In this document: in pieces, positions 1-40,940 of the stretch | How positions within the stretch are numbered: position 1 is the first letter of the stretch | Layout of the letters: the number at the start of each line of letters is the position of its first letter | Origin: Chloroflexota bacterium | Lineage (GTDB): Bacteria > Chloroflexota > UBA6077 > SHYK01 | NCBI GenBank assembly: GCA_016202435.1 | Contig: JACQOR010000008.1 | Location: 1 to 40,940, forward strand | DNA length: 40,940 nt | Reading direction: 5' to 3' | Notes under the pieces: model-generated | What the model was told of the DNA's origin: nothing | Seen by the model: only the letters and a program-made list of their open reading frames with translations | Database searches by the model: none | Program-made: the position numbers and the translations under genes

Positions 1-117
1 TCCCTCACCGCAGGAATGTCCTCCGAGTTGAGCGACGAGCCAAAACCTTCGCTCCTCCCCCAGCGGATCATCCCGAATGGCTATTGATCAGCACTCACCT
101 AGACATTGGTGCCGGAA

Positions 118-450
118 TGACCTGCCCCCGTTTCTTGGTCCATTCATAACTTGGATCCGGCCGGTTCGAATAGGGTCGCGGTGGGGGTGATTCGGACCTG
201 GGCGGCGAACTCGTCGGGTGTGAGGTAGCCCAGCGAGCTGTGGGGGCGAACTCGATTGTAGTCGAGCCGCCAGGCTTCGATGACCCGTCGGGCGTGGGCC
301 AGAGTAACGAACCAGTGCCGGTTCAGACACTCATCCCGGAACCTCCCATTGAAGCTTTCGATGGACGCGTTCTGGACCGGTTTGCCAGGATCGATGAACC
401 GCAGCTGGACCCCGTGCTCGTACGCCGCCCGCAGCAGCGCCACCCGTGTC
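118..450 (-). mobile_element. IS3-family insertion sequence, 3' remnant
   Basis: The left boundary TGACCTGCCCCCG at 118 is a typical IS3-type terminal inverted repeat. The transposase 3' end lies 26 bp inside it. The 5' part of the IS is missing: at about 444-450 the sequence switches directly into the tail of a phage-type gene that has a second copy at 16.4 kb. No matching right-hand terminal repeat is visible, so this is a one-ended remnant that can no longer move by itself. Confidence 0.75.
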
Positions 451-452
451 AC
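144..452 (-). pseudogene. IS3-family transposase (OrfB), C-terminal fragment
   Basis: This is the last ~100 residues of a DDE (rve-type) transposase. The block GKPVQNASIESFNGRFRDEC contains the catalytic Glu region. It is followed by the conserved RPHSSLGYLTPDEFA tail typical of IS3 and IS481 relatives. Full OrfB proteins are about 280 residues, so about two thirds, including the first two catalytic Asp, is missing. The GTG that opens the reading frame is only where the truncated frame begins and is not a real start. The gene is non-functional. The family assignment is firm; the IS3 subgroup is not resolved. Confidence 0.85.
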
Positions 453-598
453 TCGACATAACGAATCGAGATCGACTCATGGCAAAAATGAGCGCCCTCA
501 AATCCGCCACCGCTCTCGCCACGTCGCAGCCACCCGAGCACCCGCCCACCGCCGCCTCGATCCTGGCCACGGCCTTCATCCGCTGGCTCGAGTCCTAG
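444..598 (+). pseudogene. OB-fold-like phage protein, 3' fragment (copy of the gene at 16138)
   Basis: The frame reads about 50 residues through a segment (RVSLDITNRDRLMA, then MSALKSATAL, then FIRWLES) that is nearly identical to the C-terminus of the intact gene at 16138-16575. At DNA level 444-598 matches 16415-16575 apart from scattered substitutions and a 6-base indel. The upstream part was lost where the IS3 remnant joins. A start ATG at 480 would give a 39-residue peptide, but the high similarity to a longer gene argues that this is simply a truncated tail. It marks the left cargo region as part of an element related to the tRNA-Phe island. Confidence 0.75.
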
Positions 599-717
599 CC
601 AATGCAGAAGCGTCATTGCCGCGCCGGCGCTCCGCCAAGGGGAGCCAGACCAATGTCAACTTCACTTGCGAATGCGTAGAATCGGCACGCGAAGCCTTGC
701 TCGAATGGAGGGTGCCC

Positions 718-1233
718 TTGGCTGGTCAGCAGCGTGGCAAGGTCCTTACCTCCTTGGCTGGCGAATACCTGGTGGCAGGTCAGCTCTGCCTCCGCGGCTA
801 TGTGGCAAGCCTGACTTTGAGGAATTACCCAGGTGTCGACGTTTTTGCCCTGAACCCCAAAACGAACAAGCAGGTTGCCGTTCAGGTGAAGACCATCCGG
901 TCGTCCCTAAGCCAGGCGAAGGGGCAGCCGGCGGAGCCGCAAGGCTCCTACTTTCTCCCCGAAGTCGTGCCTGACCATCCTTTCGTATTCGTCGCCTTGC
1001 ACCCCAACATGGCGGTTGATTTCTATGTCGTCCCCGGAGAGCAAGTGCGGTCGCTTAGCGAGTGCGAGCGCCAGCAGTACCTAGAGGGCGCCAGGTCAAA
1101 GGGGAGGGTGCCAAACGACGTTCAACCGCGCATGCTGAATCTGAAGGCAATCGAGGTCTTTAAGGATCGTTGGGACAACCTGGGCCTGAGCGGAGGTGTC
1201 TCTTTTACTCCGGTCGCGCCATCCGCGGATTAG
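718..1233 (+). CDS. PD-(D/E)XK nuclease-like protein
   Basis: This is a protein of about 171 residues with the layout of a small restriction-endonuclease-like fold. It has Glu16 in an N-terminal helix (GEYLVAGQL), Asp41 in GVDVFAL, and a QVKT strand with Gln56 and Lys58, matching E...D...QxK active sites of Mrr/Holliday-resolvase-like nucleases. The open frame extends far upstream, but that part covers the OB-gene remnant out of frame. TTG718, preceded by GGAGG with a 5-base gap, is the best start; GTG712 is an alternative. It is followed 81 bp later by the HEPN-like gene on the same strand and is probably cotranscribed with it. The fold assignment comes from motifs only, and the substrate is unknown. 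A defence role is inferred from context. Confidence 0.55.
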   Translation: MAGQQRGKVLTSLAGEYLVAGQLCLRGYVASLTLRNYPGVDVFALNPKTNKQVAVQVKTIRSSLSQAKGQPAEPQGSYFLPEVVPDHPFVFVALHPNMAVDFYVVPGEQVRSLSECERQQYLEGARSKGRVPNDVQPRMLNLKAIEVFKDRWDNLGLSGGVSFTPVAPSAD

Positions 1234-1314
1234 CGGCTTTAGCGCCTTTAGCGAAGCCGCATGCCGAAAAGAACGTCGCTGATTTGACCCCTTGAATTAT
1301 CCGGAGCGTAGCCG

Positions 1315-3324
1315 TTGACGGAATCAAACTCGACGCACTCGCCCGAAATGACATGGGAGCAAAAGCGCTGGCTGCTGCGCTTCCCCTGGGACTGGTCCGA
1401 TGACTTCTGGGGAATAGCTCTGCTGCTCGTAGAGCAGTGGGAACATGGGCCACCACTCCTTTCGCACCCGGTCGACGCAATCGCTGCTTCCGCTCGGGAG
1501 TTCGAGGGGCTGGATGCCCAGGCCTGGCGGGAAGCCCCCGCGACCGGCCGCCAGTGGCCACTGGCTCTCGATAGCGAGACGGAGGCGCGCTTCTTGGCGC
1601 TGCTAGCCCACCTGATCGCTTTGGCAGCACCCGCGCCGGGGGTCGCGCCGCGATTGGCCGAAGGCGAATCCGCGGGAGCGTGGGCGGCCGTACAGAAGGA
1701 GGTCGATGCAGTAGCCGCTGTCCTGCGAGGCAACAAAGCCTGGGCGGACGCAATCGCGCCGAAAGGGCTCGACGCTCTCAATACGGCTACGCAGTGGGAG
1801 GTGCACCGGTATAACGGCGGCGAGAGCGAGGAAGACGCTGTCGAGTCCGGCCTCCAAACGTCGAAGATCGTAGCGCCGCACCTGAGGGCCAGCGGGGACC
1901 TCGCAGCAATCTCATGGTTGGAGGCGCTCTCGGTGGGCGGCGATGCGTCCGCCCGCGAATACTTCGCACAACGGTACCGCGAATCCCGTGCGGAATGGCG
2001 GAAGGGTTGGGAGCAGCTCGGCGACGAATACCTCACGGCCGCTACGCTAGCTCCATCCGCCGCTCTGTGCGTCGCTTCTGCCGATGCCTACGCCGCAGCC
2101 GAGGCCACGGTGCCCGAGCGCCTGCCATCCCTGGATAGCCTGCGCCCATTGTGCTCCACGGGTCCCGCCCCTCCAGAGCTGCATCTCAAGCTCGGTTCGC
2201 TCCTCCTCATGCGAGCTGGCCTCAACGCAGTGGATATGGACATGCGGAGCTGGTCGCAGGCCCAGGACGAGGATGGGTGCTGGGAGTGGGACACTGGCAA
2301 GGGTTTGAGTATCCAGGGGAACGGTTTCCTCCCGGAGTCCTATCCAATCTCAGATTCGGACTCTTACTCACGCCCGCAGAATCAGCTCTGGAAACTCCTC
2401 GCTGCGGCGGTCCTTGAAAGCCTCATTGGCGACTCCCTTCCAACCGAAATCAACGATGGGGCGCGGCCGGTCGCAGTCAAGGACATTCTTCAGAAACCTT
2501 CGGTCCTGATGGCCCTATCCGGACTGGATATCGTCCACGATTTTGGCGTGATCACCCGCTACGACTACCTGTTTGAGCCAGTCTCCGAGGACGACTACTC
2601 CGACACAGCGCGGGCGCTCCAAAGGCTGATGTCTGAGGTTCAAGAGCAGGGGCGGCTCATTAGGAGCCAAGCCGCCGAGAGCCACCAAGCGGAAATGACG
2701 GCGCTCGCAAGATTTGAGGATCTGTTTGCTGACGCCACGGAAGCCCTGCATCGCGTGGTCGAGGGACAAGTTCCTAGTCTGGCGGTGGCTGCAGCTCAAG
2801 CAGAAATCAAGAAAACCCTCGATTCAGTTTGGGAAAGACTGAGTCCCGAGGTGAGGAAGTACCTTGCCAACGGCCATGCTCTATACCGGGCCAATATTGA
2901 TGGGCCCGAGTCGTGGGACTGGGGGCTGGTGACCATTGAGTTCACCAAGGCTCTAGAAGCTGTCCTCAGAGTTGCTTTGAGTCAGTCCGTCGCCGTCACG
3001 AGCTGGCTGCAGCTAGACGAAGTCCAGAAGCGACGGCCGCGGCCTCAACTAGCGACGCTCGGAATTAGCGAGTTCGCGATGAGTCTCGAGTGGGCGACTC
3101 AGCAGCCATTTGCACCCGTCATGAAGGCCGCATTTGCGAAAGAGAAAGCGCAATGGCTATTTCAAACACTCCCCCGTCAGCTTTTCACTGTTTCTGGATA
3201 TCGCCGGCATGCCGCGCACGCGGGCGAACTCGTAAAGAAGTCCGAAGCGCTGAACGTTCAACGCGCTCTCCTCGGTCAGGGCGATGACCCAGGATTGATC
3301 GAGAGGCTCCTCGATCTTCTGTAG
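1315..3324 (+). CDS. Large protein with HEPN-like C-terminal domain
   Basis: The protein has 669 residues from TTG1315, with GGAG eight bases upstream; ATG1348 is an alternative start. Most of it is not recognisable: soluble, Ala/Glu/Trp-rich, no membrane segment or signal peptide. The C-terminal ~130 residues look like a HEPN helical domain. A helix with EFTKALEAVLRVAL lies near residue 543. Near the end is R630-R-H-A-A-H635, an Rx4H arrangement like the RNxxxH ribonuclease motif, followed by a charged helix. HEPN proteins commonly serve as RNases in abortive-infection and toxin systems. Its pairing with the upstream nuclease-like gene and its position at an element's cargo site suggest defence, but this is inference. 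A repeat-type helical N-terminal sensor is possible. Confidence 0.5.
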   Translation: MTESNSTHSPEMTWEQKRWLLRFPWDWSDDFWGIALLLVEQWEHGPPLLSHPVDAIAASAREFEGLDAQAWREAPATGRQWPLALDSETEARFLALLAHLIALAAPAPGVAPRLAEGESAGAWAAVQKEVDAVAAVLRGNKAWADAIAPKGLDALNTATQWEVHRYNGGESEEDAVESGLQTSKIVAPHLRASGDLAAISWLEALSVGGDASAREYFAQRYRESRAEWRKGWEQLGDEYLTAATLAPSAALCVASADAYAAAEATVPERLPSLDSLRPLCSTGPAPPELHLKLGSLLLMRAGLNAVDMDMRSWSQAQDEDGCWEWDTGKGLSIQGNGFLPESYPISDSDSYSRPQNQLWKLLAAAVLESLIGDSLPTEINDGARPVAVKDILQKPSVLMALSGLDIVHDFGVITRYDYLFEPVSEDDYSDTARALQRLMSEVQEQGRLIRSQAAESHQAEMTALARFEDLFADATEALHRVVEGQVPSLAVAAAQAEIKKTLDSVWERLSPEVRKYLANGHALYRANIDGPESWDWGLVTIEFTKALEAVLRVALSQSVAVTSWLQLDEVQKRRPRPQLATLGISEFAMSLEWATQQPFAPVMKAAFAKEKAQWLFQTLPRQLFTVSGYRRHAAHAGELVKKSEALNVQRALLGQGDDPGLIERLLDLL

Positions 3325-3357
3325 TCACGGTTCATTTCGGCCGTCCTCAAAGTCGCC

Positions 3358-3377
3358 TGCTACCATCTTGCTACCGC
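3358..3377. repeat. TGCTACC direct-repeat block, probable integrase arm sites
   Basis: TGCTACCATCTTGCTACCGC contains two TGCTACC direct repeats 11 bp apart. The identical 20-mer recurs at 19048-19067, just inside attR of the tRNA-Phe island, and a three-mismatch variant lies at 6571-6590 beside the integrase. Its position 33 bp after the HEPN gene marks the right end of a second, related element. Arm-site function is inferred. Confidence 0.6.
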
Positions 3378-3477
3378 GTCACTACGGAAGCAGAGGCAGT
3401 CTGTTCCGAGTGCTTCATGGCGGTGCTGATCCCGTGATTGCGTCGCAAAGAAAACATTGTGCGGCACACGCTGGCGT

Positions 3478-3598
3478 AGACTCCGCGCTCCTTGAGTGCG
3501 GTCACCATCTCTAAGAGGTTCTTGAGGGAGCGGCCGAGCCTATCGAGTTTCCAGACAACGAGAACATCCCCCGGCCGGACGAACCTGATGGTGGCTGC
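3478..3598 (-). pseudogene. Serine recombinase (resolvase/invertase) fragment
   Basis: About 40 residues of the resolvase catalytic domain are readable on the minus strand, covering GDVLVVWKLDRLGRSL, then a helix NLLEMVTALKERG. This segment carries the conserved DRLGRS motif of serine recombinases. The upstream part, including the nucleophilic Ser, is cut off by the end of the IS256-family element at 3599. The downstream part dissolves into unrelated sequence with a stop near 3376. It is a dead remnant of a resolvase or invertase from an older mobile element. No continuation is found on the far side of the IS. Confidence 0.7.
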
Positions 3599-3645
3599 GT
3601 CCCGTCAAGTGGTGGACTTTCGGCCACCGCGTGCTTTCGATTTGA

Positions 3646-5261
3646 CTAGGCCGCTGGCGCCTCCAGCGAGAGTTGTTCCAGCTCAGGCTGCTCCTCCCGC
3701 GGGAGGAGCAGCGCGCGCATCGACTCGGCGCTGACGTACGCCCGGCTGACCAGCCACTCGTCATTCTGCTCGGCGAGCACGGCTCCCAGGAGCCGGATCA
3801 CCGCGTCCTTGTTCGGGAAGATGCCCACCACCGCACTCCGTCGCTTCAACTCCTTGTTCAGGCGTTCGTACGGGTTCGTCGAGTAGATCTGCCGCCAGTG
3901 GGCCTGGGGGAAGTCGTAGAAGGTGAGCACCTCCTCCTCGGCGTCGGTGAGCAGCTTGGTGATCTGCGGGTACTGCCCGGCGAGGGTCCGGCAGACGGTC
4001 CGGAGCTGCTCCTGGGCCTGAGCTCGGCTGGTCTGCTGAAAGATCGTGCGCACGGCGGCTCCTATCATGGGCTGGGCGGATTTCGAGACGCGGGCCTCCA
4101 CATTCCGCAGGAAATGGACTTTATGCCGATGTCGGCATAAGAATCATTACGCCGACCTCCGGATTATGCCGACATGGCCGTCCCCCGGCGTTCAGACGGC
4201 CGCGTGGAGGTCGGCATAATCAGAGGCCTTCCAGGAAGGCAAGGAGACTGTCGGAGGGCCGGAATCGTCCGACCTTGGTCGCTGGCGGCGTTGCTCGGGC
4301 GAGAGCCCGCTTTGAGACTCAGGTCGGCGTGTGGTCCGGTCACCCGGACCCGCGCTGGGTTACCCATGTTCGCCTCCTTCCCCGGAAATCTCCGGAGGAG
4401 GAAGCGTCGGTTAGACGACTCGGATTATGCCGACCTTTTCAGGGTCAGCTGAGTTCGGACGGAGTAGCACATCGGCATAATCCGGAGGTCGGCGTAATGG
4501 ACTCGACACCGTTGCCAGGCGGCTCCGACGAATACCTGGGCAATCGCTTCTTTGAGCCCCCGGTGGGCATCGCTGATCACCAACTGGACGCCTCGGAGGC
4601 CACGCCCCACCAGTCCCTGGAGAAACTCCCGCCAGAGCACCAGGTCCTCGCTCATCCCGACGTCGAAGCCGAGCACCTCCCGCACCCCGTCAGCCCGGAG
4701 CCCGTAGGCGCCGACGACCGCCATCGAGACGACTCGGCCGCCCTCGCGCACGTGCTCGTACCGCGCGTCCATCCACACGTACGGAAAGTCCGCGTCCAGC
4801 CGTCGTTCCCGAAACGCCTGTACCTGCTCATCGAGTGAAGCGCAGAGCCGACTCACCTCACTCTTGCTCATGCCGGCGATCCCCAGCGACTGGACGAGGG
4901 CCTCGACCTTCCGAGTGCTCACTCCTTTGGCGTACGCCTCAGCGACCACCGCTACCAGCGCCTGCTCCGAGCGTTTCCGGGGCTCCAGCCAGCTCGGGAA
5001 ATAGCTTCCGGTCCGCAGCTTCGGAATCTCCAGCTCGAGGGTGCCGACCCGGGTGTCCCAGCGTCTGGTCCGATGTCCATTCCGGCGTCCGGTCCGCTCA
5101 TCCGTCCGCTCATAGGGTGCGGCGCCGACGATCGCCGTCACCTCGGCCTCCATCAGCTCTTGGACGAACCAATGCACCGCATCCCGAAGAAAGTCCCCGT
5201 TCTCTCCACCCTCCCCCTTGCGAAGAACGTCCAGGAGGGTCATGCTTTCGTCAGCGGCCAC
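3646..5261 (-). pseudogene. IS256-family (Mutator-type) transposase, split by an insertion
   Basis: The 5' half (5261-4504) encodes the N-terminal region and start of the DDE domain, including YVWMDARYEHVREGG and GVQLVISDAHRGLKEAI with the second catalytic Asp, up to WQRCRVH. The 3' half (4120-3646) resumes with FLRNVEARVSK and runs through IYSTNPYERLNKELKRR, which carries the catalytic Glu. Removing the inserted element plus one copy of its 7-bp target repeat (383 bases in all) restores one reading frame of 411 codons, a normal IS256 length. The interruption is therefore clean and recent. As it stands the gene cannot make an active transposase. Confidence 0.9.
4121..4496. mobile_element. Non-autonomous palindromic (MITE-like) element
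   Basis: The insert is flanked by the repeated heptamer ATGGACT (4114-4120 and 4497-4503), which lies within the IS256 transposase codons. Inside are several TTATGCCGA/TCGGCATAA motifs, including a perfect palindrome at 4121-4140. A 27-bp exact inverted repeat pairs 4146-4172 with 4472-4498 and overlaps the right target repeat by two bases. No protein-coding frame of credible quality is present, so it must be moved by an enzyme encoded elsewhere. The exact termini are uncertain because the long inverted repeat starts 25 bp inside the left edge. Confidence 0.75.
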
Positions 5262-5415
5262 CGCGTGCTCCTTTCCGAGTTGGCTTTGGAATCACCACTT
5301 GGAAAGCACGCGGTGGCTCGTCTGTCAAGTCACCGATTTGACACCACTCGGCGGGACTCTACCATCTGATGCTCCGCAGGTTGGAGATTTCAACGGAGCT
5401 GATCACCCGGTGGGC

Positions 5416-5628
5416 CTACGCCGAAGCGGCTTTACGAAATTCGCTGGGGTGTAGCGACAGGTACTCGCGGACTTCGAGGTTCATGCGGTCGATCTCGGCC
5501 AGGAAGCCCTCAGAGCTAAGGCGATAGTTGGTGAGATTGGTTTCCGTCTGCCTCAGCTTCTCCAAGACGTTCTGAAGCTGAGCAATGCGCTCTAGGGTGA
5601 CCCGTAGCTCTTCGTCATTCCTGATCAC
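5416..5628 (-). CDS. Small helical partner protein (toxin-antitoxin-like)
   Basis: The protein has 70 residues and is almost entirely helical and charged (MIRNDEELRVTLERIAQLQN...), with a predicted coiled-coil stretch over residues 8-35. It starts four bases inside the end of the upstream nucleotidyltransferase gene (ATGA overlap), a sign of translational coupling. Small acidic helical proteins of this sort are often found beside stand-alone nucleotidyltransferases of the toxin-antitoxin type. No DNA-binding motif is seen. The function is inferred from its neighbour; it could equally be an uncharacterised accessory subunit. Confidence 0.6.
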   Translation of the reverse strand: MIRNDEELRVTLERIAQLQNVLEKLRQTETNLTNYRLSSEGFLAEIDRMNLEVREYLSLHPSEFRKAASA

Positions 5629-6071
5629 TGGTCAACCACCTCCACAATCCCGCGGTGTCCGCCGTCGCGTTTGATTTGCCACTGCTCGATCATCGCATGT
5701 TCTCCGCCGAGGGCGGCCAACTGTCGGATCCAGAAGACGCTGGCTCCGAAGTATGCCTGAGCCAGGGCGTGACTAAACAGGATGGCCTGCTCTCCGCCCA
5801 ACTGCTCGGCATCGAAGGTATCGTCCATTACCAGGAATACGTCGAGGTCGTTCGGGGCCAGGTTCGCGGTCACAAACGATCCAAAGACGATGAACCGCGC
5901 CAGATGTTCGGTGTCGCGAGCGAGCTTAAGAATGCGGCGGAGACGCCGGGCCACGACTTCGCGCTGGAGTGAGCCATGACCGAGACGTTCCAAGGCCGCG
6001 GTCAGGGTCGCTTCGTGGATTCCAAGCGGAAAGTCGCCAGCGTCGTTAAATGGTGGAAGAGCGTCCATCAC
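5625..6071 (-). CDS. Nucleotidyltransferase-domain protein (DUF6932-like)
   Basis: The protein has 148 residues. The core nucleotidyltransferase signature is GSFVTANLAP followed by NDLDVFLVM: a Gly-Ser turn and a DxD-type metal-binding pair near residues 78-80, on a beta strand. The N-terminal 40 residues resemble the short LxxLGxGSxxR lead-in seen in DUF6932-type proteins. The C-terminal half lacks a recognisable second substrate domain. Minimal nucleotidyltransferases of this size commonly transfer AMP or other nucleotides to proteins or tRNA in two-gene toxin-antitoxin modules, consistent with the overlapping 70-residue downstream gene. The substrate cannot be told from sequence. Confidence 0.7.
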   Translation of the reverse strand: MMDALPPFNDAGDFPLGIHEATLTAALERLGHGSLQREVVARRLRRILKLARDTEHLARFIVFGSFVTANLAPNDLDVFLVMDDTFDAEQLGGEQAILFSHALAQAYFGASVFWIRQLAALGGEHAMIEQWQIKRDGGHRGIVEVVDQ

Positions 6072-6187
6072 CTGGCAGTATGGACGGGAGAGCCATCACG
6101 ACAAAAGCGGCCGATTCCATGATGCCGGCCGGCGATAACCGGCCAGTGTCCGCCTACCCCGTTCTACTGGACGCTCATCAGTCGCAG

Positions 6188-6207
6188 TTGTGGGTAATTG
6201 TGGGTAA
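6188..6207. repeat. Tandem TTGTGGGTAA repeat, possible recombinase arm sites
   Basis: Two immediately adjacent copies of TTGTGGGTAA occur here. They sit about 140 bp left of a tRNA-like 3' fragment, the same geometry seen at the right end of the tRNA-Phe island (TGCTACC repeats about 110 bp before attR). They may be arm-type sites of a different, now lost integrase. The role is inferred. Confidence 0.35.
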
Positions 6208-6344
6208 TTTCCCCCGTGGAGGCCATGGAAGTGGCGCGAGCCGTTGGCGGCGATGGACGGCCTGGAGGCATCTTCGTGCCTGAGTCGGGTAGAATCTAGG
6301 GCTCTGTGGACGCCGGGAAACGGCCTGCACGGGCCCTCCCGGAA

Positions 6345-6388
6345 TCGACACCCGGAAGGTCACAGGTTCGAGCCCTGTTTCGCCCACC
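6345..6388 (+). pseudogene. tRNA 3'-half fragment (tRNA-Val-like), probable old attR
   Basis: From GACACCCGGAAGGTC the sequence reads like the anticodon-stem 3' side, variable loop, T arm (ACAGG, TTCGAGC, CCTGT) and acceptor strand TTCGCCC-A-CC of a tRNA. The GACAC start resembles tRNA-Val(GAC). No matching 5' half (GGGCGAA...) lies upstream. A lone 3' half is what integration into a tRNA gene leaves at the distal end of an element. The rest of 6072-6426 shows no gene. Confidence 0.5.
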
Positions 6389-6426
6389 GCCCGGCGGCGG
6401 TACCAGCCGCCAGCGCCCCTGACCTG

Positions 6427-6502
6427 GCCGAGGTAGCTCAGTCGGTAGAGCACGCGACTGAAAATCGCGGTGTCGGCGGTTCGATCCCGCCCCTCGGCAC
6501 CA
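6427..6502 (+). tRNA. tRNA-Phe (GAA)
   Basis: A full cloverleaf is present. The acceptor GCCGAGG pairs with CCTCGGC (6492-6498), the D arm is AGCTCAGTCGGTAGAGC, and the anticodon loop ACTGAAAAT has GAA after U33. The T arm is GGCGG/CCGCC with TTCGATC. CCA is encoded (6500-6502). It is the integration target of the adjacent element: the 3' 49 bases are repeated at 19179-19227. Integration leaves this copy intact, so the tRNA should still be functional. Confidence 0.95.
6453..6501. repeat. attL, 3' half of tRNA-Phe
   Basis: A 49-bp direct repeat, starting CGCGACTGAAAATCGCGG and ending CTCGGCACC, matches 19179-19227 with a single difference (C6490 versus G19216). It runs from the anticodon stem to the end of the acceptor, a classic attachment-site segment. 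Confidence 0.9.
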
Positions 6503-6570
6503 TCAGACCTCCCCATACACCCCTCAGATCCGCTCACAACTGAGCACCACTCTGAGGGGTGTCGCGTGTC

Positions 6571-6590
6571 TGCTACCGCTTTGCTACCGC
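6571..6590. repeat. TGCTACC direct-repeat block (integrase side)
   Basis: TGCTACCGCTTTGCTACCGC lies just after the integrase stop codon and 69 bp inside attL. The same pair of TGCTACC units with the same 11-bp period occurs near attR (19048) and at 3358. The symmetry about the element ends suggests integrase or accessory-factor arm binding sites. Confidence 0.55.
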
Positions 6591-6596
6591 CCGTAA

Positions 6597-7744
6597 TCAC
6601 TCGGCGCTCTCCACCACCACCGGTTCGGCCCGATATTCGTCGAATCGTCGCGCCGCTTCGGCCTGAATTCCGGGCAGCACGTGCGAGTACGCATCCAGCG
6701 TGAAGGCCACCGTAGAGTGCCCTAGCCGCTCGCTCACGATCTTCGCGTGCACCCCCTGCTCCAGCATAGCGTCGCGTGTGTATGCCGCAGATCGTGGAAT
6801 CGCACGGAGGGGAGCTCCGCAGCCAGCAGGGCCTTGTGAAAGCGGCGACTGAGCGCCGGCGGATCCACCGGCCCGCCCGTCAGGTTCGTGAACACCAACC
6901 CGCGATCCTGCCAGATCGGGCCCAGCCGCAGCCGTTCCTCCAGCTGCGCCGTGCGATGCTGCCGCAGCACCCCCACGGCCGACGGTGGCACCTCCACCTG
7001 CCGCCGCCCCTTCACCGTCTTCGGCGCTCCTTGCACGAATCCCTGCCCGGGCAGCCGCTGCAGCGTGTGGCGGATCTCCAGCATCCCGCGCTCCAGGTCC
7101 ACGTCATCCCACTCCAGCCCGATCAGCTCAGCGCGCCGCAGGCCCGTATACGCGGCGATGTAGAAGAGCGCGTGGTAGGAGTCCTCGGCAGCCGCTTGAA
7201 GCAGCCCACGGACCTGCTGCGCGCTCAGCGCGTGCATCTCCTTGCGTTCCACGGCCGGCGGCTTTGCAGCCTTCATGTCCGCCACGTTGGTTGCGATGTA
7301 CCTGAGCTCCACAGCCAGCTTGAGCGCTGCGCGCAATAGCCGGTGCTGATACGTAATTGACCGTGCCGAGAGCCCCTCGCGCATGGCTTTGGCGTAGTGC
7401 TGCTTGATGTGGAGCGCGGTCAGCTTCGTCAGCAACGTCGCCCCCAGCCCGGGGATCAGATGGCCCCTGATCTGGTTCCGGTAGGAGGCAAACGTCGAAG
7501 GCCGCACCTGAACGCGCGCATGATCCTCGAGCCACCGATCGAGAAATTCGCCCATGGTGATCTTCGTGGGCTCCAGCGCCGTCCCGCGTTGACGGTCCGC
7601 CAGGTAGGTCGAAAGCGCGTCTTCCGCCTCTACTTTGGTCCGATACCCGCCGTGCCATTCGCGCTTGCGTATCTGCCCAGCCTGTTGCGGCGCGTCCACG
7701 ATGAAGCTCCAGGTCTTGCCGCGCTTGAGTACGCTGCCCCTCAT
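6597..7744 (-). pseudogene. int: Tyrosine recombinase (phage-type integrase), frameshifted
   Basis: Starts at ATG7744 with GGGAG six bases upstream. An AP2/SAM-like N-terminal arm-binding region (MRGSVLKRGKTWSF..., then KITMGEFLDRWLEDHA) is followed by the catalytic domain, with Arg in TGLRRAELIGLEW and HDLRHTHATL. One base is missing at about 6767-6768. The original frame runs to a stop at 6734, while the adjacent frame continues MLEQGVHAKIVSERLGHS and LDAYSHVLPG with the catalytic Tyr, ending at 6597. Restored length is 382 residues, normal for the family. The break separates the Tyr nucleophile from the rest, so the enzyme is inactive unless the base loss is a sequencing error or is bypassed. 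Confidence 0.85.
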
Positions 7745-7843
7745 TCGAATCTCCCTTCTCGAAAAACTAAGCCAATGCAACCCCGAAACGAGCACGCGCG
7801 CCGCCCAGAACCGGTGGCACTTCCACCGCGTGATAGGCGCCCA

Positions 7844-8386
7844 TCACTCAGAGCTTTCCTGCGCCGGGCCGATGGTGATCGTCGGCGCCAGCGCCGTGAT
7901 CGTTTTTCCCCTGAACCGTTTCCCTCGCGCAGCCGTCGCACACGGCGAGTTCTCGCGCTCCCCTGGTTCACCCGCGGGCCGACGGCAATAGCGCTGCCGC
8001 CCGTCGTAGACAAAGAAGTAGTGCTTACACCATTGGCACTGGCGCACCGGTCGGCGCGCCCGCAGTTCCTCCTGAAACCACCACCGGATCACCTGTAGCA
8101 ATGGATACGTCTCTCGGTTGATCACGAACTCGCCGTCGACCGCTTCCACCCAACGGTTCACCACCACGCCATCCATGGGGTCGAAGTCCCAGCGATCCTC
8201 ACCCAACGCGGCGGTCACACCGCCCTGCGCGGCTCCCAGCCCCGGCCCCTCAATCGGCGCGTTGAGCACGTCCGCCACCACCAGCTGGGCCACGCCCCAG
8301 GGCGTCGCTGACCCCAGCGGCACGCAGCATTCGCCCCAGGCGGGTGAGCGTCGCTCTCGCCCGGTTGCCGGCGGCCGTTTGTACAT
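7844..8386 (-). CDS. Zinc-ribbon protein of unknown function
   Basis: From ATG8386 this gives 180 residues. The frame is open further upstream only because it overlaps the decayed portal gene. The C-terminal 60 residues contain a probable treble-clef or zinc-ribbon site, CQWCKHYFF, then QRYC, then a fourth Cys in SPCATAARGKRFRGK. This resembles the HNH/CGNR-like fingers found in small DNA-binding proteins, but the CGNR sequence itself is absent. The N-terminal half is unrecognised. It sits between the integrase and the portal remnant and reads in the same direction. It may be a fragment of a longer protein, since the true start is uncertain. Confidence 0.45.
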   Translation of the reverse strand: MYKRPPATGRERRSPAWGECCVPLGSATPWGVAQLVVADVLNAPIEGPGLGAAQGGVTAALGEDRWDFDPMDGVVVNRWVEAVDGEFVINRETYPLLQVIRWWFQEELRARRPVRQCQWCKHYFFVYDGRQRYCRRPAGEPGERENSPCATAARGKRFRGKTITALAPTITIGPAQESSE

Positions 8387-8389
8387 CCC

Positions 8390-9210
8390 GTGGGCACCTT
8401 CCCGGAATATGCGGGCACGTCCCACACCGTCCCCGGCCCCACCGCCAGATCGGTGTGATCGCGGACGCCCTTGAACACCACCGGCGGGTCCGCGTGGTAG
8501 CGAATCGAGTCCGCCTGGTCCGAGAGTCGTTCCTCGAACTCCCGGTTCAGGGGGATCACGTCCTCCAGCTCCGAGAGCCCGAACGCCGCCCCCGGCCGGT
8601 GCCAGATTCGCCACGTGCACGTAGGGAATGAAGCCGTAAGGATTCACCCCCGAGAACACCGTCGCCGTCCCCACCTCGACCCGCAGCGAGTCCGCCGTCC
8701 ACGTCTCCAGTAACTCCGCCGGTCGCCCCAGCGTCAGCCCATACCGCTCCCGCGCCTCATCCGGCGAGATGGAGGAGAGCACCGCCACCTCGCGCAAGGT
8801 CGTCGGGTCATCCGACCGAAACGTAGGGAAGAACCGTGAAGGGTCGATGCTCATGACCCGTACCCGCCCATCGCTCACGATGGTCTTCAGCACCGCGTCG
8901 CCCAGCACGCTCGCATTCGTGCCCGCCTGGAGCAAAACCCGCGAAAACGCCGTCCCATCCAGGATCGCCGCCAAAGCCGTCTCTAGCGGCCCGCGCTGAC
9001 TCCCCGCCGAAGTCTCCGGCCCCTGAAACAGCACGCCGCGAGCAAATGTGTAAGCCACGTGCTTGTCCACGATCGCCCGGGCGTAGTTCGCCACCAGGTT
9101 GGAGTGCCCCCGCCGGGCGGCAGGGAAGTGAATCCCCGCATAAAAGTCCCGCAGCTCCGCGTAATGCGCGCGCCGCGCCCCATGCAGGCTAAGAAGCCGC
9201 TGGGACGGGC
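8390..9210 (-). pseudogene. Phage portal protein remnant
   Basis: The minus strand reads YAELRDFYAGIHFP, then SNLVANYARAIVDKHVAYTFARGV, and on through GFIPYVHVANL in one frame. It then continues in another frame as FGLSELEDVIPLNREF and VVFKGVRDHTDLAVG to VWDVPA. This is the pattern of the N-terminal half of an SPP1-type portal protein, the dodecameric ring for DNA packaging. The frame change lies in a run of Gs near 8598-8605. No in-frame start codon is visible before the stop at about 9217, and the C-terminal half (normally ~200 further residues) is missing. The gene is therefore broken in at least two ways. Confidence 0.7.
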
Positions 9211-9246
9211 TAGCACCCTAGAGGATTCGCGGTGTTTGGAAGGGAA

Positions 9247-9296
9247 GCACCACCATAAATTATGCGCTCCAATGAGCGGCTATATATTTGTGGTGC
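9247..9296. repeat. Nested inverted repeat, possible operator or hairpin
   Basis: An outer arm GCACCAC (9247-9253) pairs with GTGGTGC (9290-9296). An inner arm CGCTC (9265-9269) pairs with GAGCG (9274-9278). The spacer is AT-rich compared with its surroundings. It lies in the otherwise gene-poor stretch 9211-9345 and could be an operator, a terminator or a small structured RNA. Confidence 0.35.
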
Positions 9297-9345
9297 GGTC
9301 AAAGTATAGCAAATGGGTCGGCCGGAGCGGGAGCTTTGTTGCGGT

Positions 9346-9603
9346 CTACGCGCGATAGAAGCGGTCAGTTCCCCGCTGGCACTTGCGTGCAGTGACCCGG
9401 TCCCAGGCCTGTTTCGCGTTGGTTGGTATTGAGCGGCACGCCCCTTGGGAAGGCGAGTTGGTGCAGCCCTGGAGGAACTTGCTTGCGGCTGCGCACGCGG
9501 ACAGTTCGAGCATTTCGGCCAGCGCCTGGTCGCAGCGGCGGATCTCCCGCCCGCCGCGCATATTCTCAACGAGCGAACAGCACGGCCTCAGTGCGCGTGA
9601 CAC
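9346..9603 (-). CDS. Cysteine-containing hypothetical protein
   Basis: This frame encodes up to 85 residues. The more coherent part begins at the internal ATG near residue 15 (MRGGREIRRCDQALAEM...) and has five Cys in the remaining 71 residues (IRRC, SACAA, QGCTNS, GACRS, RKCQRG). Composition is balanced, unlike the neighbouring shadow frames. No family is recognised. It reads in the same direction as terL and the portal remnant and lies where small head or packaging genes often sit, but no function can be given. It may be spurious. Confidence 0.3.
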   Translation of the reverse strand: MSRALRPCCSLVENMRGGREIRRCDQALAEMLELSACAAASKFLQGCTNSPSQGACRSIPTNAKQAWDRVTARKCQRGTDRFYRA

Positions 9604-9659
9604 GCTCCGCTCCGAGCAGGTCTGCGATAATGTCGGCGCGAGAGAGGAGGGCTCCAGGA

Positions 9660-10019
9660 ATGGCTACTGCGGAAGCGAAAAACTTTGAACGGTCCGATGA
9701 GACCCGACCCTTTGTCGGACACGGCAAGATGGACATAGTCCAGCTGACTGATGGTACTGTGGGAAAGGGCGTGTTCGAGCCGGGATGGCGATGGTCCCAG
9801 GACGTCAAGCCGCTTGCGAAGACAGACAGTTGCCAGGCTCGCCACCTCGGCTATGTGCTGAGTGGCCGGATGCGGGTACGCATGGATGATGGCAGCGAGG
9901 TTGAGGTCGGTCCCGGGGATGTGGTCAAGATCGATCCGGGCCACGATGCCTGGACCGTTGGTGACGAGGTTTGCGTCATGGTCGACTTTGCAGGCGCGGC
10001 ACACTACGCCCAGAAGTAG
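9660..10019 (+). CDS. Cupin-domain protein
   Basis: The protein has 119 residues from ATG9660, which has AGGAGG nine bases upstream. It is a single small-barrel cupin: the RHLGYVLSGRMRVRMDDG strand pair and EVEVGPGDVVKIDPGHDAW match the two conserved cupin motifs, with His residues at the usual metal-binding places in motif 1 (ARHLGYV) and motif 2 (PGHDAW). Such stand-alone cupins bind small ligands or metals, or act as isomerases or dioxygenases; the substrate is unknown. It is transcribed opposite to its phage-type neighbours and lies between the portal remnant and terL. This makes it a likely cargo gene carried with its own promoter. Confidence 0.75.
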   Translation: MATAEAKNFERSDETRPFVGHGKMDIVQLTDGTVGKGVFEPGWRWSQDVKPLAKTDSCQARHLGYVLSGRMRVRMDDGSEVEVGPGDVVKIDPGHDAWTVGDEVCVMVDFAGAAHYAQK

Positions 10020-10087
10020 GTCGTAATCGCCTGTTGGCATCCTGAAGCCGAGTTGCCCGCTAACGGCCTTGACAACCGGAACAGTGC

Positions 10088-11536
10088 TCACCGTCCCGTA
10101 CCAACTCGCCCCATCGCCCGCCGTGGCACGCTCCGCAGTGCCGCCTCCACCGCCAATCCTGCCAAAACCAACAAGTCATCGTGCCCATCCCGCGGGTCCA
10201 CATACCAGCTCAGCCGCTGGTTCACATGGAACGCTGACCGCGCCAGCCGCGCCTGCTTCCAGAACTCCGCGCTCTCCGGCGAGCCATCCTCGCCGTACGT
10301 CTTCAATCGGCCCGAGTTAACCGCCGCCAGCAGCTGATACCCCAGGTCGCTCTTGCTCACCGTCGAGAAGGTGAACGGCTGCACCACATCAGCCCCGAGC
10401 GCCCCGACCAGGAAGCTGGCGATTCCCGCCCCCACCCCCGTCGCGTCGACCGTCACCGCCTGGCAGCCCCACACGTTCTTGAGGACGTCCACGAGCTGCG
10501 GAAACAGCTCCCGATGCTTGCGGCCCGTCCACCAATAGTGCTCGACAATCTCGACCCGTGGCTCTTGCACCCGCAGCTCCTCCGTCCACCGCACCCGCGC
10601 AATCGTGACCGCGGTCGAGTCCCGCCGCGGCTCCAACGCCCGCAGCGCCGCGTCCTCGGCCTCCTCGTCCTCACCGGCAACGTCGATGCCCGCGACATAA
10701 AGTTCGCCGCGCTCGGGGCCACGCTGCCGCGCATGCTCGCCGCGTAGTTGCAGCATTTGCGTCTCGGAAAGGAACCGCCCGCCCGCCGAGATCGGCTCCA
10801 GCCCGTATTGCGTCCGCACGATCGGGTGCTCGGCGCCCATCCGCGCGATCTCCGACTCCACGAACTCCCGGTAAGCGGGCACATACGCGGCCACCGTCGT
10901 CCACGGGTACACAAAATTCCGTTTGATCCCGGTCTGCGCCTCCAGCCGCGCGTTCTCCTGCCGCACGTGCTCGAGCAGGGTGTCGCCCGTCCAGGCGGTC
11001 CCGTACAGCACCGTCGTCGCGTTGGTAGAGGACGCCATCGGCCTGAAGTCCTTGAGGTATTTGTACTCGTCGACGTCCTGTGCCTCGTCGATCTCCAGCA
11101 GCACGCTCGCCGTGCCGCCCACAACGTTGGCGTTGTCGCCCGCCGAGAAGAAGTAGGCCCGCGCTCGCCCGACCGCGACCATGTAGCCCTGGCTCGGAGC
11201 CCAGCGGCCTCCGGTGATCGGGTTTTCGAGGATCTTTTGCAGGCGCAGCATCGAGTTGACGATCTGCGGCCGGAACGTCGGCGCCCCCTTCACGATGGCC
11301 CCGCCTCGCCGCTGGAAGAGGGTCAGTAGGTAAGCTTCGAGCTGGGCGCTGAGCTCGTTCTTCCCGGCCTGGCGGCTCATCATCACAGTGAACGTGAGCC
11401 CCCGATCGTTGAGCACCGAGTCGATGATCGCCCGCGCCGGTTCCAGCTGATACGGCCGCAGCGGCGTGCCCACCATGTGTCGGCTGAACAGCTCTACGTC
11501 AGCCAGTACGTCGTGCAGGGCCTGAGTTCGAGTCAT
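10088..11536 (-). CDS. terL: Phage terminase large subunit
   Basis: The protein has 482 residues and looks complete. It is the ATP-driven DNA-packaging motor with a headful or cos nuclease. ATPase motifs: an adenine-binding Q region (PLRPYQLEPAR), Walker A-like SRQAGKNE at residues 54-61, and Walker B VLLEIDEAQ at 145-153. The C-terminal RNase H-like nuclease supplies acidic residues in YVAGIDVAGED, VTVDATGVG and PRDGHDDLL. Its start ATG overlaps the tail of a terS-like frame. Unlike int and portal, this gene has an intact frame. Packaging function is possible if a portal and capsid are supplied by a helper phage. Confidence 0.93.
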   Translation of the reverse strand: MTRTQALHDVLADVELFSRHMVGTPLRPYQLEPARAIIDSVLNDRGLTFTVMMSRQAGKNELSAQLEAYLLTLFQRRGGAIVKGAPTFRPQIVNSMLRLQKILENPITGGRWAPSQGYMVAVGRARAYFFSAGDNANVVGGTASVLLEIDEAQDVDEYKYLKDFRPMASSTNATTVLYGTAWTGDTLLEHVRQENARLEAQTGIKRNFVYPWTTVAAYVPAYREFVESEIARMGAEHPIVRTQYGLEPISAGGRFLSETQMLQLRGEHARQRGPERGELYVAGIDVAGEDEEAEDAALRALEPRRDSTAVTIARVRWTEELRVQEPRVEIVEHYWWTGRKHRELFPQLVDVLKNVWGCQAVTVDATGVGAGIASFLVGALGADVVQPFTFSTVSKSDLGYQLLAAVNSGRLKTYGEDGSPESAEFWKQARLARSAFHVNQRLSWYVDPRDGHDDLLVLAGLAVEAALRSVPRRAMGRVGTGR

Positions 11537-11620
11537 CGCCCCATAGCTTAGCGTGCCGCGGAACCTCGGCGCTCATCTGTTCTAAACCGTCGGCCACCGC
11601 CTCCCGCCGCTGCGCCCGGT
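11499..11620 (-). pseudogene. TerS-like gene, 3' fragment (copy A)
   Basis: Directly upstream of terL, about 35 residues (EAVADGLEQMSAEVPRHAKL, then WGDD) match the C-terminal part of the complete copy at 13488-13802 (EALEQMSAEVRRHAKLWGDD). The frame runs through the terL start to a stop at 11499. The N-terminal half is replaced by unrelated sequence leading to the histidine-kinase gene. This is presumably the original terS position, truncated when cargo entered. Confidence 0.75.
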
Positions 11621-11835
11621 CAGGCTGTCGTCGACCACAGCCCTTCACCTGGGAATCCGTAACTCGGTCGGCGGCGCGGGGATCCACCGAGCGACGCCCG
11701 CCGGCAGCGCCCAGAACCTGGGGAATGCCCGCGTTGACGGCGGGTCACGGGAATGCTACCTTCCCCCGCGAGCCCTTGTCCGGCGCCTCTGCCGAGACGC
11801 AAGGCCCTCGGCCCTGCTACGGGGATCCCGGTGAT

Positions 11836-13419
11836 ATGACCCAGTTAGGCAGCGACGACCTTACCGCGGGCGAAAGCGGTCGGCGCCTCGCGCTCATGTT
11901 CAGCACGATGTTCGACATCCTGTACGTCCTGGATGTTGAGCCGGACGACTGCTACCGCTTCGCCCTTGTCAACGAGAATTTTTACGCGGCAACGGGCCTT
12001 AACCCCGAACAGGTCATCGCGCAGCGAGTCGAGGATGTGCTTCCGCCCACCGCCCACCCCCTGGTGCTGGGCAAGTATCGGGAAGCGATCGAGAATCGCC
12101 AGCTCATCCGCTGGGACGAAGAGTCGGTGTTCCCCGCCGGGCGGCGGTTCGGCGAGGTTACGGTCACTCCCTACTTCGACGCGCGCGGCGTCTGTACGCA
12201 GCTCTTTGGCGCGGTCCGCGACGTCACTGCGCGCAAGGAGGCAGAACAAGCCTTGCAGCGCAGTCAGGAGCAACTAACACAAGCTCAGAGGCTGGAGAGC
12301 ATCGGACTGCTAGCCGGCGGGGTCGCTCACGACTTCAACAATCTCCTTACGGCCATCATGGGTTTCTCCGACCTGATTTCGGAGGACCTGCCGCCCGACA
12401 GCCACTCGCGTCCCTACCTGAACGAGATCCGGGCCGCAGGGGAGAGGGCTGCAACCCTGACCCGGCAGTTACTGGCCTTCAGCCGTCGCCAACCACTCCA
12501 GCCGACGGTGCTTGATCTCAACTCTGTGGTCACGAATATCGAGCGGCTAATCAAGCGAGTGATCGGCGAGCACATCGACTTCGCTACGGTCCTCGACCAC
12601 AACCTGAGTTTGGTCGAGGCCGATCCCGGACAGATCGAGCAGGTCATCCTCAACCTCGTCATCAACGCCCGCGACGCTATGACCAAAGGAGGGAAGCTCA
12701 CCATTGAGACTGCAAACGCGGAACTGGATGAGAGCTACGTTAGTCAGCATGTGGGAGTGACCGTTGGGCCCTACGTCATGCTCGTGGTTAGCGACACCGG
12801 CACCGGCATGGACAAAGAAACGCAGGCTCGCATTTTCGAGCCTTTCTTCACTACCAAGGAGCCTGGGCGTGGGACTGGCCTCGGGCTCTCGACCGTGTAT
12901 GGAATCGTGAAGCAGAGCGGAGGGAACATTTGGGTCTACAGCGAGCCCATGCAAGGGACGACGTTCCGAATCTATCTGCCCCGGGTCGACCAGGCCGCAG
13001 CCCCCAGCGCGCCCTCGACGCCTGCGGCTTTGCCCCGCGGTCACGAGACCGTACTTATCGCTGAAGACGAGGCGTCAGTAAGGGCGCTGGCCGAAATCCT
13101 CCTTCAGACCGCCGGCTACACGGTGCTCGCGGCTGAGAATGGGTTAGCCGCTCTCGAGCTAGCCGGCCACCAGGCTGGGCCCATCCACCTTCTCCTGACG
13201 GACCTCGTAATGCCTGGGATGGGTGGCACCGAACTCGCCGAGCGCCTGGCCCAGCTGCACCCGGAGACACGAGTAGTCTTCATGTCAGGTTTCTCCCCGG
13301 ACGTAGAGATCGGCCAGCGCGCCCTCCCTAGCGGCATGGCCTTTCTCCCGAAGCCATTCACTTTCAGCGCGCTCGCCAGCAAAGTTCGAGAGGTGCTGGA
13401 CAAGGCGCCGGCCAGATAA
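11836..13419 (+). CDS. Hybrid histidine kinase (PAS-HisKA-HATPase-receiver)
   Basis: The protein has 527 residues from ATG11836; an upstream in-frame ATG at 11725 would add an unlikely Pro/Gly-rich leader. Domain order: a PAS/PAC sensor (about 15-145, with GRRFGEVTVTPYFDARG and VRDVTARKEAE), a coiled linker, a dimerisation domain with phospho-acceptor His165 in GGVAHDFNNLL, then a HATPase with Asn277 in LVINARDAM and the DTGTGM and GTGLGLSTVYGI boxes. A C-terminal receiver has Asp456 in LLLTDLVMPG and Lys in PKPF. No membrane segment is seen, so it is a cytoplasmic sensor. There is no output regulator nearby. It lies opposite to terL, between two terS fragments, as inserted cargo. Confidence 0.9.
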   Translation: MTQLGSDDLTAGESGRRLALMFSTMFDILYVLDVEPDDCYRFALVNENFYAATGLNPEQVIAQRVEDVLPPTAHPLVLGKYREAIENRQLIRWDEESVFPAGRRFGEVTVTPYFDARGVCTQLFGAVRDVTARKEAEQALQRSQEQLTQAQRLESIGLLAGGVAHDFNNLLTAIMGFSDLISEDLPPDSHSRPYLNEIRAAGERAATLTRQLLAFSRRQPLQPTVLDLNSVVTNIERLIKRVIGEHIDFATVLDHNLSLVEADPGQIEQVILNLVINARDAMTKGGKLTIETANAELDESYVSQHVGVTVGPYVMLVVSDTGTGMDKETQARIFEPFFTTKEPGRGTGLGLSTVYGIVKQSGGNIWVYSEPMQGTTFRIYLPRVDQAAAPSAPSTPAALPRGHETVLIAEDEASVRALAEILLQTAGYTVLAAENGLAALELAGHQAGPIHLLLTDLVMPGMGGTELAERLAQLHPETRVVFMSGFSPDVEIGQRALPSGMAFLPKPFTFSALASKVREVLDKAPAR

Positions 13420-13487
13420 CAGCCAGAGCAGGTCCCTACCCAAGCGTGGCATCAGCCGACGAAACCCGCACCTCGACCACCAACCCA

Positions 13488-13802
13488 TCATGGGGTCCCG
13501 TAGCTTTGCAACCTCAGCCAATACGTCGTGCAGCCTCGGTTCGCGTCATCGCCCCATAGCTTAGCGTGCCGCCGGACCTCAGCGCTCATCTGTTCTAGCG
13601 CCTCCGCCACCACCTCCAGCCGCTCCCCAGGCAGATCGCCTGCCCCCAGCAACCGTGCTCTCTCCGCGAGTGCCTTCCGAATCGCCGCCTCGCAAAACGC
13701 TGCCCGCTGTCCCGCCGGCACAACCGCGTCCAGCGCCGCGATCGTCTCGCTAGTCAATCCCAATCGGTAACCGCGAATCCCAGCGCCGTATCTGCGCGTC
13801 AT
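13488..13802 (-). CDS. TerS-like ribbon-helix-helix protein (copy B, full length)
   Basis: About 104 residues. The N-terminal YRLGLTSETIAALDAVVPAG, then RAAFCEAAIRKALAERA, has the beta-helix-helix layout of ribbon-helix-helix DNA-binding proteins. The second half (LEVVAEALEQMSAEVRRHAK) is a helical oligomerisation region. The position just upstream of terL in the original order, and the ATGA-type coupling, suggest a small terminase subunit or packaging regulator; that role is inferred. The ATG at 13802 overlaps the stop of the methyltransferase frame. Its last ~18 codons run over a copied terL 5' end and are probably not native. Fragments of the same gene lie at 11499-11620 and 14648-14773. 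Confidence 0.6.
   Translation of the reverse strand: MTRRYGAGIRGYRLGLTSETIAALDAVVPAGQRAAFCEAAIRKALAERARLLGAGDLPGERLEVVAEALEQMSAEVRRHAKLWGDDANRGCTTYWLRLQSYGTP
13502..13550 (-). repeat. Duplicated 5' end of terL
   Basis: The stretch around ATGACGCGAACCGAGG and GCACGACGTATTGGCTGA matches the first ~16 codons of terL at 11536 (ATGACTCGAACTCAGG and GCACGACGTACTGGCTGA) but ends abruptly after about 50 bp. It shows that copy B of terS once preceded a full terL here, and that the kinase gene was inserted between two homologous terS-terL junctions. Confidence 0.7.
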
Positions 13803-14585
13803 TGGCTCGGTCCTCGCGAGCGAAGCGCAATGGCAGCGTCTTCGCGCCGTGCCAGGCGACAGATAACCTCCCCCCCAGTCTCGCCCCCTTGCTGCAGAAC
13901 GACAAAACCGGCCTCCTCAAACTCCCTGCGGAGGGCATCGGGATGTAAGTGCCTTCTCTTCGTCAGGTAGGTGACGCCGCCGATCTGTACGGCCCCATCG
14001 ACCTGTGCGTAGTGATCTGCGGCCCCATCCAGTCGGCTATAGACAACACCCGTCGCAGCGTCGTACACATCGTCCTCATAGTCGCGTTCCGGGTCATACA
14101 TCGCTGTGGCAACTAAGTAATAGCCGCCTGGTCTGAGCCGACTCTTGACGGCGGCAAGCAGGCTGGCCCGGTCTTCGTCGGTTACCACGGATTGCAGGCA
14201 ATAGCTTGTCAACAACAAGGTCGTACTCGGGCTCAGTCGCCTGGCCGAGGGTACAGACGTCCGCCACCTCGAAGCGAATAACCAGTCCCCGCTCGTCAGC
14301 AAGATGCTTCGCGCGTGCAATGGCTCTTGGGATCAGATCCATGGCGTGCACGGTAAATCCCCGGGCGGCGAGCAGGCACGAAGCCGGCCCCGTGCCGCAG
14401 CCATATTCCAGCACGTTCGTTTTCGTGGGGCCCAAGGCCAGAACGCCGAGCGACCTTTCCAGAAATGCGCGGCCAGCGAAGTCCTCGAAAACGATGCGCC
14501 CGTGGAGTCCGTCCCAGGAGTTCTTTCCCTCGGCCTCAGCTCGTTGATATCCATAGTCGTGCTCTGGGTAGTAGTACTTATTCAC
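13799..14585 (-). pseudogene. Class I SAM-dependent methyltransferase, frameshifted
   Basis: The first part (from GTG14585) has the SAM-binding motif I NVLEYGCGTGPASCLLAARG, acidic residue HAMD, and motif II EYDLVVD. One surplus base at about 14207 then breaks the frame. The next frame resumes SYCLQSVVTDEDRASLLAAV, LRPGGYYLVATAMYD (motif III), and a C-terminal FEEAGFVVL. Restored length is 261 residues, normal for small-molecule methyltransferases. The substrate is unknown. The stop overlaps the terS copy B start (ATGA), and copy C of terS lies directly upstream, so it was inserted at terS. The frameshift may be a true inactivation or a sequencing error. Confidence 0.8.
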
Positions 14586-14647
14586 TACGAGATTGCCAGG
14601 AAGCCAGTCCTGGGCCCGCTGCTCATCAGCGTTCGACCGCGCGGCTT

Positions 14648-14773
14648 CACCATCGCAGCCTTACAGAGCGAAGCCCGGCGCCCGGCCGGCCAAACTGCAT
14701 CCAAGGCTGCTATCGTCTCGGCAGTCAGCCCAAGTCGATAACCCCGCACTCCGGCACCGTATCTTCGCGTCAT
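14648..14773 (-). pseudogene. TerS-like gene, 5' fragment (copy C)
   Basis: Starts MTRRYGAGVRGYRLGLTAET and continues with IAALDAVWPAGRRASLC, nearly the same as residues 1-40 of copy B. It then diverges at about residue 43 and stops at 14585. The helical second half is missing. The start ATG overlaps the stop of the HIT gene (ATGA), exactly as copy B overlaps the methyltransferase stop. Confidence 0.8.
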
Positions 14774-15279
14774 GTGGCTGGCCTCGGACTCCCGAGAGCA
14801 TCCCGTAACAGCTCCGCATAGGGCGCTCTTTCTGCGGGCAGGGCAAGACGCCGTTCCGCCCATTCAAAGTAACCGTCCTCCGCGTGCCGGGGCACCACGT
14901 GCAGGTGGTAGTGCCAGATTTCCTGGATCGGATAAGGGCCGTTGTTCTGCCTCGTCGAAATTCCCACACAACCGTAGCCACTCATCATCGCAGCGCCGAT
15001 TCTGCGCGCTAGATCGTGAATCCGCAGCACCGTCTCGATGGGAACGTCGAACATGTTCTCGAAATGCTCGGTGGGAATGACGATCGCGGCGCCCGGATTG
15101 TTCTCGAACCAATGGGACGAAATGAGCGCAGTCACCGCCTCGTCTCGGTAAACAACCTCAGACTGGCTGGTCGCAACGTCATCGGCTTCTATGCCTTGCG
15201 CGATGAGGCAAAATGGGCAACGGTAGCCCCTAGGTGCGAGGCGATAAGAGTCATTGAGCGCTTTGGGCCGCCCGGTCAA
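14770..15279 (-). CDS. HIT-family nucleotide hydrolase/transferase
   Basis: The protein has 169 residues. TTG15279 is preceded by GAGGAA six bases away. The histidine-triad motif IWHYHLHVVPRH carries the nucleophilic His. An N-terminal CPFC pair (residues 21-24) is typical of zinc-binding Fhit/HinT relatives. The middle (WFENNPGAAIVIPTEHFENM) matches the substrate-cradling strands. HIT proteins cleave phosphoanhydride or phosphoramidate bonds of nucleotides such as ApnA or AMP-lysine. It lies between the NUDIX gene and terS copy C on the same strand, overlapping copy C by four bases, so it is probably part of one transcript of cargo genes. Confidence 0.88.
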   Translation of the reverse strand: MTGRPKALNDSYRLAPRGYRCPFCLIAQGIEADDVATSQSEVVYRDEAVTALISSHWFENNPGAAIVIPTEHFENMFDVPIETVLRIHDLARRIGAAMMSGYGCVGISTRQNNGPYPIQEIWHYHLHVVPRHAEDGYFEWAERRLALPAERAPYAELLRDALGSPRPAT

Positions 15280-15347
15280 TCGATGTTCCTCAAGCGAAAG
15301 GCGTGCCTCGGTGACTTGCCCGCGAGGTGCGCGTATCCTAACGCGAC

Positions 15348-15788
15348 CTATTCCAATACGATCTGCGCCCCTGTCAGATAGGCGTCAACAACGTGGCGAT
15401 GCGTTTCGACTATATCCAGGGCGGCTAGCTCGGCGCGCGGAAAGAAGCGGAGCTCAGTAGACTCGTCACTAATTCGCATGGCGCCAAAGTCCTCGATCTC
15501 CACGCGATACACCAGAGTCAGAATCCGCAACACCAAATCTTCCCCGTACTGAATCCGACGGGATGGGTCGGAGAATGTGCCGAACAATGAATAGTCCGTG
15601 ATGATGAGTCCCGTTTCCTCCATAACTTCACGCTGAAGGGCGCCAAGCAGCGACTCATCCATTTCAACAATGCCCCCCACGAGCCCCCACCTGTTGGAGT
15701 CGGCCCTGCACTCCAGAAGGAGCGCGCCCTCGCGTTCAATAACGGCCACCACTCCTGCGCTAATTGGAGCCGTCGGGAGAGGGGCCAA
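15348..15788 (-). CDS. NUDIX hydrolase
   Basis: The protein has 146 residues. The Nudix box is complete: GGIVEMDESLLGALQREVME followed by ETGLI fits Gx5Ex7REUxEExGU, placing Mg2+-binding glutamates near residues 54-58. The N-terminal strand ISAGVVAVIEREGALLLECR and the RWGLVGGIVE approach are typical of NTP or nucleotide-sugar pyrophosphatases. The start is probably TTG15788, but the frame abuts the oppositely oriented small phage ORFs, so a few codons are uncertain. It is followed 68 bp downstream by the HIT gene. Together they form a small nucleotide-hydrolase pair. The substrate cannot be predicted. Confidence 0.88.
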   Translation of the reverse strand: MAPLPTAPISAGVVAVIEREGALLLECRADSNRWGLVGGIVEMDESLLGALQREVMEETGLIITDYSLFGTFSDPSRRIQYGEDLVLRILTLVYRVEIEDFGAMRISDESTELRFFPRAELAALDIVETHRHVVDAYLTGAQIVLE

Positions 15789-15805
15789 AGGGTCCGGAGA
15801 ACCTG

Positions 15806-15979
15806 ATGAAGCAGCCCACCGCCCTGGAGGACGATCTCGCCTTCGTCCACACCACCCTGACCAACGTGATCGAGCAGGCCCAGGCGGCCCTCATCACCGT
15901 GGCCACGCTCTACACGGCCTCTGCGCCCGTAGAGCAGCCGCCTGTCGCCATCCCGCTCACCAACGGGCGCGGGAACTAG
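15806..15979 (+). CDS. Small phage-type hypothetical protein
   Basis: A 57-residue protein from ATG15806 with GGAG six bases upstream. It is mostly helical, with LEDDLAFVHTTLTNVIEQAQ and a hydrophobic stretch AALITVATLYTAS. No family is recognised. It is followed six bases later by another small ORF and then the OB-fold gene, all on the plus strand, which looks like the start of an early phage operon. Confidence 0.45.
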   Translation: MKQPTALEDDLAFVHTTLTNVIEQAQAALITVATLYTASAPVEQPPVAIPLTNGRGN

Positions 15980-15985
15980 CCCGCC

Positions 15986-16183
15986 ATGTCCCAGCCAGAG
16001 TCGTCCGGGTTCCGCGCGGCCCGCCGGGCGGCTCTGGCGCGTTGGGCTCGCCGCTACCTCGAAACGTTGCAGCGCGAGTCCCGCCACAGGAAGCGCCGCA
16101 GACCGCCCAAGCCAAACCCACACCACGGAGAGGAACCATGGCCACCAACCAACAACCCACCGAAACTCTCGCAGGGCGAGTAA
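15986..16183 (+). CDS. Small basic hypothetical protein
   Basis: A 65-residue protein, strongly basic in the middle (Arg/Lys/His-rich, ARRAALARWARRYLETLQRE then RHRKRRRPPK). The last ~15 codons overlap the start of the OB-fold gene in another frame. It is probably translated as part of the same operon, but the proline-rich overlapping tail suggests that the frame may extend beyond the functional end. No family is recognised. Confidence 0.4.
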   Translation: MSQPESSGFRAARRAALARWARRYLETLQRESRHRKRRRPPKPNPHHGEEPWPPTNNPPKLSQGE

Positions 16184-16575
16184 GTCTCGTCCGTCCCGAT
16201 GGCATCAAGCTCCAGGACCCCGAAGGCGCCGAAACCGAATGGCTCAACGTCAGCAACTGCCACCCGCTAGACGCCCTCCCCGAGCCAGGCGACCAGGTAG
16301 AGGTCGTCGTCTCGCGCTCCGGTCGCACCAGCAAGCCCTACATCACCACCTGGTCATCCGTGATTCAAGAGCCCACGCCCATTCAGCCGTCCTCGTCGTC
16401 CTCCGCGTCCCCGTCCGTGTCACTCGACATAACGAACCGAGATCGACTCATGGCAAGAATGAGCGCGCTCAAGTCCGCCACCGCTCTGGGCACGTCGCAG
16501 CCGTCCGAGGACCCGCTCACCGCGGCCGAGATCCTCGCCACAGCCGACGCCTTCATCCGCTGGCTAGATCGCTAG
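16138..16575 (+). CDS. OB-fold-like phage protein
   Basis: The protein has 145 residues, starting at ATG16138 (GGAGAGGAACC upstream). Residues about 8-75 (LAGRVSLVRPDGIKLQD, then EWLNVS, PEPGDQVEVVV and PYITTW) have the strand pattern and turns of an OB-fold, as in phage single-strand-binding-like proteins. A low-complexity Ser/Pro linker follows. The C-terminal ~40 residues (MSALKSATAL to AEILATADAFIRWLDR) form a separate helical unit often seen at the end of such phage proteins. The 3' third is duplicated at 444-598. Nucleic-acid binding is inferred from fold resemblance only. Confidence 0.55.
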   Translation: MATNQQPTETLAGRVSLVRPDGIKLQDPEGAETEWLNVSNCHPLDALPEPGDQVEVVVSRSGRTSKPYITTWSSVIQEPTPIQPSSSSSASPSVSLDITNRDRLMARMSALKSATALGTSQPSEDPLTAAEILATADAFIRWLDR

Positions 16576-16760
16576 TTGACCAGCGGAGCAACAAACGCGC
16601 TGCGCGGATACTGGGGGTTGCCCCAGTTGGCGCGGCCGCCCCCGAGTGCTAAACAGGGAGTACGAAGCCGATTCCATCCGCTGCCCCGGCTTGAGGTGTT
16701 CCCCGCCTCGGGCCAGATCGCCGTCGAGATCTGACCAGGCAATCCCCGGTGAGGAAGCAC

Positions 16761-18272
16761 ATGAATGAACATGCCCTTACGGCTCTGGACAATATGCTGG
16801 AGGGCTGCCAAGTCATCAGCCACGATTGGCGATACGTGTACGTTAACGACACTGTCGCGAAACAAGCTCATCGTGCTAAAGAAGAGCTGATCGGCCACAC
16901 CATGATGGACAGGTTCCCGGGCATTGAGGGAACCGAGATGTTTGGGCATCTGCAGCGCTGCATGAAGGAGCGGGTGCCCCATTACATGGAGAACGAGTTT
17001 GAGTTCCCGGACGGCCGTAAAGGCTGGTTTGAGTTGCGAATGGAGCCGGTGCCGCAAGGCGTCTTGATACTTTCTTTGGACATCACCGAGCGAAAGAACC
17101 TGGCCGGGTCGCTGGAACGACACGAGCAGGAGCGCCGCCAGTCCGAGAAGATGGAGTCCCTCGGCCAACTGGCAGGCGGCGTCGCCCACGACTTCAACAA
17201 CCTGCTCACTGCGGTGCTCGGATATAGCCGCATTCTGGCCGACCGCCTGACCGAGCAGGGCCCCGAGCGAGCCTACGCCCTGGAGATTGAGCGGGCGGCC
17301 GAACGGGGCGCCGCGCTCACGAGCCAGCTTCTTGCCTTCAGCCGCAGCCAGCCCATCGAGCCGCGAGTGCTGGACCTCAACAGCCTGGTGGCGGAGACCG
17401 AGGGGCTGCTCCGTCGAGTGCTGACCGAGCGCATCGCGCTGGTGAGCCACTTCGCCGAGGGCCTCTGGCGAGTCAAGGCGGACCCGTATCAGCTCGATCA
17501 AGTCATCATCAACCTGGCAGCGAACGCTCGCGACGCCATGCCCGACGGGGGCACCTTCTCTATAGAGACCGCCAATGTGGTTCTGGATCAGGCGTATGTG
17601 GAGGATCGTCACGCCGTTGAGCCCGGAGAGTACGTCCTCCTATCCGCGACCGACACCGGCGTCGGAATGGATCGCGACCTTCAGCAGCGCATCTTCGAGC
17701 CGTTCTTTACGACTAAGCAGCTGGGGAAGGGAACAGGGCTCGGTCTCTCGACCGCCTACGGCATCGTCAAGCAGAATGGCGGCGAGATCTTCGTGTACAG
17801 CGAGATCGGACTCGGCACTGCGTTCAAGATCTACCTCCCGCGGGCAGCGGAGGCCCTGGAATCGTCGGTGCCTGCAGCGAGCGCCCCGATTCCGGCCGCT
17901 GGTGGCGAAACGGTCTTGGTCGCGGAGGACCAGGAACCGCTCCGCATCCTCGCCAGAGAGGTGCTGGAATCAGCCGGCTATCGGGTTCTCCTCGCGAGCG
18001 ACGGAGCGGAGGCTCTGGCGGCCGCCGCTGCCCATGATGGGCCCATCCACCTGCTCCTGAGCGACGTGGTCATGCCAGGGCTGTTGATCGATGAGGTCGT
18101 CCAGCGGTTCGCGGCGCTGCATCCCCGGACCCGAGTGCTGCTGATGTCGGGGTACCCGGCCGGGCGTGCCCAGGTAGGCGCGACCATGCCGAGGAGCTTT
18201 ATCCAAAAGCCTTTCGGCCCTCGGGCCCTCCTCCAGAAGGTCCGCGAGGTGCTTGACGCCCCAGCCGATTAG
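16761..18272 (+). CDS. Hybrid histidine kinase (PAS-HisKA-HATPase-receiver)
   Basis: The protein has 503 residues from ATG16761 with GAGGAAG just upstream. A PAS sensor occupies about residues 5-110 (ISHDWRYVYVN, then GRKGWFELRMEPV and LDITERKNL). His143 lies in GGVAHDFNNLL. The HATPase contains INLAANARDAM, DTGVGM and GTGLGLSTAYGI. A receiver domain has Asp435 in LLLSDVVMPG and the conserved Lys in QKPF. It shares its domain plan and many motifs with the kinase at 11836, so the two are paralogues, but this one is not bracketed by terS. It has no membrane segments and no cognate output gene. It lies in the cargo slot next to tspO. Confidence 0.9.
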   Translation: MNEHALTALDNMLEGCQVISHDWRYVYVNDTVAKQAHRAKEELIGHTMMDRFPGIEGTEMFGHLQRCMKERVPHYMENEFEFPDGRKGWFELRMEPVPQGVLILSLDITERKNLAGSLERHEQERRQSEKMESLGQLAGGVAHDFNNLLTAVLGYSRILADRLTEQGPERAYALEIERAAERGAALTSQLLAFSRSQPIEPRVLDLNSLVAETEGLLRRVLTERIALVSHFAEGLWRVKADPYQLDQVIINLAANARDAMPDGGTFSIETANVVLDQAYVEDRHAVEPGEYVLLSATDTGVGMDRDLQQRIFEPFFTTKQLGKGTGLGLSTAYGIVKQNGGEIFVYSEIGLGTAFKIYLPRAAEALESSVPAASAPIPAAGGETVLVAEDQEPLRILAREVLESAGYRVLLASDGAEALAAAAAHDGPIHLLLSDVVMPGLLIDEVVQRFAALHPRTRVLLMSGYPAGRAQVGATMPRSFIQKPFGPRALLQKVREVLDAPAD

Positions 18273-18413
18273 CACCCTTAGCACCCTTAGCATCTTTAGC
18301 ACCCGCCGGAGCACAGTGCGCCCACGTGGCGACCAGCAGGGCAGCCGTTCAATTGCAATGGGTGTGACGTTCTCAATGGAACCTCATCGAAGAGCAGCGG
18401 ATGTCGGCTAACC

Positions 18414-18881
18414 ATGACTCCTGAAGAAGCGCTGGCCCTTGTGATCGCGTTGGCGGTCCCGCTCATGGTGGGCTCTGTCGGCGGATACGTAACCGCCCGT
18501 GCCATCCCTACCTGGTATCGAGACCTACGAAAACCCAACTGGAACCCTCCGTCCCGCGTCTTCGGGCCAGTCTGGACCGTGCTGTATGCCTTGATGGGCC
18601 TGGCGGCCTGGCTGGTTTGGATGGCCGACGGGCCGCTGACACTGTTCACGGCTCAGCTCGCGGCGAATCTGCTCTGGACGCTCGTGTTCTTCGGCCTCCG
18701 CAGTCCCGGTTGGGCGCTCGGCGAAATTGCCATCCTGTGGCTTCTCGTCGCGCTCACGATCCTCCAGTTCCTGTCCATCGTTCCCCTGGCTGGCCTGCTG
18801 CTCGTCCCGTACCTCTTGTGGGCGACCTTCGCTGCCGTCCTTAACGCTGCCATTTGGCGCCTGAACCGCCAGGCTACCTAG
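18414..18881 (+). CDS. tspO: TspO/MBR family membrane protein
   Basis: The protein has 155 residues with five hydrophobic segments. Family hallmarks are WYRDLRKPNWNPPSRVFGPVW at the first loop, LYALMGLAAWLVW in helix 2, an NLLWTLVFFGLR segment, and a C-terminal PYLLWATFAAVLNAAIWRLN. TspO binds tetrapyrroles and related ligands in the cytoplasmic membrane and takes part in stress responses. It is the last gene before the right end of the island, 142 bp after the second hybrid kinase on the same strand, so kinase and TspO might be co-regulated. Such a link is only suggested by position. Confidence 0.92.
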   Translation: MTPEEALALVIALAVPLMVGSVGGYVTARAIPTWYRDLRKPNWNPPSRVFGPVWTVLYALMGLAAWLVWMADGPLTLFTAQLAANLLWTLVFFGLRSPGWALGEIAILWLLVALTILQFLSIVPLAGLLLVPYLLWATFAAVLNAAIWRLNRQAT

Positions 18882-19047
18882 CCCCGCTCGCATACCTATC
18901 CGACGGCGCACGGGAATTTCGCCGGCGAGCCCCAGGTCAAGCACGGGAGCGAACGAATCCTCATGGTCGCCCAGCGCCCGTTCTCGGATTAGAAGCCAGT
19001 TGTCGCTGGCGGCCGGGACGCCCGGCCGCGCTTCAGACTCGGGCGCT

Positions 19048-19078
19048 TGCTACCATCTTGCTACCGCATTTGGTAGCA
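19048..19078. repeat. TGCTACC repeat block near attR
   Basis: TGCTACCATCTTGCTACCGC (19048-19067) is identical to the block at 3358-3377. An additional inverted unit GGTAGCA lies at 19072-19078. It is about 100 bp inside attR, mirroring the block next to the integrase. The rest of 18882-19178 has no recognisable gene. Confidence 0.55.
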
Positions 19079-19178
19079 GACCCCGTAAGCGGCGGGGAGC
19101 CGAGGTCACGTCGCACCGAATCTCAGGCACGAAACCACCCCTTACGGTATCATCCGTCACCATCGAGCACCCCACTTC

Positions 19179-19227
19179 CGCGACTGAAAATCGCGGTGTC
19201 GGCGGTTCGATCCCGGCCCTCGGCACC
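19179..19227. repeat. attR, copied 3' half of tRNA-Phe
   Basis: A 49-bp repeat of the tRNA-Phe 3' half with one mismatch (G19216). It is not preceded by a tRNA 5' half, so this is the distal attachment site and not a second tRNA gene. Confidence 0.9.
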
Positions 19228-19230
19228 CTC

Positions 19231-19262
19231 ATGAGCGCTCGTTAGTGACTAGCGAGCGCTCA
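19231..19262. terminator. Strong hairpin after attR
   Basis: An 11-bp perfect stem (ATGAGCGCTCG with CGAGCGCTCAT) is extended by inner pairs around a short loop. TTCTTAT follows on the plus strand. It begins only four bases after the tRNA-derived attR, where the native terminator of tRNA-Phe would have stood. It also overlaps the end of the minus-strand gene that stops at 19260. Confidence 0.6.
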
Positions 19263-19505
19263 TTTCTTATCATGCTGTCCGCCCGAGCCGGAATTTGATG
19301 CCAAGATCACGAGGCTCCGAGCCGCCTGACTCGGCTCCCCGAATTGGGCCACCTGGAGGAGCTCCTCGTTGCTCAGCAGCTCGGTGACCCGCTGAGCAAC
19401 GACGTCGAACGCTTCGTCCGGCGCTGCACCGAGGGGCTCAATGAACTCCACTGCTATCCCAGGGTCACTGTCGGTAAGGCTCCCATTCAAGAATGGGCCC
19501 CTCAA
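19260..19505 (-). CDS. Possible frameshifted C-terminal extension of the upstream gene
   Basis: This 81-codon frame overlaps the last 41 bases of the HK97-like gene in the +1 frame. It encodes an acidic, well-balanced sequence (PGIAVEFIEPLGAAPDEAFD, then VTELLSNEELLQVAQFGEPS). There is no good ribosome-binding site for its TTG start. It could be an extension reached by +1 frameshifting, the original C-terminus separated by an indel, or a small independent gene. No family is recognised. Confidence 0.35.
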   Translation of the reverse strand: MRGPFLNGSLTDSDPGIAVEFIEPLGAAPDEAFDVVAQRVTELLSNEELLQVAQFGEPSQAARSLVILASNSGSGGQHDKK

Positions 19506-20364
19506 GTGGCGATCCGACGGCTGCGTTCTTGTTCAACACTTCGAGTTCGTAAGTCTCGAACAGTTCGAGTGTCACCTTGAGCTGTAGTTGTCGGACCGCA
19601 TCAGCCACATTTCTAGCGGCATCTGAAGGAGCACCGAGCTCGGGACTCTTCCTAAGGAGACTCCTCGCTCGTTCCTCCCCAATAGTCTCAATGTCGAATA
19701 CAGGCTCTTCACCGTGTCGCGTCAGTTGGCCGAACCGCTGAATATCGACAGCGTAAACGCCGGGAGCCCGGCTCTCTGGAATATCGAGCATGGGCACGTC
19801 TCCGAACATACCGAGGATTCTGAAGTTCGTGCCGAGGTCCTTCTTCATGTCATCCCTGTGGTGGCCCACTATGAGCGGGTGCTGCTGTAGATCGACCGCT
19901 AACTGGGTCCCTAAGGGCCCTGACAGGACGAATAGAGAGGGCGTGAAGCCCGTTCTTGTAAGTTCGTTGGCAAAACTCTGTAGCGCCAACACGACAGACT
20001 CGGCGTCCCTATTAACTGGTACGCCCAGCCGGTCAATGGTTGCTTGATGAAGCATGTCGTCGAATTTTTCCAGGAGCTTTCGCTCCATCGCTACTGCAAA
20101 GGACCATGAATTAAGAGGTGCCCAATTACCGAGATCGGTGAATGGCGCCTTGAAAAGAATTGCGCTGAACCCAGTCCACGCGACCTCTTCAGGTGCCGGA
20201 CGTTCATTGACCAGGCGGAAAGTGTGCACTCTGTTGAACAGCTTCTCGATGGTACGGGTCGTCTCTCGGTCTTTCAGAAAGCTGTCACGAAAGGCACGAA
20301 TGCGAGCGTCGGAGATCGGAGTCTCAAGAATTTGGTCGAGTTCACCAGGTGAGAGTGAACTCAT
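19465..20364 (-). CDS. Hypothetical protein with HK97-fold-like C-terminal half
   Basis: The protein has 299 residues, starting at ATG20364, which overlaps the end of the PIN gene (ATGA). No clear family is recalled. The C-terminal half has features that resemble HK97-type capsid or encapsulin subunits: a helix-strand with PSLFVLSGPLGTQLAVDL, a loop then ILGMFGDVPMLDIPES, GVYAVDIQRFG, and a final strand pair KVTLELFETYELEVLNKNAA, like the closing strands of these shell proteins. This is a resemblance by eye and needs structure prediction. The N-terminus is helical. Tight coupling to a PIN nuclease suggests that the two proteins act together. It lies just outside attR. Confidence 0.4.
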   Translation of the reverse strand: MSSLSPGELDQILETPISDARIRAFRDSFLKDRETTRTIEKLFNRVHTFRLVNERPAPEEVAWTGFSAILFKAPFTDLGNWAPLNSWSFAVAMERKLLEKFDDMLHQATIDRLGVPVNRDAESVVLALQSFANELTRTGFTPSLFVLSGPLGTQLAVDLQQHPLIVGHHRDDMKKDLGTNFRILGMFGDVPMLDIPESRAPGVYAVDIQRFGQLTRHGEEPVFDIETIGEERARSLLRKSPELGAPSDAARNVADAVRQLQLKVTLELFETYELEVLNKNAAVGSPLEGPILEWEPYRQ

Positions 20365-21074
20365 GGGATCGCCTTTTGCGGTTCCTGGCCGGCCCCGTAG
20401 GGCTGTGGGATCAACGCTTCAGGGGCCGCGTCAAGATACGCTTCTATGAAGCCCTTTATCGTTTGATGGAGCTCAATATTGAACCCTTCCTCCATGTTCA
20501 CCTCCTGCTGAACGCCCGCTGTGGGCAAGCGCAAGTCGGCCAATAGGTCTGGGTGAAGGACGGCAGGCTGAACTCGCGCCTCTGCGTAGTCACCATCCCC
20601 AGTGATCAGAGCGATAGGCGCGTCCGCGTTTTCATACAACTCAAGTATGGACATCCAGATGAGAACGTCATTTAGGCCCGTGCCCCTGCCGTCCGACTTG
20701 AACGGCCTGCGACGACCCCGGTTTCTCTCGAATAGCTCTCGGGTTGCTACCTCAGGCAAGTTCAGGACGCGGACTTCCCGCTCCTTGAGTAGATCGTCTA
20801 GTTTGCGCCGGTACTCGTCCACCTCTGTTTCCAGTTCGATACCTAATTCCGTCCCACGATCAGTTCGAAGCGCCGCTAAATCGAGACCTCTACGATTCTT
20901 TCGGATCGCTTTGTCCATCGCCTCCCGATAGTCCGCGACCATCTCCTCGATCACGACCTCCGGGATACAGACAACCCAGCCGCGAGACCTGGCGCCATCC
21001 AGCAAGCTCTTCGTCGCGGCGTGAGACAGGTAGAAGTCCTGAAAAATCGGCTGGGTATCTAGAACGATGTACAT
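20361..21074 (-). CDS. PIN-domain protein (DUF4935-like)
   Basis: The protein has 237 residues. The PIN fold is marked by MYIVLDTQPIF (first Asp at residue 6), then CIPEVVIEEMVADY (Glu pair), and SDGRGTGLNDVLIWMSILEL followed by IALITGDGDYAEAR with the later acidic residues. The charged helical insert between is typical of DUF4935. PIN domains are Mg2+-dependent ribonucleases, often toxins or RNA-processing enzymes. The downstream gene starts within its stop codon, so both are made together. No small antitoxin-like gene is beside it. DUF4935 proteins are longer than VapC, and their targets are not established. Confidence 0.75.
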   Translation of the reverse strand: MYIVLDTQPIFQDFYLSHAATKSLLDGARSRGWVVCIPEVVIEEMVADYREAMDKAIRKNRRGLDLAALRTDRGTELGIELETEVDEYRRKLDDLLKEREVRVLNLPEVATRELFERNRGRRRPFKSDGRGTGLNDVLIWMSILELYENADAPIALITGDGDYAEARVQPAVLHPDLLADLRLPTAGVQQEVNMEEGFNIELHQTIKGFIEAYLDAAPEALIPQPYGAGQEPQKAIP

Positions 21075-21273
21075 ACCCGAGGTCGCCTTTTCCCAAGCTT
21101 AGCCCACACTCGGCTGATCATCCGGGAACTGGCCTATTGACGCCAACTCCCGCCATGATAGGAGTGAACGATGGTCCCGCCGAGAAAAACAAGCAGCAGC
21201 CAATGCGATCCTCCGTGGCTCTGGCCAAGCCAGCGTTCGGCGACCGGGGGCGGGCGGCTCTCCCGAACAAGCT

Positions 21274-21835
21274 TTACTTCGCAACCCCCGCTGCTTGTGC
21301 GGCGAACAGCCCGTCGAGCCGCGCGGCTGCGCGGCGCTGCATGTCGGGCATCACGTGAGAGTAGACATCCATGGTGACGCTGATGGTGGCGTGCCCGAGG
21401 CGCTCTTGAACCACCTTGGGGTGCTCCCCGAGCGAGAGCAGCAGCGTTGCCGCCGTGTGGCGCAGATCGTGTAGTCGGATGATCGGAAGCCCCGCATGCT
21501 TGAGCAACGGCTTGAAGGAACGGCGATCCACATTGCCTCTCTCCAGCGGACCGCCGACCTCGTTGCAGAACACGCGGTTCTCATCCTTCCAGGCCCGCCC
21601 TACTTGGAGCCGTTCTTCGAGCTGTTGGACACGATGCTGCTTGAGCGCGTCCACCGCCAGGGCTGGTAGCGCGACGGTCCGCCGCCCTTTGGCGGTCTTG
21701 GGCTCGGTCAGCGTCCAGCCGCTGCTAGTGCGGCCCAGGGAGCGGCGGATCTGGATGGAGCCCGCCTCAAGATCAACGTCAGCCCACGTGAGAACGGCCA
21801 TCTCACCGAAGCGCATCCCCGTGACGAACCCCAGG
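21274..21835 (-). pseudogene. Tyrosine integrase, C-terminal half only
   Basis: The catalytic domain is readable from TGMRFGEMAVLTWADVDLEA (catalytic Arg) through KGRRTVALPALAVDALKQHR and HDLRHTAATLLLSLGEHP to VTMDVYSHVMPDMQRRAAAR with the Tyr nucleophile. The N-terminal ~190 residues (arm-binding and core-binding domains) are absent. The frame is cut at about 21820-21835, where the oppositely oriented VapC-like frame begins. It is a different integrase from the one at 6597, though similar in sequence. It is an inactive remnant of another element. Confidence 0.85.
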
Positions 21836-22102
21836 GTATTCGAACGGCCAGAAACGACAAGGGAAGCGTGGCGTCAGGTGCAGGCCTGGCTTGACTGTGC
21901 CTGCTCATGGATCCCGCCACCGGGAGAGCACCACGACGATCTCCTCGGAGAGCTCATCAAACTGCCGGGAATTCACGCTAACCTCGTTCCGGATGCCCAC
22001 CTGGCCGCGCTGGCCATCGAGCACGGCCTCACCCTCTGTTGCACGGACGGGGACTTTGCGCGGTTCCCGCGCCTGCAGTGGGAGAACCCGATCAGCCCGT
22101 GA
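21818..22102 (+). pseudogene. VapC-like PIN toxin, C-terminal part
   Basis: The frame reads VTNPRVFERPETTREAWRQV, then LVPDAHLAALAIEHG, TDGDFARFPRLQWENPI, the second half of a VapC toxin with two catalytic Asp (PDAHLAA and TDGDF). The first ~55 residues with the first catalytic Asp are missing. They would lie where the integrase remnant now is, so one deletion has truncated both genes at a shared junction. No VapB-like antitoxin is present. The product, if made, would lack the full active site. Confidence 0.75.
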
Positions 22103-22116
22103 GCTCGGTCACCTTG

Positions 22117-22395
22117 CTAGGTCCACCTCTCCAGCTCTCTCGCGTAGGTCGAGAGGAGGTTGAAAAGGGCTGCCGATGGCTCGGCCTCCATCAGGATGGC
22201 TTTCTCTGTCGTAACCACCCCAGGGCCGTTGACCTGCAGATCGCGCACCGCCCGGAGGACGGCCTGTTCCTCCACACTACGCGACCGGATCCACTCGGTA
22301 GAGACGCTGGTTGGTTCCCAGTTGGCTTCGGCGAACCTGTTGGCATCGCTGACGATCTCTTTGACCCGCGCAGCCGGAATCTGCGTCCAGTCCAT
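22117..22395 (-). CDS. Hypothetical protein, 92 residues
   Basis: Starts at ATG22395 with GGAGGA three bases upstream; a longer frame to 22476 has no support. The protein is helical and acidic-neutral (MDWTQIPAARVKEIVSDANR, then ending LLSTYARELERW) with no signal peptide or membrane segment. No family is recognised. It stands between the VapC remnant and the thiolase remnant, in a region rich in deletions, and may be an orphan partner of a lost gene. Confidence 0.45.
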   Translation of the reverse strand: MDWTQIPAARVKEIVSDANRFAEANWEPTSVSTEWIRSRSVEEQAVLRAVRDLQVNGPGVVTTEKAILMEAEPSAALFNLLSTYARELERWT

Positions 22396-22700
22396 GGCTC
22401 CTCCAGAGAAAAAGCTGTCCTGGCAAGTGAGCAGTTCGGCGGCGTGGCTGTTCAGCCCGCTTCGCCGCTCATTCACGTTGCTGTGCTGCCCCGATTCACC
22501 GAGTAATTTACCGGCCCGCCGACCGACTTACCAGGCGTCAGGGGCAGGGCAGGGCCTGGCGAACCCAGGTCGTGCCCTGGGACGGTTGCAGGTGATCAAA
22601 CCGACAATCTCGCCGAGGCAGTCGCCGCTGGCGAGGGCGAGTCGTTCCGGTAAAACTCCGGCTCCGGTGTTTCCGCGACCTATCGGATAGGAGTCTCGCC
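22396..22700. other. Gene-free interval before the thiolase remnant
   Basis: About 300 bases with only shadow frames. The last 20 bases hold the ribosome-binding site (GGATAGGAG) of the thiolase remnant. Nothing else is recognisable. Confidence 0.4.
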
Positions 22701-23219
22701 GTGACCGACTCAATGCGTGACAAGACCGCGATTGTCGGGGTAGGAGTCACGCCACAGGCGATGGCTTCAAAGGTGCGGGGCCAGCCCGGCTGGAGCACGC
22801 GCGAGCTGCAGATCGAGGCCTTCAAGCGGGCCATCGCCGACGCGGGCTTGCAGAAGGAGCGGATCGACGGCCTGCTGACTGAGCCTGACTGGGGGGATGG
22901 TCCCACCGACTACCTCATGCTGGCCCAGGCGCTGGGGATGAACCCTGGCTTCGGCGCGAGCATGCTTTGCGGTGGGGCAACCGGCGGCGTGCTCATCCAG
23001 CATGCCGCGAGAGCCGTCAATGCGGGGGCGGCAAGCTACGTCGCCTGCGTTTACGCCGGAGGAGCGCGCGTCTCTCGACCGAGCGGCATCTCCAACGACG
23101 AAAACTACGCGGGCGATGCGATCCCGTGGGCTACCTGGGGGGCGCTGGGACCCATCTCGTGGAGCGCGATCAGTGCGAGCCGCCACATGGCGCTGTATGG
23201 GACCAAGAGCGAGCAGCTC
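22701..23219 (+). pseudogene. Thiolase-family protein, N-terminal fragment
   Basis: About 173 residues from GTG22701 (AGGAG seven bases upstream) match the start of the SCP-x/acetyl-CoA acetyltransferase-like thiolase group. Recognisable parts are KTAIVGVGVTP, the region FKRAIADAGLQKERIDGLLT, and GASMLCGGATGGVLIQHAAR around the nucleophilic Cys, up to MALYGTKSEQL. After that point the reading frame turns to unrelated sequence. Full proteins are about 380 residues and carry the catalytic His and second Cys in the lost half. The gene was cut by a deletion or element excision at about 23220, where the backbone resumes. Confidence 0.8.
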
Positions 23220-23334
23220 GCTGATCCTGACCAAAGACCGCTAGCTTTCGGCAGACGAGGGCTCGGGTTAACGTGGCGCTCGTGGCCTTGCTTCGTTTGT
23301 CAGGGCGGCGCGTCACGCCCGCACTCGTTACCTG

Positions 23335-23407
23335 GCCCATGGTCCGCCGGTCAGTCCCGTCGGGGAGCGGCGGTCCATGGGCGAGGGCCAATGGCTTGGG
23401 CCCTCGC
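23335..23407. repeat. Two adjacent inverted repeats in the 23.22-23.51 kb gap
   Basis: GCCCATGGTCCGCC (23335-23348) pairs with GGCGGTCCATGGGC (23369-23382) with one mismatch. Directly after it, GCGAGGGCC pairs with GGCCCTCGC (23381-23407). Neither is followed by a T run, so simple terminators are unlikely. A TATACT hexamer at 23419-23424 could be the -10 element for the next gene. Confidence 0.45.
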
Positions 23408-23513
23408 CCGTAGGCTCCTATACTGGAAGCAGGAGCGCGTTGAGCGGGTTGCGTGCGAGCGATCCGCTTTGCCAGGTGACGGCCCTTCCGAGACAGCACC
23501 GTGAGGGGGCGTG

Positions 23514-24242
23514 ATGTATCAGTTCGGCGAGCAGCAGGACTCTGCGTCTGCGAGGCGCAACGTCGTCCGCCCGGACCCCCGATTTCGTGACCGGCGCCAC
23601 GCGGGGCAGATCCTGGCTCGTCAGCTGGAGCGGTTCGCCGATCGCCCGGACGTGCTGGTCCTCGGCCTGCCCCGGGGCGGCGTGCCGGTCGCCTACGAGG
23701 TGGCCCGCGAACTGGGAGCACTCCTCGACGTATTCATCGTCCGAAAGCTCGGCGTTCCGGGCTACGAAGAGCTGGCCATGGGCGCCATCGCAACGGGTGG
23801 GGTGCAGGTGCTCGACCCGGAGGTCATGCAAATGGCCAGCGTCACCCAGTCGGAGCTGGACGCGGTCATAGAGCGCGAGCAGCGCGAGCTGGCGCGGCGC
23901 GAGTCCGCATTCAGAGGCAGCCGGCCGCCGCCAGAGATCGCGGGCCGCACGGTCATCCTCGTGGACGATGGCCTGGCCACCGGCGCGTCGATGCGCGCGG
24001 CCGTAGGGGCGCTGCGGCGGCAGGAGCCGCGGCTCCTCGTCGTCGGCGTGCCGGTCGCCAGCCGGGCCGGCTGCCGGCAATTTGAGGAACTCGTCGACGA
24101 GATCGTGTGCATCCTCACGCCGGAGCCTTTCCACGCTGTCGGGCTCTGGTATCAGGATTTCTCCGACCCGAGCGAGGACGACATCCGCGCCATGCTCGAC
24201 CGAGCCTCCGGTCGGGGAACGGATTCCCGACAGATCGCCTGA
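23514..24242 (+). CDS. Phosphoribosyltransferase-domain protein
   Basis: The protein has 242 residues from ATG23514, with GAGGGG upstream. It is a type I phosphoribosyltransferase: RFRDRRHAGQILARQLERFA at the N-terminus, LGLPRGGVPVAYEVA (first substrate loop), VFIVRKLGVPGYEELAMGAI, and the PRPP-binding loop TVILVDDGLATGASM. This architecture is found in many bacterial proteins of undefined substrate, sometimes fused to hydrolases. Here it ends after the PRTase domain. The first backbone gene after the accessory region, it stands alone on the plus strand. The specific base it uses is unknown. Confidence 0.88.
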   Translation: MYQFGEQQDSASARRNVVRPDPRFRDRRHAGQILARQLERFADRPDVLVLGLPRGGVPVAYEVARELGALLDVFIVRKLGVPGYEELAMGAIATGGVQVLDPEVMQMASVTQSELDAVIEREQRELARRESAFRGSRPPPEIAGRTVILVDDGLATGASMRAAVGALRRQEPRLLVVGVPVASRAGCRQFEELVDEIVCILTPEPFHAVGLWYQDFSDPSEDDIRAMLDRASGRGTDSRQIA

Positions 24243-24289
24243 GCCTCTGAGAGGAGTCATGCGATGGCGCACCAAAAGAGCTCAGCCAG

Positions 24290-25108
24290 TCAGCCGGAGA
24301 GGCCGCGGACGAAATCCTCCAGGGCGCTGAGATAGTGGTCACCACCCACCGTCGCAGTGTCGTTGTGGTGCGCTCCGGTTACGAGAAAGAACCGCTTCGG
24401 CTCCCGCGCTGCCTCGAACAGTCGCCTTCCCATCTCCAGAGGCACGACTTCATCGCGCTCGGCGTGGATGACGAGGAGGGGTACCTCAAGAGTCTGGATC
24501 TTGCGGAGTGAATCGTATCGGGTACGCAGCAGCGGACCGACGGGGAGAAAAGGATAGGCGTGTCGTGCCATGGCCGGGACCGAGCCGAAGGCTCCTTCGA
24601 CAACGAGGCCTGAGGGCGGGTGGTGGGTCGCCAACTCGATGGCAACGGCGGCGCCCAGGGACCGCCCGAAGTACAGGAGCGCGCCCATGTCCACGTCCCT
24701 CCTGTTCCGCAGCACTTCCAGGGCGGCTTCAGCGTCACGGTACAAGCCTTCCTCAGATGGCGTTCCTCCGCTCCGCCCATAGCCGCGATAGTCGAATATG
24801 AAAATGTTGACGCCTAGCTTGTCGTGAAACGTGTGGATGTCCGGCACCCGATGGCTGATGTTGCCGCCGTTTCCATGGAACCAGAACCAGGTCACGCTAC
24901 CGGTCCCGGGAACAAACCATCCGTGCAGTGGTACGCCGTCCGCCGCCGTGAAAAACACGTCCTCAAAACGGAGCCCGGCGTCCGCCGGGGTGGTGATCAG
25001 ATCACGGGCTGGAAAGTAGATGAAAGACCGCTCGATCGTGTCGCGGGCCGCCAGTAAGCCCAACGCGGCTGCTCCTAATGCAAGAAGGAACCGGAGCAAA
25101 CGTTGCAT
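24290..25108 (-). CDS. Alpha/beta hydrolase (Bem46/ABHD13-like), membrane-anchored
   Basis: The protein has 272 residues. An N-terminal hydrophobic segment (residues 3-22, LLRFLLALGAAALGLLAA) acts as signal or anchor. The oxyanion HGNGGNISHR, nucleophile elbow YFGRSLGAAVA (Ser), acid HAERDEVVP and catalytic His in TGAHHND complete the triad. The FIYFPARDLITTP lead-in is typical of the Bem46 group. A serine hydrolase or esterase acting at the outer face of the cytoplasmic membrane is likely; the substrate is unknown. It is separated from chrA by 65 bp and reads the same way. Confidence 0.9.
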   Translation of the reverse strand: MQRLLRFLLALGAAALGLLAARDTIERSFIYFPARDLITTPADAGLRFEDVFFTAADGVPLHGWFVPGTGSVTWFWFHGNGGNISHRVPDIHTFHDKLGVNIFIFDYRGYGRSGGTPSEEGLYRDAEAALEVLRNRRDVDMGALLYFGRSLGAAVAIELATHHPPSGLVVEGAFGSVPAMARHAYPFLPVGPLLRTRYDSLRKIQTLEVPLLVIHAERDEVVPLEMGRRLFEAAREPKRFFLVTGAHHNDTATVGGDHYLSALEDFVRGLSG

Positions 25109-25173
25109 CGCTCCTCGGCCCCCGTAACGGCGCTATTCTGAGTCTTTCGTGAAAGGAGGGTTGTGCTCAAGGG

Positions 25174-26358
25174 TTACGCCGCGTTCAATGCATACCCGGC
25201 CGCGGCGCAAAAGAGGACAACGGCAAAAGGCGAGACGCGCCAAAACGTGAGCAGGCCGAAACCGACGACCGCGAGAGCGAAATCGAGGGGACGGCTGATC
25301 GCACTGGACCACACGGGATCGTAGAGCGCGGCGAGCAGGATCCCGACCACCCCGGCGTTGACGCCGAGCAGCGCCGAGCGGAACTGCGGAAGAGTGCGCA
25401 GGCTGTCCCAGTAAGGCAGGCCCCCAACTACGAGCAGGAACGAGGGCAGAAAGATGGCCACGAGAGCGAGGATCGCCCCTGACCAGCCGTTGGGCTCGGA
25501 CTGCATAACGGCGCCCAGGTAAGCCGCGAATGTGAACAGCGGGCCAGGCACGGCCTGGGCTGCACCGTACCCTGCGACAAACTGCCCGTTGCTGATCCAT
25601 CCCGGAGGCACGACCTGGGCCTGCAGCAGGGGCAGCACCACGTGGCCGCCGCCAAATACCAACGAGCCGGTCCGGAAGAAGCTGTCAAACAGGGCCACTG
25701 CCGGAATCGGGAAAGCCTGGCGGGCGACGGGCAGTCCGATCAGCAACGCAAAAAACAGCGCTAGGGCCGCGGTCGCAAGTCGCCGCCCGTAGGGAAGCGA
25801 GAAACGCACGGCCTCGGTCGTCTCTGTGGCCCGGAGGAACCGCCACCCCGCGAGAGCCGTAGTGGCGATCACCAACAGCTGCGTGGTCGAAACGGGCCAG
25901 GCCAGCACCGCGACGGCGGCAAGAATAGCGATGCTGGCGCGTTCCCGATCCGGACAGAGGGTTCTGGCCATGCTCCAGACGGCCTGAGCAACCACTGCTA
26001 CCGCCACGATCTTCAAGCCGTGCAGCTCTTCGGTAGCCTGGTCCGGTCCCAGCCACTGGAGCCCGTAGGCAAACGCAGTGAGCAACAAAGCCGAGGGGAG
26101 GGTGAATCCCAGCCAGGCGGCAAGCCCGCCAGGCAGTCCGGCCCGCATGAGGCCGAGCCCGATGCCGACCTGGCTGCTGGCCGGGCCGGGGAGGAACTGG
26201 CACAGCGCTACCAGATCGGAGTACGCATGGTCGTCGAGCCATTTTCGGCGGACCACGTACTCATCGTGGAAGTAGCCCAGATGAGCGATGGGTCCCCCGA
26301 ATGACGTCAGGCCGAGCTTGGTCGCGATCCCCAGGACTTCCCAGAAGCTGCCACTCAT
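25174..26358 (-). CDS. chrA: Chromate transporter
   Basis: The protein has 394 residues, the long-chain type with two homologous CHR halves. The first half has TSFGGPIAHLGYFHDEYVVR and LCQFLPGPASSQVGIGLG; the second has GSLVFGGGHVVLPLLQAQVV and GYGAAQAVPGPLFTFAAYLG, the duplicated signatures. About ten to twelve hydrophobic segments are present. ChrA-type proteins export chromate (with sulfate-like oxyanions) by proton motive force, giving resistance. No chrB-like regulator is beside it. It reads away from the tRNA cluster and ends the mixed accessory/backbone segment. Confidence 0.92.
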   Translation of the reverse strand: MSGSFWEVLGIATKLGLTSFGGPIAHLGYFHDEYVVRRKWLDDHAYSDLVALCQFLPGPASSQVGIGLGLMRAGLPGGLAAWLGFTLPSALLLTAFAYGLQWLGPDQATEELHGLKIVAVAVVAQAVWSMARTLCPDRERASIAILAAVAVLAWPVSTTQLLVIATTALAGWRFLRATETTEAVRFSLPYGRRLATAALALFFALLIGLPVARQAFPIPAVALFDSFFRTGSLVFGGGHVVLPLLQAQVVPPGWISNGQFVAGYGAAQAVPGPLFTFAAYLGAVMQSEPNGWSGAILALVAIFLPSFLLVVGGLPYWDSLRTLPQFRSALLGVNAGVVGILLAALYDPVWSSAISRPLDFALAVVGFGLLTFWRVSPFAVVLFCAAAGYALNAA

Positions 26359-26509
26359 CGCCCGGCGATATTAGTCCACTCTGGGCAGTGCGGTCGGTTC
26401 ATCCCGGGCCAGGGGCCCGCACGATGGGGCATGTAGTCTGCTATATTCACCAACGTCAGAAGGGGCGGAGACGAGCTTTCGGCAAGGCAGATGCGGGTCG
26501 CTTGGACCT

Positions 26510-26582
26510 GCCGACGAAGCGCAATGGGCAGAGCAGCGGGTGTGTAAACCGCAGGTTGGGGGTTCGAGTCCCTTCGTCGGCT
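26510..26582 (+). tRNA. tRNA-Thr(TGT)-like gene, degenerate
   Basis: The acceptor (GCCGACG with CGTCGGC) and T arm are intact. The rest departs from the expected tRNA-Thr(TGT): position 8 is A and not T, the D stem GCGC/GAGC has a mismatch, and the anticodon loop reads TGTGTAA with G where U33 belongs. Length (73 before CCA) and spacing to the next tRNA are normal. It may be a decaying gene or carry sequencing errors. Confidence 0.6.
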
Positions 26583-26587
26583 CCCCG

Positions 26588-26672
26588 GGTGGGGTGGCCG
26601 AGTGGTTAATGGCGCCGGTCTGTAAAATCGGTACGCGGAAGCGTTTCACAGGTTCGAATCCTGTCCCCACCA
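26588..26672 (+). tRNA. tRNA-Tyr (GTA)
   Basis: A class II tRNA with a long variable arm. The acceptor GGTGGGG pairs with CCCCACC, the anticodon loop TCTGTAAAA has GTA, and the variable stem lies at about 26630-26648. The T arm is ACAGG TTCGAAT CCTGT. It is clustered with tRNA-Thr genes as in many bacteria. Confidence 0.93.
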
Positions 26673-26692
26673 CCTGATTCCTGATCCCGTAG

Positions 26693-26768
26693 GCCCACGT
26701 AGCTCAGTTGGCAGAGCACGATCTTGGTAAGATCGGGGTCACCAGTTCGAGTCTGGTCGTGGGCTCCA
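26693..26768 (+). tRNA. tRNA-Thr (GGT)
   Basis: The acceptor GCCCACG pairs with CGTGGGC. The D arm AGCTCAGTTGGCAGAGC is canonical. The anticodon loop TTGGTAA gives GGT after U33, and the T loop is TTCGAGT. CCA is encoded (26766-26768). All invariant positions are present, unlike the degenerate Thr-like gene upstream. Confidence 0.95.
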
Positions 26769-26781
26769 GACTTGGAGCCCT

Positions 26782-26854
26782 GTCGCCCTGAGGCGGCGCC
26801 GAAGGATGGGTCGCCATTGCGAAGCGACGGATTCTTCGCTTCGCTCAGCATGAC
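26782..26854. repeat. Intergenic inverted repeat between tRNA-Thr and rpmG
   Basis: The left arm (GTCGCCCTGAGGCGGCGCCG, then AAGGAT) and right arm (ATTCTTCGCTTCGCTCAGCA, then TGAC) are imperfect inverses. A small inner stem TCGC/GCGA lies between them. The form is that of dispersed intergenic palindromes (repeats with CTGAG...GAAGGAT ends) common in some bacterial genomes. Confidence 0.45.
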
Positions 26855-26865
26855 TGGCACTGAGA

Positions 26866-26892
26866 ATGACAATATTTTCATCGGGGTACAAT
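26866..26892 (+). promoter_or_regulatory. Candidate rpmG promoter, possibly leaderless start
   Basis: ATGACA (26866-26871) and TACAAT (26887-26892) resemble -35 and -10 elements with a 15-bp spacer. Transcription would begin near 26898-26900, at the rpmG start codon itself, and no ribosome-binding site is seen. Confidence 0.35.
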
Positions 26893-26897
26893 GTCTC

Positions 26898-27062
26898 ATG
26901 GCGCGACGCGCGGATCGCATTCTGGTCACCCTGGCGTGCAACGATTGCCGCGAGCGGTCCTATCACACGGAGAAGAACCGCCGCAGCGATCCTGACCGTA
27001 TTGCTTTGAACAAATATTGCCCGCGTTGCCGAAAACACACAGAGCATCGGGAAACGCGATAG
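26898..27062 (+). CDS. rpmG: 50S ribosomal protein L33
   Basis: The protein has 54 residues with the full family pattern: [20 protein letters not shown], then an [20 protein letters not shown] tail. Two CxxC pairs (CNDC and CPRC) can bind zinc. ATG26898 gives the usual length; the open frame further upstream is part of the intergenic repeat. There is no Shine-Dalgarno sequence. The order tRNA-rpmG-tRNA-Trp-secE-nusG is a common bacterial arrangement and supports the call. Confidence 0.93.
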
Positions 27063-27070
27063 CGGTTCGA

Positions 27071-27143
<73 letters not shown>

Positions 27144-27181
27144 CCCCACCCAGTAACCGAAGGGAGCCGGATCAGCACCAT

Positions 27182-27466
27182 ATGGCCAGACAGATGCGAC
27201 GTGCAATGGCGCGCAGCTCGGCGGCACCCGCGCGGCCGGCCCCATCGACCCGTCTAATCCCCCGCCCCGACGTTTCTCGGCGTGGGGCGGGTATCGGGCA
27301 GTTCCTCCGCGAAGTCTGGTCCGAGCTGCAGAAGGTGGTGTTCCCCACCCGTCGGGAGCTCATCAAGCTGACGGGCCTCGTCATCGCCGTTTCAGTGGGC
27401 ATCGGCTTTCTACTGGGTGCCATCGACTACGTCTTCTCACAACTCATGCGCTTGATCCTGGGTTAA
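27182..27466 (+). CDS. secE: Preprotein translocase subunit SecE
   Basis: The protein has 94 residues from ATG27182 (another ATG at 27206 is possible). A basic, disordered N-terminal stretch precedes the conserved FLREVWSELQKVVFPTRREL amphipathic helix. One transmembrane helix follows (about residues 63-88, LTGLVIAVSVGIGFLLGAID...). SecE clamps SecY in the cytoplasmic membrane. It is two bases from nusG and cotranscribed with it. The longer N-terminus than in minimal SecE is common in high-GC bacteria. Confidence 0.95.
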   Translation: MARQMRRAMARSSAAPARPAPSTRLIPRPDVSRRGAGIGQFLREVWSELQKVVFPTRRELIKLTGLVIAVSVGIGFLLGAIDYVFSQLMRLILG

Positions 27467-27468
27467 CC

Positions 27469-28182
27469 ATGACTGAGCCCAACGAGATCTCCACCCTGGC
27501 CCTCGAAGACGCCGCTGTTCAGGTCGAGGACCAGGACGATGAGGTTGGCGAGGTGCTCGCGGACCGGGAAAGTGGGGCTGAGTCCGCCGAGGAAGAAGAA
27601 GCGGCTCTCGAGGAAGATGTCCTCGAGGAAGGCGACGCGAGCCGTCGCTGGTTCGTGATCCACACCTACTCGGGCTATGAAAACAAAGTGAAGATGAACC
27701 TCGAACACCGGGTCGAATCGATGGGCGTGTCCGACAAGATCCACGACGTGGTCATCCCGACGGAGGAAGAGGTCGAAATCAAGGACGGCCAGCGGCGGAC
27801 AGTCCAGCGCAAGGTCTTCCCCGGCTACGTCCTGGTCCAGATGATGGTGACCGACGAGGGCATTCCACCCAACGATTCCTGGTACGTGGTGCGGAATACA
27901 CCGGGCGTCACCGGCTTCGTGGGCGTTGGCAACCATCCGAGCCCACTGGAGGACCCCGAGGTCCGAAGGATCCTGCGCCGCATGAAGATGGAAGCGCCAC
28001 GCATCCGGGTGAGCTACCAGAAAGGCGAGCGCGTGAAGGTGGTTGACGGACCGTTCAGCGACTTCATTGGCATCGTGGATACGATCAACGCGGAGAAGGG
28101 CAAGGTTCGCGTGCTCGTCTCATTCTTCGGGCGCGAGACCCCGGTCGAGTTGGATTTCCTCCAAGTCTCAAGAATCTCCTGA
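27469..28182 (+). CDS. nusG: Transcription termination/antitermination factor NusG
   Basis: The protein has 237 residues. An unusually acidic extension (about residues 1-57, with runs such as AEEEEAALEEDVLEE) precedes the NGN domain (RRWFVIHTYSGYENKVKMNL to RKVFPGYVLVQMMV and TPGVTGFVG). The C-terminal KOW domain (KGERVKVVDGPFSDFIGIVD) follows. NusG binds RNA polymerase to raise elongation rate and links to Rho or ribosomal S10. Such extensions occur in some phyla, including Chloroflexota and Actinobacteria. It lies between secE and rplK in the standard order. Confidence 0.97.
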   Translation: MTEPNEISTLALEDAAVQVEDQDDEVGEVLADRESGAESAEEEEAALEEDVLEEGDASRRWFVIHTYSGYENKVKMNLEHRVESMGVSDKIHDVVIPTEEEVEIKDGQRRTVQRKVFPGYVLVQMMVTDEGIPPNDSWYVVRNTPGVTGFVGVGNHPSPLEDPEVRRILRRMKMEAPRIRVSYQKGERVKVVDGPFSDFIGIVDTINAEKGKVRVLVSFFGRETPVELDFLQVSRIS

Positions 28183-28260
28183 TATCTGTCTGAGGCGCAG
28201 AGGACCCATCGCTAGTGAGCAGGGAGCCGGGTCGGCCGGCGTACCTGGAAGGAAACGGTA

Positions 28261-28683
28261 TTGGCAAAAAAAGTTCGCGCAATAGTCAAGCTGCAAATCG
28301 AGGCGGGCAAGGCAACACCTGCGCCGCCAGTGGGCCCGGCCTTAGGCCAGCACGGGATCAACATCATGGCATTCGTGAAGGAGTACAACGAGAAGACGGC
28401 GAATCAGCCGGGCAGTATCATCCCGGCTGAGATCACTGTCTACGAAGATCGCTCCTTCACCTTCGTACTGAAGACGCCGCCCGCCTTCGACCTGATCCGC
28501 AAGGCGATCGGCATCGAGAAGGGCGCAAAGACCGCGAGAGGCGAGACCGTGGGGACGCTGCCGCGCGCCGAGCTGCGGAGGATCGCCCAGGTCAAGATGA
28601 AAGACCTCAACGCCAATGACGTCGAGGCTGCCGAGCGCATCATCGAAGGAACCGCCCGTAGCATGGGCGTCAAGGTGGAATAG
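28261..28683 (+). CDS. rplK: 50S ribosomal protein L11
   Basis: The protein has 140 residues. It starts with TTG28261, preceded by GGAAGGAAA, and the [21 protein letters not shown]-terminus fixes this choice. The [20 protein letters not shown] and C-terminal RNA-binding [20 protein letters not shown] regions are intact. L11 forms the GTPase-associated centre on 23S rRNA. The next gene starts one base after its stop, so rplK-rplA is a tightly coupled pair. Confidence 0.97.
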
Positions 28684-28684
28684 G

Positions 28685-29398
28685 ATGTCGAACGCGGGCA
28701 AGCGGTTCCTCGAGGCCAAGAAGAAGGTCGATCCCAACAGGCTCTACGATCCGGCTGAGGCGCTGGGACTCGTGAAGGAGATGGCGACCAGCAAATTTGA
28801 CGAGACCATCGAGTGCCACATCCGCACGGGAGTGGACCCGCGCCACGCCGACCAGATCGTGCGTGGGTCGGTGGTCCTCCCCGCCGGCACCGGCAAGCGG
28901 GTGCGCGTGCTCGCCTTTGCCCAGGGTGAGAAAGCCCGCGAGGCCGAAGAGGCTGGCGCAGATTTCGTCGGTGGAGAAGACCTGGTGCAGAAGATCGCCG
29001 ACGGCTGGATGGAGTTCGACGTCGCCGTGGCTACGCCGGACCTCATGGGTGCCGTGGGTCGTCTTGGACGAGTCCTGGGACCTCGGGGCCTACTCCCGAA
29101 CCCCCGGACGGGCATGGTCTCGATCGACATCGGCAGGCTGATCAAGGAGGTGCGCTCAGGCCGCGTGGAGTTCCGCGTGGACCGCACCGGCGTCATTCAC
29201 GGCGTGATCGGCAAGGCGAGCTTCACCCCCGAACAGCTCAGCGAGAACCTCACCGCGTTCTTGGACGCCATCGTGCGCGCTAAACCGGCGGCGGCTCGCG
29301 GGCAATACATTCGATCCGTTACACTCGCCTCGACGATGGGGCCGGGCGTCAAGCTGGATCTCCAGTCGACTCTCGCCCTGGCGTCGGCGGCAGCCTGA
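28685..29398 (+). CDS. rplA: 50S ribosomal protein L1
   Basis: The protein has 237 residues from ATG28685, one base after rplK ends. Family regions [20 protein letters not shown] and [20 protein letters not shown], then [20 protein letters not shown] and the closing [15 protein letters not shown], are clear. L1 builds the E-site stalk and in many bacteria binds its own mRNA to repress the L11 operon. The 245-base gap that follows houses the L10 leader. Confidence 0.97.
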
Positions 29399-29643
29399 CC
29401 AGGCAGGGACTGGAGCCAATCGGGGGGCCGGCACTCAGTTTCGCCTCGCTGGCCTCCGCCCGGATCGTTCGAGAGAAGTGAATAGGCCCTAGACCGCGGG
29501 CGTGCGCCGCACGGCGCACTTAATGCGTACCCGCCGAGGCAAGACTATTCAGGGCATGGTTTCGGAGTTTGAGCTCCGGATCTGATTGCCCCTTTGAAAA
29601 GAGCCTCGGCGTATCGCCGAGGTTTTTTGTTGGGAGTGAACGA
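29399..29643 (+). promoter_or_regulatory. L10 leader region upstream of rplJ
   Basis: A 245-base non-coding stretch lies between rplA and rplJ. It contains a GC-rich pairable section (about 29500-29545, CGTGCGCCGCACGGCGCACT) and an intrinsic terminator just before rplJ. The position and layout match the L10(L12)4-binding leader that autoregulates rplJL, including the terminator-type version. The specific kink-turn was not verified. Confidence 0.65.
29604..29628 (+). terminator. Intrinsic terminator/attenuator before rplJ
   Basis: An 8-bp perfect stem, CCTCGGCG (29604-29611) with CGCCGAGG (29615-29622), has a TAT loop and is followed directly by six T residues. It lies 16 bases before the rplJ start. 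An upstream CCGCCGAGG (from 29530) could pair with its 5' arm as an anti-terminator. This points to attenuation of rplJL. Confidence 0.85.
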
Positions 29644-30201
29644 GTGGCAGTGAAACGACCAACCGTCATTCGGCCGGAGAAGGAGGCGGCGGTTCGCGAG
29701 CTTGCCGATCAGTTGGACCGGTCACGGGTAGCGCTGGTCACAGACTACCGCGGGCTGACCGTCGCCCAGATCACGGACCTGCGCCGGCAGCTCGGAGCCA
29801 GCGAGGCGGAGATGCACGTGGCCAAGAACGCGCTGGCCAAGCTGGCCGTGCAAGGAACGCCGCGCGATGTGCTCGGACCCGTCTTGGAAGGACCCACGGC
29901 GTTCGTGTTTGGGTATGGTGATGCCGTCAAGACCGCTAAGACGCTGACCGACGTTATTCGGACCCAGCGTCTTCAGCTCCCCATCAGGGGCGGGCTGCTG
30001 GGCAACCGATTGCTCTCCGGGGCCGACGTAATTCGTCTGGCAGAGCTGCCCGGGCGGGAAGTCCTCGTGGCTCAAGTGGTCGGCGGTTTCCAGGCGCCCC
30101 TGGCAGGCATCGTGAACGTGCTGGGAGGCGTCCTCCAGAATTTCCTGGGGGTTCTGGAGGCCAGGCGGCAGCAACTCGAAAGCGCGGAAAGACAACGTTG
30201 A
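29644..30201 (+). CDS. rplJ: 50S ribosomal protein L10
   Basis: The protein has 185 residues from GTG29644 (GGGAG eight bases before). The open frame upstream reads through the terminator and is not coding. MAVKRPTVIRPEKEAAVREL, then VALVTDYRGLTVAQITDLRR and VAKNALAKLA, are the classic N-terminal rRNA-binding region; the C-terminal helix binds L7/L12 dimers. L10 is the base of the stalk and the autogenous regulator acting on the leader just upstream. Confidence 0.96.
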   Translation: MAVKRPTVIRPEKEAAVRELADQLDRSRVALVTDYRGLTVAQITDLRRQLGASEAEMHVAKNALAKLAVQGTPRDVLGPVLEGPTAFVFGYGDAVKTAKTLTDVIRTQRLQLPIRGGLLGNRLLSGADVIRLAELPGREVLVAQVVGGFQAPLAGIVNVLGGVLQNFLGVLEARRQQLESAERQR

Positions 30202-30228
30202 CCAAACGCACTCGATAGGAGGAGCAAG

Positions 30229-30609
30229 ATGGACAAGGCCGAGATGATCGCTGAGATCGAGAAGATGACCGTCCTCGAGCTGGCTGACCTGGTGAAGGCG
30301 CTCGAGGAGAAGTTTGGCGTGAAGGCCGCGGTAGCGGCTGGACCCGCTGTGGCCGCCGGCCCCGCCGCACCGGTGGCCGCGGCTCCAGAAGAAGAGCAGA
30401 CCGAGTTCACCGTGATGTTGAAGGACTTCGGCCCGAAAAAGATTGAGGTGATCAAGATCGTGCGCGAGCTGACCTCGCTTGGGCTCAAGGAGGCGAAGGA
30501 TCTCGTAGAGGCCGCGCCGAAGGCGGTGAAAGAGGCGGTTTCGAAGGACGAGGCCAATGCCGCGGCAGCGAAGCTCCGCGACGTGGGCGCAGCCGTCGAG
30601 CTGGTTTAG
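30229..30609 (+). CDS. rplL: 50S ribosomal protein L7/L12
   Basis: The protein has 126 residues with a strong AGGAGGAG site before ATG30229. An N-terminal dimerisation helix pair ([19 protein letters not shown]), an Ala/Pro/Val hinge (about residues 36-55), and the C-terminal factor-binding domain [20 protein letters not shown], then [19 protein letters not shown] are all present. It is the multi-copy stalk protein recruiting translation GTPases. Unusually, rpoB does not follow; the next gene is on the opposite strand. Confidence 0.97.
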
Positions 30610-30627
30610 CCCTTCTTCCTGGTTGCT

Positions 30628-31221
30628 CTATTCCAACCCTGAAGCGACGCGCGTGCGTACCGAGACCGGTACCAGGACTGCCCCGTCTTCGGTGCGCTCG
30701 ATGCGGTATTGGACTTCGCTGATCCCGGACGGACAGCAGAGCGGATCGCTCGCGGCGTAACGGCGGAAAGTCGCGAACAGGCTCTGGTGGTCGCCGACCA
30801 CGATCCGGTCAAGCGCACCGTCCGTGCGCGCCATCATGGCGTCCGGCGCCAGGGTGCCTGCCAGCGTTCCATCGACGAACACGAAGGCCTGGTAGCCCCA
30901 GGGGCGCCCCATTCCATCAAAGGACCCGGTACCCTGGATGACCTTGATGCCCCAGCCCGCCTGGTAAGGCGCGAAGAGATACCATCCCGTGTCCAAGAGC
31001 GGCCCGTCTTCGACGGTTTCGGCGGGCCGCGCTCGTTCGACGAAACGCGGATCGGCGAACCCGAATTGGGGCGCGGCCGGCACTTCCATCCCAGGCCGGT
31101 TCCAGTTGGCTATCGCCTCGCAGTCCAGCCAGCTGTTGTCGGCCTGGACTCCAGGAGCGTCAAAGGTCAGCATGATGAGGAGATATCCGGCGGCGGCCAC
31201 GGGTCCTGCAATTCGTCTCAA
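30628..31221 (-). CDS. LppP/LprE-like exported protein
   Basis: The protein has 197 residues. The N-terminus (MRRIAGPVAAAGYLLIMLTF) is a signal sequence with probable cleavage near VQA-DNS. There is no lipobox Cys. The rest matches the LppP/LprE pattern: GWYLFAPYQAGWGIKVIQGT, WGYQAFVFVDGTLAGTLAP and FRRYAASDPLCCPSGISEVQ. In actinobacteria this family is of cell-surface lipoproteins of undefined role. It is 14 bp downstream of another lipoprotein gene on the same strand, so the two form an operon running toward rplL. Confidence 0.75.
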   Translation of the reverse strand: MRRIAGPVAAAGYLLIMLTFDAPGVQADNSWLDCEAIANWNRPGMEVPAAPQFGFADPRFVERARPAETVEDGPLLDTGWYLFAPYQAGWGIKVIQGTGSFDGMGRPWGYQAFVFVDGTLAGTLAPDAMMARTDGALDRIVVGDHQSLFATFRRYAASDPLCCPSGISEVQYRIERTEDGAVLVPVSVRTRVASGLE

Positions 31222-31235
31222 CGAGCGTCTCCCTC

Positions 31236-31967
31236 TCAGTTGTAGAAGTAGATGGTATGGGTCTGCCGGTATTCGCCGATCCGCGAGTTGATCTCATAGC
31301 AGCCAGGCTGGGGCACGGAAAGGTAGACCAGGATGTCGGCGTACCGGGCAGCGGTCGCTGATGAAGTAGTGGAACCGATCCTGGGCGCTGAGCCAATGAC
31401 GAGCCGAGAGGTAGCGGTCTCGTTGCCCTCACGAATGAACTGCGGAGCGGCGGGGCCGTCGGTCTGTCGAGCCATGAGAACGAGATCACCGGCGACCGAG
31501 CGATCCACGACCCAGACGGTGCGAACGAGTTCGTTGCGCCAGGGGAGGACTGGCAAGGGGCGGGCGGCGAGCCAAACGGGAAAGTCGCCGATTGTCGGTG
31601 CGAGATCGGGGCGCGTGTCCCCAACGGTGCTGACCCGGCACCAGACCGGTGGTGTCGGCCAGACCGGCTGTCGGTCCCGATTGACGAAGATCGGCGCGGT
31701 GGGAATGGGTGTGCCGGTGGGTTGCGGAGGCGTCGCGGTCGTTCGAGAGGGGAAGCGTGTCGGCTGCCCGGCCGCAGCCTGCTGTTGCTGAGGCGCGCAG
31801 CCTGAGAACAACAGCAACATGAGCACCCCGAGGGCGAAGAGGTGCGGGGAACCGGCGATAAATCCGGAGCCATTGGCCCGTAGCGCGGGGGCTTGTCCCC
31901 CGCCGAATTCTTGCGGGCGGCAAGCCCCCGCAGTACCAAGCAGCCTGCTCCCTACGACTGATGCCAA
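31236..31967 (-). CDS. Putative lipoprotein
   Basis: The mature part begins at the lipobox Cys (codon 31799-31797) in VLMLLLFSGCAPQQQQ, followed by a Gln/Pro/Thr-rich tether and a ~150-residue domain with no recognised family (ending QPGCYEINSRIGEYRQTHTI). The first ~35 codons of the open frame overlap an inverted repeat at 31885-31931, so the true start is probably nearer the hydrophobic segment, although no good start codon with a ribosome-binding site was found. It would sit on the outer face of the membrane and is the first gene of the pair with the LppP-like protein. Confidence 0.65.
   Translation of the reverse strand: MASVVGSRLLGTAGACRPQEFGGGQAPALRANGSGFIAGSPHLFALGVLMLLLFSGCAPQQQQAAAGQPTRFPSRTTATPPQPTGTPIPTAPIFVNRDRQPVWPTPPVWCRVSTVGDTRPDLAPTIGDFPVWLAARPLPVLPWRNELVRTVWVVDRSVAGDLVLMARQTDGPAAPQFIREGNETATSRLVIGSAPRIGSTTSSATAARYADILVYLSVPQPGCYEINSRIGEYRQTHTIYFYN
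31885..31931. repeat. GC-rich inverted repeat
   Basis: GCGGGGGCTTG (31885-31895) pairs exactly with CAAGCCCCCGC (31921-31931). The inner TCCCCCGCC and GGGCGG can pair further. It looks like a dispersed intergenic palindrome between tyrA and the lipoprotein gene. Confidence 0.55.
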
Positions 31968-31970
31968 TCT

Positions 31971-32906
31971 CTACCTGAAGAATAGAAAGCGGCGTCTCTG
32001 CGCGCGTGGCTCGGCCCGGGGCGCTGACGATGGTGCCTGCATCTCGTTCGCTTCGACCCAGTCCGTGTGGAGCCGGTGAGCCCGGGACAGCATCGCGGCG
32101 AGCTCCGCGGCTTGACTATCGCTGACCAAGGATCGCAGCTCGCTCAGGCTGGCAATCAGCTCGTCGAGCTGCCGCAGGAGCGGCCCCCGGTTGGTCAACG
32201 CGATGTCCGTCCACATCTCGTCGCTGCTTTCCACGAGGCTGGTCGCGGTGCGAAAGCCGCCTGCCGCGAGTTTGGCCATTTCGGGCCAGGCGCTCTGCGA
32301 GGCGACCGCGGCAACGAGCGCGGCCGCCGTGAAATAGGGGAGGTGGCTCACCGCCGCGAGCAGCCCGTCGTGCTCTTCCGGGTCGACGAAATGGGGTGTG
32401 GCGCCAACGCTCTGGACGAGCTCGGAGGCGCGTTCCACCGCCCACGGGGGCGCGCCGGCGGTGGGGGTGAGGCAGTACACCGACCCCACGAAGAGCTGGG
32501 CATCTGGTCCGCTGACACCGGACCGGAGGCGGCCGGCCAGGGGATGGCCGCCGACGAAACCTGCTTGCGCCGGGAGTGACGCGCTGGCCTGCTTTACGAT
32601 GGCCGCCTTGGTGCTGCCCGTATCGGTTACCAACGCGCTGTCATCGAGGTGAGGTCCAAGGTCAGCCAGGAGGTCGATGATGGCTCTCACCGGAGCTGCG
32701 AGCACGATGGTGTCGGCGCCACGGACGGCTGCTTCTGTCGTGGCCGCCGCGCGATCAATGGCTTTTTCGCGCTTGGCCCGGCGGAGGGTTTCTTGGTCCG
32801 GGTCGAAGCCGACGACCAGCGGAGGAGAAGAAGTCTGCTTCAGCGCCATCCCCAGGGAGGCGCCGATAAGGCCGAGACCCAGAATCGCCACCTGTTGGAA
32901 GGGCAT
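31971..32906 (-). CDS. tyrA: Prephenate dehydrogenase
   Basis: The protein has 311 residues. The Rossmann motif VAILGLGLIGASLGMALK and acidic Asp in VVGFDPDQET favour NAD+. DTGSTKAAIV and FVGGHPLAGRLRSGVSGPDA give the catalytic His and substrate-binding residues of the family. The helical C-terminal dimerisation domain (HDGLLAAVSHLPYFTAAALV) follows. It makes 4-hydroxyphenylpyruvate in tyrosine synthesis. The C-terminal ~25 residues (APSSAPRAEPRAQRRRFLFF) are a basic extension beyond the usual end. There is no ACT domain. It runs on the minus strand next to the site-2 protease. Confidence 0.92.
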   Translation of the reverse strand: MPFQQVAILGLGLIGASLGMALKQTSSPPLVVGFDPDQETLRRAKREKAIDRAAATTEAAVRGADTIVLAAPVRAIIDLLADLGPHLDDSALVTDTGSTKAAIVKQASASLPAQAGFVGGHPLAGRLRSGVSGPDAQLFVGSVYCLTPTAGAPPWAVERASELVQSVGATPHFVDPEEHDGLLAAVSHLPYFTAAALVAAVASQSAWPEMAKLAAGGFRTATSLVESSDEMWTDIALTNRGPLLRQLDELIASLSELRSLVSDSQAAELAAMLSRAHRLHTDWVEANEMQAPSSAPRAEPRAQRRRFLFFR

Positions 32907-32937
32907 GCCTGCTCAGTCGCCCCACATTTCTTGGAAG

Positions 32938-33567
32938 CTAGCGGAGACCGGCGAGACCGAAGGCACGTGCGACCGGTCCGAAGATGCGTCCGATGATGTC
33001 GAGGTGGAGGAACGAGGAAGCAAAGAACAGCACCAGAATCAGTCCGGGGCCAATCCGCTCGAGCTGGCGCAGTGCTTCACTTGGTTGCCGGGGGAGCACG
33101 CCCACCAAGAAACTGAATCCGTCCAGGGGCGGGATGGGGAGCAGATTGAACACGAAGAGCAGCAGATTCAGCGCCGTGGCCAGAAACAGAAATTGACGCA
33201 GGATAAGCGGCAAGTCGAGGTCTGCTCTCAGGGGTGCTGCGAAAGCAAAGGCGAGCAAGAGATTCGAAACGGGTCCGGCGGCCGCTACGAGCGCGCTGCC
33301 CAATCTCGGGTTGGGGCGCAGGTTTGACGGGTTGACCGGCGTCCATCCCCAGCCGATACCGACCATGATGAACATCAAGATCCCGAGTGGATCGATGTGG
33401 CGCATCGGGTTGAGGGTAAGGCGGCCGTACTGCCGGGGGGTATTGTCGCCAAGTGCCGTGGCGACGAATGCGTGGTTAGCTTCATGGAAGGCAACCGCCA
33501 CAACGAAGGCGGCTGTCAGCAGCAGGATCGTTGTTAGGTCGAAGTTCCCGCCAAGGATGCCTCCCAA
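32938..33567 (-). CDS. Site-2 protease-type membrane metallopeptidase (M50)
   Basis: The protein has 209 residues with about five to six membrane segments. The zinc-binding motif HEANH lies in VVAVAFHEANHAFVATALGD. The second motif NLLPIPPLDGF lies further on, in place of the NPDG found in RseP-like enzymes. It belongs to the short rhomboid-length site-2 protease branch without a PDZ domain. Such enzymes cut transmembrane substrates, often regulators. It is divergent from argC with a 155-bp shared upstream region. Confidence 0.88.
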   Translation of the reverse strand: MGGILGGNFDLTTILLLTAAFVVAVAFHEANHAFVATALGDNTPRQYGRLTLNPMRHIDPLGILMFIMVGIGWGWTPVNPSNLRPNPRLGSALVAAAGPVSNLLLAFAFAAPLRADLDLPLILRQFLFLATALNLLLFVFNLLPIPPLDGFSFLVGVLPRQPSEALRQLERIGPGLILVLFFASSFLHLDIIGRIFGPVARAFGLAGLR

Positions 33568-33619
33568 TACGCCCCCTTGTTGGCGAGTATAGCATGGGTT
33601 TTTTGGCGCCCCAGTCGCC

Positions 33620-33625
33620 TATAAT
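33620..33625 (+). promoter_or_regulatory. Candidate -10 element for argC
   Basis: A perfect TATAAT lies about 97 bases before argC, but no good -35 hexamer is found at the right distance. On the opposite strand TATACT (33587-33592) is a possible -10 for the protease gene. Confidence 0.35.
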
Positions 33626-33722
33626 CGGGCATATCTGGCTCGTTAACCGCCGTTGATGCGCAGTCGAGGCGCTTTTCGTGGCGGCCGGCGCTTGCACGGC
33701 CGCTTTGTTGTTCGGGGGCCAA

Positions 33723-34754
33723 ATGGCAGAGAAGATCCGGGTTGGCGTGATCAACGTCACGGGCTATGCCGGCGCTGAGTTGGCGCGGATCCTGGCGCGC
33801 CATCCCGCCGTCGAGCTGACCCAGGTCACCGGCCGCAGCGCGGTTGGCCAGCCCCTCCGAAAGGTCTTCGCACATCTTGCGGAGCTAGGGCTGGACGTTG
33901 CTGAGGACATCACGCAGGCAGACGTCTGCTTTTCCGCGCTTCCGCACCACGCGTCCGCTGAGGTTGTCCCCGAGCTATTGGCAGCGGGACGAAAGGTGAT
34001 TGATCTATCGGCAGACTATCGAATCGACGATCAGGCAACCTACGAGGCCTGGTACGGCCTGCATCCGTCGCCGTCGTACCTGGACGAAGCGGTGTATGGG
34101 CTCCCTGAGCTGCATCGGCGCGAGGTGGAGGCGGCGCGGCTGGTGGGCAACCCCGGTTGCTATCCCACTGCCAGCATCCTGGGCCTTGCGCCCGTGGCCG
34201 GGATAATCGAAGCGGATGTGGTAGTCGATGCCAAGAGCGGCATCTCGGGCGCGGGGCGTTCCCAAACCCTGGACGTGAACCACTACGCGGAAGTGAACGA
34301 AAGCGTCCGGGCCTACGGACTCGATGGCCATCGCCACCAACCGGAGATAGCCCAGGAGTTGAACCGCGTGCGGGCGAAAGTGGGAGTCTCGACTCCCGTA
34401 GAGCTAACGTTCGTGCCGCACCTCATTCCGATGACCCGCGGCATCCTGGCGACGTGCTATGCGCGGCTCACCGAACCGCTGTCGATGGACGAACTGATGG
34501 AACGCTATCGTGACTTCTACACGGGCCAACCGTTCGTGCGCGTGGTCGAGGAGCCGCCGGCCACGAAGTACACGTGGGGCAGCAACTTCTGCTTCATTTG
34601 CCCGCGCCTCTCGCCACAGACGGGACGCTTGATCGTGACCTCAGCCATCGACAACCTGGTGAAAGGCGCGGCGGGGCAGGCCGTCCAGAATATGAATCTC
34701 ATGAGCGGATACGAGGAGACGCTGGGTCTCGAAGCGCTTCCCACGTATCCCTAG
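33723..34754 (+). CDS. argC: N-acetyl-gamma-glutamyl-phosphate reductase
   Basis: The protein has 343 residues from ATG33723. NADPH-binding VGVINVTGYAGAELARIL is at the start. The catalytic Cys lies in VGNPGCYPTASILGLAPV near residue 144. GLPELHRREV, SGISGAGRSQTLDVNHY and HLIPMTRGILATCYA fit the dimerisation and substrate domain. It is the third step of arginine synthesis. It leads the cluster argC-argJ-argB-argD with 18 bp before argJ, so the genes are a single operon. No ARG box was checked. Confidence 0.96.
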   Translation: MAEKIRVGVINVTGYAGAELARILARHPAVELTQVTGRSAVGQPLRKVFAHLAELGLDVAEDITQADVCFSALPHHASAEVVPELLAAGRKVIDLSADYRIDDQATYEAWYGLHPSPSYLDEAVYGLPELHRREVEAARLVGNPGCYPTASILGLAPVAGIIEADVVVDAKSGISGAGRSQTLDVNHYAEVNESVRAYGLDGHRHQPEIAQELNRVRAKVGVSTPVELTFVPHLIPMTRGILATCYARLTEPLSMDELMERYRDFYTGQPFVRVVEEPPATKYTWGSNFCFICPRLSPQTGRLIVTSAIDNLVKGAAGQAVQNMNLMSGYEETLGLEALPTYP

Positions 34755-34772
34755 GACGGGGTTCTCACGGGC

Positions 34773-35996
34773 TTGGTGCCTGAACAGAATCGCTTCGTGG
34801 CGCTGCCCGATCCGTCGGTGACCGCGCCGGACGGCTTCCTCGCCGGAGCGACGTCTGCGGGAGTCAAAGAAGGCACGTCACGGCTGGACCTGGCGATCGT
34901 GGCGGCTGGCGGGCCTTGCGCAGCCCACGCCCTCTTTACCCAAAGCCAGGTGGTAGCTGCGCCGGTGATCGTGAGCCGGGAGCGGATACAGAGCGGGCGG
35001 GCTCAGGGGATAGTTGTCAACTCTGGCAATGCGAACGCGTGCAACGGCCCGGATGGTCTGACTGCGGCCCGAGCGATGGCGGATGCCGCGGCCGGGCACA
35101 TTGGAGTGGATCCGAGCCTGATGCTGGTGGCCTCGACTGGGCTCATCGGAGCCCCTTTTCCCATCGAGCGCGTGCTGGACGGAATCAGGAAGATTCGCCT
35201 GACGCCCACCGGTGGGCATGACGCGGCAAAGGCGATCATGACCACGGATCTGGTGGCAAAGGAAGCGGCGCGCGTCGGGAAGGTGGGCGAGCGTCGTGTC
35301 ACGGTCGCCGGTATGGCGAAAGGCTCGGGGATGATCCATCCGCAGATGGCGACCATGCTGGCAGTCATAACGACGGACGCGGCGTTGGAGCCACCCACCG
35401 CCCGAACGGCGCTCAAGCGGGCGACGGACGCCTCTTTCAATCAGGTGAGCGTGGATCGGGACACCAGCACGAACGACACGGTTGTGCTCCTCGCCGGCGG
35501 GGCTGCGGGTGGCGTGCCGATCCAGAGCGGTAGCCTCGAGGCGCGCGCTTTCGGCCGGTTGCTCGATGGAGTTTGCATCGATCTGGCCCGCATGATCGCG
35601 AGTGACGGCGAAGGCGCGAGCCGGCTTATCGAGGTGAGTGTGGAGGGCGCCCGCTCAACACTGGATGCGCGACGCCTCGCCCGCGAGGTGGCCGCCTCCA
35701 ATTTGGTGAAGGCGGCCGTCTACGGGCGCGACCCGAACTGGGGCCGCATCATGATGGCCATGGGGAACGCGGGTGTGCGTTTCGATCCTGCGCAGGTCGA
35801 CATCTACATCGGCGATCACCAGGTAGCCAGGCAGGGAGCGTTCTTCCCCTTCGATTGGAACGCGGTGGCAGGGGCGATGGGCAGCGAAGAGGTGGTGATT
35901 CGAATTCGACTGGATGCAGGCACTGCCGCTGGTTCGGCCTGGGGATGCGACCTCACCGAAGGCTACGTGAAGATCAACGCGGAATACACGACGTGA
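34773..35996 (+). CDS. argJ: Glutamate N-acetyltransferase/amino-acid acetyltransferase
   Basis: The protein has 407 residues, starting at TTG34773 (GTG34776 is equally possible; the ribosome-binding site is weak). The autocleavage site HPQMATMLAVITTD, with Thr as nucleophile after Ala-Thr-Met-Leu, divides alpha and beta chains. VVNSGNANACNG and the closing WGRIMMAMGNAGVRFDP and GYVKINAEY are family hallmarks. ArgJ recycles the acetyl group between ornithine and glutamate. Its stop overlaps the argB start (GTGA), so argB is translationally coupled. Confidence 0.96.
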   Translation: MVPEQNRFVALPDPSVTAPDGFLAGATSAGVKEGTSRLDLAIVAAGGPCAAHALFTQSQVVAAPVIVSRERIQSGRAQGIVVNSGNANACNGPDGLTAARAMADAAAGHIGVDPSLMLVASTGLIGAPFPIERVLDGIRKIRLTPTGGHDAAKAIMTTDLVAKEAARVGKVGERRVTVAGMAKGSGMIHPQMATMLAVITTDAALEPPTARTALKRATDASFNQVSVDRDTSTNDTVVLLAGGAAGGVPIQSGSLEARAFGRLLDGVCIDLARMIASDGEGASRLIEVSVEGARSTLDARRLAREVAASNLVKAAVYGRDPNWGRIMMAMGNAGVRFDPAQVDIYIGDHQVARQGAFFPFDWNAVAGAMGSEEVVIRIRLDAGTAAGSAWGCDLTEGYVKINAEYTT

Positions 35997-36790
35997 CCGA
36001 GGCACGGTTCTTGGAGTCGGTGAAGAACCAAACGCTGGTGCTCAAGCTGGGTGGGAGCGTCGGCCAGGAGGACACCCTTCCGGAGGACGTGAACCGACTC
36101 CAGCAGGCCGGTGCCCGAGTCGTGATCGTGCATGGAGGGGGACCCCTCATTACGGCCTGGCTGGACCGGACCGGGAAAGAGACGCGCTTCGTCGGTGGGC
36201 TTCGTTACACGGATGCTGAGACCCTTGAGATTGTGCGCATGGTGCTGTCGGGGTTGGTCAACACCGAGGTGGTCGCCCGCATCGGTGCAGCGGGCGGCCG
36301 GGCCATCGGGCTTTCGGGAAGTGACGACGGCTTGCTACGGGCGCGGGTCAAGGATCCGGAGCTGGGGTTGGTTGGAGACGTGTATGCCGTGGACCCCGCT
36401 CCCGTCGAGCTCTTGCTTGATCGGGGCTATGTCGTCGTAGTCGCACCCGTTGCTGTCACCGACCGCGGCGGGTTCTTGAACGTCAACGCCGATACGGTCG
36501 CCGGTGAGATTGCATTGGCATTGGAGGCGGATCGTCTCCTGTTCTTGACCGACGTGCCCGGCATCTCGGACGGGACTCGCGCTCTGTCGAAGATCACCAC
36601 CGATGAGGCGCGCGCGCTCATTGCTCGCGGTATCATCGCTGGGGGGATGGTCCCGAAGGTCGAGGCGTGCGTGCGCGCGGCCGGCAGCGGGCGCGTGACC
36701 CAGATCGTTGATGGGCGCCAGGCGCACGTGGTACTGGAAGCGGTCGCGAGCGCGGAGCCGGTCGGCACGCTGTTCCAGGGCACTCTGTAG
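35993..36790 (+). CDS. argB: Acetylglutamate kinase
   Basis: The protein has 265 residues. GTG35993 lies within the argJ stop (GTGA), a better start than the longer open frame. LVLKLGGSVGQEDTL and VVIVHGGGPLITAWL bind ATP and N-acetylglutamate. NVNADTVAGEIALALEADRL, then LTDVPGIS and GGMVPKVEACVRAAGSG, complete the fold. There is no N-terminal helix as in arginine-inhibited hexameric forms, suggesting the feedback-insensitive type. A 37-codon ORF separates it from argD. Confidence 0.95.
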   Translation: MTEARFLESVKNQTLVLKLGGSVGQEDTLPEDVNRLQQAGARVVIVHGGGPLITAWLDRTGKETRFVGGLRYTDAETLEIVRMVLSGLVNTEVVARIGAAGGRAIGLSGSDDGLLRARVKDPELGLVGDVYAVDPAPVELLLDRGYVVVVAPVAVTDRGGFLNVNADTVAGEIALALEADRLLFLTDVPGISDGTRALSKITTDEARALIARGIIAGGMVPKVEACVRAAGSGRVTQIVDGRQAHVVLEAVASAEPVGTLFQGTL

Positions 36791-36805
36791 TCAGGGGGTC
36801 GACCG

Positions 36806-36919
36806 GTGTCTCCTGCAGTGAAAGCGGCCCTCGAAAAGGCCTTGCTCGCGGCGCTGCTGGCGGGAGCGATTGCGTTCATGCGTGAGTATGCCAACGAGAA
36901 GAGCAAGCAGCATGAGTAA
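36806..36919 (+). CDS. Small ORF between argB and argD, 37 residues
   Basis: From GTG36806 (GGGGG seven bases before). Residues about 3-25 (PAVKAALEKALLAALLAGAI) make a hydrophobic to amphipathic helix, then a charged tail EYANEKSKQHE. It could sit in the membrane. Its stop overlaps the argD start by eight bases, so its translation would carry ribosomes into argD. It may be a real small protein or a translational-coupling leader. No homologue is known to me. Confidence 0.5.
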   Translation: MSPAVKAALEKALLAALLAGAIAFMREYANEKSKQHE

Positions 36920-38102
36920 GGCGGCGCAGTGGATGGAGCGAGCTGACCGGACGATGATGTACTTCGGCCGGTACCCGGCGGTCATCGAGCGAGGCCAGGG
37001 CTGCCGGGTTTGGGACGTGGATGGCAAGCCCTATCTCGACTTCCTGGGCGGGTTGGCCGTCGATAGCCTCGGCCACGCGCCCCCCGCGGTCGTCGATGCC
37101 GTCTCGCGGCAGGCCGCGACGCTGGTCCAGACCTCCAACCTGCTCTATACGCTGCCCCAGATCGAGCTTGCCGAGTTCCTCGTGAGCCATTCCGGCTTCG
37201 ACAAGGTGTTCTTCAGCAACAGCGGCGCCGAGGCCAATGAAGCGGCTCTCAAGCTAGCCCGCAAATGGGGCAAACGGGAGCGCAACGGCGCCTATCGCAT
37301 CATCGCCGCGGACCGCTCATTTCACGGACGAACGTTGGCCACGCTCGCCGCTACCGGCAATCCGGCTTATCGAGAGCCTTTCCAGCCGCTTCCTGATGGG
37401 TTCGACTTCGTGCCGTTCAATGACGTGGATGCGCTCGCGGACGCGGTGACTGAGCAAACCGCGGGGGTCATCCTGGAGCCGATTCAGGCGGAGGGTGGCA
37501 TCCACCTGCCGAGCGAGCACTACCTTGCCGACGTGCGGGCACTCTGCGACGAGAAGCGCCTCATGCTGATCTTCGATGAGGTCCAAACCGGGGTCGGTCG
37601 AACCGGAACGCTCTGGGGCTACCAGCAGTGGGGCATCGAGCCGGACGTCATGACGCTGGCCAAGGGCCTGGGAAGCGGGTTCCCCATCGGCGCGACGCTG
37701 GCGAAGGAGCCCTTCTGCGTCTTTGGGCCCGGGGACCACGCGTCGACGTTCGGCGGCAACCCACTCGCCTGTGCGGTCGCGCTGGCCGTCCAACGCGAGA
37801 TCGAGAGCAAGGACCTGGTAGCTCACGCCGCGGAGCTGGGTCGGTACCTCTCCGAGCGCTTGCAGGAACTGGTTTTGCACGACGCTAGGCTCAAAGAGGT
37901 ACGCGGGCGCGGGCTGCTGATCGCTTTGGAGTTCCACGATGAGATCGCACGCCAGGTTCTCGACCTGCTGCGGGATCGCGGCCTCATCGCCAACGCGCTG
38001 AATGCGCGCACGCTGCGTTTTGTTCCGCCCCTCATCGTAACCCGTGCCGAAGTCGATGAGGCCGTCGAGATCCTCGCTGCAGTCCTGACGGAGCTCCGCT
38101 AG
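36912..38102 (+). CDS. argD: Acetylornithine aminotransferase
   Basis: The protein has 396 residues from ATG36912, inside the end of the small ORF. A class-III aminotransferase: VWDVDGKPYLDFLGGLAVDS at the start, FFSNSGAEANEAALKLARKW around the phosphate site, ILEPIQAEGGI, LIFDEVQTGVGRTG and the PLP Lys in TLAKGLGSGFPIGA. It ends with RFVPPLIVTRAEVDEAVEIL. It makes N-acetylornithine, the fourth step. argF, argG and argH are not in the window. Confidence 0.96.
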   Translation: MSKAAQWMERADRTMMYFGRYPAVIERGQGCRVWDVDGKPYLDFLGGLAVDSLGHAPPAVVDAVSRQAATLVQTSNLLYTLPQIELAEFLVSHSGFDKVFFSNSGAEANEAALKLARKWGKRERNGAYRIIAADRSFHGRTLATLAATGNPAYREPFQPLPDGFDFVPFNDVDALADAVTEQTAGVILEPIQAEGGIHLPSEHYLADVRALCDEKRLMLIFDEVQTGVGRTGTLWGYQQWGIEPDVMTLAKGLGSGFPIGATLAKEPFCVFGPGDHASTFGGNPLACAVALAVQREIESKDLVAHAAELGRYLSERLQELVLHDARLKEVRGRGLLIALEFHDEIARQVLDLLRDRGLIANALNARTLRFVPPLIVTRAEVDEAVEILAAVLTELR

Positions 38103-38137
38103 GCCCGAAGCGCCACCCGATCTCCCGGGTCGCTAGC

Positions 38138-39187
38138 TCAGACCATGATCTTGCCGTTGTCTACCACGACGATATTGTCGTCCACGACGACCGTCGGCCT
38201 GTCGATGACGCCTTCCGTCCGGAACACACTGTTCACGATGCCGCGGTCAGCGCCCTGTCCGATGCCGAAATGCATCGCACCCAAGCGCTTCTTCTCGCTC
38301 CGCATGAGCCCGAGGTTCGGCATCGCCAGCTTGTTGGTTCCGATGGCAATCTCACCACCGATGCGCCAGGCGTTCTCGTCGCCGTATGTGTCGATGTACT
38401 GCTTCAGCTGATCGGCCTCAGCCCCGCCGTCGACGCCGATGACTGTGCCGTCCTTGACGGTCAGCTGGACCTGGCCCTTCCAGACCCCCTGCGGAAACGC
38501 GGCAGTGGTGTCCCAGATGACCGTTCCGTTCCCAGTATTCGGCTTCGGCTCGATGTGGATCTCGCCGTGGGGCCACGTGCCGCCGCCGAGTTTTCCCGTT
38601 TGCGGGTTGCGGGTGAACGGCTCAACGGGTTCTCCCCAGCGCTGCGCGTTCGAGTATGGCATGTCACTGATGTCACAGAGGAAGTCCATCCCGAATTTCG
38701 AGGTCACCCGCAGCATCTTGCCCTTGTCGTAGACCTCGCCGATCCGCCGCTGGATGTCCTGGCATTCCAGGCACTGGTCCTTGGTGGCCCGTCCAGCACC
38801 GTCGCACAATACTTCGGCCGTCATTTCCTCCATCAGCCAGGCGCGCGCGTTTCCTGGAAGCGGGTTGCGGCCCGAATGGCTGAAATTCCCAACCGTCATT
38901 CGAGTGGTCAACAGGAGTATGTTGTCCGCTTCGATGGCGGCGGCTCGCACCATGGGTCCCGGATTCTGCTCGTGGTATTCCCGACGTGGGATCATCACCA
39001 GCGTTGGATCAGCGCCATGCTCGGCGATTACCGCCATGGCGGACGCCCAGACCATGGGATCCATGGCATCGTCGGTGAAAACCAGCATCTTGTCCTCAGG
39101 CTCGACGTTCCGCAGCGGATACTGCCACGCCTTCATCAACCTGATGATCTGCGTGGATGGGGCCCCGTACCGCTCGCCCATTGCCAT
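38138..39187 (-). CDS. M29 aminopeptidase / NicX-like family protein
   Basis: The protein has 349 residues from ATG39187, with GGGAGG eight bases upstream. The C-terminal half matches the thermophilic aminopeptidase/NicX fold: GGEIAIGTNKLAMPNLG, EKKRLGAMHFGIGQGADRG and GVIDRPTVVVDDNIVVVD. The first His ligand (AMHFGIG) is present. The usual HxD pair, expected in the block NSVFRTEG, is replaced by R and E, so metal binding may be altered. The N-terminal part (DKMLVFTDDAMDPMVW) is typical. Peptidase or ring-cleaving dioxygenase activity cannot be assigned. Confidence 0.75.
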   Translation of the reverse strand: MAMGERYGAPSTQIIRLMKAWQYPLRNVEPEDKMLVFTDDAMDPMVWASAMAVIAEHGADPTLVMIPRREYHEQNPGPMVRAAAIEADNILLLTTRMTVGNFSHSGRNPLPGNARAWLMEEMTAEVLCDGAGRATKDQCLECQDIQRRIGEVYDKGKMLRVTSKFGMDFLCDISDMPYSNAQRWGEPVEPFTRNPQTGKLGGGTWPHGEIHIEPKPNTGNGTVIWDTTAAFPQGVWKGQVQLTVKDGTVIGVDGGAEADQLKQYIDTYGDENAWRIGGEIAIGTNKLAMPNLGLMRSEKKRLGAMHFGIGQGADRGIVNSVFRTEGVIDRPTVVVDDNIVVVDNGKIMV

Positions 39188-39318
39188 TGGTCCGACCTCC
39201 CTTGTTTTGTGCTTACCGATGATCAGGTAAGGGGATGATCCTAGCTCGGGGGAGGGAGGGGCACCCTACCCAGACGGGTAGTCCGCACCGGAGGATGCGA
39301 CACCAGCAAGGATCTGGG

Positions 39319-40940
39319 CTAGCCCCTGCGGCAGGCCGATGCCTCAGCCGGTTTCCCCTCGCGACTCCAGTCCTCAAAGACCGCGCTCTGCTGCGCCGTC
39401 GATTCCTCGCTCCGTTTCAGCGTCGCGCGCGTCGCGGGACGCTGGGCGAGAGTGACGGGTACCTCCAGCAGCTCATCGCGACGGAACAGCGTCAGCCGGA
39501 CCGTCGCGCCGGGCGCGAAGTCCCGAAGGCGATCGTTCAAGTTCGATTCGGTGACGCGGTAGCCGTCCAGCGCCAGCAGCTCGTCGCCCGCAGTCAGGCC
39601 GGCGGCCCAGGCGGGCCCATCGGAGACCGCACTGCTCACTCGCGCTCGGCCATTTTCGGTGCGGAGCTTGACGCCGAGCCACGCCTCGGGGGCCGATGCA
39701 TCGGCGTGCCATTCAACCTCAATTCCCGCGGCCGAAAGCGTCTCGTAGTCGAGATCCCCGCGGCTGTGGATCGCTCGATCGAAGAATGCGCTCCAGTCGC
39801 CCCCCGTGATCTCTTCGACGAGCCCCTGATACGCGTCCTCCGGTACTCCGAGGCCGGTCTCTCCGAATCGCAGCCAGAGCAGGCGCATCAGGTCGTTGAG
39901 GGAGTGCTGGCCGGCGGTTTGGCGTCGGATCTCCATGTCCAGCGTCAGGCTGGCCAGAGCGCCCTTCAGGTAGTAGGAAACACCCGAGTTCGCGCTGTGC
40001 TCGTCCGGTCGGTAGTATTTGATCCAGGCATCGAAGCTGGCCTCTTCCAGGCTCTGCAGGTGCCGGCCCGGCGTTTCCGCCAGATCGCTCATCCACTCGC
40101 CGAAGACTTCGAGGAGCCGCCCGTTGCTGATGATCCCGGCGTGCCGGAGCATCATCAGCGCGTAGTAGTCGGTGATGCCTTCCATCGCCCAGAGCAGACG
40201 GGTGTAGTTTTCGTGCCTGTAGTCAAAGGGTCCCAGGACCGTCGGATGGATCCGCTTCACGTTCCAGGTATGGAAAAACTCATGCGAGCAGAGCCTGAGT
40301 ACACGCTCGTAGGACGTTTCGGGCCGGAAATCGAATCGTGGAACGATGAGGGCGCACGAGTTGCGGTGCTCCAGACCACCCCTGCCCTCGTCGGTGGCCA
40401 TGAGCATGAACACGTAGCGCTGGTACGGAAGGCTGCCAAACAGGGCCGCCTGCGCCGCGACCACGTGGGTAAGATCCGCGGTGAGACGGTCCGGGTCCAG
40501 GTTGCCACCACCCCAGGTCGCGATCTCGTGAGCCACGCCGTTGACCTCGAACCGCAGGATAGGCTCCGGACCGGCGTGGACTGGCGAGTCCACCAACTCG
40601 TCATAATCCGCGGCTGCCAGGGCGTCGTTTTCTTTGGGGAGCGGGAGGCCCGTCGCCAGGTTCCATCCCCGCGGGACGTCGACCCTCAGGCCAGCCGGCT
40701 GCCCCGTGCGACTGGCGACATAGGGAAGCAAGTTGGCGGGGTTGAAGAAAAGATGGGTCGAGTCGAGGTGGCTCGTCCGGACGGTGAGGTCATTGGCATA
40801 GACGCAGAACTCGGCGCGGAGCATGTGGGCGCCATAGCAGTCGACTGCCCATGCGTCCTTGCTGGTCTTGCGCCCGCCCCGCGGGGTGCCCATTTCGTCC
40901 GAGACCCGGACGTCCTGGAAGTGCCGGGCGAACTCGCGCA
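39319..40940 (-). CDS. M61 glycyl-aminopeptidase-type protease with PDZ domain (partial)
   Basis: The gene runs past the right edge; the frame stays open to 40940 (REFARHFQDVRVSDE precedes the internal ATG40893). About 540 residues are seen. The catalytic zinc motif is HEFFHTWNVKRIHP, with a second Glu in WAMEGITDYYALMM. The fold ends with a PDZ domain (about the last 120 residues; AWLGVKLRTENGRARVSSAV and GPAWAAGLTAGDELLALDGY). These soluble gluzincin proteases clip N-terminal Gly/Ala and small peptides. The start and any signal sequence lie outside the window. Confidence 0.92.
   Translation of the reverse strand, partial: REFARHFQDVRVSDEMGTPRGGRKTSKDAWAVDCYGAHMLRAEFCVYANDLTVRTSHLDSTHLFFNPANLLPYVASRTGQPAGLRVDVPRGWNLATGLPLPKENDALAAADYDELVDSPVHAGPEPILRFEVNGVAHEIATWGGGNLDPDRLTADLTHVVAAQAALFGSLPYQRYVFMLMATDEGRGGLEHRNSCALIVPRFDFRPETSYERVLRLCSHEFFHTWNVKRIHPTVLGPFDYRHENYTRLLWAMEGITDYYALMMLRHAGIISNGRLLEVFGEWMSDLAETPGRHLQSLEEASFDAWIKYYRPDEHSANSGVSYYLKGALASLTLDMEIRRQTAGQHSLNDLMRLLWLRFGETGLGVPEDAYQGLVEEITGGDWSAFFDRAIHSRGDLDYETLSAAGIEVEWHADASAPEAWLGVKLRTENGRARVSSAVSDGPAWAAGLTAGDELLALDGYRVTESNLNDRLRDFAPGATVRLTLFRRDELLEVPVTLAQRPATRATLKRSEESTAQQSAVFEDWSREGKPAEASACRRG

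Follow-up and report, generated by a model that had tools for sequence, protein, structure and literature searches.

A gene overlapping a PIN_12 nuclease gene in a Chloroflexota bacterium encodes a domain that recurs at the C-terminus of effector-type proteins: a candidate module of a conflict system

INTRODUCTION

Modular conflict systems in which one core module is combined with swapped effectors of the PIN, TIR or REase type have been described in bacteria (eLife 52696, PMC7159879). In CapRel and other capsid-sensing fused toxin-antitoxins, an N-terminal effector is followed by a C-terminal regulatory domain, and the antitoxin domain of CapRel can also act as a sensor that binds the capsid protein. 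Thoeris systems use ThsB-type TIR effectors. Encapsulins share the HK97 fold with phage capsids, and in the Family 4 encapsulins, which include the A-domain encapsulin 2PK8 described by Andreas and Giessen (PMC8346489), the gene for an enzyme lies upstream of the shell gene. PIN_12 (DUF4935) proteins (PF16289) carry a PIN domain with four conserved acids; in the literature searched, DUF4935 was mentioned only in an unrelated genome paper.

Here we analyse a 40,940-nucleotide stretch of a Chloroflexota bacterium (contig JACQOR010000008.1), referred to as the window, in which a PIN_12 gene precedes a gene for a 299-residue protein that we call domain X. The PIN protein of the window retains the four acids, but the two PIN_12 relatives examined (from a Rhodococcus plasmid and from G188) are about 350–365 aa long from the conserved start, with a C-terminal region of their own and no X, whereas the window protein has 237 aa and is followed by X. 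As in the swapped-effector systems, X is found with PIN, TIR or nuclease-like effectors, although no NTP-dependent core was recognized here and X matches no described domain. The order of effector and C-terminal domain is that of CapRel, which offers a candidate logic for X, while the domains differ, and the CapRel sensor binds a capsid protein but is not known to resemble one. Two relatives (L013 and L018) have a TIR domain that matches ThsB models, although their C-terminal part is X and no ThsA gene was recognized on the 9-kb contig. To encapsulins and HK97-fold capsids (PF04454; the Family 4 A-domain, 2PK8), the low-confidence model of X shows a weak, repeated but non-significant Foldseek likeness, and with Family 4 X shares the gene order; it has no sequence or profile match to encapsulins, though the profile test had no power, at about 280 aa it is longer than the Family 4 proteins (about 100 aa), and its partners are TIR, nuclease and membrane modules rather than metabolic enzymes.

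RESULTS AND DISCUSSION

The PIN gene and domain X are encoded by overlapping genes

The genes at the centre of the analysis are the following.

20361–21074, minus strand: gene for a 237-aa PIN-domain nuclease of the PIN_12 (DUF4935) family, first of the pair; assigned by its Pfam match and conserved acids
19465–20364, minus strand: domain X gene, 299 aa, its start overlapping the PIN stop (ATGA); related along its full length to the C-terminal domain of proteins with TIR, PD-(D/E)XK-like or transmembrane regions
19260–19505, minus strand: 81-aa reading frame across the end of the X gene, probably a small third gene, as judged by codon bias and by a relative of X that stops at the same place

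An earlier note on this DNA had described a DUF4935-like PIN gene overlapping the 299-residue gene by four bases, and both observations were confirmed. The PIN protein matches Pfam PIN_12 (PF16289) with E=2e-19 and 71.1 bits, the curated cut-off being 32, and when the window protein is aligned with two other PIN_12 proteins, the PIN active-site residues D6, E44, D136 and D160 are the same in all three. The ATG of the X gene overlaps the PIN stop codon, giving a 4-bp overlap (ATGA) between two genes of the minus strand; PIN and X in the window are separate, translationally coupled genes. Neither the PIN protein nor X matched the PADLOC models, and no second PIN–X pair was found in the genomes searched, so that the pair is known from the window alone.

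The overlapping frame probably encodes a small third protein

The same note had read the overlapping frame as a coherent segment that could be a frameshifted extension of the 299-residue protein. The frame is present and its coding character is above chance: the 68 codons beyond the X stop have a GC content of 0.72, 0.42 and 0.71 at the first, second and third positions and a codon log-likelihood of +0.15 nats per codon, which is a host-like bias, and only 0.04% of 5,000 shuffles reached that score in any open frame. Since its codon structure is host-like and so rarely matched by shuffles, the frame is probably coding. As an extension conserved with X, however, it was rejected. X terminates in GPILEWEPYRQ*, and its nearest relative, the L012 fragment with 55% identity, in GPVLEWKAGS*; because this relative stops at nearly the same residue without a matching downstream peptide, the X stop is natural, and a separate gene is likelier than a frameshift product, for which no support was seen. 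Nothing resembling the 81-aa peptide turned up in the neighbourhood of the relatives of X, L012 included. The frame thus probably corresponds to a small third gene, with a putative start at TTG 19490 or GTG 19451.

Domain X recurs behind different effector-type modules

Searches of Pfam, PADLOC and NCBIfam with X gave no match up to E=1; PHROGs yielded no meaningful match (best 0.19), and no PDB sequence was significantly similar. Its relatives were recovered by whole-genome searches within the phylum, and we infer that their hosts are other Chloroflexota. The distribution is patchy and rare, with X in 3 of 400 genomes of the phylum and in 8 of 393 genomes of one class, and close relatives were absent from plasmids, phages (50,697 phage records) and IMG/VR contigs in tblastn and pattern scans. 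A Streptomyces plasmid match (E 0.6) was discarded as the antisense of an acyl-CoA ligase-like frame; an Aeromonas match had an E of 0.3.

Five X proteins only were long enough to judge. The copies in L011, L012, L046 and L048 are truncated or frameshifted, which suggests that some copies are decaying, and the L012 fragment has no PIN gene. From L017 only the first ~106 residues were used, its contig being apparently chimeric: on this public MAG contig (JADFHR010000159.1, L017:2-1111) X runs straight into an ImuB-like frame.

Four kinds of module were found in front of X. Besides the PIN gene of the window, in a 598-aa protein (L014, genome G094) a PD-(D/E)XK-like N-terminal part precedes X, which makes up the C-terminal half and to which window X is 30% identical over 286 aa (E=2e-27). 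The arrangement recurs, frameshifted, in L011 (G498), and both share the motif PEVI..TAAIEVKRL; the region has no Pfam match and is likely to be PD-(D/E)XK-like as judged from this motif, read by eye. In L013 and L018 a TIR domain (TIR_2 E=2.4e-8; ThsB-like in PADLOC, E=8e-20) is followed by X, at 25% identity (E=1e-9) to that of the window. The fourth kind is an 864-aa protein (L047, G608) with about four predicted transmembrane helices, a long helical region and then X; a truncated relative (L048) is 38% identical to it and matches window X at 23% over 286 aa (E=8e-9). In L046 (G807) a separate gene for four predicted transmembrane helices precedes a protein that the contig end truncates after the beginning of X, the homology being weak.

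In every readable case the effector is N-terminal to or upstream of X. On sequence comparison, then, X and the order (effector, then X) are constant while the predicted effector changes among a PIN RNase, a PD-(D/E)XK-like part, a TIR domain and transmembrane helices. What is new here is that the 299-aa protein is, by homology, a recurrent domain at the C-terminus of effector-type proteins. The pairing with a PIN nuclease that the earlier note had placed at the centre is not specific among the relatives recovered, nor is the gene pair conserved: homologues of X carry PD-(D/E)XK-like, TIR or transmembrane regions in the same protein, with no PIN gene alongside.

Two neighbouring features were also observed. 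In L013, a 337-aa gene on the minus strand (4019-5032) overlaps the end of the TIR–X gene; it has no PADLOC or Pfam match and is possibly a partner of TIR–X. In L047 (1232-3826), the helical region between the transmembrane helices and X comprises ~430 residues shared with L048 (38% identity), has no Pfam match and represents another undescribed domain.

The pair may belong to a modular conflict system

Because one domain stays constant while the module in front of it changes, and because its spread is patchy and its context is one of defence and mobile elements, we think it fairly probable that the pair exemplifies a rare type of modular conflict system, presumably anti-phage or acting by abortive infection, in which X is the constant part and the effector is exchangeable. 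The context comprises a defence island around the PD-(D/E)XK-like relative in G094, and an integrase remnant with a tRNA-Phe repeat in the window. The swapping of PIN, PD-(D/E)XK-like, TIR and membrane modules against a constant unrecognized domain is the signature that revealed several bacterial immune systems.

In such a system X would be the common C-terminal module that senses a trigger, regulates or scaffolds, and the upstream or N-terminal module would be the exchangeable effector (PIN RNase, PD-(D/E)XK-like nuclease, TIR or transmembrane helices). In the window, X may bind the PIN protein and keep it silent or pre-assembled; a trigger associated with invasion, such as a phage, would change X, and the PIN RNase would then cut cellular RNA, so that growth and phage production stop. 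In the transmembrane types X may not be the sensor, because the ~430 extra helical residues separate the membrane part from it. Even without an HK97 relationship, X would be a compact candidate sensor or regulator domain that is missing from the defence library searched (PADLOC).

A toxin-antitoxin pair, with PIN as a VapC-like toxin and X as its antitoxin and without phage sensing, would agree with the PIN nuclease, the 4-bp overlap and the mobile-element scar nearby. We regard it as unlikely: the gene order puts the toxin ahead of its antitoxin, X greatly exceeds typical antitoxins in size, and it is also found joined to TIR or PD-(D/E)XK-like domains. It shades into the modular conflict system that we prefer, because the antitoxin domain of CapRel can also be a sensor.

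Structural models leave an HK97-like core about evenly balanced

The earlier note had further suggested that the C-terminal half of X has an HK97-type, shell-like fold. AlphaFold (AF2) was run with three sequences only as input, and the models of window X and of its homologue in L018 were of low confidence (pLDDT 36.1 and 38.2, respectively). After residue 121, the window X model (pLDDT 36) consists of helix-strand-helix-helix-strand-strand-strand, an order that, in this low-confidence model, fits the HK97 A-domain but also other alpha/beta folds. When this model was compared with the PDB by Foldseek, HK97-fold shell proteins from unrelated families made up six of the top seven matches (lambda procapsid, 2PK8, HRP29 capsid, two more lambda capsids and T4 head), all non-significant, with a best E of 0.43; the P-SCSP1u capsid, the Thermotoga maritima (T. 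maritima) encapsulin and the Sf6 head complex followed lower in the list, likewise non-significant. In BFVD, several major capsid proteins, by name, were among the first 50 matches, again non-significant, and the best E values of capsid matches were 0.07–0.4. The L018 model matched ribosomal eL30, with no capsid among the 50 matches listed. The suggested fold thus keeps its place at the head of the PDB list, but none of the matches is significant and the homologue does not reproduce them.

Comparison of X with encapsulins and HK97 capsids by hhalign gave no signal, and neither did the true control pair of encapsulin and HK97 capsid, so that this test had no power. PF04454 (Encapsulin Family 1) and PF05065 (Phage_capsid) had no match in X or its relatives, or anywhere in the genome of the window. 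Weak PF05065 matches in other genomes (L032 and L035 were inspected) lay in distinct ORFs of their own and not in X. We hold an HK97-like core in X to be about as probable as its absence, and treat it as a plausible addition to, not a part of, the claim of a modular conflict system. A domesticated HK97-type capsid domain might then act as the shared sensor or scaffold in an immune system whose RNase, nuclease, TIR and membrane effectors are interchangeable, and could co-assemble with phage capsids or mimic them, bringing the effector to the virus; we consider this possible but doubtful. Such a mechanism could be a bacterial parallel to capsid-targeted inactivation. If X were HK97-like, a virus-shell fold would be the constant part of an immune system, which could be tested with few small genes.

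The proposal that X forms a closed HK97-fold shell around the PIN nuclease, as an encapsulated or shell-scaffolded RNase, draws on the capsids heading the PDB list, on the major capsid proteins in BFVD, on the element order after residue 121 and on the two-gene operons in which A-domain encapsulins follow an enzyme gene, the same order as PIN–X (PMC8346489). These matches are non-significant, however, and the main text of that encapsulin survey mentions no nucleases, TIR domains or toxins (PMC8346489); in the literature searched, no paper combined encapsulin, TIR and HK97. Since TIR, PD-(D/E)XK-like and membrane proteins also end in X, which fits poorly with a shell subunit, a closed compartment is quite unlikely, and the encapsulation of the nuclease put forward in the earlier note found no support.

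Another reading takes X as an enzyme or an RNA-binding module in its own right, for example of the L7Ae-like alpha/beta type, that guides effectors to RNA and has no shell ancestry. Both low-confidence models match such folds (eL30 for L018; YlxQ and an L7Ae chain for window X), but these matches are equally non-significant, and X, with its ~280 aa, has long N-terminal helices that are absent from such folds, so that this reading appears very unlikely. The view of X as a former prophage capsid gene, decayed or domesticated, that lies beside PIN by chance is scarcely credible in spite of the weak capsid-like matches and the integrase scar nearby, being largely refuted by the homologues fused to effector domains, with no relative in the phage records or the IMG/VR scans and no other phage genes recognized around X in the part of the window examined.

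The surroundings of the pair carry traces of mobile elements

The following features flank the gene pair or belong to the repeat that ends beside it.

6427–6502, plus strand: intact tRNA-Phe (gaa), the other repeat copy
19179–19227, plus strand: 49-bp copy (98%) of the 3' part of tRNA-Phe, an attachment-site-like repeat
19231–19263, plus strand: 16-bp inverted repeat, terminator-like on this strand, flanked by the small ORF and the tRNA fragment
21274–21816, minus strand: C-terminal half of a tyrosine integrase that lacks its N-terminal half, located immediately upstream of PIN (Pfam Phage_integrase E=2.4e-19, profile positions 36-169)
21820–22102, plus strand: putative remnant of a VapC-type PIN toxin (C-terminal part) directly beside the broken integrase, seen in the translated frame 21416-22102

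The direct repeat 6453-6501/19179-19227 (49 bp, 98%) corresponds to the 3' half of tRNA-Phe and frames 12.7 kb; its attachment-site-like form suggests the scar of an integrative element. The broken integrase lies just beyond this framed segment. Next to it, the second half of frame 21416-22102 on the plus strand, from about 21820 (VTNPRVFERPETTREAW...), resembles what we take to be the C-terminal part of a VapC toxin; the joining of this part to antisense integrase in one frame is apparently a deletion or recombination scar.

In the G094 genome, the PD-(D/E)XK-like relative is flanked by a PDC-M68A-like HNH gene, a HerA/mad8-like (MADS-like) ATPase, an M78-HTH gene and a DUF4411 PIN gene. The segment L014:7239-12914, with the PDC-M68A-like HNH protein, a 416-aa protein, the HerA-like ATPase and a GHKL ATPase, looks like a further multi-gene system. 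Elsewhere in the window there are dispersed direct repeats, 444-570/16415-16541 (127 bp, 89%) and 11499-11584/13514-13597 (86 bp, 90%).
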